Positions 1-64,000 of a DNA stretch of 64,000 bases are shown here, one piece after another. Origin of the DNA: Dehalococcoidia bacterium (lineage in GTDB: Bacteria; Chloroflexota; Dehalococcoidia; Tepidiformales; Tepidiformaceae); assembly GCA_020432045.1 (NCBI GenBank), contig JAGQHB010000056.1, positions 1 through 64,000 on the forward strand. Reading direction: 5' to 3'. Position 1 is the first letter of the stretch. Every line of letters starts with the position of its first letter. Both the position numbers and the translations under genes were made by a program. A model generated the notes under the pieces. It did no database searches and was not told the origin of the DNA. It was given only the letters and a program-made list of their open reading frames with translations.

Positions 1-1449
1 ATGGCTTCGCGGGGGATGCGCGTGGCGCTGTTCGAGAAAGACGACTTCGGGTTCGGGACAACGTGGCGATCAACGAAGCTCATCCATGGTGGGCTGCGCT
101 ACCTGGAACATGGGGACGTGCGCCTCGTGTTTGAATCGCTGCGTGAGCGGAAATGGTTACTAAGGACGCGGCCCCATCTTGTGCGGCCACTGCGGTTCCT
201 GCTCCCGACGTTGCCGTGGACACGGCGGCCGGCATGGCAGGTGGGGCTCGGGTTGACCGCATACGACGTGTTGGCGGCCGCGGGCGGACTTCCATTTCAC
301 CGGCGGGTGGGTGCGAAGCGAGCTTCGGAGCTGGCGCCGGGAATCCGCGAAAACAGCGGCGGGTTCACATTTTATGACGCACGGGCGCTAGCGCCGGAAC
401 GTCTGGCCCTGGAATTGGCCATGGAAGCGCGAGCGATGGGTGCCGCGGTCTTCAACCATACGAGCGTGACGGCGATCGATTGTGAGGCCGGCATGGTGGT
501 GGGGATCGGCGTGGAAGCTGGCAGGGGACTATGGCGGGTGCCCACAAAACGCGTGATCAACGCAGCAGGGCCGTGGGTCGATGCCGTGGCCCGGCTCGCG
601 GAGCCGGAAGAGAGGGGGATCCTCGGCGTGACGCGGGGGACACATCTCGTCCTTGAGCCAGAGGTGCTTCCAACACAGGCGGCCGTGCTTTCGACCGCGA
701 GGTCGGATGGGCGGGTGTTTTTCGCGATCCCGAAGGGGCGGCTGTTGTTGGTGGGGACGACCGACGAGCGATCCGAGAGCGAGCCGGGCTCAGTGGCGCC
801 AACGAGACATGAGGTGGATTACCTGCTGGCGGAAGCAGAGGAGCTGTTTCCTGCTGCAGGACTCGGGAGGAAGCAGGTTCGCTACGCGTACGCGGGGCTC
901 CGGCCGTTGATACGGGGGAAAGAGGTTCCGGCGGCCGCAATCTCCCGACGGCATGACGTTCTCGACCACGGTGAGCGTGGCGGGCCGGGCGGCCTGTATA
1001 GCGTCGTGGGCGGCAAGCTGAGCACATTCCGGCCGTTGGCCCGGGAGGCTGCGGACAGGGTCGACAGGAGAAGGCAGATGAGAGCACCTTTGACCAGCCT
1101 GCCGAGGCATGCGTTTGCAGGGCCAAGCCGAAACCTACGGATTTACGGACCGGCAGCGGGAGAGGTCGCGGCGCTCGGAGAGGATCTCGTTTGTGAACAC
1201 GAGGGCCTCACGGTTGGCCAGGTCCGGCATGCAATCCAGAACGAGATGGCGACGACGCTTTCGGACATCATCCTGCGGCGGACGGGGTTGGGGTGGACGG
1301 CGGGGCGGGGACTGTGCTGCGCGAAGGACGTTGCCGGGCTGGCGGCCCAACACCTGGGCTGGGCGCCTGGCGAAAGCGCGGTGCAGTTGGAGAAGTTCCA
1401 CGAAGATGTCCGCCGGAACTTGCCGGCCCTGGATGAGGTCCTCACATGA
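1..1449 (+). CDS. glpD: Glycerol-3-phosphate dehydrogenase, FAD-dependent (5' partial)
   Basis: FAD-dependent glycerol-3-phosphate dehydrogenase, which oxidises sn-glycerol-3-phosphate to dihydroxyacetone phosphate and passes electrons to the quinone pool. The visible protein opens inside the FAD-binding fold (MASRGMRVALFEKDDFGFGT), so the GxGxxG nucleotide loop that should precede it lies left of the window; base 1 is not the true start. Family hallmarks are STKLIHGGLRYLEHG near residue 25 and GTTDERSESEPG near residue 252. A C-terminal alpha-helical DAO_C-like domain runs to the stop. The stop overlaps the next start (ATGA), suggesting co-transcription with the sirtuin gene. The family is clear; the substrate is inferred from overall similarity. 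Confidence 0.88.
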   Translation: MASRGMRVALFEKDDFGFGTTWRSTKLIHGGLRYLEHGDVRLVFESLRERKWLLRTRPHLVRPLRFLLPTLPWTRRPAWQVGLGLTAYDVLAAAGGLPFHRRVGAKRASELAPGIRENSGGFTFYDARALAPERLALELAMEARAMGAAVFNHTSVTAIDCEAGMVVGIGVEAGRGLWRVPTKRVINAAGPWVDAVARLAEPEERGILGVTRGTHLVLEPEVLPTQAAVLSTARSDGRVFFAIPKGRLLLVGTTDERSESEPGSVAPTRHEVDYLLAEAEELFPAAGLGRKQVRYAYAGLRPLIRGKEVPAAAISRRHDVLDHGERGGPGGLYSVVGGKLSTFRPLAREAADRVDRRRQMRAPLTSLPRHAFAGPSRNLRIYGPAAGEVAALGEDLVCEHEGLTVGQVRHAIQNEMATTLSDIILRRTGLGWTAGRGLCCAKDVAGLAAQHLGWAPGESAVQLEKFHEDVRRNLPALDEVLT

Positions 1450-2222
1450 CGGCCCACGGCACGCTGGATGCGGCGATCGCCCGGATGACGGCGATCATTA
1501 GCGAGTCGCGCCACGTTGTCGCGCTGGTGGGCGCGGGCCTCTCAGCGGAAAGCGGCATCCCGACGTATCGCGGGAGCGGAGGAGTCTGGACGAAGTTCGG
1601 TGAGCCGACGATCGACGGTTGGGAGCTTTTTCAGGAGGACCCAGCCGCCTGGTGGGAAGCGGCTCTGAACCCGGAAGCCCAGCTGACCGACTTTGCGCGC
1701 GCGGTTGAGGGAGCGGAGCCGAACGCGGGCCATATCGCGATGGCTGCGCTGGAAGCGGAGGGGAAGCTGGCACATGTGATCACGCAGAACATCGACGGCC
1801 TGCACCGGAGGGCCGGAACGACACAGCTCACCGAGATTCATGGGAACCGTTCGTTCGTGCGATGTATGAACTGTGGCGAGCGGTCGCTGCTCGCACAGAT
1901 CAAGATCCGGCAGCTGCCGCCGCTCTGCGAAGCGTGTGGAGGCGTGCTGAAGAATGACACCGTGATGTTCGGCGAGCCGATCCCGGAACCAGCATTGAGG
2001 GAGTGCTACCGGCAGGCTGCGCTTGCGGACGCCTTCCTGGTGATCGGGACATCGGCGGTGGTGTATCCGGCGGCGGACTTCCCGGTAATGGCGAAGCGGC
2101 GAGGAGTGCCCCTGATCGAAATCAATCCCGAGGAGACGGCCTTGACAGGAATTGCGGACGTCGTCGCGCGGGCGACAGCCGGAGAAGTGCTCCCTGCGCT
2201 GGTGGAGAGGCTTCGGACGTAG
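1446..2222 (+). CDS. SIR2-family NAD-dependent protein deacylase (sirtuin)
   Basis: A 258-residue sirtuin that removes acyl groups from protein lysines using NAD+, giving nicotinamide and O-acyl-ADP-ribose. The sequence shows the NAD site GAGLSAESGIPTYRG (residues 29-43), the TQNIDGLH motif, the catalytic histidine in EIHG, and a four-cysteine zinc knuckle (CMNC...CEAC). The length is typical of bacterial CobB-like proteins. The ATG overlaps the stop of the upstream dehydrogenase gene by four bases (ATGA), so translation is probably coupled. It ends three bases before a convergent PAP2 gene. Which acyl group is preferred (acetyl or succinyl) cannot be read reliably from the sequence. Confidence 0.93.
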   Translation: MTAHGTLDAAIARMTAIISESRHVVALVGAGLSAESGIPTYRGSGGVWTKFGEPTIDGWELFQEDPAAWWEAALNPEAQLTDFARAVEGAEPNAGHIAMAALEAEGKLAHVITQNIDGLHRRAGTTQLTEIHGNRSFVRCMNCGERSLLAQIKIRQLPPLCEACGGVLKNDTVMFGEPIPEPALRECYRQAALADAFLVIGTSAVVYPAADFPVMAKRRGVPLIEINPEETALTGIADVVARATAGEVLPALVERLRT

Positions 2223-2224
2223 CG

Positions 2225-3070
2225 TCACGCTGCGCGGCGAAGCGGTTCCTCTCCTGGCACGGAGGCAACGACAGCAACAGGCTGGGCCCAGAAGCGGGCA
2301 TCGAAGCGGGCGAGTGCGCCGATCGGGTCGCCCGGGATTGCGGTCACTAGCGACCGGACACGTTGACTCATGAATGCTCCGGCAACGGCCCCCGCGAGCA
2401 GGTAACCAGCGAAGACATCGATCGCCCAGTGTTCGCCCATGTACACGATCGAAAAGCCGACTGCGAGCGCATAGACGATGCTGACCTTGCCGAAGAGTGC
2501 CATTTTTGGGCCACCTCGCAGGAGAAAAAAGAGGCCGACAACCATCGGAATTGCAGCATGAAGGCTCGGAAACGCAGCGAGAGGGTTGGGATCGATGTTG
2601 GCGGGGTAGTCGCCGAAGTTGCGGACGTAAAGGATGCGCGGGACGCCGAGCTGCATCCAGGGGGGTTCTACCGGAAACAGCAGGTAGAACATTCCGGCCA
2701 GGTAGGTGGTGGTGAGCATCCAGGAGAAGAATTCAAGGAGGATTTGACGGCGATAAATCATGACGACGAGGCCAAAGGCGAAGGGCACGCCAAACCAGAG
2801 TCCGTGCATGAGAAAGGCGAAGTAGTCGAGCCAGGGTAGGTCACGGGCGAAGAGCCACGATTGGAGCTTTTCGGACGGGACGGCCCCGAAGAAGACGGCT
2901 CTTTCGATCGAAGCGACGCGGTGAGCGGGGGAGACTTCGTCGCCGACGCCGCGGATAAATTCAAAGGCGAGGGTGAGGCCGAACCAGACGGCCCAGAGGA
3001 GGACGAGGTAGCCCGCACGGCCGAGCGTCCGATGGCGTGCACGAACACCGGGAGAAACGGCAACGGTCAT
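2225..3070 (-). CDS. PAP2-family membrane phosphatase/phosphotransferase
   Basis: A 281-residue polytopic membrane protein of the PAP2 (type 2 phosphatidic acid phosphatase) superfamily. About six hydrophobic helices are visible. The C2 motif (FPSLHA) and C3 motif (GEHWAIDVFAG) are present and carry the two catalytic histidines and an aspartate. A classical C1 motif (KxxxxxxRP) is not evident, which is typical of the PAP2_3/Aur1-like branch. It probably acts on a lipid phosphate at the membrane outer face; the substrate is unknown. Its ATG overlaps the stop of the upstream membrane methyltransferase gene by one base (TAATG), so the pair forms a two-gene operon. Confidence 0.85.
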   Translation of the reverse strand: MTVAVSPGVRARHRTLGRAGYLVLLWAVWFGLTLAFEFIRGVGDEVSPAHRVASIERAVFFGAVPSEKLQSWLFARDLPWLDYFAFLMHGLWFGVPFAFGLVVMIYRRQILLEFFSWMLTTTYLAGMFYLLFPVEPPWMQLGVPRILYVRNFGDYPANIDPNPLAAFPSLHAAIPMVVGLFFLLRGGPKMALFGKVSIVYALAVGFSIVYMGEHWAIDVFAGYLLAGAVAGAFMSQRVRSLVTAIPGDPIGALARFDARFWAQPVAVVASVPGEEPLRRAA

Positions 3071-3738
3071 TAGTAGACTCCTGGAAGGAGCCGCCAGCGA
3101 ACCTGCTTGCGGTAATCGTCGTATTCGGAAGTGGCGGCGAGGACGCGTTCCTCAGCGCGCATGCGGAAGACCTGGACGGCGAGCGTGGTGACACCAATGC
3201 TGGCGTTCCACGGAGTGGGGTTGGCCATGACAAAGCCGATGAACGTGACGGTGTGGGCCAGGTAGACGGGATGGCGGACGAGTCGATAGAGGCCGTGCAC
3301 TTTCAGCCCGCGGTTGGCAGCGACAACGCCGAAGCTGCGCCCAAGCGAGAGCATGGCGGCGCAGGTGAGGCCGAGGCCACCGACCTGAGTGATGGCTCCG
3401 GCGATGGCAAGGGAGCTATCGGCCTCATGTGGCCGTGCGAGGAGCGGCAACCACCCGCCGGCGGCGATGAGCCATTCAATGGGGCGGGCGGACGTGGCGC
3501 GGCTCCGGCGCCGCGTGAGGAACATCGCGACAAGGATGGCCTGCTCGGCTGCAAAGCCGGCGTTGACGGCACTCCCCTCGATGGCTCCGAGCGCCTGGTA
3601 GTAGAAGAAGACAGCGGAAACAACGACGAGCAGGGCGTCCTGCAAAGAGTTGAGGCGGCGAGCCCAACGGCTGGCGACGGCCGCCGAAGCGGGATTGTAG
3701 ATGCCGGCCGAATTGGCCGCTGATTGTTTTGATGGCAT
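3070..3738 (-). CDS. ICMT/PEMT-like integral membrane methyltransferase
   Basis: A 222-residue polytopic membrane protein whose C-terminal half matches the isoprenylcysteine carboxyl methyltransferase / phospholipid methyltransferase family. Features are GLYRLVRHPVYLAHTVTFIG (about residues 146-165) followed by a hydrophobic segment and a conserved RxxxEE-like stretch (RMRAEERVLAATSEYDDY). The family transfers methyl from SAM to lipid or prenyl substrates; the substrate here is unknown. The ATG sits exactly six bases after a TAGATC -10-like box, so the mRNA is probably leaderless. It is followed with a one-base overlap by the PAP2 gene, which suggests a shared role in membrane lipid modification (inference). 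Confidence 0.8.
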   Translation of the reverse strand: MPSKQSAANSAGIYNPASAAVASRWARRLNSLQDALLVVVSAVFFYYQALGAIEGSAVNAGFAAEQAILVAMFLTRRRSRATSARPIEWLIAAGGWLPLLARPHEADSSLAIAGAITQVGGLGLTCAAMLSLGRSFGVVAANRGLKVHGLYRLVRHPVYLAHTVTFIGFVMANPTPWNASIGVTTLAVQVFRMRAEERVLAATSEYDDYRKQVRWRLLPGVY

Positions 3739-4101
3739 GGCTTCGATCTAGATATCGGCGGTGAGGACCGGTTGGTCAGCTTGTGAGCAGTGGCCGGGCA
3801 AACGTCGAATCTGAAGACAAGCGGGAGCTCGCCGACGTGTTGGGCGGTGAACAAGGGGTCGAAACAGGCGGGTTTTCGGACAGCCCGGTGACGGTGGGGT
3901 GACGACTGGCCTTAAGCCCTTTCGACGGCGGGAGAGGCGGCGAATGTGGTAGTAGCTTCCACAAAAGCAGCCCTGCTGGCCGAACGAAACGGCCGGCGGA
4001 CCACCGGCCAGGACGTGAGGTCAGGCCACGCGGTCGAACAGCCGGGCAAGTGAAGTGGAAAGCAAAACGGGAACACCCGAAAAAAGAAGAGGTAGGAAAA
4101 C
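3739..4101. other. Intergenic region upstream of the Tad pilus locus
   Basis: About 360 bases without a convincing gene between the minus-strand methyltransferase gene and flp. It holds the methyltransferase -10 box at 3745-3750 and some GC-rich inverted repeats near 3980-4020. The last part is purine-rich and ends in the flp ribosome-binding site GAAGAGGTAGG (4087-4097). The flp promoter must lie here, but no clear -35/-10 pair is visible. I looked for a cyclic-di-GMP (GEMM) riboswitch and did not find its core sequence. Confidence 0.5.
3745..3750 (-). promoter_or_regulatory. -10 element (TAGATC), leaderless-type promoter
   Basis: On the minus strand the hexamer TAGATC is followed by six bases and then the ATG of the membrane methyltransferase gene, with no Shine-Dalgarno sequence. 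The same TANNNT-N6-start arrangement recurs at other genes in the window. Confidence 0.5.
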
Positions 4102-4287
4102 ATGTCGAAGCTTCGCAACTGGGCAGTCAACAAGGCCATCGAGATGAAGGTGCGCCAGGAAGAAGGCCAGGGTCTCGCCGAATACGGTCTGATCCTCGCC
4201 TTGATCGCGGTCGTCTGCATCGCTGCCCTGACGCTCCTGGGCACCAGTGTTTCGTCCACGCTCCAGAGCATCAACGGCGCCCTCTAG
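4102..4287 (+). CDS. flp: Flp-type (Tad) major pilin prepilin
   Basis: A 61-residue Flp/Fap pilin, the structural subunit of the Tad pilus. A short positively charged leader is followed by the cleavage site EEG|QGLAEYGL: glycine before the cut, Glu at +5 and Tyr at +6, the Flp signature. A single hydrophobic helix (LILALIAVVCIAALTLL) follows. The ATG has a good ribosome-binding site (AGAGGTAGG) about five bases upstream. It is the first gene of the Tad locus. A hairpin just after the stop (4308-4340) may keep pilin expression above that of the assembly genes. The prepilin peptidase that would cut it is probably the gene at 14641-15300. Confidence 0.95.
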   Translation: MSKLRNWAVNKAIEMKVRQEEGQGLAEYGLILALIAVVCIAALTLLGTSVSSTLQSINGAL

Positions 4288-4307
4288 ATCGCCATCAGCA
4301 CATTCGA

Positions 4308-4340
4308 GAGGGGCGAGGGCGCAAGAAGCTCTCGCCCCTT
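4308..4340 (+). terminator. Hairpin after flp (likely partial terminator/attenuator)
   Basis: A 10-bp stem (GAGGGGCGAG paired with CTCGCCCCTT, including one G-T pair at the base) closes a 13-base loop and is followed by TTTC. It lies between flp and tadE, so it probably acts as a leaky terminator or 3' stabiliser. Confidence 0.6.
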
Positions 4341-4381
4341 TCGCGCGTTCACCCAGCGATAGCAGGGTCGGAGGAACGGAA

Positions 4382-4867
4382 ATGCGAACACTCATAAGGA
4401 AGCCATTCTCCCGCGTTCCGGGAGTGCGGCAGGCGGTTGCAGGCATCCGAGGTTCGGAGGCAGCGCAGACGCTCGTTGAGTTTTCGCTGGTCCTTCCGAT
4501 GTTCTTGATCCTGATTTTTGCGCTGGTCGATTTTGGCCGTGCTTTCTTTTCGTGGCAGATAGTGACGAACGCCGCGCGCGAAGGGGCGCGCGCGGGGGCC
4601 GTTCAGAGCGACGCTGCGACGATCGACACAAAGATCTACCAATCCTTCTGCAGTTCCTGGCCGGACGCTTCGAGTTGCGCCCTGGATACAACCAAGGTGT
4701 CGATCACGAAGACAAACGTACAGGGGGCTCGCGGGAGCGAGGTGACGGTCGCAATGAGCTTCGACTTCGATTACGCGACACCAATCGGACCGATGCTTGC
4801 GCTTATTGGAGGCGGGACCCTCGCGGCACCGACGATCTCCTCAAGCACGTCAATGCGACTGGAATGA
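4382..4867 (+). CDS. tadE: TadE-family pseudopilin
   Basis: A 161-residue TadE-like protein. The chosen ATG at 4382 has GGAGG about eight bases upstream; an upstream in-frame ATG lacks this and overlaps flp and the hairpin. After a basic N-terminus comes the TadE/TadG signature GSEAAQTLVEFSLVLPMFL and a membrane helix (about residues 35-57), then an extracytoplasmic domain with two cysteines (CSSWPDASSC). TadE-type proteins are minor pilins processed by the prepilin peptidase and needed for Tad pilus assembly. It lies between flp and the two tadG-like genes in the same orientation. Confidence 0.88.
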   Translation: MRTLIRKPFSRVPGVRQAVAGIRGSEAAQTLVEFSLVLPMFLILIFALVDFGRAFFSWQIVTNAAREGARAGAVQSDAATIDTKIYQSFCSSWPDASSCALDTTKVSITKTNVQGARGSEVTVAMSFDFDYATPIGPMLALIGGGTLAAPTISSSTSMRLE

Positions 4868-4909
4868 TGCCTGCTATGGAAGCACCAACCAGAAAGGACA
4901 GGGGCAGCA

Positions 4910-6466
4910 ATGTCTCCCTTGAAGAACCGGTTCCCCTGCCGGGGCAGAGAGGATCACGGCCAGGCGCTCGTGATCTTCGCCGCGGGGCTCGTGGTATTCC
5001 TCGGGTTCACCGCGTTGAGCGTGGACGTAGGGCGGTATATGTGGGCGCGGGGCCAGATGCAGTCGGCGGTGGATGCCGCAGCACTGGCAGCTGCACAGAG
5101 CATGCCTTACGGGACTGCCGAGGCGTCGTCGTACGCGACGGCGTACTGGGATAAGAACAACAACTTCATCAAGAGCCAGGGCGAGAATGTCTCGTTCAAC
5201 GTGGCGTTCCCGGAAGGCAACAAGGCGGTGAAGATCCAGGGGGATGCGGACATCCCGACGTGGTTCGCCAAGTTCTTCGGTCTGAACCACTGGGAAGTTT
5301 CAGCGTCGGCGACGGCAGCCAGCCAGGTGCTGGACATCGCCCTGGTGCTCGATACGTCGGGTTCGATGTGCTTCACCAGCTATCCGCCGGTGGAGGGCGA
5401 CGGACCGAACTGGACGGGCTATGTAATGAGCCCAGGCCGGCTGAGCCCGGCAGGTGGGTTTGCATTCCCGAAGCTGACACAGCCAATCGCAGCCAGCTCG
5501 GGGTCCTCCATCACCATTCATCTGAACGATGTGCGGATCTTCACCAGCACCAGTTCGAGTACGAACCAGTCGAATTTCGGTTCGGGCTACAGCAGCTCAA
5601 CGCCATACTGGCAGCGGGTGCCGACATCCGGAGTGCGGGCCGGAATCGTGATGATCGACAATGAGTTGTTCAAGATCACGGCGGTGAGCACAGCGAACAA
5701 CACGTTGACGGTGACCCGCGGACAAACGAACGACCGGACCTCGCCAGGCATCGCGACCGCATACCAGGCGCACTCGACCGGCGCGGAGATCTGGGCAAAC
5801 CGTGGATCGCAAGGCTCGCAGGCGTACTGCGACAAGGCGTCGTACTACGCGCGGACGTCATCGCAGGACGGCCCACACCAGCCGTTTGATTCTGCGCTGG
5901 ACAACGCGAAGTACTTTATTTCGCTGTTCAACCCGGCGTTCGACAAGATCGGCGTGGCTTCGTATTCGAGCGACGGCACCGTGGAAGCGGGGCTGACGGG
6001 CGAATCGTTCAGTCCGCTCAACTCGGCGATCAACGGGATCGGCTACCCGCAGGGCGGGACGAACATCGCGCACGGCATCGCGCGGGGCCAGGCGATTCTT
6101 GATGGTTCGGGCAAGCGGCCCAACGCCATCCGGATCATGGTCGTGCTCTCCGATGGCGTGCCGAACACCTACTGTACGAATGGGTACAACAGCAGTAGCT
6201 GCTCCCAGGGCAGCAGCACGACGCCGGCATCCTGCCCGGCAACATCCACGACGGCGATCTCTCATGCCGTAGAACGGGCTGCGACAGCAGCGGCGGGCGA
6301 TGTAATCGTCTACACGATCGGCCTGGGCGATGGCGTCCTGGACTGTGTGATGGAAGACATCGCGGCAGCGGGCGGCGGCGAGTACTACAAGGCACCAACG
6401 ACGGCACAGCTTGACGATGCCTTCGAGGCAATCGCCAAGAAGACCCACATTGCGCTGACGGGCTGA
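4910..6466 (+). CDS. TadG-like pilus protein with von Willebrand factor A domain (copy 1)
   Basis: A 518-residue protein. It starts with a TadE/G-type N-terminal helix (HGQALVIFAAGLVVFLGF, about residues 16-33) and the VDxGRYMWARGQMQSAVDAAALAAAQ segment. A vWA domain with a MIDAS metal site follows: DTSGSM at 148-153, a GGTN threonine near 390 and LSDGVPN near 425. Between the first MIDAS motif and the rest of vWA lies an unusually long insertion (about residues 154-325). Its core (MIDNELFKITAVSTANNTLTV) resembles the beta-rich units of tail-fibre-like proteins. It is probably a surface- or tip-exposed Tad minor pilin or adhesin. The next gene is a close tandem paralogue. A strong terminator follows. 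Confidence 0.85.
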   Translation: MSPLKNRFPCRGREDHGQALVIFAAGLVVFLGFTALSVDVGRYMWARGQMQSAVDAAALAAAQSMPYGTAEASSYATAYWDKNNNFIKSQGENVSFNVAFPEGNKAVKIQGDADIPTWFAKFFGLNHWEVSASATAASQVLDIALVLDTSGSMCFTSYPPVEGDGPNWTGYVMSPGRLSPAGGFAFPKLTQPIAASSGSSITIHLNDVRIFTSTSSSTNQSNFGSGYSSSTPYWQRVPTSGVRAGIVMIDNELFKITAVSTANNTLTVTRGQTNDRTSPGIATAYQAHSTGAEIWANRGSQGSQAYCDKASYYARTSSQDGPHQPFDSALDNAKYFISLFNPAFDKIGVASYSSDGTVEAGLTGESFSPLNSAINGIGYPQGGTNIAHGIARGQAILDGSGKRPNAIRIMVVLSDGVPNTYCTNGYNSSSCSQGSSTTPASCPATSTTAISHAVERAATAAAGDVIVYTIGLGDGVLDCVMEDIAAAGGGEYYKAPTTAQLDDAFEAIAKKTHIALTG

Positions 6467-6486
6467 GTCGCACGGCAGCTTGAACA

Positions 6487-6526
6487 AAGAGGGGCCCCGC
6501 CAAGAACAACGGCGGGGCCTCTCTTT
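6487..6526 (+). terminator. Rho-independent terminator
   Basis: A GC-rich stem (GGCCCCGCC / GGCGGGGCC extended by AGAGG/TCTCT pairing), a nine-base loop and then TTTTT. It is placed 20 bases after the first tadG-like gene and separates the early pilus genes from the second copy. Confidence 0.85.
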
Positions 6527-6750
6527 TTCCCGTGGCGCTGGTGAACGTCGAACCTAAATCTCCACCGTGCCGAAACCGCACAGCCGCCGATCGGGGCCGA
6601 TGCTACAGAGGAACGCACCCGGCCTGCCGGGAGCGACGTTCGTCCCATGCGCCAATGAAGTGCAGGGGCGAGCGAGGTGGCCAGGCGGGATGGTCCCCCG
6701 CCCAACTGACAGACGGGTTCCCGGCGGATTCCGGGATGAGGAGGCGAGAC

Positions 6751-8304
6751 ATGATTCGCTCGCTTTTGCGGCACATACGGCAGGATGGGGACACGGGCCA
6801 GGCGCTTGTGATCTTTGCAGCAGGCCTAATCCTGTTCCTCGGGTTCGTTGGCATGAGCGTGGACGTGGGGCGCTACATGTGGGCCCGGGGCCAGATGCAG
6901 TCGGCAGTGGACGCGGCGGCGCTGGCGGCGGCGCAAAGCATGCCGAACGGCACGACCGAGGCGACGACCTACGCCAACCAGTACTGGGACGCGAACAACG
7001 ACTTCATCGTTAGCCAGGGGGAGAACGTCTCGTTCAACGTGACGTTCCCGGGCGGCAACAAGGCGGTGAAGATCCAGGGTGATGCCGACATCCCGACCTG
7101 GTTCGTGAAGCTCTTCGGCGTGGACCACTGGAGCGTGTCAGCCTCGGCGACGGCGGCGAGCCAGGTGCTGGACATCGCGGTGGTGCTCGACGTTTCCGGG
7201 TCGATGTGTTTCACGAGCTATCCGCCGGTGGAAGGTGATGGCCCGAACTGGACCGGGTACGTGATGAGCCCGGGGCGACTCAGCCCCTCGGGTGGGTACG
7301 CATTCCCGAAGCTGACGCAGCCAATTTCGGCGGGTGGCAGCAACTCGATCACGATTTCGCTCAACGACATCGACATCTTCACGAGCACGAGTTCGACCAA
7401 CAACCGCAACAACTTTGGCTCCGGGTACAACAGCTCGACGCCATACTGGCAGCGGAGCCCCGGAGGGGGCGTACGGACCGGGATGATCATGATCGACGAT
7501 GAGATCTTCAAGATCACGGCGGTCAATACGTCCCAAAATAAGCTCACGGTTACCCGGGCGCAGACAAACAACCGGACCTCGCCGGGCACAACGACCACGA
7601 AACAGGCGCACTCGGTGGGCGCTGAAGTGTGGGCGAACCGCGGCTCATACGGCTCGCAGGGCTATTGCGACAAGGCCGCGTACTACGCGCGGACATCAAG
7701 CCAGGAAGGGCCTCACCAGCCGTTCGACGGGGCGCTGGACAACGCGAAGTACTTCATTTCGCTGTTCAACCCGGCGTTCGACAAGATGGGCGTGGCTTCC
7801 TATTCAAGCACGGCGGACATCCATGCCAACCTGACGGGCGGTTCGTTCAGCTCGCTCAACTCCGCGATCAACGGCTTCGGTTACCCCGAGGGCGGCACGA
7901 ACATCGCGCACGGGATTGCACGAGGTATGTCGATCCTGGACGGGACCGGTAAGCGGGCGAACTCGGTCCGCATCCTGGTACTGCTCTCCGACGGTGTGCC
8001 GAACACGTATTGCACGAACGGGTACAGCAGCAGCAGCTGTTCGACCGGGAGCAGCAACACGCCCGCTACGTGCCCGGCAAGTTCGACGACCGCCATCAGC
8101 CATGCGACGGCGCGTGCGGCGGCAGCGGCGGCATCCGATGTGATCGTGTACACGATTGGGCTCGGCGACGGCGTGCTGGACTGCGTGATGGAAGACATCG
8201 CGGCAGCGGGCGGAGGCGAGTACTACAAGGCGCCCACAACAGCGCAGCTGGACGAGGCGTTCGATGCAATCGCCAAGAAGACGCACATCGGCCTCACCGG
8301 CTGA
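6751..8304 (+). CDS. TadG-like pilus protein with von Willebrand factor A domain (copy 2)
   Basis: A 517-residue tandem paralogue of the preceding gene. The start at 6751 is chosen because AGGAGG sits six bases upstream (6739-6744) and it aligns with the start of copy 1; the open frame extends further upstream without homology. It has the same architecture: pilin-like helix GQALVIFAAGLILFLGF, vWA MIDAS motifs (DVSGSM, GGTN, LSDGVPN) and the long insertion between MIDAS motif 1 and the rest. Stretches of more than 20 residues are identical to copy 1, so the duplication is recent or kept uniform by conversion. Differences cluster in the insertion and in the segment after the shared SYSS. A strong hairpin follows. 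Confidence 0.85.
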   Translation: MIRSLLRHIRQDGDTGQALVIFAAGLILFLGFVGMSVDVGRYMWARGQMQSAVDAAALAAAQSMPNGTTEATTYANQYWDANNDFIVSQGENVSFNVTFPGGNKAVKIQGDADIPTWFVKLFGVDHWSVSASATAASQVLDIAVVLDVSGSMCFTSYPPVEGDGPNWTGYVMSPGRLSPSGGYAFPKLTQPISAGGSNSITISLNDIDIFTSTSSTNNRNNFGSGYNSSTPYWQRSPGGGVRTGMIMIDDEIFKITAVNTSQNKLTVTRAQTNNRTSPGTTTTKQAHSVGAEVWANRGSYGSQGYCDKAAYYARTSSQEGPHQPFDGALDNAKYFISLFNPAFDKMGVASYSSTADIHANLTGGSFSSLNSAINGFGYPEGGTNIAHGIARGMSILDGTGKRANSVRILVLLSDGVPNTYCTNGYSSSSCSTGSSNTPATCPASSTTAISHATARAAAAAASDVIVYTIGLGDGVLDCVMEDIAAAGGGEYYKAPTTAQLDEAFDAIAKKTHIGLTG

Positions 8305-8326
8305 CCTGCGGCCTGGTTACAAACAA

Positions 8327-8362
8327 GCAGAGGCCCGGCTCCGAGGAGAGCCGGGCCTCTGC
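8327..8362 (+). terminator. Terminator-like hairpin
   Basis: A perfect 14-bp inverted repeat (GCAGAGGCCCGGCT / AGCCGGGCCTCTGC) with an eight-base loop, 22 bases after the second tadG-like gene. There is no U-tract, so termination efficiency is uncertain. Confidence 0.7.
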
Positions 8363-8539
8363 GCGTCTCCGTGGGCCTTGTGGCGGACCCACGGGCAGCA
8401 GAGTGCCTCAAATGGCTTTCCGGCGGTCCATGAAGCGCGGCGGTCAAGGAGGGTGCAGGGAAATGGATGGTGACAACGCGTAGACGACCTGTGGCCAGCG
8501 CGATGTGCGCCGATATATCGGAAGGGAGGAGCACTACGA

Positions 8540-9451
8540 GTGGCACGACCAGTAGCAACCGCAATTACCGCATCAAATCGAAACAGGGCAATGCTCATGC
8601 TGGCTATTGTGCTCGGCATCGCCAGCTTCGCCCTGATGTTCGCATTCCTGAACAGCCGCGACGGCGGGAACGGCGACGTCGAGCGGGCCCTATCGGGGCC
8701 TGGCGCCGAGGAAGTCGTCGTGGCGGCACGAATTATCCAACCGGGCGAGAAGATCACGGCGGACATGCTCCAGGTGGAGACGATCCCCGGGGCTGCCCTG
8801 CTGGACGGCCGGTTCAACACGATCACGGGAGTCGAGGGGCAGATCGCATCTTCGCCCATTTACCCGCGTGAGCAGGTGACGACGAACAAGATCACGCCGC
8901 TTGCAGGCGAACAGACGCTGGCGTTCAAGGTGCCGAAGGGCATGCGCGCCATCTCGCTGCAGGTACCACACGAAGCATGGATCGCTGCGGGCTTGCCGCA
9001 GCCGGGTGACCGGATTGACGTGCTCGCGATCGCGACACTAAGCCGCGTGGACCCGCTGACGGGTGAAGAGCGACCTGACCTTGCCGGGGCTTACCTGGCA
9101 CAGGACGTAGAGATCCTTGCGGTGTCTCAGACGCTCATCAATAGCGTGACACCGGTGAAGGACGCGAAACCAGCGGGGACGAGTGGCTCGACCACGGACC
9201 CGGCCGCAACGCCAACGACTGGCCAGGTAGAGACGACCGCGCCAGTGGCGGCAGACAGTGGCAAGACATTCGAGAGTTCAATCTCGATCACGCTGGCGCT
9301 GACACCAGACCTGGCCGCGAAAGTGGCGATGCTGGACGCGGTGAAAGACGACGCGGCGCAGTACCGCATCCTCGTCCGCCAGAAGGGCGACACCGACCCG
9401 GTGGCCGGCAAGACGCAATGGTCGTGGGAAGACCTGTTCCCGGAGCGCTAA
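8540..9451 (+). CDS. cpaB: Flp pilus assembly protein CpaB/RcpC
   Basis: A 303-residue CpaB/RcpC protein. One N-terminal membrane helix (about residues 17-36) precedes a SAF domain (VVVAARIIQPGEKITADML...) and the RcpC domain (PKGMRAISLQV..., GDRIDVLAI). The C-terminal half holds a Ser/Thr/Pro-rich linker. CpaB family proteins link the inner-membrane Tad machine to the cell envelope. The start is GTG at 8540, preceded by GGGAGGAG nine bases upstream. It begins the gene run cpaB-cpaE-cpaF-tadB-tadC. No RcpA/CpaC secretin gene is present next to it, unlike in diderm Tad loci, which fits a single-membrane cell. Confidence 0.88.
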   Translation: MARPVATAITASNRNRAMLMLAIVLGIASFALMFAFLNSRDGGNGDVERALSGPGAEEVVVAARIIQPGEKITADMLQVETIPGAALLDGRFNTITGVEGQIASSPIYPREQVTTNKITPLAGEQTLAFKVPKGMRAISLQVPHEAWIAAGLPQPGDRIDVLAIATLSRVDPLTGEERPDLAGAYLAQDVEILAVSQTLINSVTPVKDAKPAGTSGSTTDPAATPTTGQVETTAPVAADSGKTFESSISITLALTPDLAAKVAMLDAVKDDAAQYRILVRQKGDTDPVAGKTQWSWEDLFPER

Positions 9452-9523
9452 GGAGCACACCGGGAGGTACAGAGCCAGGCTGCGCGGCATACCGCGCAGC
9501 CTGGCGACAAGGGGAGGAATTCT

Positions 9524-10762
9524 ATGTCAAGGGTCCCACAGATCGTCGTCATCGACCCGGACCGCGAGAGTGCGGCGGAGGTCGGCAAGCTGCTCGTGCA
9601 GCTCGGCTTCCAGGTTATCGGGAGCGCAGGCTACGGCGTCGAGGCATTCACACTGGCGTTCCAGATGAGACCGGACCTGGTCCTGATGCGGGTGGAGGAG
9701 CCACTGGTGCGACCAGTGCAGACACTCTCCCGCATTAACGATGGCCTGCCCGACATGCCGATCGTCGTGTTTTCGAGCGAGGCGAATCTCCGAAGCATGC
9801 GCCAATCGATGGTATCGGGCGCGTCGGACTACCTGCAGGAGCCGTTGGATTCGGACGAGCTCGAATCGGCACTGATCCGGGTCCTGGAGCGCAAGGAGCG
9901 CGAAGGGATGCGGCGGCGGGGAGAACTCGACGATCCTGTGCCGACGGGGACGATTATCACCGTCTTCGGAGCGAAGGGTGGCATCGGTAAGACGACGATC
10001 TCTTCGAACCTGGCGATCGCGCTGGCGACGGAAGCGCACCAATCAGTGGCCCTCGTGGACATGGACACGCGCTTCGGCGATGTCGCGATCACGATGGACA
10101 TCCCGGTGGAGCGGTCTATCGCCGACCTGGCAAGAAACCTGGACAACGTCGACCGGTCAACGTTGCGGGACTACATGGTGGAACACGAATCAGGGGTGTT
10201 CATCCTCCCGGCGCCGACGCGGCCAAGCGACTGGCGGAACCTGAACGCGCGACACATCCGGGACGTGGTCGACGTCCTCGCGCAGACGCACGATTTCGTG
10301 GTCCTGGACACGCCGGGCACGTTCAACGAGATCGTGGCGGCGGCGATCGAAGTGGGCACGATGGTGCTGCTGGTGACGACGCTGGACATGGCGAGCATCA
10401 AGGACACGGTGCTGGCGCTGGAGATGCTGCACGAGCGATTCGGAAACGACGATGAGCGGATCAAGATCGTCCTGAACCGTGCGGGTGTAGACACGGGTGT
10501 CCGCGAGCGAGACGTAGAAGCGACGCTGGATGCCCCTCTCTGGTGGCGAATCCCTCAGGACAACGACGTGGTGAAGGCGGCGCAGCTTGGCCGCCCGATC
10601 GTGATGTCGCGACCGAACAGCAAGGTTGCGACGGAGGTCCGGGAGATGTCCCGGGCGCTGGCCGGTGTACGGCGAGCAAAGAACCGCGCTGCAGCCCGAA
10701 AGGGCGGTGGGGGCGGAATCATGACGAAGCTTTTCCCATCGCTGTTCAAGAAGAGCGCGTAA
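9524..10762 (+). CDS. cpaE: CpaE/TadZ-like pilus localisation ATPase
   Basis: A 412-residue protein with an N-terminal response-regulator-like domain (about residues 6-122) and a ParA/MinD-type ATPase domain (about 143-375). The deviant Walker A motif is KGGIGKTT (151-158), followed by a D-x-D-x-R switch (VDMDTRFGD) and VLDTPG. In the receiver-like part the phospho-acceptor position reads LVLMRVEEP, with no aspartate at the usual place, so it is a pseudo-receiver as in TadZ. TadZ/CpaE positions the Tad apparatus at the cell pole. A GGGGAGG ribosome-binding site precedes the ATG. The gene lies 18 bases before cpaF. Confidence 0.9.
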   Translation: MSRVPQIVVIDPDRESAAEVGKLLVQLGFQVIGSAGYGVEAFTLAFQMRPDLVLMRVEEPLVRPVQTLSRINDGLPDMPIVVFSSEANLRSMRQSMVSGASDYLQEPLDSDELESALIRVLERKEREGMRRRGELDDPVPTGTIITVFGAKGGIGKTTISSNLAIALATEAHQSVALVDMDTRFGDVAITMDIPVERSIADLARNLDNVDRSTLRDYMVEHESGVFILPAPTRPSDWRNLNARHIRDVVDVLAQTHDFVVLDTPGTFNEIVAAAIEVGTMVLLVTTLDMASIKDTVLALEMLHERFGNDDERIKIVLNRAGVDTGVRERDVEATLDAPLWWRIPQDNDVVKAAQLGRPIVMSRPNSKVATEVREMSRALAGVRRAKNRAAARKGGGGGIMTKLFPSLFKKSA

Positions 10763-10780
10763 CGCTGCTGGAGGCGAACG

Positions 10781-12415
10781 ATGAACGACGGCGAACGAGA
10801 CGAATACTCCGAGGAGCGGCCACGCCGGGAGGAGAGACCGGCTGCGAACCGGCCACCAGTCGATGGGAACCTGGCCGGTCAGCTGCATCCTTCAGGCGCG
10901 CCGCAGCCACCGCTGGGGCGTTTGCGGCCGTCCGGGCAGATGCAGGCGCCGCGAGGCCGCTGGGGAGTGGGCGACCAATCCGAGGCAATCCCGAACCGCC
11001 CGCCAGGCATTGGGTCCCGCCCCGCGCTGCGCCCAGGGGGCCCCGGCGGCCCGCCGGCGAAGCAGGAAGGACAGCAGCCGTCGCCAATCGATATCCAGCA
11101 GCGGCGGCAGCCGCCGCAGCAGCCACTCGAGACGCGGGCCAACCCGCAGGCTGAGGCGGCGAAGCTGCGGTTACACGAGTTGCTGATCGAGGAACTGGAG
11201 CACGGGGCGATTGAGAAGCTTCCGCCTCAGCAGCAGCGCGAGGCGGTTATGCGGGCCGCGCGTGAGCTCATCGCGCAGGAGGGGATTACGCTTGGCGGCG
11301 CAAGCCGGGACGAGGTCCTGGAAGCGTTGGCGGACGAGGTCCTTGGCCTGGGGCCGCTGGAGCCACTGCTCCGGGACCCGGGCGTCAGCGAAGTGATGGT
11401 GAACGACCTCGACAAGATCTACTTTGAGCGGGACGGGCGTATCTTCCGCAGCCCTGCGAGGTTCAGGGACACGCAGCACATCATGCGGATTATCGAACGG
11501 ATCGTGGCTCCACTGGGGCGGCGAATCGACGAGTCCAGCCCGATGGTGGATGCACGACTACCTGACGGTTCCCGCGTGAACATCACGGTACCGCCAGCAT
11601 CGCCGAAATCTCCGTCCATCACGATCCGGAAGTTCCGTGCGGACAAGATGAAGATCGAGGACCTGATCAAGGTCGGGGCGATGACGGATAAGACGGCGGA
11701 GTTCCTGGCGATGTGTGTGCGGGCGCATCTGAACATCATCATCAGCGGTGGTACTGGTACCGGGAAAACGACGCTGTTGAACGCGTTGTCGGGATTCATC
11801 CCGAATACGGAACGAATCGTGACGGTAGAGGACCCGGCGGAAGTACGGCTGCAGCAGGACCACGTGATCACGCTCGAAGCACGGCCGGCAAGCATGGAGG
11901 GCAAGAACCAGATCAAGCAGCGCGACCTGGTGAGGAACACGCTGCGCATGCGTCCGGACCGGATCATCGTTGGCGAGGTTCGCGGCGAGGAAGCGTTCGA
12001 CATGCTCCAGGCGATGAACACCGGCCACGATGGGTCGATCTCGACGATTCATGCGAACACCCCACGGGACGCCGTCGCCCGCATGGAGAACATGGTGCTG
12101 ATGGCGGGCATGGACCTGCCAGCACGTGCTATCCGCGAGCAGGTGGCATCGGCGATCGACGTGTTTATCCAGGTAACACGGATGCAGGACGGTAGCCGGC
12201 GGGTTTCGCATGTGACGGAGGTAGCCGGGATGGAGGGGGACATGATCACCCTGCAGGACATCTTCCTGTTCAACCTGGACCACGTGGACGACGACGGGAA
12301 GGTGCACGGAAAGATGGAGGCGACCGGGATTCGGCCGGGCTTCCTGAAGAAATTCGAGATTTTCGGGATCAAGGTCCCCTCGGACCTCTTCGCCGCCGAC
12401 GGGAAGGTGTGGTGA
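10781..12415 (+). CDS. cpaF: CpaF/TadA secretion ATPase of the Tad pilus
   Basis: A 544-residue hexameric type II/IV secretion ATPase that powers Flp pilus assembly. The first ~120 residues are Pro/Gln/Arg-rich and look disordered. After this come the N-terminal CpaF domain and the ATPase core: Walker A GGTGTGKTT (near residue 325), Asp box TVEDPAEVRL, Walker B RPDRIIVGEVRGEEAFD and the His box STIHANTP. The stop codon overlaps the ATG of tadB by one base (TGATG), indicating coupling. The low-complexity N-terminal extension is the only unusual part. Confidence 0.93.
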   Translation: MNDGERDEYSEERPRREERPAANRPPVDGNLAGQLHPSGAPQPPLGRLRPSGQMQAPRGRWGVGDQSEAIPNRPPGIGSRPALRPGGPGGPPAKQEGQQPSPIDIQQRRQPPQQPLETRANPQAEAAKLRLHELLIEELEHGAIEKLPPQQQREAVMRAARELIAQEGITLGGASRDEVLEALADEVLGLGPLEPLLRDPGVSEVMVNDLDKIYFERDGRIFRSPARFRDTQHIMRIIERIVAPLGRRIDESSPMVDARLPDGSRVNITVPPASPKSPSITIRKFRADKMKIEDLIKVGAMTDKTAEFLAMCVRAHLNIIISGGTGTGKTTLLNALSGFIPNTERIVTVEDPAEVRLQQDHVITLEARPASMEGKNQIKQRDLVRNTLRMRPDRIIVGEVRGEEAFDMLQAMNTGHDGSISTIHANTPRDAVARMENMVLMAGMDLPARAIREQVASAIDVFIQVTRMQDGSRRVSHVTEVAGMEGDMITLQDIFLFNLDHVDDDGKVHGKMEATGIRPGFLKKFEIFGIKVPSDLFAADGKVW

Positions 12416-13377
12416 TGATCATCATGGTGCTGGCCGCGCTGTGTATCGGCGGGGCAATGACAACAGGGGTGCTCTGGATCACAGGAGCAGGCGGGGCCGA
12501 TCAGGCTGCCGCCATCCGGCTTTCCAAACTGAAGAACGATGGTGAAGGCGGAAGTGCCTTCTCTGCAATTTTCGCGCTGCGGAAGCGGGCGAAGGGGGTC
12601 AATTTCGGCGGCATCAATGTCGTCAACTCGAACGTTGTTGCGAACTGGACCAGAGACCTGGAACGGGCGGGGCTGACGCTGAATGTACGGGAGTATTTCA
12701 TCCTCCGCGTCACCGGCGCCGTAGCGATAATGTTGCTGGCCTTCATCTTCGCACCAGTCAAGATCCTTGCGATCGGTGGCGCCCCCATCGGGTTCCTGGC
12801 GGTCGGGTTCTGGGTGAAGCGTCGAATCGGCACTCGCCAGCAGAAGCTGGAGAGCCAGTTGGTGGAGCTCCTGCAGATGCTGGCGAGCGGGCTACGGGCC
12901 GGCTTCGGACTCCTGCAGGCGATGGAGGCAGCGACGGACCAGCTGTCGCCGCCGGTATCCGTGGAGCTGCGCCGCTTCATGCGGGACACGGCGATGGGCG
13001 CAAGTATCGAAGCCGCCCTGGAATCAATGAACGAGCGGATCGGCAGTTCGGACTGGGACATCGTGATCACGGCCATCATGATCCAGCGAAGCGTCGGCGG
13101 GAATCTCGCCGAAATCCTGGATAACGTCGCCCACACAATGCGTGAACGGGAACGGATCAAGGGTGAGATCCGGACATTGACCTCGCAGCAGCGCATGACG
13201 GGCTACGTTATTGGCGGGATCCCGATCGGCCTCGGCGTGCTCTTTGCGTTCCTCAACTGGCAATTCACGAGCCTCCTGTTCACGGAGCCGCTGGGCCGGG
13301 GAATGTTGGCCGTGGGGACCGCTCTCTGGATCACCGGCTTCGTCATCATCCAGAAGATCGTCAACATCGAGGTGTAG
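12415..13377 (+). CDS. tadB: TadB, Tad pilus inner-membrane platform protein
   Basis: A 320-residue T2SSF/GspF-type membrane protein. Helices are visible at the N-terminus, around residues 95-135 and near the C-terminus, flanking a cytoplasmic T2SSF domain (LVELLQMLASGLRAGFGLLQ...). The ATG at 12415 is preferred over in-frame GTGs at 12409 and 12412 because it overlaps the cpaF stop and has GGGAAGG seven bases upstream. TadB and TadC together form the membrane platform that couples the CpaF ATPase to pilin polymerisation. The next gene, tadC, begins two bases after its stop. Confidence 0.9.
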   Translation: MIIMVLAALCIGGAMTTGVLWITGAGGADQAAAIRLSKLKNDGEGGSAFSAIFALRKRAKGVNFGGINVVNSNVVANWTRDLERAGLTLNVREYFILRVTGAVAIMLLAFIFAPVKILAIGGAPIGFLAVGFWVKRRIGTRQQKLESQLVELLQMLASGLRAGFGLLQAMEAATDQLSPPVSVELRRFMRDTAMGASIEAALESMNERIGSSDWDIVITAIMIQRSVGGNLAEILDNVAHTMRERERIKGEIRTLTSQQRMTGYVIGGIPIGLGVLFAFLNWQFTSLLFTEPLGRGMLAVGTALWITGFVIIQKIVNIEV

Positions 13378-13379
13378 CC

Positions 13380-14285
13380 GTGGAGTTTGTGATTTCATTT
13401 GCGACCATGCTCGCGGTCATGTTCCTGGCGTACGGTTTCCTGTACCGAACGGCCGCCGATGACTCGATGGAAGCGAGACTCGGCGGGTTGCAGTACAAGC
13501 GCCCCCAGCGGGAAGCGTTGCCAGACCCGGAAGCGGCGTTCAAATCGCGCGTGCTGCGCCCATTTGTTGAATGGGTGACGAAACGGGCGAGCGGCATCCT
13601 GCCATCGACACAGTCGGACAAGCTGGAGGCGGCACTGACGCGGTCGGGCTTGAAGCTGACGGTCGGGAACTTCGCCATCATCTATGCAGTTGTGGGCGTC
13701 GGCGTGCCGATGCTCGTCTTCATGCTCCTCCTGAGTGCCGGGGTTTCGGGGCGCAACCTGCTGCTGATGTACGGTGTCGTGCAGGCGATGGGGCTCTACG
13801 GCCCACGCATTTGGCTGCTTGGCCGGATCAAGAAGCGGCAGAAACTGATCTGGCGGTCGCTGCCAGACGCGTTTGACCTGATCACGGCGTCGGTCGAGGC
13901 AGGCCTGGGTATTGACGCGGCGTTCAACCGGATCGTGGGCAAAGTCACAGGGCCGTTTGCGGAGGAGCTGACCCGGACTCTGCGAGAGATGCAGATGGGC
14001 CGGTCGCGGCGGGAAGCACTACTGGACCTGGCGGACCGCACGGGCGTAGAGGAATTGCGCTCGCTGGTGAACTCGGTAATCCAGGCGGAGAGCATGGGTA
14101 TATCAATCGCATCGGTCATTCGCGTCCAGACCGGCGTGATCAGGACGCGGCGCAAGCAGAAGGCGGAAGAGCAGGCTTTCAAAGCACCAATCAAGATGGT
14201 GTTTCCGCTCGTATTCTTCGTATTCCCGTGCATCATGATCGTGATCGGCGGCCCGGCGGTCATCAAGCTGATGCAGGCGTTCTAA
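13380..14285 (+). CDS. tadC: TadC, Tad pilus inner-membrane platform protein
   Basis: A 301-residue partner of TadB with the same fold: an N-terminal membrane segment, a paired helix near residues 95-145, and a T2SSF domain (RSLPDAFDLITASVEAGLGI). It ends in a hydrophobic helix (MVFPLVFFVFPCIMIVIGGP), typical of TadC. It starts with GTG directly after the tadB stop, so translation is probably coupled. It is the last of the core Tad genes; the DUF192 gene begins immediately afterwards. Confidence 0.9.
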   Translation: MEFVISFATMLAVMFLAYGFLYRTAADDSMEARLGGLQYKRPQREALPDPEAAFKSRVLRPFVEWVTKRASGILPSTQSDKLEAALTRSGLKLTVGNFAIIYAVVGVGVPMLVFMLLLSAGVSGRNLLLMYGVVQAMGLYGPRIWLLGRIKKRQKLIWRSLPDAFDLITASVEAGLGIDAAFNRIVGKVTGPFAEELTRTLREMQMGRSRREALLDLADRTGVEELRSLVNSVIQAESMGISIASVIRVQTGVIRTRRKQKAEEQAFKAPIKMVFPLVFFVFPCIMIVIGGPAVIKLMQAF

Positions 14286-14286
14286 C

Positions 14287-14628
14287 GTGCAGATCATCGA
14301 TGTGACATCGGGTGTGACGTTGGCACGGAACGCGCGGCAGGCCTCAAACCCATGGACGCGATTTCGAGGGTTGATGCTTCGGCGCTGCCTGGACGAGGGT
14401 GAAGGGCTGGACATTCGTGGAGATTCATCGATCCACATGATGTTCATGCGCTTCCCGATTGATGCCGTGTTTTACGCGGAAGACGGGCGTGTGACGCGGG
14501 TTCGTCACAGTTTGCGGCCGTGGATTGGCATTGCCTTTGGGGGCAGGGGGACGAAGGGTGTTGTCGAGCTGCCGGCGGGCTGCGCGGCCGGCGTTGAGGC
14601 CGGGCACGAACTGGAATTCGTTGCGTGA
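14287..14628 (+). CDS. DUF192 family protein
   Basis: A 113-residue DUF192 protein. The family pattern is clear: RFRGLMLRR, then HMMFMRFPIDAVFY, then VRHSLRPW, and a C-terminal VELPAGCAAG segment. The biochemical function of DUF192 is not established. It begins with GTG one base after the tadC stop, so it is part of the pilus operon. There is no signal peptide, so this copy should be cytoplasmic, whereas many DUF192 proteins are exported. It converges on the prepilin peptidase gene. Confidence 0.85.
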   Translation: MQIIDVTSGVTLARNARQASNPWTRFRGLMLRRCLDEGEGLDIRGDSSIHMMFMRFPIDAVFYAEDGRVTRVRHSLRPWIGIAFGGRGTKGVVELPAGCAAGVEAGHELEFVA

Positions 14629-14640
14629 CGGGGACCTGTT

Positions 14641-15300
14641 CTACGTAAGAAGGTTCGGAAAGAGCATTCCAACGAGGCCACCGGCGGCGAGGTAGGGGCC
14701 GTAGGCGAAATGGGCACCGACTTTGCCACGGACGATGAGGATGACCGCCGGGATGCCGGCAAGCATCACCCCGAGAAATAACGAGAACATGACGGTGGGC
14801 CAGCCAACGACCAGGCCAATGACCAGCATTAGCTTGACGTCGCCCAGGCCGAGGCCGGTACCACCACGGCTGGCGAGCAGGCCGAGGCCGAAGAAGATCA
14901 CCCCCGCAACGAGGGCGAAGCCGGCGCCGACGGCAATATCCGCTGCATCGCGGTCTGGCCAGGCCCAGCAAAGGGCTGCGGCGGCGGCAGCGGTTGGATA
15001 GCTGACGACGTTCGGGATGCGGTGACGTTCGAAATCGGTGCTGGAGATGAGCACGAGGACGAAGCCGAAGGCAGCCGTCAGAATCCCCGGGCCAAGGTCG
15101 TAGTGGTCCGGTCGCAATGCGATCGCGGCCATAACGGCCGATGCAGCGGCGACGGCCATGCGCCAATTACGGGCACGGGCACCAGTCATCGGCTGCTGTT
15201 GAAACAGGGGTTCGGAATAGAGGCGATGCTGGTTGGCCGCAGCGAACCACCCGACGACAGCCGCGACGATGGCGCCGGCAGCGGGAGCGAGGAGATCCAT
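14641..15300 (-). CDS. Prepilin peptidase (A24 family), likely Tad-dedicated
   Basis: A 219-residue aspartic prepilin peptidase with several transmembrane helices. Both catalytic aspartates are visible: the first in STDFERHRIPN and the second in the GxGD motif GLGLGDVKLM. It lacks the large N-terminal cytoplasmic methylase domain of PilD, as TadV/CpaA-type enzymes do. ATG at 15300 is chosen; the frame stays open upstream but without family similarity. It should cleave the Flp, TadE and TadG leaders encoded at 4-8 kb. It lies on the opposite strand, convergent with DUF192. Confidence 0.88.
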   Translation of the reverse strand: MDLLAPAAGAIVAAVVGWFAAANQHRLYSEPLFQQQPMTGARARNWRMAVAAASAVMAAIALRPDHYDLGPGILTAAFGFVLVLISSTDFERHRIPNVVSYPTAAAAAALCWAWPDRDAADIAVGAGFALVAGVIFFGLGLLASRGGTGLGLGDVKLMLVIGLVVGWPTVMFSLFLGVMLAGIPAVILIVRGKVGAHFAYGPYLAAGGLVGMLFPNLLT

Positions 15301-15366
15301 TGCCGTCACTATCGGGCCGGGCGACATCAGCCTCAAGGCAAGGTGCCGTGGAGTGGAGAGAGTCGC

Positions 15367-15372
15367 TACACT
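15367..15372 (+). promoter_or_regulatory. -10 element (TACACT), near-leaderless promoter
   Basis: TACACT ends eight bases before the GTG start of the M20 peptidase gene, with no Shine-Dalgarno sequence between them. The transcript would start at or within a base or two of the start codon. Confidence 0.5.
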
Positions 15373-15380
15373 CGCGCGCT

Positions 15381-16673
15381 GTGACTGACATCGACTGGGA
15401 CGACGCGACGGCGGAGGCGACCTCGCTGCTTCAGGAGTATATCCGCATCGACACGTCGAACCCGCCGGGAAACGAGACGCGTGCGACGGATTTCCTCGCT
15501 GGCATCCTGCAGGAGAGTGGCATCGAGGTTTCGGTGGCGGAGGCACTTCCCGGGCGAGGAAACCTGTATGCCCGAATCGGGCCACCAGGGCCGACGGTCT
15601 GCCTGCTGAACCACACGGATGTTGTGCCGGTGGAACGGCGTTACTGGTCGGTCGAGCCGTTCGCGGGAGAGCTGCTGCGTGGCTCGATCTGGGGGCGGGG
15701 TGCGCTGGACATGAAGGGCATGGCGATCATCGAGCTCATGACCTTCATGCTTCTGAAGCGACAGGGTTTGGCGCTGCGGCGCGGGCTCTCGTTCCTGGCC
15801 GTGGCAGACGAAGAGGCCGGGAGTACCTTGGGCGCAGCATGGGTGCAAGAGCATCGACCGGCATGGATGGAGGCCGACCTCGTGATCAACGAGGGCGCCT
15901 ATGGCATGGCGAATCTGCCGGGCGGGAATCAACTGTTCCAGGTGGCGCCCACGGAGAAGGTGCCTCTGTGGCTGAGGCTGACGGCAGAGGGACGGCCGGG
16001 CCACGGATCTGTGCCGCACGAGGACAACTGCGTCGAACGGCTGGTGCGGGCGTTGGCACGGTTGGAGGCGTGGAAGCAGCCGCTGGAGATAACACCGGTG
16101 ATGCGCGCACATGTAATGGCGCTGGCCGAGGCCGGGCTCGTGCGGGCGAAGAACGACCGGGACATCCACGCGGCTGCGGAACGCAGCCCGGGGCTGCGAG
16201 CAAGGCTGGCGAACACCGTGGTTCTGACGAGCATCTCGACGGGCGTAAAGGTCAATGTGATCCCGTCCGAGGCGGCTGCGACGCTGGATTGCCGCCTGTT
16301 GCCTGACGTGGATGTGGACCGGTTCATCGCGGCATTGCGCAAGACTTTGGCGGATGACCGAATTGGAATTGAGGTGCTGCACCGTTCCGAGGGAGCGGCA
16401 ACGGGGATGGATCACGAATTCGTCGAGGTCGTCGACGATGTGATTGGGGAGATGGTAGAGGGGGCGCGGCTGGTTCCGGAAATGACGAGCGGCTTCACGG
16501 ACTCGCGGATTTTCCGGCAGCGAGGGGTGGCATCGTTCGGATTTATCCCCTGCCTCATCCCGGCGGGTGAGCTTTCGGGGATTCACGGCCATGACGAGCG
16601 GATCGGCGTGGGGAACCTTCGGCTGGGGATGCAGGTGCTGACTGCTGTGGTCACGCGGCTGTGTGGGGAATAG
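15381..16673 (+). CDS. M20-family metallopeptidase/amidohydrolase
   Basis: A 430-residue M20 (ArgE/DapE/acylase) family hydrolase, a cytosolic dinuclear zinc enzyme. Metal ligands are visible: HTD in LLNHTDVVPV (about residue 84), D in GRGALDMKG, the EE pair in ADEEAGS with the catalytic glutamate, and HGHDE near the C-terminus. A dimerisation (lid) domain is inserted in the middle (LTAEGRPGHGSVPHEDN). GTG at 15381 is chosen because the frame upstream overlaps the divergent peptidase gene and shows no homology. The substrate is probably an N-acyl amino acid or small peptide; the sequence does not say which. Confidence 0.87.
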   Translation: MTDIDWDDATAEATSLLQEYIRIDTSNPPGNETRATDFLAGILQESGIEVSVAEALPGRGNLYARIGPPGPTVCLLNHTDVVPVERRYWSVEPFAGELLRGSIWGRGALDMKGMAIIELMTFMLLKRQGLALRRGLSFLAVADEEAGSTLGAAWVQEHRPAWMEADLVINEGAYGMANLPGGNQLFQVAPTEKVPLWLRLTAEGRPGHGSVPHEDNCVERLVRALARLEAWKQPLEITPVMRAHVMALAEAGLVRAKNDRDIHAAAERSPGLRARLANTVVLTSISTGVKVNVIPSEAAATLDCRLLPDVDVDRFIAALRKTLADDRIGIEVLHRSEGAATGMDHEFVEVVDDVIGEMVEGARLVPEMTSGFTDSRIFRQRGVASFGFIPCLIPAGELSGIHGHDERIGVGNLRLGMQVLTAVVTRLCGE

Positions 16674-16680
16674 GAGTCGA

Positions 16681-17007
16681 TCAACTGGCCGGTTCGTGGT
16701 CCAAGAGTGCTGCAACATCCATGCGAAGTGCCTGGAGTTCGGAGTCCGTTAGCTCGCGGGACGGGTCCCCACCGAGGCGGGCGAGCCAACGCTGAGCAAG
16801 GTCACGCACGGGGGGCAGGGCTGCTCCCGGATCGGGCCTACGGACGAGTGGAGAGAGCGGACGGCCGATGTCATCGATCGAGATGTCGCCGAGGAGGACT
16901 TCGAGTGCGCCGTCCAGGTGTGCGGGCGCAACATTCGGGGCAGCGAGGTAGTTGGCGACCGCCGCCGCAGTGGTGAGGACGTCGGCGAGAGTGATCGGGG
17001 TTGGCAC
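16681..17007 (-). CDS. Conserved-looking hypothetical protein
   Basis: A predicted 108-residue acidic soluble protein that I do not recognise with certainty. The N-terminal part (NVAPAHLDGALEVLLGD) loosely resembles the helical repeats of Clp N-terminal domains, but this is weak. The GTG start at 17007 is supported by a TACCAT box seven bases upstream and by composition: the frame upstream of it reads as basic, shadow-like sequence. It begins 13 bases after the end of the metallo-beta-lactamase-fold gene on the same strand, but has its own putative promoter. Confidence 0.55.
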   Translation of the reverse strand: MPTPITLADVLTTAAAVANYLAAPNVAPAHLDGALEVLLGDISIDDIGRPLSPLVRRPDPGAALPPVRDLAQRWLARLGGDPSRELTDSELQALRMDVAALLDHEPAS

Positions 17008-17014
17008 ATGGCAA

Positions 17015-17020
17015 ATGGTA
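17015..17020 (-). promoter_or_regulatory. -10 element (TACCAT), leaderless-type promoter
   Basis: The minus-strand hexamer TACCAT is followed by seven bases and the GTG of the hypothetical gene ending at 16681. No ribosome-binding site is present. Confidence 0.4.
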
Positions 17021-17836
17021 CTAGCCAGTGGCCTCGTCGAGGCGCTGCCCATCAAGGGAGCGCGCGAATTCGCGCACGCGCCCGTCGGCGCCACAGAGGA
17101 TCGGACGGAAGTGGCTGAAGCAGAGCGTCTCGAAGTCCAGCGCCGCGATTTTGCGGACGGACTTCGCAGCTTCATCGAGGTTCTTGCTGAACATGCGGCT
17201 AGGGAGCATGAGGCGGCCCAGCTTATGTTGCATGGCGTCGCCGACGATCAGTACGCCGCGAGATGGGAAGTGGAGGGCGATGCTTCCGTCGGTGTGTCCG
17301 GGGGCGTGGACGACACGGAGACCACCAAGGACCGGGATTTCGTCGGCATCGTTGAGCATGACATCGACCCGCGCAGGGCCCGGGTCGGTCCACTGCAGGA
17401 AGGGATCGACGAGCCGGGCGAGAAACGAGTTAACGAATGGATTGGGAAGTGGCTGCTCGCTAGCGACGTGGGGCGCATCGGCAAGGTGAACGGCTGTACG
17501 GGCGGGGACATGCTTCTGGAGGACCGGGAGTCCGCCAACATGATCGATGTGCGCGTGCGTGATTACGATGTGGCGGACGTCGTCGGCCGTTTTTCCGACT
17601 TCGCGCACGGCAGCGAGGATGCGTTCGCCCGAGCCGGGGTTGCCAGTATCGATGACTGTGACGGTGTCTTCGACGACGAGGTAGGCGCGGGAGCCGCGCG
17701 TCCGGACCTGGAAAAGCCCGGGGACCACCTGGCGAGTGAGGCGGAAGGGGGCAGGGCGCCGTTCTTCCCAACGAGCGGCCATTTCCGCGCGCCGCGCGTG
17801 GATCTCGGCGCGTGTCTCGTCAAGGGTTCGCGGCAT
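17021..17836 (-). CDS. Metallo-beta-lactamase-fold hydrolase
   Basis: A 271-residue MBL-fold metal hydrolase. The metal-binding motif is THAHIDHVGG (HxHxDH), followed by HAPGHTDGSI, GDAM and a C-terminal CFSHF histidine. About 35 N-terminal residues precede the fold. ATG at 17836 is chosen; a TATGCT -10 box ends six bases upstream and the open frame beyond it has no homology. The family includes glyoxalase II-like and lactonase enzymes; the substrate is unknown. The gene is divergent from the PaiB-like gene, with the two -10 boxes about 60 bases apart. Confidence 0.85.
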   Translation of the reverse strand: MPRTLDETRAEIHARRAEMAARWEERRPAPFRLTRQVVPGLFQVRTRGSRAYLVVEDTVTVIDTGNPGSGERILAAVREVGKTADDVRHIVITHAHIDHVGGLPVLQKHVPARTAVHLADAPHVASEQPLPNPFVNSFLARLVDPFLQWTDPGPARVDVMLNDADEIPVLGGLRVVHAPGHTDGSIALHFPSRGVLIVGDAMQHKLGRLMLPSRMFSKNLDEAAKSVRKIAALDFETLCFSHFRPILCGADGRVREFARSLDGQRLDEATG

Positions 17837-17842
17837 TAGCGG

Positions 17843-17848
17843 AGCATA
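17843..17848 (-). promoter_or_regulatory. -10 element (TGc-TATGCT), leaderless promoter
   Basis: The minus strand reads TGTGCTATGCT then six bases then ATG. This is a good -10 hexamer with an extended TG, and transcription would begin at the start codon. Confidence 0.6.
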
Positions 17849-17907
17849 GCACAGCCACTTACCGGCCGGTAAACAGTAAACATGGGGGACGGCACAGCAG
17901 GTAGTGC

Positions 17908-17913
17908 GATACT
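17908..17913 (+). promoter_or_regulatory. -10 element (GATACT), leaderless promoter
   Basis: GATACT is followed by six bases and the GTG of the PaiB-like gene, with no ribosome-binding site. It is divergent from the promoter at 17843-17848. Confidence 0.55.
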
Positions 17914-17919
17914 GGCGTT

Positions 17920-18537
17920 GTGTATGTACCTCGCGCCTTCGCAATCGAGGACCTGACAGTCATCCACGAAGTGATGCGACAGAACAGCTTCGCGATGCTC
18001 GTGACAAGTGGGCTTTCGGGCCTGGAGGCGACTCACCTGCCGGTGGCACTGAGTACCGATGGGCCCGGACTGGGGACATTGCGGGCGCACATTGCACGAG
18101 CAAATCGCCAGTGGGAATCGTTCGATGGGGAGCTGGAAGCGTTGTTCATTTTTGCGGGCCAGCACGGCTACATCTCGCCTTCGTGGTACGAGGCAGGGCC
18201 AGCCGTGCCGACGTGGGACTACGTCGCGGTCCACGCCTACGGGCGGCCACGGGTAGTCGACGACGAGGCGCAGGTGCTGTCGATGCTGAATGCCCTGGTG
18301 TCACAGTACGAGAAGGGGATGGAGCGGCCGTGGGCATTGGGGACGCAAGACCAGGACTGGGTGCGGACCATGGCGGGGGGCATTGTTGCGTTCGAAGTGG
18401 AGATCACCAGGGTGGACGCGAAGGCAAAGCTGGGACAGAACCGGCCCGCGGACCAGGCCCGCGTCGCCACTGCGCTGGAGGCGTTGGGAGCACGGGAACT
18501 GGCAGCCTTGATCCGGGAGGCAGCCGGGGGACAGTAG
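17920..18537 (+). CDS. PaiB-family FMN-binding protein
   Basis: A 205-residue protein of the PaiB/FMN-binding split-barrel family. The N-terminus YVPRAFAIEDLTVIHEVM matches the family opening YVPxxF. HLPVAL and the segment YISPSWYEAGPAVPTWDYVA with an HAYGRP motif are also characteristic. In Bacillus, PaiB is linked to negative regulation of sporulation and protease genes; in other bacteria the family role is uncertain, and flavin binding is expected. GTG at 17920 is selected because the split-barrel N-terminus begins there. No Shine-Dalgarno sequence is present; the promoter lies directly upstream. Confidence 0.85.
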   Translation: MYVPRAFAIEDLTVIHEVMRQNSFAMLVTSGLSGLEATHLPVALSTDGPGLGTLRAHIARANRQWESFDGELEALFIFAGQHGYISPSWYEAGPAVPTWDYVAVHAYGRPRVVDDEAQVLSMLNALVSQYEKGMERPWALGTQDQDWVRTMAGGIVAFEVEITRVDAKAKLGQNRPADQARVATALEALGARELAALIREAAGGQ

Positions 18538-18612
18538 CGGCCTGATGGCCCTTTCCGAACCGGTGGGCGACAATTCCAAACAACTTACCAACCGGTCAGG
18601 AGCATCAGCGCA

Positions 18613-19779
18613 ATGCCAATTACGCTCGCCGATTCCGAAAGCGAACTCGAGTGGCGGAAGGAAGTCCGCCAGTTCATTAACGACAATAAGGGCATCTTCG
18701 CGAACGCCTCGGCGGATGAGGGCGGTGAAGGCGGGCTGTTTGGGCGCATGGGCGCAGTGAAGAAATGGCGCGATAAAGTAGCTGAAAAAGGCTGGGTGGC
18801 ACCGGCTTGGCCGACGAAGTACGGCGGGGCGGACCTCGGCGTCAAAGAACAGTTCATCATGAACGAGGAGTTCGCCGAGTCGGGCGTACCGAGCAATGTC
18901 GGCGGCTTCGGCGTGATGATGATCGGGCCGACGCTCATTGAGCATGGCACGGAAGACCAGAAAGAAGAGCACCTGGGCCGCATCCTCCGGGGGGAGGTGA
19001 TCTGGTGCCAGGGATACAGCGAACCGGGCGCTGGTTCGGACCTCGCATCGCTGCAGACGCGGGCGGTGCGCGATGGCGACGACTACGTGCTAAACGGCCA
19101 GAAGATCTGGACGACGGGAGCGCAGTACGCGGACTGGATGTACATGCTGGCGCGGACCGACCCGGATGCGCCCAAGCACCGTGGCATCACGTACCTGCTG
19201 GTAGACATGAAGAGCCCGGGCGTGACGGTTCGGCCGCTGACGACGATGGCGAACATGCAGTCGTTCAACGAGGTGTTTTTCGAAGACGTGCGTGTGCCGG
19301 TGAAGAACAGGGTGGGCGACGAGAACCGCGGCTGGTATGTGGGGACGACAACGCTCGACTTCGAGCGATCGTCCATCGGTTCGGCTATCGGTGTACGAAA
19401 GACGCTGGACAGCCTCATTCGACAGGCGAAGAGCGAGAAGTCCCCTGCGAGCTTCGACCAGCGGAGGAGCCTGCGGCACGAGTTTACGGACCGCCTGATC
19501 GACGCGGAGGTGGCGAAGATGCTGAGCTACCGGGTGATCTCGATGCAGGCGAACGGGAAGATTCCCAACCACGAGTCATCAATGTGCAAGCTGTTCTCCA
19601 GCGAGCTCAATCAGAAGATCGCCCTGCTCTCCATGCACCTGTTCGGGATGCACGGGCTGGTGTGGAACCGGGCTTCGACGGGTTACGTACAGGCCGTGTC
19701 CTCGACGATTGCCGGCGGCACGAGCGAGATCCAGAAGGGAATCATGGCGACGCGGGGACTCGGGTTGCCGAGGGGCTAA
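18613..19779 (+). CDS. Acyl-CoA dehydrogenase (first paralogue)
   Basis: A 388-residue FAD-dependent acyl-CoA dehydrogenase catalysing alpha,beta-desaturation of acyl-CoA thioesters, with electrons passed to ETF. The three ACAD regions are visible: the N-terminal helical domain, the beta domain with CQGYSEPGAGSDLASLQTRA and NGQKIWTTGA, and the C-terminal helical domain ending IAGGTSEIQKGIMATRGLGL. AGGAG lies about 11 bases before the ATG. A related paralogue is encoded after polA. The chain-length or branched substrate cannot be deduced. A strong hairpin terminator follows. Confidence 0.92.
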   Translation: MPITLADSESELEWRKEVRQFINDNKGIFANASADEGGEGGLFGRMGAVKKWRDKVAEKGWVAPAWPTKYGGADLGVKEQFIMNEEFAESGVPSNVGGFGVMMIGPTLIEHGTEDQKEEHLGRILRGEVIWCQGYSEPGAGSDLASLQTRAVRDGDDYVLNGQKIWTTGAQYADWMYMLARTDPDAPKHRGITYLLVDMKSPGVTVRPLTTMANMQSFNEVFFEDVRVPVKNRVGDENRGWYVGTTTLDFERSSIGSAIGVRKTLDSLIRQAKSEKSPASFDQRRSLRHEFTDRLIDAEVAKMLSYRVISMQANGKIPNHESSMCKLFSSELNQKIALLSMHLFGMHGLVWNRASTGYVQAVSSTIAGGTSEIQKGIMATRGLGLPRG

Positions 19780-19800
19780 TCGCCCGCACCAGGAATACAT

Positions 19801-19836
19801 AGAGGCGCCCGGCGGGAATATCCGCCGGGCGCCTCT
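19801..19836 (+). terminator. Strong terminator hairpin
   Basis: A 16-bp stem (AGAGGCGCCCGGCGGG / TCCGCCGGGCGCCTCT, with one terminal G-T pair) closes an AATA loop just after the acyl-CoA dehydrogenase stop. The roughly 220 bases from here to polA hold no gene that I can support, only the polA promoter. Confidence 0.75.
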
Positions 19837-20047
19837 ATGTGTGGCCGAACCCAGATGACAGCGGCGGTGGCCCGCCTCGCCCAACAGTCGATGCGGACGG
19901 CGCCCCTGTGGAAGCAGCCAACGATCGCAGGGTCAGGAATGAGCGTGGTCGCGCCGCCAGTTTGCCTGCGCATTCAAACTGGGAGAGGACGTGGCGCATG
20001 TGAGCACGGGAGCCCCATGTCCGGTTCGGGGGCACGGAGATGGCGGG

Positions 20048-20053
20048 TATACT
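20048..20053 (+). promoter_or_regulatory. -10 element (TATACT), leaderless promoter of polA
   Basis: A near-consensus TATACT hexamer followed by six bases and the polA GTG at 20060. No ribosome-binding site is present, so a leaderless transcript is expected. Confidence 0.65.
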
Positions 20054-20059
20054 CGTGGC

Positions 20060-22801
20060 GTGCCAGCAAGCCAGAAACCCCGCCTCGTCATCCTCGATTC
20101 GCACGGGATCCTGTTCCGCGCGTTCTTTGCCTTCGCGAATTCAAATCAGCCACCGCTGATGAGCAGCAAGGGCGAACTGACGTTTGCGACGCATGGGTAT
20201 GCGGAGACGCTGATACGGGTGCTGGACATGTTGAAGCCGACGCACATTTGCGCTGCCTGGGATGCCGGCGGGCCGACCTTCCGGCATGAAGCAGCAGAGG
20301 AATACAAGGCAACACGGCGACCAACCCCACCCGAACTGCTGGTCCAGATGGCGCGCGTCCGCGAGATGCTGGAGGCCTTCAAGATCCCGATCTACGAGAT
20401 GAAGGGGTTCGAGGCAGACGACGTCGCGGGGACGATCTCCAAGATGGTGGCATCCGAGGGAATGGAGACGTACATCGCGACGCTCGACACGGACCTTGTG
20501 CAGCTCGTGGGGCCGCACGTGAAGCTATTCATGTTCCGGCCATACCAGCGCGACACAGTCGAGTACGACGAAGCGAAGGTCGCCGAACGATGGGGTTTTT
20601 CGCCGAAGTACATGATCGATTTCAAATCGCTTCGCGGCGACAGCAGCGACAACGTGGAGGGGATAAAGGGGATCGGGGACAAGACTGCGGCAGACCTGAT
20701 CCGGCAGTTCGGTGAAGCCGAGCAGATCTTCGAGCGGATGGACGAGCTGAAGCCAGCGGTGCGAAAGAAGCTGGAGGGCCAGCGCGAGGCGGTATTGCGG
20801 AGCAAGAACCTGGTGACGATCCGGACGGATCTACCCGTGGAGTTCGACCTGGAGGCCTGCCGACTACAGGACTATGACCGCGAGGCTGTGCTTTCACTGT
20901 TCCGGGAGCTTGAGTTCCGGGTGCTGGCGCAGCGACTGGCTGATGTCCTGGGGGACCAGCCTGGAGCGACGGCGCCACTGGAGGCGGACGAAGCGACGAC
21001 GTCGTACGAGATCGTTAACACCGAGGCGGCACTGGCCGGGATGGCCGCGCGCCTGAAGACCGCTGGATCATTCGCCGTGGCGGGACTGACGACGGCAGGC
21101 GATGCGATGCACCCATTGCCGCTGGGCCTCGCGTTTGCGACGGAGCCGGGCACCGCGTGGTACGTGCCGTTTGGACACGCGCCGCGGCTGGATGAGGCAG
21201 CGGTGCAGCTCAAGCGGGAGACGATCCTCACGGTGTTACGTCCGCTGCTGGAGGACGAGGGCCTGAAGAAGACGACGTATGGGTCTAAATACCTGATGCA
21301 CGTGCTGGACCGGATGGGTTCTGGGTTTGCCGGCAATGCATTCGATGTCTCGATCGCGGCATTCCTGCTGGGGGAGACTTCTTCGACGCTCAATGCCCTG
21401 GTAGGGGAGCGGCTGGGGATCGAGATGGTGAGCGCACAAACGTTGACGGGGACGGGCCGAAAGGCGGTTTCGTTGGCCGAGGTGGAGATGGAGCGTGTAG
21501 CAGAGTACGGCTGCCAGCAGGCGGAGATGTTGCTCCGCGTCGCACCGCAATTGGACGCCCAGCTCCGGGAACGCGGGCAATGGGACCTATTCTGGGAGAT
21601 GGAGATGCCGCTGATCCCGGTGTTGTTCCGGATGGAGCGGTGGGGAATCGCGCTGGACCCGAGCGTGCTGCGTGAGCTGTCGCGTGCGATGACGGGGGAC
21701 ATCGCGCAGGCGGAGGAGGAGATCTACGCGATCGTCGGGCACGAGTTCAACATCGGCAGTCCGCAGCAATTGAGCGACATCCTGTTCAAGGACCTCGGGC
21801 TTCCGAAAAGCCGCAAAACCGCTTCGGGATACAGCACGGACCAGCGTGCCCTTGAAGCACTGCGGCCTGTGGCGCCGATTATCGACCTGATCTTTGAGTA
21901 TCGAGGACTGACGAAGCTGAAGAGCACGTACCTGGATTCGTTGCCGGGGACGATGGCAGCAGACGGACGGGTACACACGGACTTTCAGCAGGCCGTGGCT
22001 GCTACGGGGAGACTTTCGAGCAACAACCCAAATCTGCAGAACATCCCCGTACGGGAAGACCGCGGGAGAGAGATTCGGCAGGCGTTCGTGGCAAAGGGGT
22101 TCGACGAGCCGCTGTTCGTGGGGGCTGACTACTCACAGATCGAGCTACGGGTGCTGGCCCATGTGACGGGGGACCGTGGGTTAATCGAGGCGTTCCTTGC
22201 TGACCAGGACATCCACCGGGCGACGGCGGCGACCGTCTACGCCGTGGAGCCGGATGCGGTTACGCGGCAGATGCGGGACACGGCGAAGATGGTGAATTTC
22301 GGCATCGCCTATGGGATGGGAGAGTTCGGGCTGGCGAGCCGGACCGGTATGACACGGGAAGAGGCGGAGGCGTTCATTAAGTCGTACTTTGCAAACTTCC
22401 CCGGGATCGCGGATTGGCAGAAGGAGACCCTTGCCCTGACGAAGGAGAAGGGATACGCCGAGACGATCTTCGGGCGGCGGCGTTACCTACCGGCGATTCA
22501 TTCATCGAACTTCCAGGTGCGTAGCGCGGCCGAGCGGGAAGCGATCAATATGCCGATCCAAGGCACGGCGGCCGACATCATCAAGCTTGCGATGATCCGG
22601 ATCGACGAGGAGATAGCGAAGCGGGAGCTGCGAAGCCGGATGATCCTGCAGGTGCACGACGAACTGATCTTCGAGTGCCCGGCGGAGGAGGCTGATGCTG
22701 TGGCGGAAATCGCAACGCGCCTGATGCCCGGCGAGCGCGAGCTGGCTGTACCGCTCAAGATCGATGTGAAGCGCGGAAAGAACTGGGGAGCGATGGCGTA
22801 G
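20060..22801 (+). CDS. polA: DNA polymerase I
   Basis: A 913-residue family A DNA polymerase for Okazaki-fragment processing and repair synthesis. The N-terminal 5'-3' exonuclease domain spans about residues 5-300 (VILDSHGILFRAFFAF, FEADDVAGT, SLRGDSSDNVEGIKGIGDKTA). A 3'-5' exonuclease-like domain (about 320-510) has lost its catalytic acids: the Exo I position reads FAVAGLTTAG instead of DxE and Exo II reads YGSKYLMHVL. It should lack proofreading, as in Taq polymerase. The polymerase motifs are intact: DYSQIELRVLAH, NFGIAYGMGEFG and QVHDELIFE. GTG at 20060 is chosen because the family N-terminus begins there, six bases after TATACT. Confidence 0.95.
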   Translation: MPASQKPRLVILDSHGILFRAFFAFANSNQPPLMSSKGELTFATHGYAETLIRVLDMLKPTHICAAWDAGGPTFRHEAAEEYKATRRPTPPELLVQMARVREMLEAFKIPIYEMKGFEADDVAGTISKMVASEGMETYIATLDTDLVQLVGPHVKLFMFRPYQRDTVEYDEAKVAERWGFSPKYMIDFKSLRGDSSDNVEGIKGIGDKTAADLIRQFGEAEQIFERMDELKPAVRKKLEGQREAVLRSKNLVTIRTDLPVEFDLEACRLQDYDREAVLSLFRELEFRVLAQRLADVLGDQPGATAPLEADEATTSYEIVNTEAALAGMAARLKTAGSFAVAGLTTAGDAMHPLPLGLAFATEPGTAWYVPFGHAPRLDEAAVQLKRETILTVLRPLLEDEGLKKTTYGSKYLMHVLDRMGSGFAGNAFDVSIAAFLLGETSSTLNALVGERLGIEMVSAQTLTGTGRKAVSLAEVEMERVAEYGCQQAEMLLRVAPQLDAQLRERGQWDLFWEMEMPLIPVLFRMERWGIALDPSVLRELSRAMTGDIAQAEEEIYAIVGHEFNIGSPQQLSDILFKDLGLPKSRKTASGYSTDQRALEALRPVAPIIDLIFEYRGLTKLKSTYLDSLPGTMAADGRVHTDFQQAVAATGRLSSNNPNLQNIPVREDRGREIRQAFVAKGFDEPLFVGADYSQIELRVLAHVTGDRGLIEAFLADQDIHRATAATVYAVEPDAVTRQMRDTAKMVNFGIAYGMGEFGLASRTGMTREEAEAFIKSYFANFPGIADWQKETLALTKEKGYAETIFGRRRYLPAIHSSNFQVRSAAEREAINMPIQGTAADIIKLAMIRIDEEIAKRELRSRMILQVHDELIFECPAEEADAVAEIATRLMPGERELAVPLKIDVKRGKNWGAMA

Positions 22802-22873
22802 GGGGCAGACGGCGGACACGGACGCTCTGGTGTAGGATTCCCGGCGCATATTACAGCCGGAGCACCGCGACCG

Positions 22874-24055
22874 ATGCGTTTTACTGATACTCCCGAACTT
22901 GCCGAATGGCGGACGACCGTCAAGGGTTTCATCGACGACAACTGGAAACAGGGCCGGACGGATGATGACGAAGACAACCCGATGGAAGAGGCGGCTCCGG
23001 ACGAGAGCCGGGTGAAGCCATGGCTGGACAAGCTGGCCGATAGTGGCTGGATCGCGCCCGCATGGCCGAAGAAGTATGGCGGCGCCGATATGTCGGTACT
23101 GGAACAGTTCGTACTGAGCCAGGAGTTCACCGAGGCGGGAGCGCCGACGAGCCGGCAGATGCTGAACCTTGTGGGGCCGACGATCATGCTGCATGGCACG
23201 GATGAGCAGAAAGCCGAGCACCTGCCGCCGATGCTGCGCGGCGAAGTGGCCTGGTGCCAGGGTTTTAGCGAGCCTGGCTCTGGTTCGGACCTTGCATCGC
23301 TGCAAACGCGGGCGGTACGCGACGGCGATGATTACGTGATCAATGGGCAGAAGATCTGGACGTCGGGCGCGCACCGCGCGGACTGGATGTTTGTGCTGAC
23401 GCGGACGGACCCGGATGCTCCGAAGCACCGGGGAATCAGCTACTTGCTGTTGGACATGAAGAGCCCGGGCGTGACGGTGCGGCCACTGACGAACCTTGCC
23501 AACGGCCACATCTTCAACGAAGTATTTTTCGAAGATGTCAGGGTGCCGGTGCGGAACCGGATTGGCGAGGAGAATCGCGGCTGGTACGTCGGGACGACGA
23601 CGCTGGACTTCGAGCGCTCAAACATCGCGCGGGTGGTCAACATTGAGAAGCAGGTGCGACGGCTCAACCGCTATGTGAAGGCGCGGGCAACAGCTGGCCA
23701 GCCGGTGCGGGATGCCTTCCGGCTCGAGATGGTGGACCGGGCCGTGGAGACATCGGTCTGTGCGCTGCTGTCATTCCAGGTCGTGTCTATCCAGGCACGT
23801 GGCGGGGTGCCAAACATGGAGGCATCCATGAACAAGATGTACGGCTCCGAGCTGCAACAGCGGGTCGCAGCGACGGCGATGCACCTGACGGGGATGGCGG
23901 GCCAACTGCGGCGGCCAAGCGGCATCGAAGGGGACTTGAAGGTGCGGGCCGCCATGGACTACATGACGACGGTGTCGGCGACTATCGCGGCGGGGACAAG
24001 CGAGATCCAGCGGAACATTATTGCGACGCGCGGTCTCGGGCTGCCGCGCGGGTAG
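22874..24055 (+). CDS. Acyl-CoA dehydrogenase (second paralogue)
   Basis: A 393-residue acyl-CoA dehydrogenase closely related to the one at 18613. It shares the flavin-site segment WCQGFSEPGSGSDLASLQTR, NGQKIWTSGA and the C-terminal GTSEIQRNIIATRGLGLPRG. The N-terminus has a short acidic insertion (DDDEDNPMEE) absent from the first copy. Both copies flank polA in the same orientation, but each has its own hairpin terminator, so they are separate units. It is probably used in fatty acid or branched-chain acyl-CoA oxidation; the substrate is unresolved. Confidence 0.92.
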   Translation: MRFTDTPELAEWRTTVKGFIDDNWKQGRTDDDEDNPMEEAAPDESRVKPWLDKLADSGWIAPAWPKKYGGADMSVLEQFVLSQEFTEAGAPTSRQMLNLVGPTIMLHGTDEQKAEHLPPMLRGEVAWCQGFSEPGSGSDLASLQTRAVRDGDDYVINGQKIWTSGAHRADWMFVLTRTDPDAPKHRGISYLLLDMKSPGVTVRPLTNLANGHIFNEVFFEDVRVPVRNRIGEENRGWYVGTTTLDFERSNIARVVNIEKQVRRLNRYVKARATAGQPVRDAFRLEMVDRAVETSVCALLSFQVVSIQARGGVPNMEASMNKMYGSELQQRVAATAMHLTGMAGQLRRPSGIEGDLKVRAAMDYMTTVSATIAAGTSEIQRNIIATRGLGLPRG

Positions 24056-24082
24056 CATCGGACGAGCCACGCCACAAAGGCC

Positions 24083-24108
24083 AAGAGCCCGGCTTTCGCC
24101 GGGCTCTT
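24083..24108. terminator. Bidirectional terminator-like hairpin
   Basis: An 11-bp perfect inverted repeat (AAGAGCCCGGC / GCCGGGCTCTT) with a TTTC loop, between the ends of the convergent acyl-CoA dehydrogenase and MoaD-like genes. Confidence 0.7.
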
Positions 24109-24130
24109 CTCTTGGACCGGGTGAACGCCC

Positions 24131-24394
24131 TTAGCCGCCGCCGATGGCGGGGACGATAGTGAGCTGCGTGCCGGGGGCGAGGCGCTCGTGGAGTGCCATC
24201 TGGTACACCTCGCCGTTGACAGCGATGGCAAGCTCAGGGCGGACGCGGCCGTCTTCGACAAGGCGTTCGTAGAATCCCGGCGAGCGGTCGTCGAGGGCAC
24301 GGAGGACGGCGTCGAGCGTCGAGGCTTCCACTTCGAGGCGGTTGGCACCGTCGAAGTAGGGACGCATGAGAGCAGGGATAATGATTACGACCAT
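24131..24394 (-). CDS. MoaD/ThiS-family sulfur-carrier-like protein
   Basis: An 87-residue ubiquitin-fold protein. It opens with a beta strand (VVIIIPALMRPYF), has DAVLRALDDRSPGF, LAIAVNGEVYQ and TQLTIVPAIGGG, and ends in the glycine tail typical of MoaD/ThiS carriers, which are adenylated and thiocarboxylated at the last glycine. The tail here is GGG. It follows the three molybdenum hydroxylase genes on the same strand, which supports a role in sulfur supply for molybdopterin, although a hairpin lies between them. ATG at 24394 is chosen (GGGA just upstream); an in-frame ATG at 24406 is possible. Confidence 0.75.
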   Translation of the reverse strand: MVVIIIPALMRPYFDGANRLEVEASTLDAVLRALDDRSPGFYERLVEDGRVRPELAIAVNGEVYQMALHERLAPGTQLTIVPAIGGG

Positions 24395-24412
24395 TGCCAG
24401 TCCCATAAGAGC

Positions 24413-24441
24413 GTGAGGGCTGGCAAATTGCCAGCCCTCAC
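24413..24441. terminator. Hairpin between the molybdenum hydroxylase operon and the MoaD-like gene
   Basis: A 14-bp perfect inverted repeat (GTGAGGGCTGGCAA / TTGCCAGCCCTCAC) around a single A. It lacks a T-tract on either strand. It could end or stabilise the hydroxylase mRNA or set the level of the downstream gene. Confidence 0.55.
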
Positions 24442-24468
24442 GTGACGTGCCGGGGCTACTGCTCCGGC

Positions 24469-26730
24469 CTAGAGTCCGTAGAGTTCCTCGACGATACGCC
24501 GGGGAGACAACGGCAGCACGGTGAACCGGTGCCCGGTAGCATCGGCGACGGCGTTTGCGATGGCGGCCAACGGCGGAACAATCGGGACTTCGCCAACGCC
24601 CCGGACACCGTAGGGGTGGCCAGGGTTCGGTACTTCCACAAGGACAGTCTCGATCATTGGAAGATCGAGCGTGGTGGGCATGCGGTAATCGAGGAAACTC
24701 GAATTCAGCAGGTGACCCTGCTCGTCGTAGTAGTACTCCTCGTTGATTGCCCAGCCCACGCCCTGAGCGACGCCGCCGTGGATTTGGCCTTCCACGTAGG
24801 CGGGATGGATGGCTGTACCGACGTCTTGGACGGCGGTATAGCGAAGGACGGTGACCTTCCCCGTGCCGGGGTCAACTTCGACATCGGCGATGTGGGTGCC
24901 GAAAGCGGCACCGACGCCGCGAGCGGAGAGCGATGCCTTGCCGACGATAGGGCCACCGGTCTGGCCGGACTTGGAGGCGATCTCCGTGAAGGAGATGCGC
25001 TTGGATGGGTCGCTCTTGGAGCGCACTTCGGCGCCAACGTACTCGAGATTGTCTTCTGGGACGTTGAGGAGAGCAGATGCGCGCTGAACCATCTGTCGCT
25101 GGATATCGAGGCCCGCTTCGTGGACGGCCAGACCGCTGGCGAAAGTAGTGCGGCTACCGCCGGTGACATCGTTGTGGCCGACGGAGTCCGTGTCGACGAC
25201 GGTAGCACGGATATCGTCATAGCCGATGCCGAGGGTCTCGGCGAGCTGCATGCTGAGCGAGGCACGCGTGCCACCGATGTCGATGGAGCCCTGGATGAGG
25301 TTGACGGTGCCGTCGGGATTGACGGAGACGGCGACGCTGGACTGGAGGCCGGCGTTGAACCAGAAGCCGCTGGCGACGCCTCGGCCGCGGTTTGGACCCT
25401 CCATGGGTGACTTGTAGTGGGGCGAATCGAGGGCGGCACGAACCGTTTCCTCCGCTCCAATGCGCGGGAAGGGGACACCAGTGACCATAGTCGTGTTCTC
25501 ACGGGAGCTATTGCTCAGGCGGAACTCGAGCGGGTCGCTACCCGTTCGCTTCACCAACTCGTCAAGAAGGGACTCGATGGCGAAGGAGGCAGCGGGGGCG
25601 CCTGGTGCACGATAGGCCGATGTCTTCGGCTTGTTGACGACGACGTCGTAGCCGGTAAGGTCGAAGTTCTCGACGTTGTAGGGCGAGATCATGCACATGC
25701 AGCCAGCGCCCACTGGAGAGCCAGGATAGGCGCCGGCCTCGTAGCTGAGCGTGGCCTGGACGGCTGTGAGCTTGCCGTCTTTGATACCGGCTTTGACCTT
25801 GATGTGGGTACCACTGGTGGGGCCGGACGCCTGGAACACCTCTGTGCGGTTCATGGTGATCTGGACGGGCCGGCCGCTCTTCTTGGAAAGCAACGCGGCG
25901 ACCGGATCGAGGTAAATCGGAATCTTGCCGCCGAAGCCGCCGCCAATCTCCATTGGGATGACGCGAACACGGGAAACGGGAAGCTTCAGGACCTGTGCAA
26001 CCTGTGCACGGACAACGAATGAGCCCTGGGTGCTGGTCCAGATCGTGAGGGTGCCATCCGAATTCCAGTTGGCGGTTGAGTTGTGGGGCTCGATGTAGCC
26101 CTGGTGGACCATGGATGTGCTGTACTCACGTTCGAGCACGTGGTCGGCGGCAGCAAAGGCAGCCTCGACATCACCACCCTTGAACTGGACGACGCTGGCG
26201 ATGTTGCTGGGCTTTTCGCTCAGCGAGCCGTCCATGGCCTTCGTGTGGCGGTTCTCGTTGAGAAGCGGCGCGTCGGGGCGCATCGCGTCACGTACATCGA
26301 GGACCGGGGGCAGCACCTCGTAGGTGACTTTCACGCGCGTGACGGCTTCCGCGGCAATCTGCGAGGAAGTTGCGGCGACGGCCGCGACGGCATGCCCGTG
26401 ATAGAGGGCCTTGTCGTGAGCGAGGATGTTTTCACTTAGCTCGCGGAGGTTTACGGCGGTTTCGCCCAGTTCCTCGACCTTGTCGGCCGCGGTGGGCAGG
26501 TCCCTGGAGGTTACGACGGCGAGAACGCCGGGCATCGCTTCGGCTTCGCTCGTATCGATGCTGAGGATACGCGCATGGGCGTGGGGACTGCGGACAATCC
26601 GGCCGTAGACGAGGCCGGGCGGGCGGATGTCGGCGCCATACTGCGCCTGGCCGGTGACTTTTTCGACACCATCGGGGCGAATCGGGCGAGTCCCGATGAC
26701 TTTGTAACTGGGCCGGTCGACTGTCGTCAT
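24469..26730 (-). CDS. Xanthine dehydrogenase family protein, molybdopterin-binding subunit
   Basis: A 753-residue large subunit of a molybdenum hydroxylase (xanthine oxidase family). It has the N-terminal hammerhead domain (GTRPIRPDGVEKVTGQAQYGADI, VRSPHAHARI) and MoCo-binding regions: IGGGFGGK, the AYRAPGAP segment and a C-terminal GVGEVP with the catalytic glutamate. The active-site loop is not the CSFR type of aerobic CO dehydrogenase, so CO oxidation is unlikely. The substrate is an aromatic N-heterocycle, aldehyde or acyl-CoA that cannot be specified. Its ATG overlaps the stop of the [2Fe-2S] subunit gene by four bases. Confidence 0.92.
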   Translation of the reverse strand: MTTVDRPSYKVIGTRPIRPDGVEKVTGQAQYGADIRPPGLVYGRIVRSPHAHARILSIDTSEAEAMPGVLAVVTSRDLPTAADKVEELGETAVNLRELSENILAHDKALYHGHAVAAVAATSSQIAAEAVTRVKVTYEVLPPVLDVRDAMRPDAPLLNENRHTKAMDGSLSEKPSNIASVVQFKGGDVEAAFAAADHVLEREYSTSMVHQGYIEPHNSTANWNSDGTLTIWTSTQGSFVVRAQVAQVLKLPVSRVRVIPMEIGGGFGGKIPIYLDPVAALLSKKSGRPVQITMNRTEVFQASGPTSGTHIKVKAGIKDGKLTAVQATLSYEAGAYPGSPVGAGCMCMISPYNVENFDLTGYDVVVNKPKTSAYRAPGAPAASFAIESLLDELVKRTGSDPLEFRLSNSSRENTTMVTGVPFPRIGAEETVRAALDSPHYKSPMEGPNRGRGVASGFWFNAGLQSSVAVSVNPDGTVNLIQGSIDIGGTRASLSMQLAETLGIGYDDIRATVVDTDSVGHNDVTGGSRTTFASGLAVHEAGLDIQRQMVQRASALLNVPEDNLEYVGAEVRSKSDPSKRISFTEIASKSGQTGGPIVGKASLSARGVGAAFGTHIADVEVDPGTGKVTVLRYTAVQDVGTAIHPAYVEGQIHGGVAQGVGWAINEEYYYDEQGHLLNSSFLDYRMPTTLDLPMIETVLVEVPNPGHPYGVRGVGEVPIVPPLAAIANAVADATGHRFTVLPLSPRRIVEELYGL

Positions 26731-27212
26731 ACGGGCTTCACCTCTTCCATCTGGTCGGCGGCCTTTAGGACGGCACGCACGATCTTATCGTAGCCGGTGC
26801 ACCGGCAGAGGTTATTTGCGAGCCACCAGCGGACGCGGTGCTCATCGGGATGCGGTTCCTTATCAAGCAGGGCCTTTGCCGAGACAATGAAGCCTGGCGT
26901 GCAAATGCCGCACTGAAGGGCAGCTTCTTCAAGAAAGGTCTGCTGAAGCGGGTGGAGGGAGCCGGCCTGGCCAATGCCCTCGATGGTGGTGAGGTCGGCG
27001 CCTTCGAGCTCAACGCCGAGGACGCAGCAGGAGTTGACGACACGGCCGTTGAGAAGAACGGAGCAGGCACCGCAGTTGCCGTTATTGCAGCCTTCCTTGG
27101 CGCCGGTGAGGTTGAGTTCTTCACGGAGCACTTCGAGGAGGCTCTGGCGGGGTTCGCAGAGGAACTCGACTCGTTCACCGTTGATTGTTGCCTGGACCTG
27201 GGTACGTCGCAT
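26727..27212 (-). CDS. Molybdenum hydroxylase [2Fe-2S] small subunit
   Basis: A 161-residue iron-sulfur subunit with two [2Fe-2S] clusters. The N-terminal plant-ferredoxin-type domain has EGCNNGNCGACSVLLNG plus a later cysteine. The C-terminal helical domain has CGICTPGF and CRCTGY. It transfers electrons from the molybdenum centre to FAD. It lies between the FAD-subunit and Mo-subunit genes on the same strand, three bases after the former and overlapping the latter. Confidence 0.95.
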   Translation of the reverse strand: MRRTQVQATINGERVEFLCEPRQSLLEVLREELNLTGAKEGCNNGNCGACSVLLNGRVVNSCCVLGVELEGADLTTIEGIGQAGSLHPLQQTFLEEAALQCGICTPGFIVSAKALLDKEPHPDEHRVRWWLANNLCRCTGYDKIVRAVLKAADQMEEVKPV

Positions 27213-27215
27213 GGG

Positions 27216-28088
27216 CTAGCTGTCCCCCTTGATACGTGCGAGGGCGCCTTCGAAGGCGCGGACGGTGAGGACGGACGCGAGGTGCTTTCGCTGGGCGATG
27301 GAACCGCGCATGTCGGTGATGGGCGTGGCGGCCTCGGCGGCGGCAGCACCGGCGAGCGCGAAGGTGTCGGCGTTAGCAGCCTTGCCGGTGACCGCCTGTG
27401 CAGCCGCAGGGACCATTATGGGGGTTGGCCCGACGGCGCCGAGCGCTACGCGAGCACGGGTGATCTGTCCGGATCCATCGAGTTCGAGGAGCACGCCGGC
27501 GCTTGCCACGGCGATGTCCATCTCGTTCCGGGGGATGAAGCGGTGGTAGAAGGCACCGGCGTTCTCACGTAGTGCGGGGACGACGATCTTGACCAGCAAT
27601 TCGCCGGGTTGGAGGGCACTGCGACCGGGGCCAACGAAGAAGTCTTCGACGGCGATCTCACGCGTTCCGCTGCTCGAACCGATCACGAGACGCGCGCCCA
27701 GTGCCATGAGCGCCGGCGACGAATCGGCGGCGGGGCTGGCGTTGCAGAGGTTGCCACCCAGGCTGGCACGAGACTGGATCTGGGTGCCGCCGATGATGGT
27801 GGCAGCGTCGACGATGGCTGGGAAGCGCCTTGCGATCTCAGCATTCTCGTAGAGAGTCGCAAGTGGGGCAGCCGCACCGATCTCAAGGCTTCCGTCTGAA
27901 TTGACCTGGAATGTCATGAGATCGGGGATGTGCTTCAGGTCGATGAGTTGGTCGCAACGCTTGCGACCTTCGCGAAGCTGGACGATAACGTCGGTCCCGC
28001 CAGCCAGCATGAGGCTAGAGCGCCCGTTCCCAAGCGTGGCATAAGCCTCGGCAAGTGAGCGGGGCGCCACGTAATCAAAGTTCTCCAT
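27216..28088 (-). CDS. Molybdenum hydroxylase FAD-binding medium subunit
   Basis: A 290-residue FAD-binding subunit of the xanthine dehydrogenase/CoxM type. It shows the N-terminal YVAPRSLAEAY, the FAD loop MLAGGTDVIVQLREG, IGGTQIQSRASLGGNLCNASPAADS and the C-terminal CO_deh_flav_C domain. ATG at 28088 is chosen, with AAAGGACGG seven to nine bases upstream; the open frame beyond is not homologous. It is the first gene of the three-subunit operon (FAD, FeS, Mo) and is divergent from the DUF2207 gene. A GACAAT -10-like box lies at 28104-28109 on the minus strand. Confidence 0.92.
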   Translation of the reverse strand: MENFDYVAPRSLAEAYATLGNGRSSLMLAGGTDVIVQLREGRKRCDQLIDLKHIPDLMTFQVNSDGSLEIGAAAPLATLYENAEIARRFPAIVDAATIIGGTQIQSRASLGGNLCNASPAADSSPALMALGARLVIGSSSGTREIAVEDFFVGPGRSALQPGELLVKIVVPALRENAGAFYHRFIPRNEMDIAVASAGVLLELDGSGQITRARVALGAVGPTPIMVPAAAQAVTGKAANADTFALAGAAAAEAATPITDMRGSIAQRKHLASVLTVRAFEGALARIKGDS

Positions 28089-28194
28089 GCGCCGTCCTTT
28101 GGTATTGTCTGCGCGAGTCCGCGCGTTCCGGGGATTCCGGAGAGCGAGGTTAATCATAAAGACCTGTCGAACGGTTGTCGTGAACATATCGAAA

Positions 28195-30048
28195 ATGTGG
28201 CCATCAATTCGCACCGCAGGGCTGATAGCTCTGGTGATGGTGAGCGCGTTCGCCGTGCTTCGGCCCGTTTCGGCGGCCGAGAGCATCCGAAGCTTCGTAG
28301 CGACCTACAACGTCCAGGCAGATGGGACGATCAATGTGGTGGAGGAGATCACCTGGGACTTTGGGACAGCTACTGACCGGCACGGGATCTTTCGGGACCT
28401 CATCGTCAGCACAAAATGCGCGGCACCGAGGGCCGGTGCTGAACAGCCGCTCTATCCGTGCCAGGACGGAATGCGGAGGCGCTGGGAGTACTCGGGGTTT
28501 GACGTGAAGGCGGCACCGGCAGGCCAGACGCCCGCAACCGTAAAGTGGGGGTCGGAACGCGTAGACGACGCACTGCGGCTGAAGATCGGCGACGGCAACG
28601 TCACCGTGAGCGGCACATGGGTATATCTCGTTTCATACACGCTGAAGGGCGCGCTGGATGCGTACAGTGGGCACGATGAGCTGTACTGGAACGCGCTGGG
28701 TACGTGGACGTATGGCGTGCAATCCGTACGAATTGACGTACGGCTCCCCGAGGGCACTGAGGTTCGCGCCGCTTGCTACGAGGGGGCGACGCGATCAACC
28801 TCAACCTGTCCATTCGAGGTGGACGGGAACGTGGCGACCTACACAAGCGCCACGCTGGTGCAGATCGGCCAGCAGCTCACGATCGTGGCCGGGTGGAACA
28901 AGGGGATCGTGGAGGTGCCGCCGCCGTTCCTTGAGGACATCAAAGGGATCGATGACTTTTTCACCGGGGATGCATTGGAATACGGCGGGGCCGCGGGAGC
29001 GGGGGCGCTGGGGTTCGTAGGAGTGGCCATGCTCTGGTGGCGGCACGGCCGGGATCGGCGCTACCGGACCATTTATTACTTGAACGAGGACGCGGCGGAG
29101 CACACCAAGCCGCTGTTCGGCCACGACGATGTCGTCGTCGAGTACCTGCCGCCGGACGACCTGAAGCCGGCGCAAATGGGGGTGATCCTGGATGAACGGG
29201 CGGACCCGGTCGATATCACGGCGACGATTATCGACCTGGCAGTGCGCGGCTACCTCCACATCACTGAGATTGAGAAGGGGAAGGGGCTTACCGGGATCTT
29301 TTCGAAGGGCGATTGGAAGCTGACGAAGCTCAAGTCAGCGGATGGGCAACTGGCGCCGTATGAGCGTGAGGTGTTGGTGGGATTGTTCAGCTCTGGTGAC
29401 GAGGTAGAGCTTTCTGACCTGAAGAACAAGTTCTATAAGACGCTGAAGAAAGCTCAGGATGACCTGTACGAAGACGCTCTCGCGAGGCGCTGGTTCCCGA
29501 GGCGGCCGGCAGCGACGAAGGGCATCTGGGTCGCTATCGGGATCGGCGTGGCGGTACTCGGAGCGGGGTTCGCGTTCGTGGTGGGTGCAGTTTTTGCGCG
29601 GGCCGCGATTGGTATCCCGTTCGTGGTGGCGGGACTGGCGCTCGCGGCACTCGCGCCGTCGATGCCCCGCAGAACAGCAACTGGAAGCGAGGCACTACGC
29701 CGCGTGCTGGGCTTCCGGCTGTACGTTTCCACGGCTGAAACGCACCGGCAGGAGTTCAACGAGCAGCGAAATATCTTCGCGCGCTACCTCCCCTACGCGA
29801 TCGTGTTCGGATGCGTGGAGAAGTGGGCGAAAGCGTTCGAGGGGTTGGATGACCAGGTGGGCCGGGAGACGGCTGCCTGGTACACGGGAGCGGCGGTGTT
29901 CAACGCGGTGAGCTTCAGCAACAGCGTGCAAGGGTTCTCATCCAACGTGTCGTCGACGGTGGCGAGTACACCGAGTTCTTCCGGGTCCGGGTTCAGCGGC
30001 GGATCCAGCGGTGGCGGTGGCGGCGGTGGCGGTGGCGGTAGCTGGTAG
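28195..30048 (+). CDS. DUF2207 domain-containing membrane protein
   Basis: A 617-residue membrane protein with a signal or anchor helix (about residues 6-24). An extracytoplasmic DUF2207 beta domain follows (ATYNVQADGTINVVEEITWDF, HGIFRDL). There is a transmembrane helix near residue 270, a cytoplasmic region with a winged-helix-like part (AVRGYLHITEIEKGKGLTGIF), and a helix pair near 440-490. The C-terminal tail is Ser/Gly-rich and ends in a run of glycines and GGSW, as in many DUF2207 proteins. The function is unknown. The start is uncertain: ATG at 28195 or GTG at 28180; no clear ribosome-binding site is seen. Confidence 0.85.
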   Translation: MWPSIRTAGLIALVMVSAFAVLRPVSAAESIRSFVATYNVQADGTINVVEEITWDFGTATDRHGIFRDLIVSTKCAAPRAGAEQPLYPCQDGMRRRWEYSGFDVKAAPAGQTPATVKWGSERVDDALRLKIGDGNVTVSGTWVYLVSYTLKGALDAYSGHDELYWNALGTWTYGVQSVRIDVRLPEGTEVRAACYEGATRSTSTCPFEVDGNVATYTSATLVQIGQQLTIVAGWNKGIVEVPPPFLEDIKGIDDFFTGDALEYGGAAGAGALGFVGVAMLWWRHGRDRRYRTIYYLNEDAAEHTKPLFGHDDVVVEYLPPDDLKPAQMGVILDERADPVDITATIIDLAVRGYLHITEIEKGKGLTGIFSKGDWKLTKLKSADGQLAPYEREVLVGLFSSGDEVELSDLKNKFYKTLKKAQDDLYEDALARRWFPRRPAATKGIWVAIGIGVAVLGAGFAFVVGAVFARAAIGIPFVVAGLALAALAPSMPRRTATGSEALRRVLGFRLYVSTAETHRQEFNEQRNIFARYLPYAIVFGCVEKWAKAFEGLDDQVGRETAAWYTGAAVFNAVSFSNSVQGFSSNVSSTVASTPSSSGSGFSGGSSGGGGGGGGGGSW

Positions 30049-30771
30049 TCAGCCGTTGAGATAGGCGCGCAGGGCATGGGGCACATTGGTAATGATGCCG
30101 TCGACTCCCGCGTCGCAAAGCCGTGCCCAGTCTTCCTCCTCGTCAGCTGTCCACGCCCAAAGCCGGACCTGGCGACGTCGGGCGCGCATCACGAGGCCGG
30201 GTGTGAGGCAGTGATGCTCGACTGACACGGCCTGCCCGTGCCGCCTGAGAAGCCCTTCGAGCAGACGTTCCATCCCGCCGGCGTCGACCGGTGGCGAGAT
30301 GATCGCTGCTGAGACGCGCGGGTCCGCCAGGCGGGCCGCCCGGACGATCTCCGGGTCGAAAGAGTGGACAGCAACCCACGCGTGAGCGTTACGGCGTTCG
30401 AAAACCTCCATGACGGCGTGGACGAGAGCGGTCTCGGTTTCCCCGGATCGGTGGTCGACCTTCAGCTCGCACAGGACGGTGAGGCGCCCCGCAACGAGGT
30501 CGAGGACGCTGTCTAGCGTCGGAACGGGCTGGCCGTCACCGGCGTCGGCTGTTTGCAGCGCGGCGAGCGGCAGGTCCCGGACGGCGCCGGAGAGGTTCGT
30601 GGTGCGGTCGACCGTGAGGTCGTGCATGAGGACGGGGATGCCATCAGCACAGAGCTGGATGTCGATTTCCATTGCATCGGCACGCGCGCCAATTGCCTGG
30701 TGGACACCGGCGAGTGTGTTAGCGGGCGCTTCACCAGCCGCGGCTGCATGTCCAATGACTAGCGGTTTCAT
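30049..30771 (-). CDS. Glycerophosphodiester phosphodiesterase-like protein with an altered active site
   Basis: A 240-residue GDPD-family TIM barrel. The family normally hydrolyses glycerophosphodiesters to glycerol-3-phosphate and an alcohol. The metal and base residues in MEIDIQLCADGIPVLMHDLT and CELK are present, as is the usual DGIITNVP ending. The first motif, normally HRG...PENT, reads GHAAAAGEAPANT. The first histidine is kept, but the arginine and the metal-ligating glutamate are both alanine. The enzyme may be impaired or altered in specificity. The ATG lies six bases after a TAAGGT box, with no ribosome-binding site. Confidence 0.8.
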   Translation of the reverse strand: MKPLVIGHAAAAGEAPANTLAGVHQAIGARADAMEIDIQLCADGIPVLMHDLTVDRTTNLSGAVRDLPLAALQTADAGDGQPVPTLDSVLDLVAGRLTVLCELKVDHRSGETETALVHAVMEVFERRNAHAWVAVHSFDPEIVRAARLADPRVSAAIISPPVDAGGMERLLEGLLRRHGQAVSVEHHCLTPGLVMRARRRQVRLWAWTADEEEDWARLCDAGVDGIITNVPHALRAYLNG

Positions 30772-30777
30772 GCGGGT

Positions 30778-30783
30778 ACCTTA
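30778..30783 (-). promoter_or_regulatory. -10 element (TAAGGT), leaderless promoter
   Basis: On the minus strand TAAGGT is followed by six bases and the ATG of the GDPD-like gene. No ribosome-binding site is present. Confidence 0.5.
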
Positions 30784-30820
30784 GCGGAACGGAACGATGC
30801 GTTGGCGCGGGGATGCGAGA

Positions 30821-30851
30821 AGAGGGCCAACCGCTAAGCGGTTGGCCCTCT
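30821..30851. terminator. Terminator-like hairpin
   Basis: A 15-bp inverted repeat (AGAGGGCCAACCGCT / AGCGGTTGGCCCTCT) around one A, followed by TT on the plus strand and preceded by AAG. It lies just after the stop of the minus-strand surface-protein gene. Confidence 0.7.
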
Positions 30852-30881
30852 TTCCGGGAATTTGCATGGGAGTCCGGTGGA

Positions 30882-31400
30882 CTACTTGCGGCGGGCGGTG
30901 ACGGTCGCGAGGCTCGCAGCACCGGCAACACCAACGAGGGTGATGCCAGCGAGCATCCAGAGGAGCGGAAGCGATTGGTTGTTGGTGGCGAGACCTTCGC
31001 CGGTATCAGGTGGCTTGGGAAGAACGCTCGGCTGAGCGACGCGGACGACACCACTTGTCTGAAGGGCCCCACAAGTGACGTTGAGGGTGAGATCACCCGG
31101 GTTGGCGCCGGTCTGCACGGAGATGGTAGCGGTGCCGTCTCCAGCGGTGGTGAAGGTAGGAGTGAGGACAGTTCCACTACCGGATGCCACGGCAACGGTG
31201 CCGCTGACGCCAGGAGCTGCGTTGCCAGCAGCCGTGCGTGTGCTCACAGTGAAGCTGGCGACGGAGTTTGGCTGCACCGAGCCTGACGTGGGCACCACGG
31301 TGCAGACGCCGAGCGGCTCAGGGTATTGAGCAAACGCCATGCCAAACGGCAGCGCGGCCGCTGCGACGGCGATGATTGCGAAAAACCGGGCGATCTTCAT
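30882..31400 (-). CDS. Secreted Ig-like surface protein with LPxTG-like C-terminal anchor
   Basis: A 172-residue exported protein. It has a signal peptide (MKIARFF then a hydrophobic stretch, ending near FAQ at residue 25), a beta-rich Big_1-like domain with two cysteines (about residues 33-120), and a C-terminal sorting region. The latter is LPKPPDTGEG, a hydrophobic helix (LPLLWMLAGITLVGVAGAASL) and the basic tail TARRK. This resembles a sortase substrate with a variant motif. No sortase gene is in the window. GGGAGGGG precedes the ATG by about five bases. The function is unknown; a cell-surface role is inferred. Confidence 0.7.
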   Translation of the reverse strand: MKIARFFAIIAVAAAALPFGMAFAQYPEPLGVCTVVPTSGSVQPNSVASFTVSTRTAAGNAAPGVSGTVAVASGSGTVLTPTFTTAGDGTATISVQTGANPGDLTLNVTCGALQTSGVVRVAQPSVLPKPPDTGEGLATNNQSLPLLWMLAGITLVGVAGAASLATVTARRK

Positions 31401-31456
31401 TGGATCCCCTCCCGCTCAAATAGATTTGGATCATGGTAGCGGTGGGCCAGTGAACA

Positions 31457-32128
31457 CTACAAGTCCACAGGGCCTACCGGCGCAGTCTTTACGTGCGTGT
31501 CATCAGAATCGTCGCTCAGCGAATGCGGCGCAAGGGTGGTGCGTGACAAATTCGACTCAAAGTGGGGATCCGGAGACTGAGAATTCGGCCGGAGCCTGAT
31601 GGTGACCCAGCAGAGGGCCAGGCCGGCGAGAGCACCGAACGCAGCCGAAGCGCCAAGCGGAAGGGCAACAGGATCGGCCGTGGAAGCTGTGCGAGCGAGT
31701 CGCAAGCTCTGGGTATTGTCGAGTCCGGTGTCCTGCAAATAGGCGGGAAGGGAGCGGGCAATGGCATTCGCCATGGCCGTGGCATCACCCTGGCGTTTGG
31801 AGGTAGCGAACACGCGAATGAGGAGGCTTTGCGGCGCGGGGACGACCCGGACATCGTCCCGTATGCGGGCCGGGGCGACGCCGGTGATCGCGGACGCTCT
31901 CTCGACGACACCTGGCGCGAGTGCGAGGTCGACGTAGGTGAGTTGGAGCTCACGCGTGGGCGCAGGTCCGACGACGACCAGCGTGGCTTCCGCGCGATAT
32001 GGAGTGGGAATCAGGACGGCGACCATGACGGCCGCAACGGCGCCGCCGATGCCGGAACCGATGAGCGCCCAGAGCCAGCCTTCGTGTAACGATTCGGGCA
32101 CGGCCGGAAGGCGGAGCAATCGAGTCAC
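31457..32128 (-). CDS. Wzz-like polysaccharide chain-length/export protein
   Basis: A 223-residue membrane protein with two transmembrane helices (about residues 19-41 and 160-178). They flank an extracytoplasmic domain (TPYRAEATLVVVGP...), the arrangement of Wzz/CapA/YveK chain-length regulators. The C-terminal cytoplasmic tail is polar and unrelated to a tyrosine kinase. It starts the exopolysaccharide cluster, divergent from the sugar transferase gene. GTG at 32128 lies six bases after TAGCAT, with no ribosome-binding site. The membership is judged from topology and weak similarity, so it is tentative. Confidence 0.65.
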   Translation of the reverse strand: MTRLLRLPAVPESLHEGWLWALIGSGIGGAVAAVMVAVLIPTPYRAEATLVVVGPAPTRELQLTYVDLALAPGVVERASAITGVAPARIRDDVRVVPAPQSLLIRVFATSKRQGDATAMANAIARSLPAYLQDTGLDNTQSLRLARTASTADPVALPLGASAAFGALAGLALCWVTIRLRPNSQSPDPHFESNLSRTTLAPHSLSDDSDDTHVKTAPVGPVDL

Positions 32129-32134
32129 GGGTGC

Positions 32135-32140
32135 ATGCTA
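32135..32140 (-). promoter_or_regulatory. -10 element (TAGCAT), leaderless promoter
   Basis: On the minus strand TAGCAT is followed by six bases and the GTG of the Wzz-like gene. There is no Shine-Dalgarno sequence. Confidence 0.5.
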
Positions 32141-32279
32141 GCGCACGAGGAGGAGGGCGCGATGGTGGTGGGGGACGGGGTAGTACGAGAATGACGGCTG
32201 GGCTACCGTTACATCGAATCTGCGCCCGAGCGCACACCCTGGTTGCAATGTGGCACTAGAACGGCGGGGACAGGCGACG

Positions 32280-32984
32280 ATGAGCGCAGCAGAGCCGCGC
32301 GGATTGGGACCTGTTCCCCGTACCAGCACAGGGAGCCGGCCGATTCGCCTTACACCGTGGGACGTGAGACCGGCGCCGGAGCCGCACAAGGGGTACAACC
32401 TGAGCAAGCGGGCCGTGGATGTGGCGGGCGGAACTGTTCTACTCGTGGTGGCAGCGCCGGTTGTAGCCGGCGCCGCGGCTGTGGTCGCGGTAACAACGCG
32501 ATCATGGCCGTTTTATGTGCAGCGGCGAGTTGGCCAGGGCGGGCGGGAGTTCGCGATGCTCAAGGTCAGGACGATGCGTCCCGGGGCCGACCGCGAGGTA
32601 CCACTGACGCTGAACGAGACGGGTGGACCGACGTTTAAATCCACGGCTGACCCACGGGTGACGCCGATTGGCAAGTGGCTCCGCAGAACCTCCATCGATG
32701 AACTGCCACAGCTTGCGAACGTTGTGTTCGGCCAGTTGGCACTTGTTGGTCCGAGGCCAGGACTGCCGGATGAGGCTCGACAGTACACGCACGCCGAAGC
32801 CCGGCGACTCTCTGTGAAGCCGGGGTTGACCGGGATCTGGCAGGTTAGCGGCCGTAGCGACGTTCCGTTTCGGCGATGGATGGCGATGGATCGCGCCTAC
32901 CTTCGCAAACGGTCTCTCGCGTTCGACCTGGCGTTGCTGGCGCGCACTCCGTGGACGGTCGTGACGATGCGAGGCGCACGGTGA
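32280..32984 (+). CDS. Polyprenyl-phosphate sugar-1-phosphate transferase
   Basis: A 234-residue phosphoglycosyl transferase of the monotopic (PglC/WcaJ C-terminal) type. It starts polysaccharide synthesis by moving a sugar-1-phosphate from a UDP-sugar to undecaprenyl phosphate. One re-entrant or membrane helix (about residues 45-70) is followed by VQRRVGQGGREFAMLKVRTM, RRTSIDELPQLANVVFG, VGPRPGLPDE and KPGLTGIWQVSGRS, all family signatures including the DE dyad. ATG at 32280 is chosen (GGGGACAGG upstream); an in-frame GTG at 32250 is possible. It is followed by a glycosyltransferase gene. Confidence 0.92.
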   Translation: MSAAEPRGLGPVPRTSTGSRPIRLTPWDVRPAPEPHKGYNLSKRAVDVAGGTVLLVVAAPVVAGAAAVVAVTTRSWPFYVQRRVGQGGREFAMLKVRTMRPGADREVPLTLNETGGPTFKSTADPRVTPIGKWLRRTSIDELPQLANVVFGQLALVGPRPGLPDEARQYTHAEARRLSVKPGLTGIWQVSGRSDVPFRRWMAMDRAYLRKRSLAFDLALLARTPWTVVTMRGAR

Positions 32985-33008
32985 AGGATCCGACGCGGGT
33001 GTCCGCAG

Positions 33009-33935
33009 GTGGGTGAGCCGGCGACGGTCGACATCATCATCGTTTCATTTAACTCCGGTGATTTCCTGGGTGAGTGCCTGGACTCGATCGGCTGTTCCAT
33101 GGCGCCAGGGATAGATGTGCGCGTCCTGGTGGTGGACAACGCTTCGACAGACGGGACGCCGGACCTGGCAGAGGCACGCCCAGAACCGTGGTTACGCGTG
33201 CTACGCAATCAACGAAACCTGGGGTTCGCCACGGCCGTGAATGTTGGGCTCAGGGAAACCCGTGGAGCGTTCGTGTTGCTCCTGAACCCTGACACGGTGG
33301 TCTCACCGACGGCGATTCGTTCGGCGGTGACGTTTCTACAAGAGCGGGAGGATGCCGCGATCGTGTCTCCGAGACTGGTGCTACAAGACGGGACGATCGA
33401 CGCAGGGTGCCACCGTGGATTCCCGACGCCATGGGCATCATTCACATACCTGGCCGGGCTGGAGAAACTGTTTCCGAAGATGCGGCTGTTCAACAGGTAC
33501 CACCGGTGGGACCTGGCGCTGGACGAGGTTCATCCGGTGGATGCGGTTTCAGGAGCATTCATGCTGTTCCGGCGGGACCTTGTCGACCGGATCGGGCTGT
33601 TGGACGAACGGTTCTTCATGTACGCGGAGGATGTCGACTTTTGCATGCGCGCGAAACGGGATGGCGGACTGGTGTATTACGACCCGCGCGAAGAAGTCGT
33701 GCATATCAAAGGGACGAGCACCGGGATCAAGCGGCATTCGGACCACATCTCACGGGCCAACCTGGAGACGCGGAGGCGGGCGCTCAACGCTTTCTACGAT
33801 TCAACCAAGCTCTTTTACGACAAACACTATGCAGATAATCACCCGCGCGTACTGAAATGGGCTGTGCATGGGTCGGTAGAACTGCTGAGACCGCTGGCGA
33901 ACTGGCGGCTGAAGCGGCGAATGCGCGCTAGCTGA
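33009..33935 (+). CDS. Family 2 glycosyltransferase (rhamnosyltransferase-like)
   Basis: A 308-residue GT2 glycosyltransferase with a GT-A fold. It shows the N-terminal VDIIIVSFNSGDFLGECLDS, a nucleotide-binding VVDNASTDGT, the DxD-like LLNPDT and the acceptor-side EDVDFCMRAKRDG. It resembles WbbL-type rhamnosyltransferases that extend lipid-linked oligosaccharides. GTG at 33009 is used. It lies 24 bases after the phosphoglycosyl transferase gene, so it is likely the second sugar-adding step. It converges with the large flippase-polymerase gene. Confidence 0.88.
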   Translation: MGEPATVDIIIVSFNSGDFLGECLDSIGCSMAPGIDVRVLVVDNASTDGTPDLAEARPEPWLRVLRNQRNLGFATAVNVGLRETRGAFVLLLNPDTVVSPTAIRSAVTFLQEREDAAIVSPRLVLQDGTIDAGCHRGFPTPWASFTYLAGLEKLFPKMRLFNRYHRWDLALDEVHPVDAVSGAFMLFRRDLVDRIGLLDERFFMYAEDVDFCMRAKRDGGLVYYDPREEVVHIKGTSTGIKRHSDHISRANLETRRRALNAFYDSTKLFYDKHYADNHPRVLKWAVHGSVELLRPLANWRLKRRMRAS

Positions 33936-36552
33936 GGGCCTCGCCAGCAACTGGATGTCGAGGCCCGAGCAGCGTTACGCCACGCCGCCAGAGCGACAGC
34001 CAGCGGGCGCGGGGGGTCGTGAGGACGATAAGGAAGGGTACATCGGCCATCCAAACGCCGTGGACAGTCCAGTAGTTGAGGTAGATGGCGTAGACGAGCC
34101 AGAAGGCGGCGTAGCTATAGAGCACAATCGCCGTCGGCGACCAGCTATACCGCAGCCATCGCCAGGCCAGGCCGTTGGCAGCACCGAAAAACAGCGACAG
34201 AAGCACTACACCGGAAAGGCCGAAGTCGGCATACCAGGGGCCAACGTAGGTGGTCGTGACCTGCTGGAACTGGGCCGTCGGACGGGTAACGGTTTCGAGG
34301 TCCTTTGCGGGCACGAACCGGTCGGCGAACTTGGTGGAGTACAGGCCAGGGGTGGGGTCGAGCTCATACGCATGGGAGCGGGTGAGGTCGGCGAGAGTCT
34401 GGAAGCTAACGGACGTGGCCATTTGCACGGGGATCGTCCACTGGAGCGCGTATGGCCTGCCGGGGCGGAGCTCCGTGTCGAGATGGCTCTTAAAGGGATT
34501 GTCCGACTGCTGATCAACACGGATGAAGAAGACTGTCGATGAGCCGGCGACCAGGAGAATGGTGGCAGCAAGCGCGAGCAGGCCCAAGCGGCGCGGCACA
34601 CCCCGGTACAGGATGACGGCAAATCCGCCGATGACACATGCGGAGAATGGGTAGAGGCGTCCGCCACTGAGCACCAGGGGCACCAGTGCGGCGAAGGCGA
34701 CGGCAGCGAATACGAGGCGTTGGCGCCACGTGGGTGCGAGGACGATCCCGGGGATCGCAACGATCAGGGCCACGTATCCCAGGCGCGTACCAATGAGCGA
34801 CGAAAGGCCGAACGCCTCGAAGCGGGCCACGTCGATTTGATCGGACAGGAGGGGGATGACGCCGAGTTGCGAGAAATAGCGGATCCATGCGGCAACGCCA
34901 ACGAGGGCGCAGCCCGCGACGAGGGCAATGGGAACGGGCGGGCGCTGAAACGGGGACCGAAGTTCATTGAACCCTGTCCGTCCTGCAGTGACTGCGGCGC
35001 CAAGTGTGAGGGCGGCAGGCGGCAGTGAGACCAGCCACCACATCTCCGCGTTCCATTCGAACACGGGAAAGAGTGGAAACTGGGCGATGCCCAGGGCAGC
35101 GGTCCATGTGAGGGAGAAGATGGCGGCGGGCGCCATGAAGTCGTAACGGCAGGAACGGAGTACGAAAACGAGCGCGATGGGGACCGCGAGCAGCGGGAGG
35201 AAACCGGTCGCGGGTGTCGTGAAGGAGAAATTGGCGATGGACAAGGCGAGAACGGCACCGGCAACGGCGGCGAGTGCAACCGTACGGACACGAGGTTCGA
35301 GGAGTGGGCCCGCGCCACGGTGGGCACGAAGGCCCTGGAGGACAGCCCAGAGAATGAGTGCCGCGAGCAGAAGCTCGCTTACGGCGACTGCAAAACCTGC
35401 GCCGGAGACACCGTATTCGTCTGTGAACGCCCAGATCAGGAAGAGGGCTGCGCCGGTGGCGATCCCCCAGATTGCCGCGACGAGGCGTTCCTGGCCGAGC
35501 GAAAGGGCAAGGCTGAGGAAGATCGCGTTGGGGGCGACGAAGAGCGTCGCGAGGGCACCCCAGCGGAGGTAGGCATCGAGCGAGGGCGACGAGGCACCGA
35601 AAAGGAAATCGGAGAACGTACCCGGGAAAAGGAGGAGGGCAGCCACCGGCAGGGAGACAAGTCCAACGCTGACCGCAGCAAAGCGCGTTGCGAGCCGGAC
35701 GGCGGCCTCGGGTGACTGGTAAACCCGGCGCGCTATGGCTGGCCATGTTGCAACCGCGAGCGCGCCCGGAAGGAGCGTGGCAGCCGAATAGAGGTTGAAC
35801 CCATCGACAACTTTTCCGGTGGCTTCCGCGTTGAGGATGGCGCCGGGGACGATGACCTGGCCACGGAGGTAAACGATCTGGAGCAGCCCGATGACGGAGA
35901 GGGGCCATGAGCGGAGGACCCAGGCGAACCCGTAACGACCGCGAGTGGCGAACCTTGGGAGGCGGACGGCGCCGTAAAGAAGCACGGCCTCGACGGTGCG
36001 GGCGAGGGCGAGTGAGCCGAGGAGTGCAGCTGGTTCGGTGCTGACTCCCGCCGCGGTGACGGCAGCGAGCGCACCCGCGACGAATCCAAACCCGGCAGCG
36101 ACAGCGAGAACGGTGCCATCGCCATCGGCCGCGAGCTTGCTCGTGAGCAGGCCTGTCGCGGCAAATGCGGGAATCATGGCGGCGGCGACGGCGAGCGGCT
36201 GACGCCAGGCGGGATCGGCGGCGACCGCAGCTGCTACGGCGAGGCCGAGGCACGCAACCAGGCCGAGGCCGAGTTTGAGAAGTACGAGCTGCCGGAACTC
36301 GCGGCGTCCGGGCGGCGTCACGGGAAATTCGCGAAGTGCTGCCTGGCTTATTCCGAGGTCTGCGGCGGCTGCCACGAGGAGTGCGACGGAGGCCGAGACA
36401 CCGATGATTCCCGCGGCCTCGAAGCCCAGTTGGCGCGTGGCGACGACGACGACGAGAAGCGGCAGCAGTGCGCCGAGGCCACGCTGGAGTCCAGTGCCGA
36501 CGGTGACGGAAGCGAGGCCGCGCCAGCGAACGGCGTTTTCGGGGTTCGTCAC
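33928..36552 (-). CDS. Fused polysaccharide flippase and O-antigen-type polymerase (Wzx-Wzy-like)
   Basis: An 874-residue, very hydrophobic protein that appears to join two export functions. Residues about 1-420 look like a Wzx/MATE-type oligosaccharide flippase (GTGLQRGLGALLPLLVVVVA, about 12 helices, QERLVAAIWG). Residues about 430-874 look like an oligosaccharide repeat-unit polymerase: YDFMAPAAIFSLTW, LGIAQFPLF, SGGRLYPFSACVIGG, a large extracytoplasmic loop near 700-780 (TRSHAYELDPTPGLYSTKF), and closing helices. The GTG at 36552 is chosen because it lies 14 bases after the upstream glycosyltransferase stop with GAAGG suitably spaced; a longer 945-codon frame overlaps that gene. The assignment rests on motifs and topology. 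Confidence 0.72.
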   Translation of the reverse strand: MTNPENAVRWRGLASVTVGTGLQRGLGALLPLLVVVVATRQLGFEAAGIIGVSASVALLVAAAADLGISQAALREFPVTPPGRREFRQLVLLKLGLGLVACLGLAVAAAVAADPAWRQPLAVAAAMIPAFAATGLLTSKLAADGDGTVLAVAAGFGFVAGALAAVTAAGVSTEPAALLGSLALARTVEAVLLYGAVRLPRFATRGRYGFAWVLRSWPLSVIGLLQIVYLRGQVIVPGAILNAEATGKVVDGFNLYSAATLLPGALAVATWPAIARRVYQSPEAAVRLATRFAAVSVGLVSLPVAALLLFPGTFSDFLFGASSPSLDAYLRWGALATLFVAPNAIFLSLALSLGQERLVAAIWGIATGAALFLIWAFTDEYGVSGAGFAVAVSELLLAALILWAVLQGLRAHRGAGPLLEPRVRTVALAAVAGAVLALSIANFSFTTPATGFLPLLAVPIALVFVLRSCRYDFMAPAAIFSLTWTAALGIAQFPLFPVFEWNAEMWWLVSLPPAALTLGAAVTAGRTGFNELRSPFQRPPVPIALVAGCALVGVAAWIRYFSQLGVIPLLSDQIDVARFEAFGLSSLIGTRLGYVALIVAIPGIVLAPTWRQRLVFAAVAFAALVPLVLSGGRLYPFSACVIGGFAVILYRGVPRRLGLLALAATILLVAGSSTVFFIRVDQQSDNPFKSHLDTELRPGRPYALQWTIPVQMATSVSFQTLADLTRSHAYELDPTPGLYSTKFADRFVPAKDLETVTRPTAQFQQVTTTYVGPWYADFGLSGVVLLSLFFGAANGLAWRWLRYSWSPTAIVLYSYAAFWLVYAIYLNYWTVHGVWMADVPFLIVLTTPRARWLSLWRRGVTLLGPRHPVAGEALS

Positions 36553-36565
36553 CGGGCTACTGCCT

Positions 36566-37588
36566 TCATCGGACGAACCAGCGACGACGGATAGACGACG
36601 GCGAAACGGTCCGGCGACGGGCGAGGGAACGGCGCGCTTCGCGGGCGGCAGGCGCCGCCGCAACAAATAGCCGGACGGCGCGAACGAAGCGGACCGGAGA
36701 TACGAGCAGCGTGACAGACACGAGCCCGGCCTGGCGGAAGACGATGCGGGGCAGGTCGGGCGCAAGCGTGGCGAGTGACTCGTATTTCAGCAGCAGGATC
36801 CATTCGTTTTTGAGGGAGTGGACCCGGATGTGGGCTGGCTTGTGCCGCTCGTTGCGCAGGTAGTCTCTGAGGCTGCGTATATAGCCGGAGCCGCCGAGAC
36901 CCCGGCCGGTGCGGGCGTGGTAGCCGGACGCTGCCGGGACGACCCAACACTGCCAGCTTCGAAGTCGTAGCCGCCACGCGAGGTCTATGTCGTCCTTGTA
37001 CATGAAAAACGAGGGATCGAGCACCGGCCCATCGGGGCTTACGTCCTCGACGGCGGCGCGGCGCAGGAAGAGCGCAGCGCCACTAACAGCAAAGACTTCT
37101 TCAGGCTGATCAAGGGCGTCGTACGCCATTCCTTCGCCGCGATCGTGAGCGCCGCGATCACGGCGGACGATGATGCCGGCTGAATCAACTATGCGCGGGG
37201 TAACCGAAGTCTCCGGGACTCCGCGAAACAACACCCCCGATGCACACCCGGCGGCCGGGTGCGCGGTCATGAAGTCCAAAAGGGGTCCGAGATAGCTGCC
37301 GTCGACCACCAGGTCGGCGTTATGGAAAAGGATGAACTCGCCACGAGACTGCGCGTAGCCACGGTTGATGGCACCGGTGAAGCCGGAGTTCCAGCCAACG
37401 TCGTCGACGACGAGGCGCGCTCGAAGAGGCAGGAGAAGGGCAAGGCCGTTCGCCGGGTCGTTATTGACGACGATCACTTCGAGGTGGAGGTCCGGGATAG
37501 TCAACAGGCGTTGGACAGCCTCGACGACGGGTGCGGCCGGGCCATAGGCCGGGATGATGACGCTAACCTGGGGCCGCAGCGAGGTCAC
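36566..37588 (-). CDS. Family 2 glycosyltransferase
   Basis: A 340-residue GT2 glycosyltransferase: QVSVIIPAYGPAAPVVEAVQ at the N-terminus, VIVVNNDP, the DxD-like FHNADLVVD and SFFMYKDDIDLAWRLRLR in the acceptor half. A hydrophobic or basic tail near 275-340 may attach it to the membrane. It should add a sugar to the lipid-linked repeat unit. GTG at 37588 is chosen because the family N-terminus starts there and a TACCAT box ends six bases upstream. It is divergent from selD and 14 bases upstream of the flippase-polymerase gene. Confidence 0.88.
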   Translation of the reverse strand: MTSLRPQVSVIIPAYGPAAPVVEAVQRLLTIPDLHLEVIVVNNDPANGLALLLPLRARLVVDDVGWNSGFTGAINRGYAQSRGEFILFHNADLVVDGSYLGPLLDFMTAHPAAGCASGVLFRGVPETSVTPRIVDSAGIIVRRDRGAHDRGEGMAYDALDQPEEVFAVSGAALFLRRAAVEDVSPDGPVLDPSFFMYKDDIDLAWRLRLRSWQCWVVPAASGYHARTGRGLGGSGYIRSLRDYLRNERHKPAHIRVHSLKNEWILLLKYESLATLAPDLPRIVFRQAGLVSVTLLVSPVRFVRAVRLFVAAAPAAREARRSLARRRTVSPSSIRRRWFVR

Positions 37589-37594
37589 TCTGCA

Positions 37595-37600
37595 ATGGTA
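37595..37600 (-). promoter_or_regulatory. -10 element (TACCAT), leaderless promoter
   Basis: On the minus strand TACCAT is followed by six bases and the GTG of the glycosyltransferase gene. It is divergent from the selD promoter. Confidence 0.5.
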
Positions 37601-37632
37601 CGTCGCGCTCGCGTTGGCGAACGAGGCGCGGC

Positions 37633-37638
37633 TACGAT
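37633..37638 (+). promoter_or_regulatory. -10 element (TACGAT) upstream of selD
   Basis: TACGAT ends nine bases before the selD ATG, giving a predicted leader of only two to four bases and leaving no room for a ribosome-binding site. Confidence 0.4.
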
Positions 37639-37647
37639 GGAACTCGG

Positions 37648-38700
37648 ATGACGAAGGAAGAGATCTTCCGGCTGACGGAGATGACCAGTTGCGGCGGGTG
37701 AGCATCGAAAGCAGGGCCGGGCGCCCTGGCCGAGGTACTCGCTCCCCTCTCTGACATCTTCGATAGCGACGCACACCCGGACCTGCTGGTCGGGATGGGA
37801 GTCGCGGACGATGCGGCCGTGTACCGGGTGAATGCCCGGACGGCCGTGGTGGCAACGCTCGACTTTTTCGCACCGGTGGTGGATGACCCGTACACATTTG
37901 GCGCAATCGCCGCGGCGAACGCGATGTCGGATGTATTTGCTATGGGTGGCGAGGTGGTGCTGGCACTGAATATCGCCGCGTTCCCTGAAGACCTGCCCAC
38001 CGCTGTGCAGTCAGCAATCCTGCGAGGTGGAGCGGAAAAGGTTCGCGAAGCGGGCGGCATCGTGGCGGGTGGCCACACGGTCTGGGACGTGGAGCCAAAG
38101 TTCGGGCTGAGCGTGTTCGGAAGGGTGCACCCGGGCCGGATCATGCGGAAGGCGGGTCTGAAACCGGGGCAGGTCCTGTGCCTGACCAAGCCACTTGGGA
38201 CGGGCACTATCCTGTCAGCGGCGAAAAACGGGAGAGCGGAAGCGACGTGGGTGGAATCGGCAACGGAATCGATGCTTCGGCTCAACCGGCACGCCATGCA
38301 TCTCGCGCGGACGGCAAAGGTGACGACTGCGACGGACGTCACGGGCTTCGGATTGCTGGGACACCTGTGGGAGATGTGCGAGCGGTCAGGGGTTGCGGCG
38401 GAGATCAGTGCGAACGCGGCGCCCTTCCTTCCGGGCGCGGAGGAGTGCTCGCTAATGGGTGTGCACACGGTGGGCGAGATACGAAATATGGAGTGGGCCG
38501 GCGACAACATCTTGTTCGGCCCCGGAGTATCCGACGCTCAGCGGGCCTTGCTCTTCGACCCACAGACCTCCGGCGGCCTGCTCCTGGCGTGCAGCCCGCG
38601 ACGGGTAGAAGCACTGCGGGCTGCGTTCGCGAAAGATGGTGAGCCCTTCTGGGTGATCGGCCGGGTGAGGAGTGGGACACCCGGAATCCAGGTCGACTGA
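37648..38700 (+). CDS. selD: Selenide, water dikinase, itself a selenoprotein (UGA = Sec at codon 18)
   Basis: SelD makes selenophosphate from selenide and ATP for selenocysteine and selenouridine synthesis. A plain ORF call starts at 37795 and loses the active site. Reading from ATG 37648 in the same frame gives MTKEEIFRLTEMTSCGG, then TGA at 37699-37701, then ASKAGPGALAEVLAPL and the known body. The UGA occupies the catalytic Cys/Sec position of SelD (family pattern C-G-G-U/C-A-x-K). The rest is canonical: DDAAVY, DFFAPVVDDPYTFG, NAMSDVFAMGG, GGHTV, DVTGFGLLGHL and DPQTSGGLL. The product is 350 residues including Sec. A hairpin just after the UGA fits a bacterial SECIS. SelA, SelB and tRNA-Sec must lie outside the window. 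Confidence 0.9.
37699..37728 (+). promoter_or_regulatory. UGA Sec codon and putative bacterial SECIS hairpin in selD
   Basis: The UGA at 37699-37701 is followed by a 6-bp stem (CAGGGC 37712-37717 with GCCCTG 37723-37728) and a five-base loop CGGGC. The loop has a G in its second position, and the loop begins 16 bases after the UGA. These features fit the loose bacterial SECIS consensus read by SelB. Confidence 0.7.
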
Positions 38701-38759
38701 GCGCGTGCCGACGCTGAGGGCGTGCTAACCGTGGCGTTTCCCTACGGCTGCGACCGGCC

Positions 38760-38765
38760 TACACT
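38760..38765 (+). promoter_or_regulatory. -10 element (TACACT) upstream of gatB
   Basis: TACACT lies 24 bases before the gatB GTG at 38790. A GGCGGAGG ribosome-binding site falls between them, so this transcript has a normal short leader. Confidence 0.45.
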
Positions 38766-38789
38766 CGGGGGACGGCGGCGGAGGTGCAC

Positions 38790-40265
38790 GTGACCAGCAC
38801 CGTGGCGATTGACTTCGAAACCGTGATCGGGCTCGAAGTGCATGTCCAACTAATGACCAAGAGCAAGATGTTCTGTGGCTGCAGCACCGAATACTCGGGC
38901 GCGGAGCCAAACACGCATGTTTGTCCGGTCTGCATGGGAATGCCAGGGGTGCTCCCGGTCATCAACGAGCGGGCAATCGAATATATCTCGATGACGGGGC
39001 TCGCCCTGAACTGTGAGATCGCCGGGTTCTCGAAGTTCGACCGCAAGAACTACCCGTACCCGGACCTGATGAAGGGCTATCAGATTTCGCAGTACGACCT
39101 GCCGATCTGCCAGAACGGCTGGCTGGATATCCAGGTGCCAGGTGAAGAGCCCCGGCGCATCGGGATCACACGGGTACACATGGAAGAGGACACAGCCCGC
39201 CTGCTCCACCGCGTGGATGCGTCCACGGGTGAGGGATACAGCCTGATCGACGTAAACCGCTCCGGGACGCCGTTGATGGAGATCGTGTCGGAGCCGGACA
39301 TGCGCACGCCGGCGGAGGCACGCGAATACCTCGTGCGGCTGCGGCAGATCCTGCGGTACATCGGGGTGAGCGATGCGAATATGGAGGAGGGTAACTTTCG
39401 CTGCGACGCGAACGTGAGCCTCCGGCCTTTCGGGGCGGACGCGTTCGGGACGAAGGTTGAGGTCAAGAACATGAACTCGTTCCGGGCCGTGCACGATGCG
39501 CTCGTTTTCGAACAAGCGCGCCAGGCGGAGGTGTTGCGCTCTGGCGGCACGATTCCGCAGGAGACGCGTGGCTGGGTGGATGAGCGGTCGGTGACGGTGA
39601 GTCAGCGTTCGAAGGAAGAGGCACATGACTACCGGTATTTCCCGGAGCCGGACCTGCCTCCGTTGCGACTCTCGCGCGACTGGGTGGCCAGGGTTGGGGC
39701 AAAGCTGCCGGAGCTGCCAGCGAAGCGGAAAGAGCGGCTCCTGGCACTCGGGTTGAGCGAAGATGAAGCAGTGACGCTGACGGAAAGCCGCGAGCGGGCC
39801 GAGTACTACGACGCGACGCACGCTGCGCTTGGCGACACCCCCCGTGCAGCCAAGCTGGCGGCGAACTGGGTGTTGAGCGAGGCGCTTCGCTGGTCGAACG
39901 TGAACGCCAAGGATCTCGACGCTCTGCCAATCGGTCCGGGTCAGCTGGCGGAGCTGATCCTGATGGTGGAAGGCAAAGCGATCACATCCCAGGTAGCAAA
40001 GGATGTGTTCGAGGCCATGGCCGCATCGGGCAAGGGCGCGCAAGAGATCGTCGACGAGCAGGGACTCGGGGCGATCAGTGGCGCTGACGAGCTAACCGGC
40101 ATTGTGCGGCGGGTCATCGCGTCGAACGAGAAGGCGGTGGCTGATTACCGTGCGGGCAAGGAGGCATCGCTCAAATTCCTCCTCGGGCAGGTGATGCGAG
40201 AGACGAAGGGGCGCGCGACGCCCCAGGTAGCGCAGGAGCTCATAGCGACGGAGCTTGCGGAATGA
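38790..40265 (+). CDS. gatB: Aspartyl/glutamyl-tRNA amidotransferase subunit B
   Basis: A 491-residue GatB subunit of the GatCAB complex, which converts Glu-tRNA(Gln) and Asp-tRNA(Asn) to the amides. It shows ETVIGLEVHVQL, the zinc-site cysteines (MFCGCSTEY...CPVCMGMPG), KNYPYPDLMKGYQISQYDLP, the HMEED segment, and C-terminal GatB_N/YqeY-type domains (NWVLSEALRW, VIASNEKAVADYRAGK). GTG at 38790 is preferred (GGAGG five bases upstream); GTG at 38784 is possible. GatA and GatC are not in the window. It is the first gene of a run through rlmN. Confidence 0.95.
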   Translation: MTSTVAIDFETVIGLEVHVQLMTKSKMFCGCSTEYSGAEPNTHVCPVCMGMPGVLPVINERAIEYISMTGLALNCEIAGFSKFDRKNYPYPDLMKGYQISQYDLPICQNGWLDIQVPGEEPRRIGITRVHMEEDTARLLHRVDASTGEGYSLIDVNRSGTPLMEIVSEPDMRTPAEAREYLVRLRQILRYIGVSDANMEEGNFRCDANVSLRPFGADAFGTKVEVKNMNSFRAVHDALVFEQARQAEVLRSGGTIPQETRGWVDERSVTVSQRSKEEAHDYRYFPEPDLPPLRLSRDWVARVGAKLPELPAKRKERLLALGLSEDEAVTLTESRERAEYYDATHAALGDTPRAAKLAANWVLSEALRWSNVNAKDLDALPIGPGQLAELILMVEGKAITSQVAKDVFEAMAASGKGAQEIVDEQGLGAISGADELTGIVRRVIASNEKAVADYRAGKEASLKFLLGQVMRETKGRATPQVAQELIATELAE

Positions 40266-40311
40266 CGGCCGCCCGAGGATCCGGCTACCGCCAGCGAGGG
40301 GCCGGGGTTCG

Positions 40312-41661
40312 ATGAGTTTCCAACAGCTCCGCGAACACAGTGTTATCAAGTGGCTCTACCCGGGCATGCACATCAAGCGCTGGTTGTTGCTGCTGATGGT
40401 GGGCGTGGTCCTGATGGGACTGGGGATTTCCTACTTGTTGAGGGAGGCGTACCTGCAGTACGACTTCCCGGGGGTATTCTATTACCTGACGCTGCAGTTC
40501 ATCCCGCGGTGGAGCCGGGGTGTGTTGTTTGCGGGGCTCTCTGTGGCGACTGTGGGTGTGGCGACGTGGAAGCTGAACCAATCGCTGCTGTACGCATTCG
40601 TCCGGCCCGACCGGGAGCGGAGCATCTCGGAGACGATCTACAACCAACGGGTGCTGAAGCGGGGACCTCGAGTGGTGGCAATCGGCGGCGGGACGGGCCT
40701 TTCGAACCTGTTGCGCGGGCTGAAAGTGCACACGTCCAATCTGACTGCGATCGTGACAGTGGCGGACGATGGTGGCAGCACGGGCCGGCTGCGGCAGGAG
40801 TTTGGGGTGATCGCGCCAGGCGACCTGAGGCAGTGCATCGCGGCGCTTGCGGAAGCCGAGCCTCTGATGTCAAAGCTGTTCCAATACCGCTTCAACAACG
40901 GCAACGGGCTGGAGGGCCATTCGTTTGGCAACCTCTTCCTGGTGGCGATGGCGGAAGTCACCGGGAACTTTGAGGAGGCGCTGCACGAAACGAGCCGGGT
41001 CCTGAACGTGCGAGGGACGATCCTCCCATCGACCCTTGAGGATGTGACGCTGTCGGCGGTCACGAATGAGAACGAAGTAGTGCATGGCGAGCACAACATC
41101 ACGGAACGCGGGAGCAGCATCCGGGAACTATTCCTGAACCCGGCGTCAGTTGAGGCCCACCCCGATGCGGTGCGGGCGATCCTTGATGCGGACCTGATCG
41201 TGATCGGTCCGGGCAGCCTGTACACGAGCGTGTTGCCGAATCTGCTGGTGGACGGCATTCAAAAGGCGATGGCAGCGACGCAGGCGGTAAAAGTGTTCGT
41301 GTGCAACGTGGCGACGCAACAGGGGGAAACGGATGGTTTCTCTGTTGGCGACCACCTGAGTGCGCTGCAGCGGCATGCCGGCCAGGACATCGTCCATGCC
41401 GTGATTGCGAACAACAACATCGTCCAGGACCTCCCAGAGGCCTGGCATTCGGCGCCGGTGCTGCTACGGAAGGACCCACATCCTGCGCTTCAGACGGGGG
41501 TACGGCTCGTCGAAGGCGACGTGGTTGCGAGTGAAAACCGGTATCGGCACGACCCGGCGAAGCTCGCGGCTATGATCCTGCGGGTCTACGATGAGCGGCA
41601 TATGCTCGTTTTGCCGGTGGCTCAGCCGGTGAAAGAAACTCCAGCACTGGCAACGCGGTAG
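40312..41661 (+). CDS. yvcK: YvcK-type gluconeogenesis factor with N-terminal membrane anchor
   Basis: A 449-residue YvcK/CofD-like protein. The core (from about residue 120) has VVAIGGGTGLSNLLRGLK, ADDGGSTGRLR, PGDLRQCIAAL, FGNLFLVAM and IGPGSLYTSVLPNLL. YvcK binds UDP-GlcNAc and is needed for normal cell shape and growth on gluconeogenic carbon in Bacillus. Here two hydrophobic helices (about residues 22-48 and 75-95) precede the core and should anchor it in the membrane; the shorter Bacillus form lacks these. ATG 40312 has GAGGGG upstream. It lies between gatB and secG. Confidence 0.9.
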   Translation: MSFQQLREHSVIKWLYPGMHIKRWLLLLMVGVVLMGLGISYLLREAYLQYDFPGVFYYLTLQFIPRWSRGVLFAGLSVATVGVATWKLNQSLLYAFVRPDRERSISETIYNQRVLKRGPRVVAIGGGTGLSNLLRGLKVHTSNLTAIVTVADDGGSTGRLRQEFGVIAPGDLRQCIAALAEAEPLMSKLFQYRFNNGNGLEGHSFGNLFLVAMAEVTGNFEEALHETSRVLNVRGTILPSTLEDVTLSAVTNENEVVHGEHNITERGSSIRELFLNPASVEAHPDAVRAILDADLIVIGPGSLYTSVLPNLLVDGIQKAMAATQAVKVFVCNVATQQGETDGFSVGDHLSALQRHAGQDIVHAVIANNNIVQDLPEAWHSAPVLLRKDPHPALQTGVRLVEGDVVASENRYRHDPAKLAAMILRVYDERHMLVLPVAQPVKETPALATR

Positions 41662-41666
41662 GCTCG

Positions 41667-41885
41667 ATGTTCAACATTCTTCAGATCGTAATCTCTGCCA
41701 TCCTGATCGTTATCGTCCTGCTGCAGGTGAAGGGCTCCGGGTTTGGTGCAGCGCTTGGCGGGATGAGCGGTGGCGGGACATTCCGGACGAAGCGGGGCCT
41801 TGAGAAGACCCTGTTCCAGGCGACGATCATCCTGTCCATCGTCTTCATCTTCATTTCGTTTCTCAGCGTCGAGTCGCAACGGTAG
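41667..41885 (+). CDS. secG: Preprotein translocase subunit SecG
   Basis: A 72-residue SecG, the small accessory subunit of the SecYEG channel. Two transmembrane helices (residues about 3-22 and 50-68) flank the conserved glycine-rich loop SGFGAALGGMSGGGTFRTKRG, which includes the family pattern F-G-x-x-x-G-x-R/T-K-R-G. The ATG follows the yvcK stop by five bases and the binding-protein gene begins two bases after its stop, so these genes form one operon. Confidence 0.93.
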   Translation: MFNILQIVISAILIVIVLLQVKGSGFGAALGGMSGGGTFRTKRGLEKTLFQATIILSIVFIFISFLSVESQR

Positions 41886-41887
41886 CC

Positions 41888-43522
41888 TTGTTCCCGGTTG
41901 ACGCGGATTCGCGGCGGCGGCTTCTCCTCGCGGGGGCGGTGCTGCTTGCGGTCGTGGCCGGAATCACCGCGTATGTGAAACTCACGGGAAACGACGAGCA
42001 GCCACCAGTCGAAGAGGGTGCGCTGGTCGAGGGTCTCGCGGGGACCTGGCAGCGAATAAACCCGCTGTTCGCCAACCTGAACGAGGTGGATGAGGACATC
42101 TCGGCACTGGTCTTTGCCGGGCTGCTGGTGCGCACGCCTGACGGCTCCGTGGAGCCCGGGATGGCGGAGCTACCGGAGATATCGCCGGACGGCCGGACGT
42201 ACACCTTCCACCTGCGCGATGGGCTTTTCTGGCACGATGGACAGCCGGTAACGTCGGCCGACGTGGCCTTCACGATTGATGCGATCACGGACCCGGACTT
42301 CCACGGGGATCCAGCGCTGGCGGAGCCATGGTCCGCCATCGAGGTACAGGCGCCTGATGCGCGGACGGTGGTATTCGTGCTGCCGCAGCCGCTGGCGTCC
42401 TTCGCGGCAAGATACGCCACGATCGGGATCGTGCCGGAACATGTGCTTGGCGGCCTGACGGCAACCGCGTTGTTCGAGGGTCCATTTAACCAGGAACCCA
42501 TTGGATCGGGGCCGTACCGGCTGACAAGGCTCGGGGCGGGGGAGGCGTTGCTCGAAGCGTTTCCACAGTTCTACGAGGGGAAACCGGCGATTGAACGCAT
42601 CCGGCTCCGATTCTTCCCGGACTACCCGTCGGCGACGTCGGCACTGGCCGCCGGCGACCTGGACACGCTGATGCTTCGGGAGCCGCTGACGCCGACCCGG
42701 CTGGCGGAGATGCAATCGATCGAAGGTATCGACCTGCTCACGTATCAGCGGGATGCGTATCTGGTGTTGTACCTGAACAACGATGACGCCCGATTTTCTG
42801 ACCCGCGGGTACGGCGGGCGATCAGCCTGGCAATCGACCGGCGGGCGCTGGCAGCAGACCAGTTCGCGGGCGTGGCGACGGCCTCGGCTTCCGTGATTGC
42901 GCCCGGAACGTGGGCCTATGCGGGGTTATATGACGAGCGGGCGCGAAACCTGAGCGCAGCGAGGCAGTTGCTCGATGACGCGGGCTGGACGGTGAGTGCC
43001 GCAACAGGCATACGGACAAAGGAGGGTTCCGAACTCCGGTTTACGATCCGGACAGACAACGACGCGCAGCGCACCGGGATCGCAACGGCGATTGCCGAAA
43101 GCCTCGACGGACTTGGCATCCGGGCGACGGTAGCAGCAACAACGTTCCTTGTGTTGCAACGGGACTTCCTGCGCGAGCGACGGTATGACGCTGCACTGGC
43201 CGGTTGGGACCAGGGGGGCGACCCGGACCCGTACTTTGGCTGGCACAGTTCTCAGCTGGGGACGGCAGGGCTCAACCTTGCGAATTTCCGGGACGTTGTC
43301 TCAGACGAACTGATTGCGACAGCACGGCAGAGCACAGACATGGAAGTGCGAAAGGAGCTGTACCGGCAGCTTCAGGAGCAGTGGGCGAAATTGGCCCCGA
43401 GCGTGGTACTGCTTTATCCGCAGTACCTGTACGCGGTGCGGCACGGCCTGGAAGGTCCGGTAGCGGGTGCGCTGGCTGTCCCGGCCGACCGGTTTGCACA
43501 CGTGTATCTTTGGAAGCAATGA
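41888..43522 (+). CDS. ABC transporter substrate-binding protein, family 5 (oligopeptide/nickel type)
   Basis: A 544-residue SBP_bac_5 protein with a single N-terminal membrane anchor (about residues 11-30) instead of a lipobox. The body has the family signatures ISPDGRTYTFHLRDGLFWHDGQPVTSADV, FTIDAI, PIGSGPYRL and DPRVRRAISLAIDR. No permease or ATPase genes are nearby, so the transporter partner is unknown; the ligand may be a peptide. The start is TTG at 41888, directly after secG, with only a weak ribosome-binding site; the exact start is therefore uncertain. The stop overlaps the next ATG. Confidence 0.88.
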   Translation: MFPVDADSRRRLLLAGAVLLAVVAGITAYVKLTGNDEQPPVEEGALVEGLAGTWQRINPLFANLNEVDEDISALVFAGLLVRTPDGSVEPGMAELPEISPDGRTYTFHLRDGLFWHDGQPVTSADVAFTIDAITDPDFHGDPALAEPWSAIEVQAPDARTVVFVLPQPLASFAARYATIGIVPEHVLGGLTATALFEGPFNQEPIGSGPYRLTRLGAGEALLEAFPQFYEGKPAIERIRLRFFPDYPSATSALAAGDLDTLMLREPLTPTRLAEMQSIEGIDLLTYQRDAYLVLYLNNDDARFSDPRVRRAISLAIDRRALAADQFAGVATASASVIAPGTWAYAGLYDERARNLSAARQLLDDAGWTVSAATGIRTKEGSELRFTIRTDNDAQRTGIATAIAESLDGLGIRATVAATTFLVLQRDFLRERRYDAALAGWDQGGDPDPYFGWHSSQLGTAGLNLANFRDVVSDELIATARQSTDMEVRKELYRQLQEQWAKLAPSVVLLYPQYLYAVRHGLEGPVAGALAVPADRFAHVYLWKQ

Positions 43523-44343
43523 CTCGACCGATCTTTCTGCTGACCGATTTTGGGACGCGAGACAGCTTCGCAGGCCAGATGCGGGCCGTGATGGCGTCGG
43601 TGACGCCGGGCGTGGCGATCCACGACCTGACGCACGAGGTGGAGCCATTCGCCATCGATGAGGGCGCGTGGCAGCTCGAAATCGCGCTCGGCGTCCTCCC
43701 AGAGGATGCCGTGGTGTGTGCTGTGGTTGATCCAGGGGTAGGCACCGGACGGCGGCCACTCTGTGTTCGCGATGGCGGACGGACGTTCGTAGGGCCGGAC
43801 AACGGTCTGCTCTCGGCCGCCTTCGCCGAAGCCACGCGCGAACGGGCGATGCCGGGAGGGAGCGTCGTCAGACTTGAGCACACGGACCAGGCGATCGAAC
43901 TGTGCTCACCGCAGTATTGGGCGCAGAACCTCAGCGCCACGTTCCACGGTCGTGACATCTTCGCGCCCGTCGCCGCGCACGTGGCGGACGGCATCGACCC
44001 AAGATTGCTGGGGACGCCACTATCGGAGGCAGTCGTCCTGCCGGCATGCTGCGGCCAGCCAGCCAAAGGAGCGCGAGAGATCCATGGTTATGTGGTGCAT
44101 ATCGACCGGTTCGGGAACCTGATCACGACGGTGAAGGCCACCCAGCTATTCCCAGAGTTTGAGCTGCGGGTTGGAGGGACCATCGTGGACCGGCACGTGC
44201 GTACCTTCGCCAACGCTCCGGCAGACGCGCCATTTTGCTATCTCGACAGCAGTGGTTACGTGGCTGTTGCGATGAACCGGGCAAGTGCAGCAGACGCACT
44301 GCATGTTCGGCGTGGCGAACCCGTTGCTGTCGCCCCCCGATGA
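43519..44343 (+). CDS. SAM hydrolase (DUF62 / SAM hydroxide adenosyltransferase)
   Basis: A 274-residue member of the DUF62 family related to fluorinase and chlorinase, which hydrolyses S-adenosylmethionine to adenosine and methionine with hydroxide as nucleophile. Seen: LTDFGTRDSFAGQMRAVM, VVDPGVGTGRRPL, VGPDNGLLS, FHGRDIFAPVAAH and HIDRFGNLITT. The extended insertion of true halogenases is not apparent. ATG at 43519 overlaps the upstream stop (ATGA), and its own stop overlaps fmt, so translation is chained across the three genes. Confidence 0.88.
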   Translation: MTRPIFLLTDFGTRDSFAGQMRAVMASVTPGVAIHDLTHEVEPFAIDEGAWQLEIALGVLPEDAVVCAVVDPGVGTGRRPLCVRDGGRTFVGPDNGLLSAAFAEATRERAMPGGSVVRLEHTDQAIELCSPQYWAQNLSATFHGRDIFAPVAAHVADGIDPRLLGTPLSEAVVLPACCGQPAKGAREIHGYVVHIDRFGNLITTVKATQLFPEFELRVGGTIVDRHVRTFANAPADAPFCYLDSSGYVAVAMNRASAADALHVRRGEPVAVAPR

Positions 44344-45284
44344 ACATGCCGGCAAGAGTCGTATTCATGGGATCACCCGATTTCGCGGTGCCGTCGCTTG
44401 AAGCGCTGGTGAGGGGCGGGTACGAAGTCGTCCTCACGGTAACGCAGCCGGACCGGCCGGCCGGGAGAGGGGGCCGCGTTGTGGCGCCCGTGGTGAAATC
44501 CGCGGCTGAAACGTTCGGAATCCCGGTGCTCCAGCCGGAGACGATGAAGGACGAACGTGTACAGGAGCGGCTGCGGGAGGCGGCCGCGGACCTCTTCATC
44601 GTGGCGGCATATGGGAAGATCCTGCCGCGGGCAGTGCTCGGCATTCCGAAGACGGGGTGCCTGAACGTCCATGGGTCGCTGCTACCACGGTGGCGCGGAG
44701 CATCGCCGATCTCGGCCGCGATCCTCGCGGGCGATGCGGAGACCGGCATCTCGATCATGGAAATGGCGGTGAAGATGGACGCGGGTGCGGTTATCTCCAG
44801 GGCTGCTATCCGCATCGGAGCGAGCGACACGACCGGCAGCCTCGAACCAGTGCTGGCGGCGCTAGGGGCAGAGGAGTTGGTGCGGGTGCTCCCGGCGTGG
44901 ATGTCCGGAGAGCTGAGGGCCCAGCCCCAGGATGAGGATCTTGCGACCTACTGCCGGACGCTGACGAAGGGCGACGGGCAGTTGCGCGAGGCGATGACGG
45001 CCGAGGAAGCGGAGCGAGCGGTGCGGGCGTTCGACCCGTGGCCCGGCGCATACGTCGAATTCCGCGGCGAGCGGCTGGCGATCTGGCGGGCGCATGTCGA
45101 GCACGACGACCAGGCGGAGATGCCCGGTGCCGCCCGGGCAGCGGGGAAGGCACCAGCGATCGCATTGCGGGGTGGATGGCTGATCCTCGATGAGGTGCAA
45201 CGGCCGGGATCGCGGCGGACAACGGGTGCCCAGTATCTGAACGGGCTCAGGGGCGACTGGAGCGGTACGGTGGGATTGCAGTGA
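44340..45284 (+). CDS. fmt: Methionyl-tRNA formyltransferase
   Basis: A 314-residue enzyme that formylates initiator Met-tRNA using 10-formyl-THF. It shows VVFMGSPDFAVPSLEAL, QPDRPAGRG, the catalytic N-x-H in LNVHGSLLPRWRGASPI, and the catalytic aspartate in MAVKMDAGAV. The C-terminal tRNA-binding OB-like domain follows (AFDPWPGAYVEF). The ATG at 44340 overlaps the stop of the SAM hydrolase gene by four bases; the end overlaps the rlmN GTG by four bases (GTGA). Def is not in the window. Confidence 0.95.
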   Translation: MNMPARVVFMGSPDFAVPSLEALVRGGYEVVLTVTQPDRPAGRGGRVVAPVVKSAAETFGIPVLQPETMKDERVQERLREAAADLFIVAAYGKILPRAVLGIPKTGCLNVHGSLLPRWRGASPISAAILAGDAETGISIMEMAVKMDAGAVISRAAIRIGASDTTGSLEPVLAALGAEELVRVLPAWMSGELRAQPQDEDLATYCRTLTKGDGQLREAMTAEEAERAVRAFDPWPGAYVEFRGERLAIWRAHVEHDDQAEMPGAARAAGKAPAIALRGGWLILDEVQRPGSRRTTGAQYLNGLRGDWSGTVGLQ

Positions 45285-46411
45285 TAGATCTACGCCGGCT
45301 GCTGCCAACCGAGATGGATGCACTCATCGGGGAGATGGGATTGCCTCGATACCGGGCCGACCAGGTGCTGCGCGCGGCATGGAAAGACCTCGTGGAGGAC
45401 ATCCGAGGTGTCACCACGCTACCGGGAGCGCTGCGGTCACGGTTCGGCGATGACGGGTACGGGTTCGATACGGTGAGAGAGGTAACGCGGCAGGTGAGCG
45501 CGGATGGGACCACGACAAAGGCACTGCTGCAGATGCCGGGAGGGACACTCATCGAGACCGTGCTGATGCAGTACGAATCGGCGGATGAGGGCAGGATGCC
45601 GCGCTCGACCGTGTGTGTTTCGACGCAGGCCGGGTGTGCGATGGGATGCGTGTTCTGCGCGACGGGCCAGATGGGATTCGAACGGAACCTGCGCGCGGAG
45701 GAGATTGTCGCTCAGGTGGTGCACGTACAACGCCTCCTTCGGGAGCGTGGTCAACATGTGACGAACGTGGTGTTCATGGGAATGGGCGAACCACTCGCTA
45801 ACTACACGGAAACCGTACGAGCCCTGCGCCTGCTGACGGATGCGCGGGCGTTCGGCCTGGCGCAGCGGTCAATCACGGTTTCGACGGTGGGACTTGTATC
45901 GGCGATCGGACGCCTGGCCCGAGAAGGGCTACAGGTGGGACTGGCTATCTCGCTGCACACGGCAGACGACGAGCTACGACAGCAGCTGGTGCCAACGGCA
46001 TCGCCACATTCGGCTGGCGACCTAATCGAGGCGGCACGTGACTACTTCGACGTGACCGGCAGGCGGGTAACGTTCGAGTACGCGCTGCTGGCGGGAGTGA
46101 ACGACGGCGAGGTGCAGGCACGAAAGCTGGCATCGCGACTTTCGGGCAAGCCGGTACATGTGAACCTTATCCCGGTGAACCCGACGGCGGGTGGGTTCAG
46201 ACGACCGGCACGCGAGGACGTGATCGCCTTCGAGCGTGTGTTGCAAGACGCCGGGATCACGACAACCGTGCGAGTGGAGAAGGGGGCCGAGATGGCGGCG
46301 GCGTGCGGCCAACTGCGGACAGACACCGTGACTATCAGTCCTGGGAGCGCCGCCCCAGTCCGCGGGCCCCGGCAATCAGCCCTCGGCCCAGGGCCATCCC
46401 GAGGCCAATAG
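45281..46411 (+). CDS. rlmN: 23S rRNA/tRNA adenine C2-methyltransferase RlmN
   Basis: A 376-residue radical SAM enzyme methylating C2 of A2503 in 23S rRNA and A37 of some tRNAs. Seen: an N-terminal HhH-like domain (GLPRYRADQVLRAAW), ETVLM, the CAMGCVFC cluster motif (CxxxCxxC), VVFMGMGEPL, ISLHTADDELR, LIPVNP and the C-terminal cysteine in AACGQL. The last ~25 residues (Ser/Pro/Gly-rich) extend beyond the usual family end. The end overlaps the opposite-strand gene at 46335 by 77 bases. The start is GTG overlapping the fmt stop. Confidence 0.93.
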   Translation: MIDLRRLLPTEMDALIGEMGLPRYRADQVLRAAWKDLVEDIRGVTTLPGALRSRFGDDGYGFDTVREVTRQVSADGTTTKALLQMPGGTLIETVLMQYESADEGRMPRSTVCVSTQAGCAMGCVFCATGQMGFERNLRAEEIVAQVVHVQRLLRERGQHVTNVVFMGMGEPLANYTETVRALRLLTDARAFGLAQRSITVSTVGLVSAIGRLAREGLQVGLAISLHTADDELRQQLVPTASPHSAGDLIEAARDYFDVTGRRVTFEYALLAGVNDGEVQARKLASRLSGKPVHVNLIPVNPTAGGFRRPAREDVIAFERVLQDAGITTTVRVEKGAEMAAACGQLRTDTVTISPGSAAPVRGPRQSALGPGPSRGQ

Positions 46412-46697
46412 CGATGGCTGAGCGCATGTCCAGCCAGGTGTGGACTTCGCCACGGACGACAGGTGACACGAGGATGCCCGCGTGGACTTCGTCGCAGGCG
46501 AGCGAACGAGCGATGACGACGGCAGCATTGCTCTCCGTGAGTGTAGCGCGCTCGGCGCGCATGACACCGACGAGGCTGCGTTCGACAGTGAATTCGCGGG
46601 CATGGAGGCGCCGGACAGCGGCGCGCTCGAGCAGCGCCGTATCGGCGTCTGGAACGTGCCCACCATTGGATGCGCCGGACCCGTTTGTTGCTGCCAT
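46335..46697 (-). CDS. Hypothetical protein with beta-helix-like repeats and a C-terminal helix
   Basis: A predicted 120-residue protein, not assignable to a named family. From about residue 25 it shows short repeating hydrophobic patterns (VERSLVGVMRAERATLTES, AAVVIARSLACDEVHAGILV) that suggest a small right-handed beta-helix. A C-terminal hydrophobic, glycine-rich segment (AIAIGLGMALGRGL) and a basic tail suggest membrane association. ATG 46697 is chosen. The gene is divergent from queA and overlaps the 3' end of rlmN. The composition reads as coding, but confidence is moderate. Confidence 0.55.
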   Translation of the reverse strand: MAATNGSGASNGGHVPDADTALLERAAVRRLHAREFTVERSLVGVMRAERATLTESNAAVVIARSLACDEVHAGILVSPVVRGEVHTWLDMRSAIAIGLGMALGRGLIAGARGLGRRSQD

Positions 46698-46717
46698 TAT
46701 CAACCCGAAAGGCACCG

Positions 46718-46723
46718 TAGTCT
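46718..46723 (+). promoter_or_regulatory. -10 element (TAGTCT) upstream of queA
   Basis: TAGTCT is followed by seven bases and an ATG that opens a 13-codon mini-ORF. The queA ATG lies 35 bases downstream of the box. Confidence 0.4.
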
Positions 46724-46730
46724 GGCAGGG

Positions 46731-46772
46731 ATGAAGGCGCAAACGACGGTGTGGTGCGATGCGAACCGCTGA
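46731..46772 (+). other. Possible leaderless 13-codon upstream ORF overlapping the queA start
   Basis: ATG at 46731 opens the peptide MKAQTTVWCDANR and stops with TGA at 46770-46772, overlapping the queA start (46759) out of frame. Its ATG is seven bases after TAGTCT, the leaderless spacing seen elsewhere in the window. It could couple or attenuate queA translation; this is speculative. Confidence 0.3.
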
Positions 46773-47778
46773 TTTCGACTATGAGCTGCCATCGGAACTG
46801 ATAGCGCAGCAGCCAGCGGAGCCACGGGACAGTGCCCGCCTGATGGTGGTGCGACGGTCTGCCGGCGTGATCGAGCATCGGGTCTTCCGTGAGCTTCCCG
46901 GGCTGCTGCGAGCAGGCGATTTGCTGGTGGTGAATGACACGCGGGTGATGGCCGCCCGGATTTTTGGAGTGCGACCCGAGACGGGCGGGACCGTCGAAGC
47001 GCTTCTGTTGCGCCACACGGGAGGCAACGCCTGGGAAGTGCTCTTTCGGCCAGCACGACGGGCGGTGGAGGGAAGAACGTTCGTTTTCACAGTGGCCGGC
47101 GAAGAGAGCCAGGCGACGGTGGTGGATCGGGACGGTGCGACAGTCACTCTCCAGTTTGACCGGGCCGTCGACCCGGAGCGGGCGGGTTCCGTACCCCTGC
47201 CGCCGTATATCACGGAATACGAGGGGCCGGCAGAGCGCTACCAGACGGTTTACGGACGTGATCCTCGCAGCGCAGCTGCGCCGACGGCCGGACTGCACTT
47301 TACGGACGAATTCTTCCGGCGGCTTCAGGGCCTGGGCATCGAGCGTGGAGCAATAACGCTGGATGTGGGGCCTGGAACGTTCGTGCCGGTGGCGGCGGAC
47401 GATCCGCGCGACCATGTCATGCATTCAGAGCACGTAACACTCACCGAAGCGACGGCAGCAGCGATCCGGCGAACGCGGGCAGCCGATGGAAGGATCGTGG
47501 CTGTCGGGACGACTGTGGTGCGCACACTGGAGCACGTGGCCGCAAAATCGAACGATGTGCTGGCTTACGACGGGTGGACGGCGTTGAAGATCCTACCGGG
47601 TTACGACTTCCGCGTGATCGATGCAATGATCACTAATTTCCATCTGCCGAGGTCGACGTTGCTTATGCTTGTGTCGGCGTTCGCGGGGCTTGAGCTGACA
47701 AGGGAAGCGTACCGCCAGGCAGTGGCGCATCGATACCGCTTCTACAGCTTCGGCGACGCGATGCTGCTGTTGCCCTAG
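46759..47778 (+). CDS. queA: tRNA preQ1(34) S-adenosylmethionine ribosyltransferase-isomerase
   Basis: A 339-residue QueA that transfers and isomerises the ribosyl group of SAM onto preQ1 in tRNA, giving epoxyqueuosine. Seen: DFDYELPSELIAQQPAEPRDSARL, VVNDTRVMAARI, the SAAAPTAGLHFT motif, DVGPGTFVPV and ITNFHLPRSTLLMLVSAF. The length is typical. ATG at 46759 matches the family N-terminus. A short leader with a possible upstream ORF precedes it. It converges with mutY, and the stop codons overlap by a few bases. Other queuosine genes are not in the window. Confidence 0.95.
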   Translation: MRTADFDYELPSELIAQQPAEPRDSARLMVVRRSAGVIEHRVFRELPGLLRAGDLLVVNDTRVMAARIFGVRPETGGTVEALLLRHTGGNAWEVLFRPARRAVEGRTFVFTVAGEESQATVVDRDGATVTLQFDRAVDPERAGSVPLPPYITEYEGPAERYQTVYGRDPRSAAAPTAGLHFTDEFFRRLQGLGIERGAITLDVGPGTFVPVAADDPRDHVMHSEHVTLTEATAAAIRRTRAADGRIVAVGTTVVRTLEHVAAKSNDVLAYDGWTALKILPGYDFRVIDAMITNFHLPRSTLLMLVSAFAGLELTREAYRQAVAHRYRFYSFGDAMLLLP

Positions 47779-48626
47779 TCGTCCCCAGGAAGCGTCCAGA
47801 ATCCGCGGACCGCACGGACGACGAGGCCGTCCTGTTCGAGGCCCGAGAGGAGACGGCCAGTTTGTGCGCTGTGCGGCGACGGAAGCAGTGCCACCAGGCT
47901 GTCGAAGGAGTGCGGCCCGCGGCGGAGTGCATCAATGATGCGGCCGCGGGCGAACCGGTCGGTGGTTTCGAATCGCGGCCCAACGCTGGTGCCTGCTGTG
48001 GGCACAGGGCGGCCCGCGAGAAGCCAGCTGCAGGAACTTGCAACAGGGCAACTGCCGCACGAAGGGGCCGCTGACCGGCACAGCGTCGCACCGAGGTCCA
48101 TGAGCGCAAGGTTGTGCTCGCGCGCCGCAGGGCCGGCGGCTGGCAGGAGCTCTGCGGCGAGTTGCCAGAGCCGGGAGGGGGAAGCGTCCCGAACTGAGCC
48201 AAGCCCAAGGTAGCGCCGAGCGAGGACCCGCCCGATGTTGGTATCGACGACGGGCACGGGCATCTCGCCCGCGAAGCTGGCCACAGCCGCAGCGGTATAG
48301 CGGCCGATACCGGGCAACGTGATCAGGATCGCGGGGTCAACCGGCACCGATTCTGCACCGGCGGCCACAAGGGCGCTGGCCGCCCTTTGGAGGTTCAACG
48401 CCCTGCGATTGTAGCCGAGGCCTGACCACTGGCGTATGACGTCGCCTTGGGACGCAGCGGCCAGGCAGAAAACATGCGGCCAGCGAACCAACCAGGCGCC
48501 GTATGCCGGGATGACGCGGCTAACCTGGGTTTGCTGGAGCATGACCTCGGATACGAGCACGACGTAGGGGTCGCGAGAGAAGCGCCAGGGCAACGAGTGG
48601 CGGCCCGAGTCCCGATACCAGTCCAT
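47775..48626 (-). CDS. mutY: A/G-specific adenine DNA glycosylase
   Basis: A 283-residue MutY that removes adenine opposite 8-oxoguanine. The HhH-GPD fold carries SEVMLQQTQVSRVIPAY (with the catalytic glutamate), LPGIGRYTAAAVASFA, VVDTNIGRVLARR (with the catalytic aspartate) and the [4Fe-4S] motif CRSAAPSCGSCPVASSC. The Nudix-like C-terminal domain of Escherichia coli MutY is missing. In its place is a short winged-helix-like tail (GRIIDALRRGPHSFDSLVALL), as in many actinobacterial MutYs. ATG 48626 is chosen; the long open frame upstream overlaps the DUF1992 gene. Confidence 0.9.
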   Translation of the reverse strand: MDWYRDSGRHSLPWRFSRDPYVVLVSEVMLQQTQVSRVIPAYGAWLVRWPHVFCLAAASQGDVIRQWSGLGYNRRALNLQRAASALVAAGAESVPVDPAILITLPGIGRYTAAAVASFAGEMPVPVVDTNIGRVLARRYLGLGSVRDASPSRLWQLAAELLPAAGPAAREHNLALMDLGATLCRSAAPSCGSCPVASSCSWLLAGRPVPTAGTSVGPRFETTDRFARGRIIDALRRGPHSFDSLVALLPSPHSAQTGRLLSGLEQDGLVVRAVRGFWTLPGDD

Positions 48627-48660
48627 GAGCCCGGGAACCGTGCCAGACGCGTGCGCAGCC

Positions 48661-49182
48661 CTAGTCTGCGGTGGGCGCCGGACCCCCTTGCCCCTGGTCA
48701 TCGTCGATCCACTCGAAGAGGCGGGGAGGAGAGCCTGCGTTGCGGAGACAGGCATCAAGGCGGCCGAGGCGGTAGTCGATCCAGATTCCGGGCCGTTCGA
48801 GGGCAAGTGAGGGGGCATCGAAGTTGAACTGGTCTTGCTTGCGGCGCACAGCTGCAGCTCGCTCCGCGAACTGTTCGCGGAGGCGGCGAATGGCGGCGGC
48901 GTGGTGCTGCCACCCAGTGGTGGAGGCGAGGTCGACCCATTCCCGGAACCGAACTTCAATCCTGTCCAACTGTTCAAGGTCGACCTCGATTTCGCGGGCA
49001 AGGAGCAGCCACGGGGGAAGCATGCCGGAGTTGCTGAGGAGTTTGTACCCCGCCCAGCTTTCGCCGGCGACGAGGTCTCCTTCGAGGAGTGGGAGTGGAC
49101 GTCCTTCGCCGGACAGGCGCGAGAAAGCACCGGCGGCCATGGCGTCCTGAATGCGCGATTCGATAAGTTTGTCGAGCGACAT
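48661..49182 (-). CDS. DUF1992 (DnaJ-like subfamily C28-type) protein
   Basis: A 173-residue soluble protein with the DUF1992 signature: the N-terminal LIESRIQDAMAAGAFSRLSGEGRPLPL, followed by a charged helical region, NSGMLPPWLLLAREIE and a C-terminal coiled region (AIRRLREQFAERAAAVRRKQ). The family is related to DnaJ homologue subfamily C member 28; its biochemical role is unknown. The stop lies 35 bases before the chosen mutY start on the same strand. The minus-strand TACCCT box is at 49195-49200, 12 bases before the ATG. Confidence 0.85.
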   Translation of the reverse strand: MSLDKLIESRIQDAMAAGAFSRLSGEGRPLPLLEGDLVAGESWAGYKLLSNSGMLPPWLLLAREIEVDLEQLDRIEVRFREWVDLASTTGWQHHAAAIRRLREQFAERAAAVRRKQDQFNFDAPSLALERPGIWIDYRLGRLDACLRNAGSPPRLFEWIDDDQGQGGPAPTAD

Positions 49183-49204
49183 CGGGCGGCGACGAGGGTA
49201 GCAG

Positions 49205-49229
49205 AAACGGGGCCTGTGAGGCCCCGTTT
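49205..49229. terminator. Terminator hairpin
   Basis: A 10-bp perfect stem (AAACGGGGCC / GGCCCCGTTT) with a five-base loop, ending in TTT on both strands. It probably ends the bc complex/small-protein transcript before the DUF1992 promoter. Confidence 0.75.
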
Positions 49230-49255
49230 CCGTTAAGTGTGCATGTCGCCGGTGC

Positions 49256-49399
49256 TCAGTCCGCGGACGGAAGGACCTTGGGCTGCATAAGCTCCATGTC
49301 CTTGTTGTTTACCTTCAATTCGCAGGCCCCGGGCTTGATGACGAGCAATTCGATGCCGGTCTCTTCGTCCTTGTAACGTTTTCCCAGTTGTACTGCCAT
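49256..49399 (-). CDS. Small MAVQ-x-GKRY protein, cysteine-poor paralogue (47 aa)
   Basis: A 47-residue protein starting MAVQLGKRYKDEETGIELLV and ending PKVLPSAD. It shares its first residues and overall strand pattern with the neighbouring 39-residue zinc-ribbon-like protein but has only one cysteine, so the metal site is lost. AGGAGGGG lies five bases before the ATG, a strong argument that it is translated. The function is unknown. It is next to the bc operon on the same strand and about 20 bases after the 39-residue gene. Confidence 0.75.
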   Translation of the reverse strand: MAVQLGKRYKDEETGIELLVIKPGACELKVNNKDMELMQPKVLPSAD

Positions 49400-49421
49400 G
49401 ATGCCCCTCCTGAATCGCTGT

Positions 49422-49541
49422 CTACTTCTTGAGTTCGAGCGGCGTGCCGCCGCAAGTAATCTCCGCGTCGCCACCCTTGGTGACGATGAATTCAGACCCG
49501 CACTTCGGGCACACGTAACGCTTGCCTGTCTGGACTGCCAT
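49422..49541 (-). CDS. Small desulforedoxin/zinc-ribbon-like protein (39 aa)
   Basis: A 39-residue protein (MAVQTGKRYVCPKCGSEFIV at its start, then ITCGG and a lysine-rich end). The CPKC pair and a later TCGG give three of the four cysteines of a desulforedoxin-like metal site; the fourth position is glycine. GAGGAGGGG lies four bases before the ATG. It is too short for routine gene callers. It sits downstream of the cytochrome c-LysM-cupredoxin gene and upstream of its cysteine-poor paralogue. A metal-binding or redox-related role is inference. Confidence 0.75.
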   Translation of the reverse strand: MAVQTGKRYVCPKCGSEFIVTKGGDAEITCGGTPLELKK

Positions 49542-49694
49542 GCTCCCCTCCTCAGAACGAAACGGACATGGGCGCCTCCGCCCTGCCCGGCCTTGTGTCG
49601 TGGGATCCTACCACCCGGCGGGTGCCGGTCAATCGGACGGGGACCGTACGCGGGGTCACTGGGCCCCGCACGCGGTCCTTGCAACGATTCCTGG

Positions 49695-51296
49695 CTACTC
49701 GACGTACACCCAGGCGAGCATGTCGGGGTGGAAGTCACACGTGATTTTGAACTCACCCGCTTCGTTGAAAGTCCATTCAAACGTCACGCCTGCTTGCGGG
49801 CCAAACTCTGCCACCTCGGTGACCCCGTTGATCGTGATGGTGTGGAAGCCCGCGAGATTCTCGAATAGAATTTTTGCATCCTTCGCGATCTTGACGATGC
49901 CCTTGTTCTGATCTGACGTCGCACCGTCCGCGACGACGGTCCAGTCGTTGGCTCCAGAGGTGATCTTGACGTCCTCCGAGATCTCGCTAGGAATCTCGGG
50001 TGCACCACCGCCGCCGAAGATCGTCTCGAAGGCGCCAGCCGTGACGGCATGTTCAACACAGGCGGTCCCCGGATTAGTGGCGTCGGGAGGGGTGGAGCCG
50101 TACGCCTCCGGTGGCGTGTGCAGAGTGGTACCAACGGCATAGATATGGTCGCCGGCGACGGGGGGGGTTTGTGCTTCGGCAAGCTGATCAAGCGAGACGC
50201 CGCCGAGCGTCCGCCGAATATCGTCCAGCGTCTGACCCTGGACGATATAGCCGGCACCTTCGGGCAGCGCAAAGACCAGCCTTTCGCCTTCGGGGATCGC
50301 GATCTCCGCAGCGATATCGTTAGAAGTCAGAAGGGCGCGGTTGAGGTTCGCGAGCGGTCCTGTGAGGACATCGTGCAAATCGGCGATGGACTGCACGGTG
50401 TCGCCGTGGCGGACAACGTAGACAGTCCCGGCTGGGAGTTGGAGCCTGGCGCCGGGATAGAGCCCGATACCGGCCTCGCTCAGGTCCGGGTTGGCACCGA
50501 TGGTGAACGTGCCCTTCTTGAAGTTGACGTCATAGGGGATGCGATTGAAATCGGCGAGGATCATGGCTCCGATGAACTGGGAGTCGTTGATCTTCGCGAC
50601 ATTCTCCCGGTCACGCTTGATTTCGTAGACCTGGGCCTTTGCACCGTTCGTTGCCGGGAGGTTTACCCTCGTGCCTTTTTCCAGGAACGCTTCGGGGTCC
50701 GTGATGGACGGGTTGAGCCCAAGGATCTCCCTGATGCCGATGCCATGAGACTGGGCAATGATGCCGAGCGTGTCGCCGCCAACAACGAGAGAGGTCTCCC
50801 CGTTGAGGTTATGGGCAAACTCTACGGTGTGCTCCCAACCTGGGCTGACCAGTTCGCCGTCCGCAGTCTCGATGTCGGCGGGCTGGGTCATCAGGTTCAC
50901 AAGGTGCTCGATCTGGCGGACATTGAGTGAGCCGCCGTTTGTATCGAGCCAGGCGGGCATGAGGGTGCCGGCGCGCCCGCAATAGAGCGTACGTGTGAGC
51001 AGCGCCTTGTTCTTGGCCAGGACGAGCGGATCCTGGTCCTGCCAGTTATCCAGGCCTTGCTGCTCGCGAATGCTGCCATTCAGGGCGGGACCAACGAAGC
51101 CTTCGCCACGGAGTCCGTGGCAGGTGCGGCAGTTGTTTGCGTAAAGCAACGCACCACGTTCGATGGAGCCATCGTACTGGTATGTGGCCTGATCTACCGC
51201 CCGAACGGGCAGATCGATGACCGTGTAGGCGGCGCAACCGGCCGTAAGGAAGAACACAAGGGCTACCATGAGCCCGATCTGCTTCTGGGTATTCAA
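49695..51296 (-). CDS. Cytochrome c-LysM-cupredoxin fusion lipoprotein of the bc complex operon
   Basis: A 533-residue exported lipoprotein with an unusual domain order. The signal peptide ends in LTAGC (Cys21 lipidated). Residues about 45-140 form a cytochrome c domain with haem motif CRTCH (56-60) and a Met ligand in LMPAW (113). Residues about 155-395 contain several LysM-like units (GGDTLGIIAQSHGI, VRHGDTVQSIADLH, VQGQTLDDIRRTL). Residues about 440-533 are a cupredoxin with type-1 copper ligands His485, Cys520, His523 and Met526 (FHTITI, CDFHPDM). It probably accepts electrons from Rieske and passes them from haem to copper at the cell surface. TTG start with GGGGAGGGG upstream. Confidence 0.88.
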   Translation of the reverse strand: MNTQKQIGLMVALVFFLTAGCAAYTVIDLPVRAVDQATYQYDGSIERGALLYANNCRTCHGLRGEGFVGPALNGSIREQQGLDNWQDQDPLVLAKNKALLTRTLYCGRAGTLMPAWLDTNGGSLNVRQIEHLVNLMTQPADIETADGELVSPGWEHTVEFAHNLNGETSLVVGGDTLGIIAQSHGIGIREILGLNPSITDPEAFLEKGTRVNLPATNGAKAQVYEIKRDRENVAKINDSQFIGAMILADFNRIPYDVNFKKGTFTIGANPDLSEAGIGLYPGARLQLPAGTVYVVRHGDTVQSIADLHDVLTGPLANLNRALLTSNDIAAEIAIPEGERLVFALPEGAGYIVQGQTLDDIRRTLGGVSLDQLAEAQTPPVAGDHIYAVGTTLHTPPEAYGSTPPDATNPGTACVEHAVTAGAFETIFGGGGAPEIPSEISEDVKITSGANDWTVVADGATSDQNKGIVKIAKDAKILFENLAGFHTITINGVTEVAEFGPQAGVTFEWTFNEAGEFKITCDFHPDMLAWVYVE

Positions 51297-51314
51297 CCGG
51301 CCCCTCCCCGTCGA

Positions 51315-51932
51315 TCAGGCGTTGTAAGAAACCGCGCGGAGCGGGTTATCGGTGTTTCCGAACGTGATACGTCCGGTGTTTACGCCAAGCGACCCGTCGG
51401 TGTTGATGGCGATATCCATCGTGTCGAGCGGACGCGGGGCCGGGCCAAAGACGCGGATACCGGCCTTCGAATACGTAGATCCATGGCATGGACAGCGGAA
51501 CCAGCCAACGACCCCGGGGAAGTTGACAGCGGCACCGTTGAAGGCTGCATTCCAGGGGACTGAGCAACCGAGGTGCGGGCACTTCCAATAGAGAGCCAAT
51601 AGGCCTCCCGTGCCGCCGACACCAAGGACATCTCCCTCGGCGCCCTGCAAGTTCACGAGCCAGAACTTACCGGCGGAGACACGGACCGGGTCCGTGCCAG
51701 CCGACGGGATCTGGTTGGCGGCTACATTGACGACGCCGCCGAATCCCCGTGGATGACGGAGGTTGAAGAAGCCGAGGAAGCTGGCGAGCATCGCTCCGAC
51801 GAAGAGGGAGAGTCCGGCGAACGTGCTCACGCGGAGGAACGAGCGCCGCGCGATCTTACGAGCTTCGCGCTGGCGGGCTTGTTCGACACGCGGAGCGTTC
51901 CGGGCCGGGCCGACGGTGTCCATCTGTGCCAT
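51315..51932 (-). CDS. Rieske iron-sulfur protein of the cytochrome bc complex
   Basis: A 205-residue Rieske subunit. A basic N-terminus (RQREARKIARRSFLRV, twin-arginine-like) leads into one transmembrane helix (about residues 36-53). The extracytoplasmic [2Fe-2S] domain has CPHLGC and CPCHGS, the two cysteine-histidine ligand pairs and disulfide cysteines. It oxidises quinol at the Qo site and reduces cytochrome c. The ATG overlaps the stop of the subunit IV gene by one base (TAATG), and the cytochrome c-cupredoxin gene follows 18 bases later. Confidence 0.95.
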   Translation of the reverse strand: MAQMDTVGPARNAPRVEQARQREARKIARRSFLRVSTFAGLSLFVGAMLASFLGFFNLRHPRGFGGVVNVAANQIPSAGTDPVRVSAGKFWLVNLQGAEGDVLGVGGTGGLLALYWKCPHLGCSVPWNAAFNGAAVNFPGVVGWFRCPCHGSTYSKAGIRVFGPAPRPLDTMDIAINTDGSLGVNTGRITFGNTDNPLRAVSYNA

Positions 51933-52822
51933 TAGTGGGCCTCCTGACCCGGAATACCTTCACTGACCTTGAGTTCCCACGGGAAGACGAGCTCCTGACC
52001 CTGCCCGCGGAAGGCAGTGCCGGCGAGCGTGAGGACGCCATAGGCGCCGATGAAGCCGCTGAAGAGGGCGAGGAGGGCGTCGCGTCGCGTCTGGACCCAG
52101 CCGAGGCGCCACATCGCATAAATCATGATCGTGGGGAGGGCGACCATCGCCAGCATCGGGATGGCAATCTCAACAATGAACCCAGGGAAATCGATGTGCT
52201 GGAATTCGGTTGGGCCGCCGGGTGCGTCGCTGGCGAGAATCTTCAGGTTGAAGGGCAGGTAGGGAATATCCGATGCCCAGTCGGGCCACTGAACCTGGCT
52301 CTGGAAAGAGCGGACGTTTTCGAGGAACCGGAGGCGGTCACCACCGGAAAGACCGAACCAGTCGTTCAGGAAGAAGGCGATCTTGCCCGAGTCCCAGAGG
52401 ATGAGGGCCCAAGTGCCGACGATACCGATGACGCCGGCGACGACCGTGATCTTGACCGAGTTTTCGGTAGCGAAGTAGGCACCCTGGCCGTCATTGTCGC
52501 GGTCGAAGTATGGGAATGCTCCCATGATGACCAGCCAGATGGTGGGGATAATGACGCCGGCCATTGCGGCGTTCATGTGGAGCAGCAGTTCCTGCAGGTT
52601 GAGCAGGTACCACGGCGCCTTGGACGGGTTGGGTGTGACATCCGCATTGGCCTGGTCGAGCAGGGGAGCGTTCATGACTGACGCCAGTGCGAACAGGGTG
52701 ATGGTAAAGACGAGTGCGGCGATGAACTCGATAAAGACGAGATCGGGCCAGACGAGGACTTCTTCGTCGCGGGCGCGAGCCTGTGGCCGCGCAACGGGCC
52801 GAGCTACTACAGCGGTTGCCAT
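51932..52822 (-). CDS. Cytochrome b C-terminal part / subunit IV-like protein
   Basis: A 296-residue membrane protein corresponding to the C-terminal half of cytochrome b (b6f subunit IV). Seen: PDLVFIEFIAALVFT, then NPSKAPWYLLNLQELLLHMN, which is the quinol-site loop typical of menaquinol bc complexes. Three main helices and an additional pair near the C-terminus follow. A soluble insertion (about residues 150-205) lies between helices. It is encoded 27 bases after cytochrome b, with a one-base overlap to Rieske. The split arrangement is b6f-like. Confidence 0.9.
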   Translation of the reverse strand: MATAVVARPVARPQARARDEEVLVWPDLVFIEFIAALVFTITLFALASVMNAPLLDQANADVTPNPSKAPWYLLNLQELLLHMNAAMAGVIIPTIWLVIMGAFPYFDRDNDGQGAYFATENSVKITVVAGVIGIVGTWALILWDSGKIAFFLNDWFGLSGGDRLRFLENVRSFQSQVQWPDWASDIPYLPFNLKILASDAPGGPTEFQHIDFPGFIVEIAIPMLAMVALPTIMIYAMWRLGWVQTRRDALLALFSGFIGAYGVLTLAGTAFRGQGQELVFPWELKVSEGIPGQEAH

Positions 52823-52849
52823 CGAACCTTTCCTCCTGGAGTAGTCGGC

Positions 52850-53602
52850 CTAAAGCGGCCGGGCGAGGCCGCCGTCACGGCGGATACGCCAGAAATGCAC
52901 GGCCATGAAGATCGCGGCAAGCAGCGGAAGGCCGATCACGTGCAGCGTATAGAAGCGGATGAGTGCATCGGGGCCTACCTGGAGACCGCCGAGGAGCCAG
53001 AAGCGGCTCTTGGGGCCAAGGACTGGGGCGGAGCCGGCGATATTGGTGCCGACGGTGATGGCCCAGAACGCGAGCTGGTCCCAGGGGAGCAGGTAGCCAG
53101 TGAAGCTGAGGAGGAAGGTGAGGACCAGGAGGACGACACCCACGACCCAGTTGAATTCACGCGGCGGCTTGTAGGCGCCGGTGTAGAAGACTCGCATCAT
53201 ATGCAAGAAGACGAGGATGACCATCGCATGGGCCATCCAACGATGCAGGTTTCGCATGAGCTGACCAAATTGGACGTTGGTCTGGATGTTCTGGATGTCC
53301 AGGTAAGCCCGGTCGACGCTGGGCACGTAGTAGAACATGAGGAGGATGCCGGTCACGGTGAGGCCGAGGAACATGAAGAACGAGAGGCCACCGAGGCAGT
53401 AGGTATGGGTAACCTTGACGTGTGTCCGGTGGATACGCGTCGGATGGAGGTGGAGAAAGACGTTCGTCGCAACGACGAGCATCTGGTTTCGAGGGGTGTT
53501 GGGATAACCGGTACGAAAGATCGACTTCCAAACATAGTTATGGAAGAGCTTGTCGTAGATCTTATCCGCGATCGTGGGACTGGCGGGGTGTTCAACGGCC
53601 AT
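52850..53602 (-). CDS. Cytochrome b6-like N-terminal cytochrome b subunit
   Basis: A 250-residue four-helix cytochrome b6-type subunit carrying both b haems. The haem ligands are visible in helix B ([19 protein letters not shown]) and helix D ([20 protein letters not shown]). [13 protein letters not shown] in the cd loop is characteristic. It oxidises menaquinol together with subunit IV and Rieske. ATG at 53602 follows GGAGG by about ten bases. A tiny membrane-peptide gene stops 18 bases upstream, inside the same transcript. Confidence 0.95.
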
Positions 53603-53620
53603 AGTTCGGACCCAATCCTC

Positions 53621-53740
53621 CTAGCGCTGCCACCAATGCCCGAAGGCGACCATGATCCCGAGGCTGGCGACGATGGTTATGCCAACGAACACCAGCTCGA
53701 GCGTTTCAGCGAAGTCGTGCGGCAAGTTAGCCCATTCCAC
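53621..53740 (-). CDS. 39-residue single-helix membrane peptide upstream of cytochrome b
   Basis: A 39-codon ORF (GTG start) with a polar, acidic N-terminus (VEWANLPHDFAETLEL), one transmembrane helix (VFVGITIVASLGIMVAF, residues about 17-33) and the end GHWWQR. GAGGGGGAC lies about six bases before the GTG. The stop is 18 bases from the cytochrome b ATG. Its size, topology and place recall the tiny PetG/PetN/PetL subunits of b6f or CcoQ of cbb3 oxidase, but no sequence relation is claimed. It is probably a small subunit or assembly factor of this bc complex (inference). Confidence 0.7.
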   Translation of the reverse strand: MEWANLPHDFAETLELVFVGITIVASLGIMVAFGHWWQR

Positions 53741-53823
53741 GCAAGTCCCCCTCGTCTTCATGCCCGCTGAACGGGAAATCTTCAGCACCGTCGCGGTACT
53801 TTGTGAAAGCTATCGCGAGCGCG

Positions 53824-53852
53824 TTTATACCACTGGCCCGGACCTGAATCAA
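53824..53852 (-). promoter_or_regulatory. Sigma-70-type promoter of the bc complex operon
   Basis: Minus-strand TTGATT (53852-53847), a 17-base spacer and TATAAA (53829-53824). The predicted start is near 53817, giving a leader of about 77 bases before the 39-residue peptide gene. Confidence 0.65.
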
Positions 53853-53923
53853 ACGAACGGAGGGTGTCAGAGCACCTTTCATACCTGTCATTCAGAGTGC
53901 CGGGGGAGTATGTGGAGGCCGCA

Positions 53924-54652
53924 TCAAACACGGGAGAAGCGCATTCGCAGAAGCCCGCGGATGTCCTCGGCAGCAGTCTTGAGGATCTTGACCTTGGTGT
54001 CCGGGTCTTCGATCCAGCGGACCGGTAGTTCGCGGATCGTGAATCCATGCCGGTGGGCGAGGATGAGCAACTCGGTATCGAAGAACCACATACGGTTCTG
54101 GATGCGCGGGACAAGGGCATCGACGGCTTTGCGATTCAAGGCTTTGAACCCGCACTGAGCATCGGAGATCCGGAGACGAGGAAAGGTGAGCCGGATGAGG
54201 GCGACGTAACCCCGTGAAGTGACTTCGCGCTTGAGCGAGCGGCGGGTGTTTGCACCGCGGGCCAGGCGGGTACCGATGGCGACATCGCATTGGCCGTCGG
54301 CGATCATGGCAATGAGGTCCGGGAGATGGGCGATGTCGGTGCTGAGATCGACATCCATATAGGAGACGATGTCGGCATCGCTGCCAAGCCAGGCTTCTCG
54401 AAGTGCGAGGCCACGGCCGCGATGAGGGATGATCAGGGCGTGGACACGACCGTCTGCGCGTTCAAGGTCGCGGGCAAGCTCGCCGGTACCGTCAGTAGAG
54501 CCATTGTCGGCGATGACGAGGCGCCACTGGAAGCGAGGATTGGCATCGAACAGGGCGAGGGTGGTCTCGACGCTGGCGCGAAGCACGCCCACTTCATTGA
54601 GGCAAGGAATGACGACGTCAACGCGAGGGTGAGGAACCGGGGATTGGCTCAT
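53924..54652 (-). CDS. Family 2 glycosyltransferase (dolichol-phosphate mannosyltransferase-like)
   Basis: A 242-residue GT2 enzyme: VDVVIPCLNEVGVLRASVET, VIADNGSTDGTGELA, GRGLALREAWLGSDADIVSYMDVDLSTDI (DxD metal motif), DAQCGFKALNR, and FFDTELLILAHRHGFTIRELPVRW. It lacks C-terminal membrane helices. It resembles polyprenyl-phosphate mannose/glucose synthases, which charge a lipid carrier with one sugar. It lies alone between the bc operon promoter and rpsT. Confidence 0.9.
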   Translation of the reverse strand: MSQSPVPHPRVDVVIPCLNEVGVLRASVETTLALFDANPRFQWRLVIADNGSTDGTGELARDLERADGRVHALIIPHRGRGLALREAWLGSDADIVSYMDVDLSTDIAHLPDLIAMIADGQCDVAIGTRLARGANTRRSLKREVTSRGYVALIRLTFPRLRISDAQCGFKALNRKAVDALVPRIQNRMWFFDTELLILAHRHGFTIRELPVRWIEDPDTKVKILKTAAEDIRGLLRMRFSRV

Positions 54653-54684
54653 GTGCCGCTATTGTTGGGCGGCCGGGTGAAACG

Positions 54685-54717
54685 GAAAACGCCGCCGGAA
54701 GGAGGTCCTTCGGCGGC
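54685..54717 (-). terminator. Rho-independent terminator after rpsT
   Basis: On the minus strand GCCGCCGAAGG pairs with CCTTCCGGCGGC (one bulged base) around a four-base loop, followed by GTTTTCC. It lies 35 bases after the rpsT stop. Confidence 0.75.
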
Positions 54718-54751
54718 GCCGTGTTTCGAAGCCAGGGGTGCGTGCCCTGCG

Positions 54752-55021
54752 CTAAGCCGAAGCGCGCGCGACGGCTGCTGCGAGGCGGCGCTTGCGGCGA
54801 TCGGCGTTGCCGGTGTGAATGGCGCCGCACTTGGCGGCCGTATCAAGAGCGGAGTAGGCCGTGGCGAGAAGGGCGCTGAGTTCGGCCTCGGTAGCACCAG
54901 TGGAGGCGGCTTCGCGGACGGTCCGGATCGCGCTACGGGCGACGGTGCGCCGGGAGCGATTGCGATCGCGCCGCTTAAGGGATTGGTGCCACCGCTTGAT
55001 TGCGGACTTGGTGTTAGCCAT
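54752..55021 (-). CDS. rpsT: 30S ribosomal protein S20
   Basis: An 89-residue S20 that binds 16S rRNA in the small subunit. The start MANTKSAIKRWHQSLKRRDRNR and the highly basic helical body, with TAYSALDTAAKCGAIHTGNADRRKRRLA near the end, match the family. ATG at 55021 is chosen; the frame upstream is not S20-like. It is monocistronic with its own terminator and divergent from rho. Confidence 0.95.
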   Translation of the reverse strand: MANTKSAIKRWHQSLKRRDRNRSRRTVARSAIRTVREAASTGATEAELSALLATAYSALDTAAKCGAIHTGNADRRKRRLAAAVARASA

Positions 55022-55139
55022 ATCGTTTGTTCCAGAATTTGGGAGTCGAACGCTAACGGTAGCTGTCCAGGCGCATCCGGGCAAAGGGCGATCAATTGAC
55101 GCCCAGCGGGCGGCCCACACGAAAGGTTTGGGGGGGCTG

Positions 55140-55170
55140 TTGGACGGGGAGGCCCGGACGAATGTATTAT
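55140..55170 (+). promoter_or_regulatory. Candidate promoter upstream of rho
   Basis: TTGGAC (55140-55145) and TATTAT (55165-55170) with a 19-base spacer (17 if the -10 is read as TGTATT). It would give rho a leader of roughly 85-120 bases. Weak evidence. Confidence 0.35.
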
Positions 55171-55261
55171 TGACGCGTACAGGGTGACCCGGGCGTTGCG
55201 CCTCAGGGCATCCTGGGACTAATCTCGGAGCGCCGCGGGACTCAGTTCGCAGTTCTCGACG

Positions 55262-57238
55262 TTGCTTTCCACTCTTTCACCACACCCCTGGATTACTTTG
55301 ACAGACGAGACGCCTACTCCCACGCCGACCCCCGTGCGGCGCACCGCGTCGCGACGGAGGGCAACAGTCGAGGCCGAAGCTCCGGTCTCCGACAACGCCA
55401 TCGCCGCCGCGATCGAGGCTGCGCACGCTGAACCGCACCCACCAAAGCCGGATGCAGAACCTGCTACCGACGCTGCCGAGACTCCCGCTCCGCGAAGACG
55501 GCGAACACGGGCCCGGCCGGCGGCCACAGATACGGATTCTTCCGAGAGTGCGGCTGCGGCGGATGGGCCCAGATCAGAGGATGTTGACGCCGGGAAACCG
55601 GAGCGGCAGCCAGAAAACCCAGAGGCGCGCGTGACAGAAGCCAAAGCACCGGTGCGCGACCAGTCTCAGTCCCGCGAAGGCAGGGACGGCGGCCAGCAGC
55701 AGCGCGGCGAGCAACAAGGACGCCAGGGCGGCGACCAGCAGTCGCGGCAGTTCGAGGGCTCACGCGGCGGCGGCGACCGGAACGCACGACGAGGTGACCG
55801 CCGGGAGCGCGACCGCGGAGATCGTGGTTTTCGCCCAGGGCGGCAGCAGGAACGGCCATTTGTCCGGCGTGAGCGGGATGGATTCGGCGCGAACGGTTCG
55901 TATGACCAGGCGGATGAGGCCTACGAGCGTGAAATGGAGCGGACGGCGTCCGAGCGGACGGCGCTTCCCTCGTTGAACCTCGCTGAACTACAGGTCATGC
56001 CGCCGGAACAGCTGACGGAACTGGCGGAGCAACTGGGCCTGCCAGATGCGTCCGGGCTTCGCAAGCAGGACCTCATCTTCCGCCTGCTCCAGGGCCAGGC
56101 AGAGGCGCGCGGGAACATCTTCGCGGGCGGCTTCCTCGAGGTTTCGGACGACGGGAACTACGGGTTCTTGCGTGGCGAGCGAATGCTCCCCGGCCCACAC
56201 GACATCTATGTGTCGCAGCAACAGTTGCGACGGTATGCGCTGCGGCCAGGCGACTATGTGACAGGCCAGGTGCGCCAGCCGCGCGACAACGAGAAGTACT
56301 ACGGCCTGCTGAAGGTCGAGGCTGTGAACGGAGTGGACCCGGACGAAGCACGCCGGCGCCCGCACTTCGAGAACCTGACGGCAATTTTCCCGAAGGACCA
56401 GCTGAAGCTGGAGACGACGGCGGACAACCTGACGAACCGGCTCATCGACATCGTGGCACCGATCGGCCGCGGACAGCGCGGGCTCATCGTATCTCCGCCT
56501 AAAGCCGGCAAGACGATGTTGCTGAAGAATATCGCCAACGGGATCACCGAGAACTACCCGGACGTGCATCTCATCGTGCTGCTCATCGGAGAGCGGCCGG
56601 AAGAAGTCACGGACATGCAGCGGACGGTGCGAGGCGAGGTGGTGAGCAGCACGTTCGACGAGCCGGTCGAGGACCACACTCGCGTGGCAGAGATGGCACT
56701 GGAGCGGGCGAAGCGGCTCGTAGAGTGCGGCAAGGACGTGGTCATCCTGCTGGACTCGATCACGAGGCTGACGCGCGCGTACAACCTGGCGCTACCGCCG
56801 AGCGGCCGGACTCTGTCCGGTGGCGTGGACCCAGTGGCGCTTTACCCGCCAAAACGACTGTTTGGGGCGGCCCGGAAGTGCGAGGAAGGAGGATCGTTGA
56901 CAGTGATCGCTACCTGCCTGGTTGATACCGGGAGCCGGATGGACGAAGTCGTTTTCGAAGAGTTCAAAGGCACCGGCAACATGGAACTGCGGCTTGACCG
57001 CAGGCTCGCGGAGCGGCGCTTCTACCCGGCGATCGACATCCAGGCGAGTTCGACACGGCGCGAGGAGCTCATCCTGGATGAGAAGACGCTTCGCGGTGTC
57101 TGGTTGGTGCGGCGGATGACAGCTATGATCTCGCAGAATTCGCCGAACCAGATGGAGGCCACTGAGCGGCTGCTCGACCGCCTCGGGCGGACTGCGACGA
57201 ACGAAGAGTTCATCGCCAGCCTCAAGACGGACCTTTAG
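55262..57238 (+). CDS. rho: Transcription termination factor Rho with long disordered N-terminus
   Basis: A 658-residue Rho, the hexameric RNA helicase that ends transcription. Residues about 15-235 are low complexity (Pro/Thr/Ala, then Gln/Gly/Arg/Asp-rich with [16 protein letters not shown]). The Rho_N domain (about 238-280), the cold-shock-like RNA-binding domain ([16 protein letters not shown], about 289-304) and the ATPase follow: SPPKAGKT (411-418) and [12 protein letters not shown]. The start is uncertain: TTG at 55262 or TTG at 55298 ([11 protein letters not shown]); no clear ribosome-binding site supports either. Large disordered insertions are known in Rho of several high-GC phyla. 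Confidence 0.93.
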
Positions 57239-57311
57239 GGGCCGGAGACCGCGGGAGCGGAACGCAGCACAGGGGGTTCAACGCCGGAGCGACTGTGCTG
57301 AGGCGAACTGT

Positions 57312-58547
57312 ATGCGGACAGAAAGAAGCCGGGAACAGCGTTTTCACAGGCAGACCGGGCGTCGCAGAGTTGCCGGGCACCTGTTTATCGTGGCGCTTGC
57401 GGCGGGCGTCCTGACGTACGTGGCACAGACTCCCGCGAACTCGACATCGGCACAACAGCCAGCAGTCGCACCAGTGTTTTCGGTGACGGGCATCCCTATG
57501 GCCGACGCGAAACAGGCCGGCGCCAAGTACTTCGCCCCCGGCACGAGCGTGCAAACGCGAAATTCGATTGCAGCACTGACAACGGTCGCGGATTCGACGT
57601 CGCTGCGCTCCACGGCGGCCGTTTCGCCTATTTCTTCGTTCTCTTCGGGGGTGGCGCTGGCAGCGGCGGCATTGGGCGAGAGCGGCGCGGGCGTGAAGCC
57701 GCTGGCCGACATCCTCGACCCGCGGGTGCCGTTCGTGCTGTACGAGGCGCAACCGGGCGACACGGTCGGAGCGATTTCCGAGCGTTACGGCATCAGCCTG
57801 CGCACGCTCCTGGAAAACAACCCGACGGTCGAAGACCGGAACCTGCTGCAGCTTGGGCAGCAGCTGATCGTGCCGCGCAAGGACGGGATCCTCTACAAGG
57901 TCGGGCACGGGGAGACGCTGGACTCGATCGTGAACCAGTACGACAACATCACGCTCGGGACGGTGCTGGAGTACAAGCCGAACAACATCGTGAACCCGGA
58001 CGAGTTGAAGCCGGGAGAGTTCGTGCTGCTGCCGGGAGCGACGGTGAAGCCCCCACCTCCGCCGCCACCTCCACCACCGGAGCCGGTCGTGCCAGCAAGC
58101 CCCGCGCAGGGCGGCGGGTCACCGGGGACCGGTGCGGCACCACTGCCGGGCGGGGCAGGACTGTTCTCGATGCCGCTAGCCGGTTACCGGGGGGTCAGCG
58201 ACCGGTTCGGCGTGGACCGCGGTGGTGGGACGTATCACACGGGCATCGACCTTGACCTCGCTGGTTATCCGGCCTCGAACGTGTTCTCAGCGTGTGCGGG
58301 CGTGGTCATCCGTACCGAGTACCTGACCTACAGTTACGGCTACCACGTGGTGGTGGACTGCGGCGGAGGCTGGACGACGTGGTACGCGCACCTGAGCCAG
58401 ATCCTGGTGACTCCGGGGCAGACGGTTTCCGCGGGGACCATCGTGGGGGTATCCGGTGTGACGGGCTTCACGACGGGCGAGCACCTTCACTTCGAAATCC
58501 GCAAGGATGGCGCGCCGGTGAACCCGGCGGATTACCTGCCCTTCTAG
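57312..58547 (+). CDS. LysM- and M23-domain cell-wall peptidase
   Basis: A 411-residue exported protein with an N-terminal membrane or signal helix (about residues 22-40) and a low-complexity region. Two LysM peptidoglycan-binding domains follow (YEAQPGDTVGAISERYGISL, about 145-190, and YKVGHGETLDSIVNQYDNIT, about 198-242). A proline-rich linker with ten consecutive prolines leads to a C-terminal M23 endopeptidase. The zinc site is seen in YHTGIDLD (HxxxD) and GEHLHFEIR (HxH). It probably cuts peptide bridges during wall growth or separation. It lies 73 bases after rho in the same direction. Confidence 0.9.
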   Translation: MRTERSREQRFHRQTGRRRVAGHLFIVALAAGVLTYVAQTPANSTSAQQPAVAPVFSVTGIPMADAKQAGAKYFAPGTSVQTRNSIAALTTVADSTSLRSTAAVSPISSFSSGVALAAAALGESGAGVKPLADILDPRVPFVLYEAQPGDTVGAISERYGISLRTLLENNPTVEDRNLLQLGQQLIVPRKDGILYKVGHGETLDSIVNQYDNITLGTVLEYKPNNIVNPDELKPGEFVLLPGATVKPPPPPPPPPPEPVVPASPAQGGGSPGTGAAPLPGGAGLFSMPLAGYRGVSDRFGVDRGGGTYHTGIDLDLAGYPASNVFSACAGVVIRTEYLTYSYGYHVVVDCGGGWTTWYAHLSQILVTPGQTVSAGTIVGVSGVTGFTTGEHLHFEIRKDGAPVNPADYLPF

Positions 58548-58598
58548 CAGAAGCGGTACTTGCGGAGTCGTTGGGGCGGCGGGCGGAGCTGCACCAAA

Positions 58599-59101
58599 TC
58601 AGCTGGACTTCACGGTCGACGCTGGAGCCCTGCACTCGTCTTCTGCCAAGATCCGGAACTCCAGGATTGCTCGCGCCAGAGGATGCAGGTCCTCTGATTG
58701 GATGCGCTTCAGACGTTGAGCGCCGACGTGCGCATCGAGGATGGCCAGCGACTTCACCAACGGGTTCGTGCTGGACACAGATGAATTGAGCGACGAGTGG
58801 AGGAACTCCCAACATGCCTCGTGCAGGTCGTCCCGTGTGAACTCTCCGGGCTCGATAAGAGCCCCGGGCACGCGCGCTGCATCATCGATGACCGGGTGGC
58901 CATGCTGATCCATTGGATGGCCCACGCTGCCGAAGTTTGGCCAGGCAAGGAGCGTGTTCAGGTCCGCGACCTCATGTCCTCGATCGTGATCCAGCCACGG
59001 CCGCAGGAGCACTGGCCATAGCGAGTGCTATGGAAGTGAACGCGACCGACGCTCGGCGCGAAGCGGTCTTCAACTAGCTTGCGGACCTTCGTCCAACGCA
59101 T
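58599..59101 (-). pseudogene. Frameshifted gene, SF0329-like family protein
   Basis: Two overlapping frames on the minus strand form one protein. ATG 59101 opens MRWTKVRKLVEDRFAPSVGR and GQCSCGRGWITIE, then stops shortly after. From about 58983 the next frame continues GHEVADLNTLLAWPNFG, FTRDDLHEACWEFL and LAILDAHVGAQRLKR to the stop at 58599. Restoring one base near 58980-58984 joins them into about 167 residues. The opening MRWTKVRKLVED is typical of a small uncharacterised family. GC content and codon use look lower than in the neighbours, which hints at acquisition by transfer. A sequencing error cannot be excluded. Confidence 0.65.
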
Positions 59102-59107
59102 GTCCTC

Positions 59108-59113
59108 AGTTTA
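59108..59113 (-). promoter_or_regulatory. -10 element (TAAACT) of the frameshifted gene
   Basis: On the minus strand TAAACT is followed by GAGGAC and the ATG at 59101, the six-base spacing of leaderless promoters in this window. GAGGAC also resembles a weak ribosome-binding site. Confidence 0.4.
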
Positions 59114-59123
59114 CGTCCGTGAC

Positions 59124-60893
59124 TCAGGGTTCGCTCGCGGCGAGGCGCTCGGACGCATCGAAGACATCTGCGAGGATATCGGCGCGAAGGCCGGTATCTG
59201 CGAACTCGGGGCGGTAAAGATCGAGAATTTGATAGGGGAGCAGGCGGACATTCGCGACGCGCTTGTCGAGCAGGATGGACTCGACGAGAAAACCCTGGGT
59301 GTGTTCCGGCGTGTGCACCTGGTCGAAGACGAAGTTCCCCATGGCGTAGGTGACGAAGCTGTCGCCACGCATTTCCACGGCGCCAGCCCAGTGGGCCTGG
59401 TTGCCGAGGACGATATCGGCCCCTGCATCCACGGCTGCGCGAAGGGCCTTGATGCTGCGGGGACTGGGGTCATGCGTGTCTTCGTAACCGCTCTGGACCA
59501 TGACGATGACGACGTCGACCTCCGCGCGCAGTTGACGGATGCGGTCGCTGAAGCGTTCGAGGGAAAGCATTGAAGCAGGCTTGTAGAACGCGGGCTCACG
59601 TGGGAGGGCATCGCGTTCGTCGGCGTAGCTGTCGTCGACTGGCGCTGTGCCGGGGGTGGTTTCGTCAGCGCCGAGATCCTCCGCAGCGACGTCATCGAAG
59701 CCGAGGAGCCCGATGCGGGTGCCGTTGATTTCGACTACCACGGGGGCGAGTGCCTCTTCGAGATTGGAGCCGGCACCAACGTGGCGAATGCCAGCGAGTT
59801 CCAAGAGCTCGATAGTGCGTTCGAGGGCAGCAAGGCCACAGCCGCCGAGGCCACAGTCGGAGATGTGATTGGTGGCCAGGGTAAGCACATCGAACCCGGC
59901 GACAGTCAGCCCTTCGATGACCTTGGGCGGTGAGGTGAGGTTTGTCGTGGGCTCGCAAAGCAAGGGTTCACCAATGTCCTGGATGCTGCCATCAAGTGAG
60001 CCGAGCGCGAGATCGGCACCGGCGAGGAAGCCACCGACCGGACCACGAAATGGCGCCGCCCAGTCGCCGGATTCTTCGATGCGGGCGAGCGTGCAGCGGG
60101 AGAGGAGGATATCGCCGGTTGCGACGATGCGAGTAATGGAAGGGGGCGGCTCAGCGAGGCGAGCGGAGATCAGGTCCGCGGTATCCCTGGCTGCCCGGGT
60201 AGAGCCTGTAACAAGGACGCGGTCAGCAAATGGCCAGGCCGCGAGGTTCGGTGTAAGGAGGGGGTCGACTCCATCGACGGCGAGGACAGGCGTCCCGGGA
60301 CGCACTTCAGAGATTGGAAGCATTGAAACGTAGGGCCCCGCTGCGGAGTCCGCGAAGGCGTTCCTGAGGTCCGCGTAAGTGTCGAAGTTCAGTGCCGGTG
60401 CCGCGGCCGGGAGTAGTTGCGCGATGAGCGGAGCGTCGGACGTGACCGTGACGAACTTCGGGATACCGCCGTATCCGCCGAGGGCGACGAAGGCGATGCG
60501 GCCTGAGACGAGATCGTCCAGTTGCGGGCGAGTGACGGCATAGATACCCGCGCTGAAAGAGACCACCGGGACGAAGGTGCGGACGGTGACCCCGGAACCA
60601 TCGATGGGGTTGGCCTGGAAGATGAGGTCCGGCGTTTTGCCGGGATTGACCGCCTTCAAGCCAAAGTCTTCGAGGCCGGATGGGAGCGTGCCGGTGTAGG
60701 AGAGACCACGGCGAGGCGTAGCAGTCGCTTCGGCCTTTGTAGACGCTGGCCGCGCGACGCCGCTCTCAGCAAAGGAAGTGAGGAACACGCCGAAGGCGAA
60801 GACGAGAGCCGCTCCACAGGCCAGCAGCGATGCCACGAACGCGATTCGCCATGCGAGCTGCCTGCTGAGGCGGCTGTGGTCCATGGCGGCCAT
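59124..60893 (-). CDS. CapA-family (PgsA-type) protein with extra N-terminal binding-protein-like domain
   Basis: A 589-residue membrane-anchored protein: a basic N-terminus, one helix (about residues 15-38), then two extracytoplasmic parts. Residues about 60-270 resemble a phosphate/solute-binding lobe (TRPQLDDLVSGRIAFVALGG) but are not clearly assignable. Residues about 275-570 form the CapA metallophosphatase-like domain: TRIVATGDILLSRC, GSLDGSIQD, VLTLATNHISDCG, IGLLGFDD, VIVMVQSGYED, VLGNQAHWAGAVE and YAMGNFVFDQ. CapA/PgsA proteins act in poly-gamma-glutamate or capsule synthesis. No PgsB or PgsC gene is in the window. ATG 60893 is used; 60884 is possible. Confidence 0.83.
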   Translation of the reverse strand: MAAMDHSRLSRQLAWRIAFVASLLACGAALVFAFGVFLTSFAESGVARPASTKAEATATPRRGLSYTGTLPSGLEDFGLKAVNPGKTPDLIFQANPIDGSGVTVRTFVPVVSFSAGIYAVTRPQLDDLVSGRIAFVALGGYGGIPKFVTVTSDAPLIAQLLPAAAPALNFDTYADLRNAFADSAAGPYVSMLPISEVRPGTPVLAVDGVDPLLTPNLAAWPFADRVLVTGSTRAARDTADLISARLAEPPPSITRIVATGDILLSRCTLARIEESGDWAAPFRGPVGGFLAGADLALGSLDGSIQDIGEPLLCEPTTNLTSPPKVIEGLTVAGFDVLTLATNHISDCGLGGCGLAALERTIELLELAGIRHVGAGSNLEEALAPVVVEINGTRIGLLGFDDVAAEDLGADETTPGTAPVDDSYADERDALPREPAFYKPASMLSLERFSDRIRQLRAEVDVVIVMVQSGYEDTHDPSPRSIKALRAAVDAGADIVLGNQAHWAGAVEMRGDSFVTYAMGNFVFDQVHTPEHTQGFLVESILLDKRVANVRLLPYQILDLYRPEFADTGLRADILADVFDASERLAASEP

Positions 60894-61029
60894 GTTCGAT
60901 AGAGAGAGGACAGGCGGTCAACAACCGGAAAGAGGGGAGGCTCCGGCAGGGCTGTCGCTGACAAGCGTGTCCGATTCCGCTAGGGTACCTGTACGGGCGC
61001 CTGGGGATTCAGGGCCGCGGAGGGTGCTG

Positions 61030-63234
61030 ATGGCGCTTCGCTATCGCTATTCAATGTGGGATGGGACTCAGGAAGTCCCGGATGTCGGGGCGGATGACAT
61101 CCTCGATAACCTGAGCGACGACCTCATGAACTTCGGCGACCTTCAGCACGCGCTGAAGAACATGATGCAGCGCGGCATGCGTGACCAGAACGGCCAGCGG
61201 ATGAATGGCCTCCGGGACCTGCTGCAGCAGCTTCGCCAGCAGCGCCGTCAACAGCTGGATAAGTTTGACCTGAGCTCGATCTTCGACAATCTGAAGAAGC
61301 AGCTAGACGAGATCCTGGACATGGAGCGCTCGACGCTGGACCGCCGCCTGGACGAGGCGAACCAGGCCCAGCAGCCGCAGGGCGAGGCCGGGCAGCAGGG
61401 TGACCAGGGCCAGCCCCAGCAGAGCGGCTCACCGCAGGGTTCGCCCGAAGGGGCCGAGGCCTCACAGCAGGTCAGCCAGCAGAGCCGGGGCCAGCAACAG
61501 GATGGTGGCGAAGGCAGCGAGGGTCAGCAGGGAAGCAGGCAACCCGGGAAACAGGGCCAGCCCGGAAGCGAGTTCGCAGAGATGTTGCGGAACATCGCGA
61601 ACAAGAAGAAGGAGTACATCGAGCAGCTGCCTGAGGACGTTGCGGGGCAGGTGAAGCAGCTCCAGCAGTACGAGTTCATGGACCCGGAGGCGCAGGCGAA
61701 GTTCAACGAGCTGCTGGAGAGCCTAAAGAAGGCGATGATGGACTCGTTCTTCAAGGACATGTCGCAGCAGATCCAGAACATGTCGCCGGAAGACATGCAG
61801 CGGATGAAGGACATGGTCCGCGACATGAACCAGATGTTGCAGGACAAGATGGCGGGCAAGGACCCGAACTTCGACCAGTTCATGCAGCAGTACGGCGATA
61901 TGTTCGGGGACAACCCGCCGCAGTCGCTGGAAGAGCTAATCCAGAACATGCAGCAGCAGATGGGCGCGATGCAGAGCCTGATGGATAGCCTTCCCGGAGA
62001 GATGCGCCAGCAGCTACAGGACCTGCTATCGGACAAGATCGGCGATTCAGAGCTGCAGCAGTCACTGAGCGAGCTTGGGCAGAATCTTGAGTACCTGTAC
62101 CCGATGCGGGATATGCGGAACCAGTATCCGTTCCGGGGAGATGAAGAGATCGACCTTGAATCGGCGATGCAGCTGATGAACCAGATGCAGTCGATCGATG
62201 AACTCGAGCGGCAGCTGGAGCGGACGCAGTACGGAGGGGACATCGAGGATATCGATGTCGACAAACTTGAGGACATTCTCGGCCCTGAAGCGAAGGAGAC
62301 GCTGGAACAGCTGAAGCAGTTCCTCGAGATCCTTGAGGAGGCCGGGTACATCCGAAAGAAGGGCAACGGCTTTGAGCTAACGCCGCGGGGAACACGAAAG
62401 ATCGGCCAGCGCGCGCTGGCGGAGATCTACCGGCAGTTGAAGAAGGACACGTTCGGCAAGCACGAGACGAAGGATTCGGGGCACGGCGGCGACCGGACGG
62501 ACGTGACCAAGCAGTACGAGTTCGGGGACCCGTTCCACCTGGACATCCAGAAGACGATGTTCAATTCGATGCTACGGGCGGGCCCGGGCACACCGATCAA
62601 GCTGCATCCGGATGACTTCGAGGTGAACAAGACGGAGCTGCTGACACAGACGGCGACCGTAATCATGCTCGACCTGAGCTGGTCGATGGCACTGCGCGGG
62701 AGCTTCCAATCGGCGAAGAAGGTAGCGCTGGCGCTGAACAACCTGATCTCGTCCGCGTACCAGCGGGACAGCCTGTACATCATCGGCTTCAGCGCGTATG
62801 CCCGTGAGCTGAAGGCGGATCAGCTGCCGTACGTGCGCTGGGACGAGTCGGTGCTCGGCACAAACATGCACCACGCACTGATGATCGCGCAAAAGCTATT
62901 GGCGAAGCATACGCAGGGGACGCGGCAGATCATCATGATCTCGGACGGCGAGCCGACGGCGCACCTGGAAAAGGGGCGCAGCTACTTCGCCTATCCGCCG
63001 AGCCCGATCACGATCCGTGAGACGCTCAAGGAAGTGAAGCGCTGCACGCAGAAGAACATCACGATCAATACGTTCATGCTTGACCGGAACCACTACCTGA
63101 AGGAGTTCGTGAACCAGGTGGCCCGGATCAACAAGGGCCGCGTGTTCTACACGACGCCGGACAAGCTGGGCGAGTACATCCTGGTGGACTACGTGGCCCA
63201 GAAGCAGAAGAAGATCGCGGGTCGGGCGAGCTAA
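61030..63234 (+). CDS. vWA-domain protein with Gln-rich coiled region
   Basis: A 734-residue cytosolic protein. Residues about 35-110 are helical and Gln/Leu-rich. A Gln/Gly/Ser low-complexity stretch (about 115-180) follows, then a long Met/Gln-rich helical region (about 180-420) and a winged-helix-like segment (LEEAGYIRKKGNGFELTPRG). The C-terminal vWA domain has a MIDAS-like DLSWSMALRGS, GTNMHHAL and ISDGEPT. Such proteins usually work with a MoxR or magnesium-chelatase-type AAA+ ATPase, which is not in the window. ATG 61030 has GGAGGG seven bases upstream; the open frame upstream overlaps the CapA gene. Confidence 0.82.
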   Translation: MALRYRYSMWDGTQEVPDVGADDILDNLSDDLMNFGDLQHALKNMMQRGMRDQNGQRMNGLRDLLQQLRQQRRQQLDKFDLSSIFDNLKKQLDEILDMERSTLDRRLDEANQAQQPQGEAGQQGDQGQPQQSGSPQGSPEGAEASQQVSQQSRGQQQDGGEGSEGQQGSRQPGKQGQPGSEFAEMLRNIANKKKEYIEQLPEDVAGQVKQLQQYEFMDPEAQAKFNELLESLKKAMMDSFFKDMSQQIQNMSPEDMQRMKDMVRDMNQMLQDKMAGKDPNFDQFMQQYGDMFGDNPPQSLEELIQNMQQQMGAMQSLMDSLPGEMRQQLQDLLSDKIGDSELQQSLSELGQNLEYLYPMRDMRNQYPFRGDEEIDLESAMQLMNQMQSIDELERQLERTQYGGDIEDIDVDKLEDILGPEAKETLEQLKQFLEILEEAGYIRKKGNGFELTPRGTRKIGQRALAEIYRQLKKDTFGKHETKDSGHGGDRTDVTKQYEFGDPFHLDIQKTMFNSMLRAGPGTPIKLHPDDFEVNKTELLTQTATVIMLDLSWSMALRGSFQSAKKVALALNNLISSAYQRDSLYIIGFSAYARELKADQLPYVRWDESVLGTNMHHALMIAQKLLAKHTQGTRQIIMISDGEPTAHLEKGRSYFAYPPSPITIRETLKEVKRCTQKNITINTFMLDRNHYLKEFVNQVARINKGRVFYTTPDKLGEYILVDYVAQKQKKIAGRAS

Positions 63235-63246
63235 CGGCCGGGATCG

Positions 63247-63672
63247 ATGGAACGCGAACGGCCGGTGCTGGACCAGCTGAACCTTGTCGTGAGCGACATG
63301 GAAGCTACGGTGGCGTTCTACCGCGTATTGGGGCTGGAGATCCCCGATACGCTTCCTGTTTGGGCGCCGGACCACCGGAATGCTGAGACCGGGAGCGGGA
63401 TTGACCTCGATTTCGATAGCGCTGGATTCGCGGCAAAGTGGGACCGCGGCTGGCCGGGCGGTAGCGGGTCCGTGCTGGGGTTCCGGGTCTCTTCGCGGGA
63501 AGCGGTGGATGCGACATTCGCTGCACTGATGGAGGCTGGGTACCCGGCAAGCCAGGCGCCCTACGACGCATTCTGGGGAGCACGGTACGCCGTTGTGGTC
63601 GATCCGGATGGACGGCACGTAGGGATCATGAGTCCGCGAGATCCGGCGCTCGCGACTACCGGGCCGGCCTAG
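63247..63672 (+). CDS. VOC (glyoxalase/bleomycin-resistance) superfamily protein
   Basis: A 141-residue vicinal-oxygen-chelate fold protein with two beta-alpha-beta-beta-beta units: LDQLNLVVSDMEATVAFYRVLGLEIPD and VLGFRVSSREAVDATFAALMEAGY, ending VVVDPDGRHVGIMSP. Metal-ligand residues are incomplete at the first strand (no His in QLNLVV), so enzymatic glyoxalase activity is unlikely. It follows the vWA gene by 12 bases in the same direction. Its stop overlaps the stop of the convergent MFS gene. Confidence 0.85.
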   Translation: MERERPVLDQLNLVVSDMEATVAFYRVLGLEIPDTLPVWAPDHRNAETGSGIDLDFDSAGFAAKWDRGWPGGSGSVLGFRVSSREAVDATFAALMEAGYPASQAPYDAFWGARYAVVVDPDGRHVGIMSPRDPALATTGPA

Positions 63673-64000
63673 TCCGGACGCTGGACAAAGACAGCGTGGC
63701 GGGGCAGGCCGCCGTAGCGGCGCGAATAGAGCACTACGCCGATAGCCGAGGCGATGCCGGCGAGCCCTGCAATCCGAAAGAGGTCTGGCGCTGAACCATG
63801 CTGAAGGACGAAGCCGCCGATGAGCGGCCCCAGGGCCAGGCCCAGGCCGCTGATGGCGACCATGAGCCCGATGAGCGTGCCCCGGTAGTCCTCGGGGGCG
63901 AGATCCATGACGGCGGCGTTGAACGCGGGCACGATCGTGACATTGCCTCCAAAGATGAACACGGCAGCGATGATCGCGACCGGAAGTGAGGTGGTGAGGC
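63669..64000 (-). CDS. MFS transporter, C-terminal part (partial at window end)
   Basis: The last ~110 residues of a major facilitator superfamily transporter; the frame stays open to the window edge, so the N-terminal part lies outside. Seen: FNAAVMDLAPEDYRGTLIGLMVAISGLGLALGP, GGFVLQHGS and a final helix followed by YSRRYGGLP. The segment APEDYRGT...GLGLALGPLIGG is typical of drug-efflux MFS proteins. The substrate is unknown. Confidence 0.85.
   Translation of the reverse strand, partial: LTTSLPVAIIAAVFIFGGNVTIVPAFNAAVMDLAPEDYRGTLIGLMVAISGLGLALGPLIGGFVLQHGSAPDLFRIAGLAGIASAIGVVLYSRRYGGLPRHAVFVQRPD

Follow-up and report, generated by a model that had tools for sequence, protein, structure and literature searches.

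The 64,000-nucleotide stretch of DNA analyzed here (the window) raises the question of whether a polysaccharide flippase and a repeat-unit polymerase, usually the products of two genes, can be encoded as one protein. An earlier note on this DNA described a single 874-residue open reading frame without an internal stop, and translation of the minus strand bears this out. The gene (33928-36552, minus strand, stop codon included) is open from a GTG start at 36552 to a stop at 33928, giving 874 codons with no internal stops, and orthologues are present in three other genomes. Its start lies a few bases 3' of the stop (36566) of an upstream family 2 glycosyltransferase gene, its 3' end overlaps the end of a convergent glycosyltransferase gene (33935) by a few bases, and its third-position GC of 0.75 is similar to that of the neighboring genes. 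Two other readings of the region were discarded. The plus strand of 33928-36552 contains in-frame stops, and an extended frame of 945 aa, starting with a TTG at 36765, was dropped because it overlaps the glycosyltransferase gene ending at 36566. From the evidence below, we consider it very probable that in this gene a Wzx-type flippase and a Wzy-type repeat-unit polymerase are naturally fused head to tail, within a small polysaccharide cluster of the Wzx/Wzy type.

Identity of the two halves

Judged by its sequence, the C-terminal half of the protein (residues 418-874; 33931-35301, minus strand) is a predicted oligosaccharide repeat-unit polymerase of the Wzy type, as described by TIGR04370. 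Against the cut-off of 40 bits for this family, the whole protein scores 43 bits and the isolated half 46 bits, and TIGR04370 likewise matches all four members of the C-half family (E 1); PF01901, at 17.6 bits, does not reach its cut-off of 24.2 bits. When the C half was compared by hhalign with four unfused polymerases, which had been found with TIGR04370 and are thus independent of the fusion as a query, the result was 96.4% (E 1.1e-9, 185 columns), against 0.4% for the comparison with unfused flippases. Among the features that define Wzy proteins are a large external loop and an arginine conserved at the outer face. The Wzy-like motifs and the large external loop that had been claimed for this half were both located: YDFMAPAAIFSLTW occupies residues 470-483, SGGRLYPFS occupies residues 629-637, and the loop extends over approximately 100 residues (677-776; 34225-34524, minus strand) according to hydropathy and a positive-inside count on four sequences. 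Alignments demonstrate that the SGGR motif (residues 629-632; 34657-34668, minus strand) is invariant in four relatives, and its arginine, R632, aligns with the SSR (SSSR) of an unfused polymerase. Structure prediction was less informative for this half. When modelled alone, it reached a mean pLDDT of 45.9, which is poor, and a fold search with this poor model against the PDB gave no match at E <0.3 and no credible GT-C or other fold; this outcome is given no weight in either direction.

The similarity of polymerases to ligases invites a different reading, in which the C half acts as a ligase, or moves the flipped sugar unit to some other acceptor instead of polymerizing it. According to the available text of PMC10920833, polymerases and ligases have the GT-C fold in common. 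Their subfamilies are not separable by sequence with certainty. Against this stand the score above cut-off for the repeat-unit polymerase family, the O-antigen ligase family PF04932, which was reported for none of the four C-half members at E 1, and the Wzz-type protein in the cluster, which suggests chain-length control. We therefore regard a ligase as an unlikely assignment and retain the polymerase.

The N-terminal half (residues 1-410; 35323-36552, minus strand) is a predicted flippase of the MOP superfamily (Wzx-type) with 12 helices, an assignment that draws on PF01943, hhalign and a partial model. The isolated half scores 28.6 bits against a PF01943 cut-off of 28.2 bits, and the fusion scores 29.8 bits in the genome search with the same family; PF01943 is unreported at E 1 when the whole 874-residue protein is scanned against Pfam, and an NCBIfam scan of the N half gives no match. 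Among the five N-half family members, two of which are fragments, PF01943 matches one and PF13440 two. The hhalign comparison with five unfused flippases returned 99.0% (E 9.5e-18, 363 columns), a value that is partly circular since four of these five sequences were first found using the fusion as query, while the comparison with unfused polymerases returned 0.1%. At the level of sequence, then, each half matches unfused proteins of its own class in profile comparisons but not those of its partner's class, and each half also exceeds the cut-off of a curated profile for its own class.

Structural comparison extends the assignment of the N half. Twelve long helices are present in the model, with residues 1-215 at pLDDT <50. 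The fold match is confined to residues 211-414 (pLDDT mostly 63-87) and leaves out the N-terminal lobe (1-215); within it, the model resembles MATE, MurJ and WzxE structures at Z values of about 15-22. A fold search of this well-modelled part matched the MATE structure 3w4t (Z 22.0, 257 residues, 3.4 A) and WzxE (9g9m_A; Z 20.6, 195 aligned residues, 2.6 A). A sequence-based profile search of solved structures with either half as query gave nothing at E 1. The Wzx/MATE-like character that the earlier note had read from the topology of this half is consistent with these results. Essential charged residues of WzxE are named in the available text of PMC11706664.

A second alternative concerns the activity of this half. 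The chain might be single while one half is not a working enzyme; the flippase half, for example, could be an anchor or docking part, with a separate Wzx encoded elsewhere doing the flipping. The weak score of the N half against flippase profiles and the further flippase-like genes in the genome would fit such an arrangement. The N half is, on the other hand, conserved from end to end (36-44% identity) with its helices kept, its fold is retained where it is well modelled, and the examined cluster region holds no second flippase gene. On balance, we give a non-working flippase half only a slim chance, and we infer that both halves are active and act on the same substrate.

Topology and conservation of the junction

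The stretch between the halves was evaluated by a topology estimate and by the ends of the model helices. The linker core (residues 411-417; 35302-35322, minus strand) lies inside a basic stretch of about residues 406-425 that is read as cytoplasmic, and in the model one flanking helix ends at 411 and the next starts at 419. A four-sequence AlphaFold model of the whole protein has a pLDDT of 48.4 and is usable only for residues of about 216-411. Helix assignments and a positive-inside count on four sequences fit 12 helices per half and a cytoplasmic linker; the count missed one helix near 174-204, and the segment 702-720 is doubtful. By eye, a comparable helix pair precedes the matching stretch in the unfused TIGR04370 polymerases of two loci from the class (L121 and L034). 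Since these proteins start with a similar helix pair, the helix at about 419-444 would belong to the polymerase, and the fusion would consist of two complete proteins. We accordingly read both joined proteins as complete, with 12 predicted helices each, cytoplasmic termini and a short cytoplasmic linker between them. Such a join may need no extra helix because Wzx would end, and Wzy begin, in the cytoplasm.

The fusion was found in three other genera of the family (genomes G009, G004 and G002) at 42-46% identity. G009 covers residues 8-865 and thus the whole fusion, G004 covers residues 205-857 on one contig and 13-228 on another, and G002 covers residues 9-679 before a contig end cuts off the rest. 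The earlier note had named separate frames with a stop at this position in relatives as evidence against a fusion; none was found, and all three orthologues read through the junction in one frame. An internal start codon with a ribosome-site-like stretch common to the four fusion genomes is absent from the junction; G002 alone of the four has such a start, and there it falls within the last flippase helix. The open junction is kept in four genera, and sequencing error and chance are therefore excluded as its source. That a frameshift or assembly error has merged two neighboring genes is scarcely credible, for while the assemblies of the three named relatives derive from metagenomes and a separate wzx directly followed by wzy does occur in the class, four separate assemblies at 42-46% identity carry the same open junction and the third-position GC of 0.75 is as in the neighbors.

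The distribution of the fusion was surveyed in samples of increasing breadth. Among the 38 genomes of the family, TIGR04370 matches 15 at E 0.001, and only the four fusions combine both parts in a long frame. A 796-residue frame with a TIGR04370 match in genome G015 was considered as a second fusion and rejected, its first 300 or so residues being, by eye, without hydrophobic helices. The fusion profile matches 5 of 393 genomes sampled from the class at E 1e-10 (the four fusions plus G092, which has the flippase only) and 7 of 400 sampled from the phylum at E 1e-6 (the window's own genome plus six with the flippase only). Both samples are draws rather than whole groups, and neither holds a fusion beyond the four; the survey was restricted to this phylum, the Chloroflexota. 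A first scan of genome contigs with the single fusion protein gave no match, and a scan with the fusion alignment gave three loci: CAMAUF010000011.1, JANXYE010000310.1 (Chloroflexi bacterium) and JADLBJ010000041.1 (Dehalococcoidia bacterium), which correspond to the fusions of G009, G004 and G002. Plasmid records searched by tblastn contain no match to the fusion. A search of the open-access literature found no natural Wzx-Wzy fusion; an earlier annotation may exist in subscription papers or protein databases, which lay outside its scope.

Gene cluster and genome context

The genes around the fusion are those of a polysaccharide cluster. Upstream and in the same direction is a family 2 glycosyltransferase (36566-37600, minus strand, start not fixed; PF00535, 63.1 bits). 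On the other side, a convergent family 2 glycosyltransferase (33009-33935, plus strand; PF00535, 83.1 bits), the stop of which overlaps the end of the fusion, is accompanied by a priming phosphoglycosyltransferase of the bacterial sugar transferase family (32250-32984, plus strand; PF02397, 185.4 bits). Further along lies a gene for a Wzz-like chain-length protein without a kinase domain (31457-32128, minus strand). This protein has no Pfam or NCBIfam match, and its assignment comes from its similarity to the Wzz+kinase protein (PF02706) of the G004 cluster, with which it shares 27% identity over 140 residues. Beside it, a small secreted-looking protein is encoded at 30882-31400 (minus strand), with a near-cut-off match to the Filamin repeat (26.6 vs 26.9 bits).

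Parts of this arrangement recur. Each of the four fusion genomes has a glycosyltransferase gene ahead of the fusion (confirmed by Pfam scan in G009 and G002, by sequence only in G004). Beyond the fusion-glycosyltransferase pair, and in the opposite direction, all four also carry a flanking gene that we take to be selD (37711-38700, plus strand), identified by orthologue search and neighbor maps; in G004, two frames lie between. In G009 and G004, the next gene after the fusion is phosphodiesterase-like (L010:12884-14323 and L011:3172-4719), and no such gene was seen beside the fusion in the window; the protein of G009 has a weak match to PF01663, below cut-off.

The constancy of the selD neighbor allowed the corresponding position to be inspected in genomes of the family without the fusion. 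The gene is present in 29 of the 38 family genomes, and its flank was fetched in 16, several of the flanks being short at contig ends and selD itself being among the filtered ORFs in 12. At E 1e-6, blastp gave no match in any of the 16 flanks to the fusion or to the glycosyltransferases, phosphoglycosyltransferase and Wzz-like protein of its cluster, and the readable flanks carry other genes. The cluster is therefore absent from the readable flanks, and a separate-gene ancestor was not found there.

The claim that no separate wzx or wzy gene exists holds for the cluster region, as judged from ORFs of at least 200 aa at 28-48 kb, and fails for the genome, where unfused copies exist elsewhere. 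The Pfam scan near the fusion covered four ORFs of at least 200 aa and one of 172 aa rather than every ORF of the window. Elsewhere in the window's genome, unfused flippase-like proteins matching PF01943/PF13440 are encoded on contigs C63, C68 and C41, and contigs C63 and C87 encode Wzy_C proteins. The region of C63 near 48-64 kb is a second polysaccharide locus with separate Wzy_C and flippase genes. Given these unfused genes, the fusion belongs to a single cluster, and the cell may have other flippase-polymerase pairs besides it.

Relation to known pathways and proposed mechanism

The cluster resembles the pathway with separate Wzx and Wzy proteins, such as the WzxE/WzyE system of enterobacterial common antigen, in that a MOP flippase, a repeat-unit polymerase, a priming phosphoglycosyltransferase, glycosyltransferases and a Wzz-type protein are clustered; it differs in that flippase and polymerase are one polypeptide. 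The fusion is a real, conserved variant of the known Wzx/Wzy pathway. The closest arrangement of separate genes within the class is that of the unfused wzx-wzy neighbors of loci L119, L120 and L055, where the flippase also comes first and few bases lie between the genes, but where a stop codon separates wzx from wzy. The L055 proteins do not match the half profiles (L119 and L120 were outside that search) and are only distantly related to the fusion. The simplest origin of the fusion would be the loss of a stop between adjacent wzx and wzy genes.

Fusion of a polysaccharide flippase to another polytopic membrane protein also has a parallel in the class. Single-frame YfhO-Polysacc_synt fusions (PF09586 + PF01943) were observed at L014:540-4520 (genome G052) and L015:5798-9829 (G091); unlike in the Wzx-Wzy fusion, the flippase is C-terminal, preceded by YfhO as its N-terminal partner, and the frames have 1327 and 1344 residues. 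At L136:2-2971 (G039), a flippase match covers residues 512-989 of a frame that is truncated where the locus ends, and further long YfhO frames (1292-1425 aa) occur in G064 and G123.

Family membership of the encoded proteins suggests how the cluster might operate. The phosphoglycosyltransferase would load the first sugar on undecaprenyl phosphate, and the family 2 glycosyltransferases would extend the lipid-linked sugar. Most likely, the N-terminal 12-helix half would then flip the lipid-linked repeat unit, and the C-terminal 12-helix half would polymerize the flipped units at the outer face, where the conserved arginines of SGGR and others would lie; the Wzz-like protein probably sets the chain length. 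With the halves held at 1:1, the tie may increase the number of flipped units available locally for polymerization and speed their hand-over. It is plausible, as the earlier note suggested, that the fusion couples translocation to polymerization.

How such a protein would meet its Wzz partner is less straightforward. In the available text of PMC10030265, a Wzx-Wzy-Wzz complex is proposed from genetics, and the cavity of the Wzz octamer is given as about 57 A against a WzyE about 50 A wide. With these dimensions, the fused flippase would need to sit outside the ring, or the ring would be different. In the WzyE system described there, Wzy alone occupies the cavity of eight Wzz, unlike what a fused flippase and polymerase would present. 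We offer tentatively, as a possibility that we hold to be somewhat unlikely, that the fusion works as one 24-helix machine, which passes each flipped unit directly to the polymerase and is too big for a closed Wzz ring of the WzyE type, so that the ring would be larger, open or placed otherwise.

The size puzzle that a fused flippase poses for a closed Wzz ring, as the available text of PMC10030265 describes it for WzyE, is itself testable. The union of two normally separate membrane proteins in one allows a test of whether flipping and chain-joining cooperate, and the fusion offers a fixed 1:1 object with which to study structure and to assay coupled flipping and polymerization in vitro. A conserved natural Wzx-Wzy fusion serves, in addition, as independent evolutionary support for the closeness of flippase and polymerase.

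Follow-up and report, generated by a model that had tools for sequence, protein, structure and literature searches.

The gene described here occupies positions 49695-51296 on the minus strand of the window, by which we mean the whole 64,000-nucleotide stretch of DNA that was analysed. The source genome is a 115-contig assembly from the Tepidiformaceae (Dehalococcoidia, Chloroflexota), a little-known bacterial family of hot springs and soil. The first-pass annotation of this stretch had proposed the open reading frame while leaving out its strand; the frame exists, and on the evidence of Pfam and of an alignment and profile of its family it encodes a protein of 533 amino acids, in which a membrane anchor is followed by a haem c domain, a body of LysM units and a cupredoxin domain. 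Translation starts at a TTG codon that has a strong ribosome-binding site (GGGGAGG) ahead of it and lies 18 nt downstream of the Rieske gene. The gene is the fourth of four close-packed genes of a bc operon, all on the minus strand. It is preceded by genes for a petB-like cytochrome b, corresponding to the N-terminal half (52850-53602; Pfam Cytochrome_B, 1e-47), a subunit IV-like protein corresponding to the C-terminal half of cytochrome b, which keeps its place in the loci that were checked (51932-52822; Pfam Cytochrom_B_C, 2.2e-4), and a Rieske iron-sulfur protein (51315-51932; Pfam Rieske, 6.6e-7), which also matches the NCBIfam b6f Rieske model at 4e-16, under the cut-off of that model. 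Encoded as it is with cytochrome b and Rieske genes, in the manner of bc/b6f operons, the product is a bc-complex cytochrome, as judged from its operon and its haem domain.

Residues 1-24 (51225-51296, minus strand) form an N-terminal membrane anchor and probable lipoprotein signal, LTAGC, in which Cys21 is invariant among 19 family members. Homologues elsewhere in the class often keep a hydrophobic anchor without the cysteine. Lgt is clear in nine of ten family genomes, and the source assembly has a sub-threshold match only; a lipoprotein nature for the product is plausible. Directly behind the cytochrome gene lies a 39-aa protein with three cysteines (window 49422-49541, minus strand), resembling zinc-ribbon or desulforedoxin proteins (PF06397, 3e-4, below cut-off). 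It may be a fifth gene of the operon, since 9 of the 14 family loci checked for sequence patterns have a near-identical protein just behind the cytochrome gene. A 47-aa protein nearby (window 49256-49399, minus strand) begins with MAVQxGKRY, as the 39-aa protein does, lacks the CPKC motif and has no Pfam match. The neighbourhood of the bc operon also contains an M23 peptidase (window 57312-58547, plus strand), an ordinary wall enzyme in which two LysM stretches occur.

The haem c domain spans residues 45-140 (50877-51164, minus strand). It matches Pfam Cytochrom_C (PF00034) above the cut-off at 1.3e-5, and a profile of 19 family members, compared with the sequences of the PDB, matches CcoP-type cytochrome c at 1e-8. 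The haem attachment motif is CRTCH (51117-51131), with C56, C59 and H60 as its cysteines and histidine, and Met113 in the motif GTLMPAW (50958-50960) is the probable axial haem ligand, so that the domain has both the CxxCH motif and the distal axial methionine of a class I c-type cytochrome. In an alignment of 19 species, C56, R57, C59 and H60 are invariant and T58 varies, and Met113 is conserved in at least 90%. One member, L011 (G015), has leucine at this place (GTLLPAW) and is a natural variant of the haem ligand. AlphaFold, applied to the full protein with no haem and a shallow alignment, models this domain poorly, with pLDDT below 50 in parts, and the assignment of the haem domain is for that reason a sequence-based one.

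Between the two redox domains lies a LysM body, residues 160-400 (50097-50819, minus strand), comprising four beta-alpha-alpha-beta units. Unit 1 (residues 171-214; 50655-50786) is recognised by Pfam LysM at 6e-11. Unit 3 (residues 292-343; 50268-50423) is identified by a match to LYK LysM3 at residues 293-316 and by structural matches over model residues 130-188. The LysM-like units 2 (residues 222-286, with an insertion inside; 50439-50633) and 4 (residues 349-394; 50115-50252) are drawn from the secondary structure of the models. The Pfam LysM model (PF01476) scores 42.6 bits against a cut-off of 20.9 and matches 19 of 19 family members, while the family profile of 19 members finds LysM proteins among PDB sequences at 7e-11. 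Modelled alone, the LysM region has a mean pLDDT of 89.6 and a pTM of 0.85, and because of these values we predict one compact, ordered body and no flexible string. LysM structures are among its best matches: with a structural aligner other than Foldseek most of the top matches are LysM domains, as single units and with moderate Z scores of 5-7. Foldseek itself returned no match for the LysM body under E 0.001, so the LysM assignment is carried by the sequence profiles and the other aligner. The LysM folds expected by the first-pass annotation are thus found in the prediction, and its picture of a strung-out, simple spacer gives way to a predicted compact body.

Residues 441-533 (49698-49976, minus strand) constitute the cupredoxin domain. 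The AlphaFold model of the full protein is confident here (pLDDT blocks of 82-96) and has the Greek-key cupredoxin fold, superposing on plastocyanin 1bxu with a Z score of 11.5 and an rmsd of 1.8 over 82 residues. The family profile finds the cupredoxin domain of CuNIR at 5e-7 and amicyanin at 3e-4. A complete type-1 ligand set of His, Cys, His and Met is formed by H485 (49842-49844) and by C520, H523 and M526 of the copper loop C520-D-F-H523-P-D-M526 (49719-49739), and all four are invariant in the 19 species. The loop has the amicyanin spacing, C-x2-H-x2-M. By Pfam the single sequence lies below the detection threshold of Cupredoxin_1 (E 0.21; 12.1 bits against a cut-off of 27), and 4 of 19 members match at E <0.01. 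As modelled and aligned, the C-terminus has the fold and ligands of a type-1 cupredoxin of plastocyanin/amicyanin-like kind, one that is divergent in sequence by the measure of Pfam. A natural variant of the copper ligands also occurs, in L140 (G006), where the methionine is lost (CDFHPEQDG). The first-pass annotation had given the CRTCH motif and the residue numbers of H485, C520, H523 and M526 correctly, and its central proposal, that a haem c domain, LysM repeats and a type-1 copper domain share one bc-operon chain, is borne out by Pfam, the family profile, AlphaFold (which returned both the LysM folds and the plastocyanin-like copper fold) and the conservation of the ligands.

A chain of this composition could in principle be an artefact, two or three genes having been joined by a frameshift or a misassembly. 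We regard this as scarcely credible. A match to the protein was obtained in 35 of 37 Tepidiformaceae genomes, while the two that lack one are 81% and 72% complete, and internal stops are absent from the main family matches. The full-length protein with an identical domain order was read from 24 of the 35 matched genomes. Its family members include one on a complete chromosome, that of the cultured Tepidiforma flava YIM 72310; the fusion is seen across the whole family, in genomes that stem from independent projects. Furthermore, codon composition is even across the domains (third-position GC of 0.76, 0.75, 0.68 and 0.76). The recurrence across the family, the T. flava genome and the even third-position GC together rule out an artefact of gene fusion or assembly. 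The domain order recurs beside the bc genes across the family in the same operon place, as the first-pass annotation had thought worth looking for.

The LysM body is present in 19 of 19 Tepidiformaceae sampled, against 0 of 26 other members of the class, and longer family members of about 585-650 residues are numerous, most of them with extra LysM-like units in the alignment. That LysM simply tracks peptidoglycan is unsupported: mraY is found in 26 of 26 sampled class genomes, in 25 of them above the model cut-off, and in genomes with and without LysM alike. Cultured Tepidiforma is oxidase-positive and monoderm, with a periplasm of 40 nm, an S-layer and a layer of peptidoglycan about 20 nm thick, and its wall is unusual in that diaminopimelic acid and lysine were undetected (PMC10284905). 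The monoderm lineage with peptidoglycan that the first-pass annotation had presumed is hence already known from culture (PMC10284905). An anchoring of the bc complex to the wall through LysM is plausible. The competing account, which we rate as a real possibility though somewhat short of an even chance, is that the LysM body serves as no more than a rigid spacer or a scaffold for assembly and has lost peptidoglycan binding, leaving the complex unfixed; it would be compatible with a relay of electrons from haem to copper. It gains from the spacers found at that place in other families, which are unrelated and of very different lengths, from the families that possess mraY and do without LysM, from the recognition of only part of the four units by Pfam, and from structural matches that each reach a single LysM unit, with moderate Z scores (5-7). 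The presence of LysM in all 19 members, many with additional units, tells against it, as do the full-length Pfam LysM match of unit 1, above the cut-off, and the peptidoglycan of Tepidiforma (PMC10284905). Binding of the wall by LysM is in any case not needed by every relative, for genomes with mraY and LysM-less cytochromes exist.

Two further cysteines bear on how the chain may be arranged. Cys106 (50979-50981, minus strand) and Cys413 (50058-50060, minus strand) are the sole cysteines that remain after those of the anchor, haem and copper sites are assigned. Both are putative disulfide partners, and both belong, with Cys21, C56, C59, H60, H485, C520, H523 and M526, to the positions invariant across the 19 members. 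In class homologues the second appears as the cysteine of 'CGQ', and it co-occurs with the first: 67 sequences have both C106 and the second cysteine, none has C106 alone, five have neither and one has the later cysteine alone, a tally in which L011, whose haem methionine is leucine, was misread by the cysteine pattern and has both cysteines in the raw alignment. Fisher's test gives 4e-7 for this co-occurrence, a value that is no true probability as the sequences are related. The pattern suggests a C106-C413 disulfide closing the LysM loop. Several single-LysM structures, aligned whole, extend across the range 8-237 of the 241 model residues (for 4uz3, 47 of 47 residues with an rmsd of 1.3), a range that records the first and last aligned residue only. 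Residues near both ends of the LysM body thus appear to join in one LysM-like unit. On the strength of these end-to-end alignments and the conserved cysteine pair, the models suggest a loop with its two ends in contact, an arrangement that would hold the haem and copper modules near each other.

Relatives were sought with the anchor and haem part as query in 343 Dehalococcoidia genomes, of which 141 had a match, and 40 regions were fetched. The order petB, subunit IV, Rieske, cytochrome is kept in the family and class loci that are long enough. The joining of haem c and cupredoxin in one chain, in which the first-pass annotation saw carriers that are normally separate, is real and is not peculiar to this gene, for it recurs in bc operons of Dehalococcoidia and of other Chloroflexota; by sequence comparison, what sets the Tepidiformaceae apart is the LysM part alone. 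The C-terminal parts vary across the class and include, among other modules, cupredoxins with a loop of the C-x2-H-P type. Tandem cupredoxins follow a single haem in L035:7549-8844 and L116:5258-6532, a cupredoxin with a CNxPxHYxxGM loop occurs in families f2 and f66 (the Pfam sulfocyanin SoxE model matches five of the members scanned), a second haem is present in the bc cytochromes L108, L109, L139 and L115, and the C-terminal module is absent from other f21 members. The spacer likewise varies by family, with a different repeat in f34, f59 and f66. A spacer repeat of approximately LRIGDELVRVT..LTVERG.GT.A.H..G was seen in L119, L120, L125, L127-L129, L134, L141, L144 and L145, and in the one member scanned it carries no Pfam name. 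In 27 of 28 loci from other classes of Chloroflexota the cytochrome is adjoined by a Rieske gene. Those cytochromes mostly have two or three haems and several have cupredoxins, some of the latter with one cysteine close to the haem loop and another ahead of the cupredoxin.

The Tepidiformaceae also possess a free lipoprotein cupredoxin (L045:4017-4484, minus strand; homologues L186-L205), strongly conserved and with a complete type-1 site in 21 of 21 fetched family genomes. A tree of 69 cupredoxin domains, unrooted, built on 108 columns and with free cupredoxins from the Tepidiformaceae only, sets the family's 25 fused and 21 free domains apart from the 23 fused ones that represent other families, with branch support of 100/99. 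The closest relative of the fused copper domain is the family's own free lipoprotein cupredoxin. Because the fused domains group with these free proteins and apart from other fused domains, the simplest reading of the tree suggests that the Tepidiformaceae copper module was acquired separately, from its own free cupredoxin or as the source of it. Inheritance of the cupredoxin along with a class-wide fusion is unsupported by this tree of 108 columns, unrooted, which joins the fused and free domains of the family.

The copper domain might serve not in electron transfer but in copper handling, for example in the supply of CuA or NosZ sites, and the source genome does contain a locus resembling NosZ and, next to its cox genes, a membrane gene of cupredoxin-like character. 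The ligands and loop are of the amicyanin/plastocyanin type, with an axial methionine that is invariant in the aligned set, the top fold matches are electron carriers, and the place of the gene in a quinol-oxidase operon is fixed; all of this makes a role in copper handling very improbable. The small membrane protein that adjoins the oxidase genes (L087:5802-6350, minus strand) has a cupredoxin-like CxxH stretch and no Pfam match.

The respiratory complement of the family was surveyed in ten genomes, each of which has exactly one cytochrome b and one ResB, the c-haem assembly protein (in two pieces in G013). Oxidase subunit I is present at least once in all the family genomes searched, and CuA-type matches number one to three per genome in the ten examined, some lying in frames of NosZ size. 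The idea that alternative complex III is the main quinol oxidase was rejected, matches to NrfD, its membrane subunit family, being absent from 7 of the 10 genomes, the source genome included. Two Pfam models, which can miss divergent cytochromes, find one c-type cytochrome, or at most two, in each of the ten; in G011 and G013 the bc cytochrome subunit is the sole one found with these models. The source genome has as its second a membrane protein resembling CopD, identified by eye, whose cytochrome domain is C-terminal. No free cytochrome c is evident with the two models in the family genomes examined. Greedy calling of the longest open reading frame gave wrong frames in these GC-rich loci, and only proteins recognised by motif were used. 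The main oxidase operon of the source genome encodes a subunit II with CuA ligands and without a fused cytochrome c. A possible second acceptor in the same genome is encoded by a gene of NosZ size that includes a CuA-type domain (L105; G000:C104, about 59700-59900).

An on-path relay from haem to copper is most likely the best explanation of the chain. The relay would run to CuA in the manner of QcrC, with blue copper in the place of its second haem domain. Electrons from menaquinol would pass to the Rieske protein and on to haem c, then to the type-1 copper inside the same chain, and from the copper to CuA of an aa3-type oxidase, possibly also to that of NosZ, with or without the free lipoprotein cupredoxin as an intermediate. 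Between the haem and copper domains the LysM body would act as a rigid module, the C106-C413 disulfide would probably close its loop and hold the copper domain near the haem, and the body may touch peptidoglycan and so set the position of the complex under the S-layer. We consider it rather probable, on this analysis, that the cell's sole bc complex has this protein as its cytochrome subunit, with the tethered copper as a built-in second carrier to CuA and with a LysM body clamped by C106-C413.

The main rival of this tethered relay is a shuttle: the free lipoprotein cupredoxin would be the principal carrier from the haem domain to CuA, and the fused cupredoxin would serve as a docking mimic, as a side branch or in reserve. 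The high conservation and complete type-1 site of all 21 fetched free proteins, and their position as nearest relatives of the fused domain, speak for such a shuttle, and auracyanins have been proposed in a role of this kind beside alternative complex III in Chloroflexus (PMC3150298). However, the fused domain has its four copper ligands in 19 of 19 species, which a mere dock would not need, and related bc operons repeatedly encode a second carrier on a tether, so that we judge the free shuttle unlikely. The tethered relay also admits a bolder and more doubtful extension, in which the Tepidiformaceae complex III would be bolted to the wall by a disulfide-closed LysM loop on peptidoglycan, with copper beside haem and an outlet free of shuttles, and in which the bc complexes of Chloroflexota would have a plug-in site that has seen several exchanges between haem c and unrelated blue-copper modules.

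Textbook respiratory chains employ a free or separately anchored carrier from complex III to the oxidase. Many Chloroflexota lineages seem instead to carry a second carrier inside the bc cytochrome, a haem in some and various blue-copper domains in others, so that close relatives offer a direct comparison of how far haem and copper carriers are interchangeable. In the Tepidiformaceae the respiratory complex has cell-wall-binding folds as well, and thermophilic strains in which peptidoglycan has been demonstrated are in culture and suitable for study. A bc-complex subunit combining haem c and cupredoxin was not found described in the open-access literature; nor, in the same literature, preprints being outside its scope, was LysM in a subunit of a respiratory complex or together with cytochrome c and plastocyanin.

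The nearest functional parallel is QcrC, the dihaem cytochrome cc of actinobacterial bcc-aa3 (PMC4505504), likewise a membrane-anchored bc cytochrome with two redox modules per chain. In mycobacterial QcrC one c domain is proposed to accept electrons from the Rieske protein and the other to feed the oxidase, soluble cytochrome c being absent (PMC4505504). In the Tepidiformaceae genome, likewise, no free cytochrome c was found. The second module of the Tepidiformaceae subunit is blue copper whereas that of QcrC is haem, its anchor is N-terminal rather than C-terminal, a LysM body lies in between, and its gene is the last of the operon. The protein is not itself a QcrC, having one CxxCH only and scoring 27 bits against a cut-off of 200 with NCBIfam NF050122. 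The Chloroflexota bc-operon cytochromes L035, L037, L106, L129 and L177 have a homologous anchor and haem domain, Rieske directly upstream and a C-terminal cupredoxin, and those of Dehalococcoidia have the cysteine pair of the Tepidiformaceae protein. The other Chloroflexota bc cytochromes differ in lacking LysM, in having other spacers, tandem cupredoxins, SoxE-like loops or second haems, and in a cupredoxin that comes from another branch. Subunit II of caa3-type oxidases is another single respiratory subunit that has haem c together with a copper site of cupredoxin fold, and 2yev was among the fold matches; its copper site is binuclear CuA, its domain order is opposite and it belongs to the oxidase, whereas the Tepidiformaceae protein has a type-1 copper site and belongs to complex III. 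Auracyanin, plastocyanin and amicyanin have the cupredoxin fold and the His-Cys-His-Met type-1 site in common with the Tepidiformaceae domain; they are separate proteins, auracyanin B being membrane-tethered (PMC3150298), whereas the Tepidiformaceae domain is part of a bc cytochrome. Finally, haem c and cupredoxin-type modules share one chain in the cytochrome c/cupredoxin/nitrite reductase fusions of Chloroflexi (PMC8756737), a paper in which the term LysM is absent, and in cytochrome c-tethered CuNIRs (PMC13324648). Both of these are nitrite reductases, whereas the Tepidiformaceae protein is a probable subunit of the bc complex.
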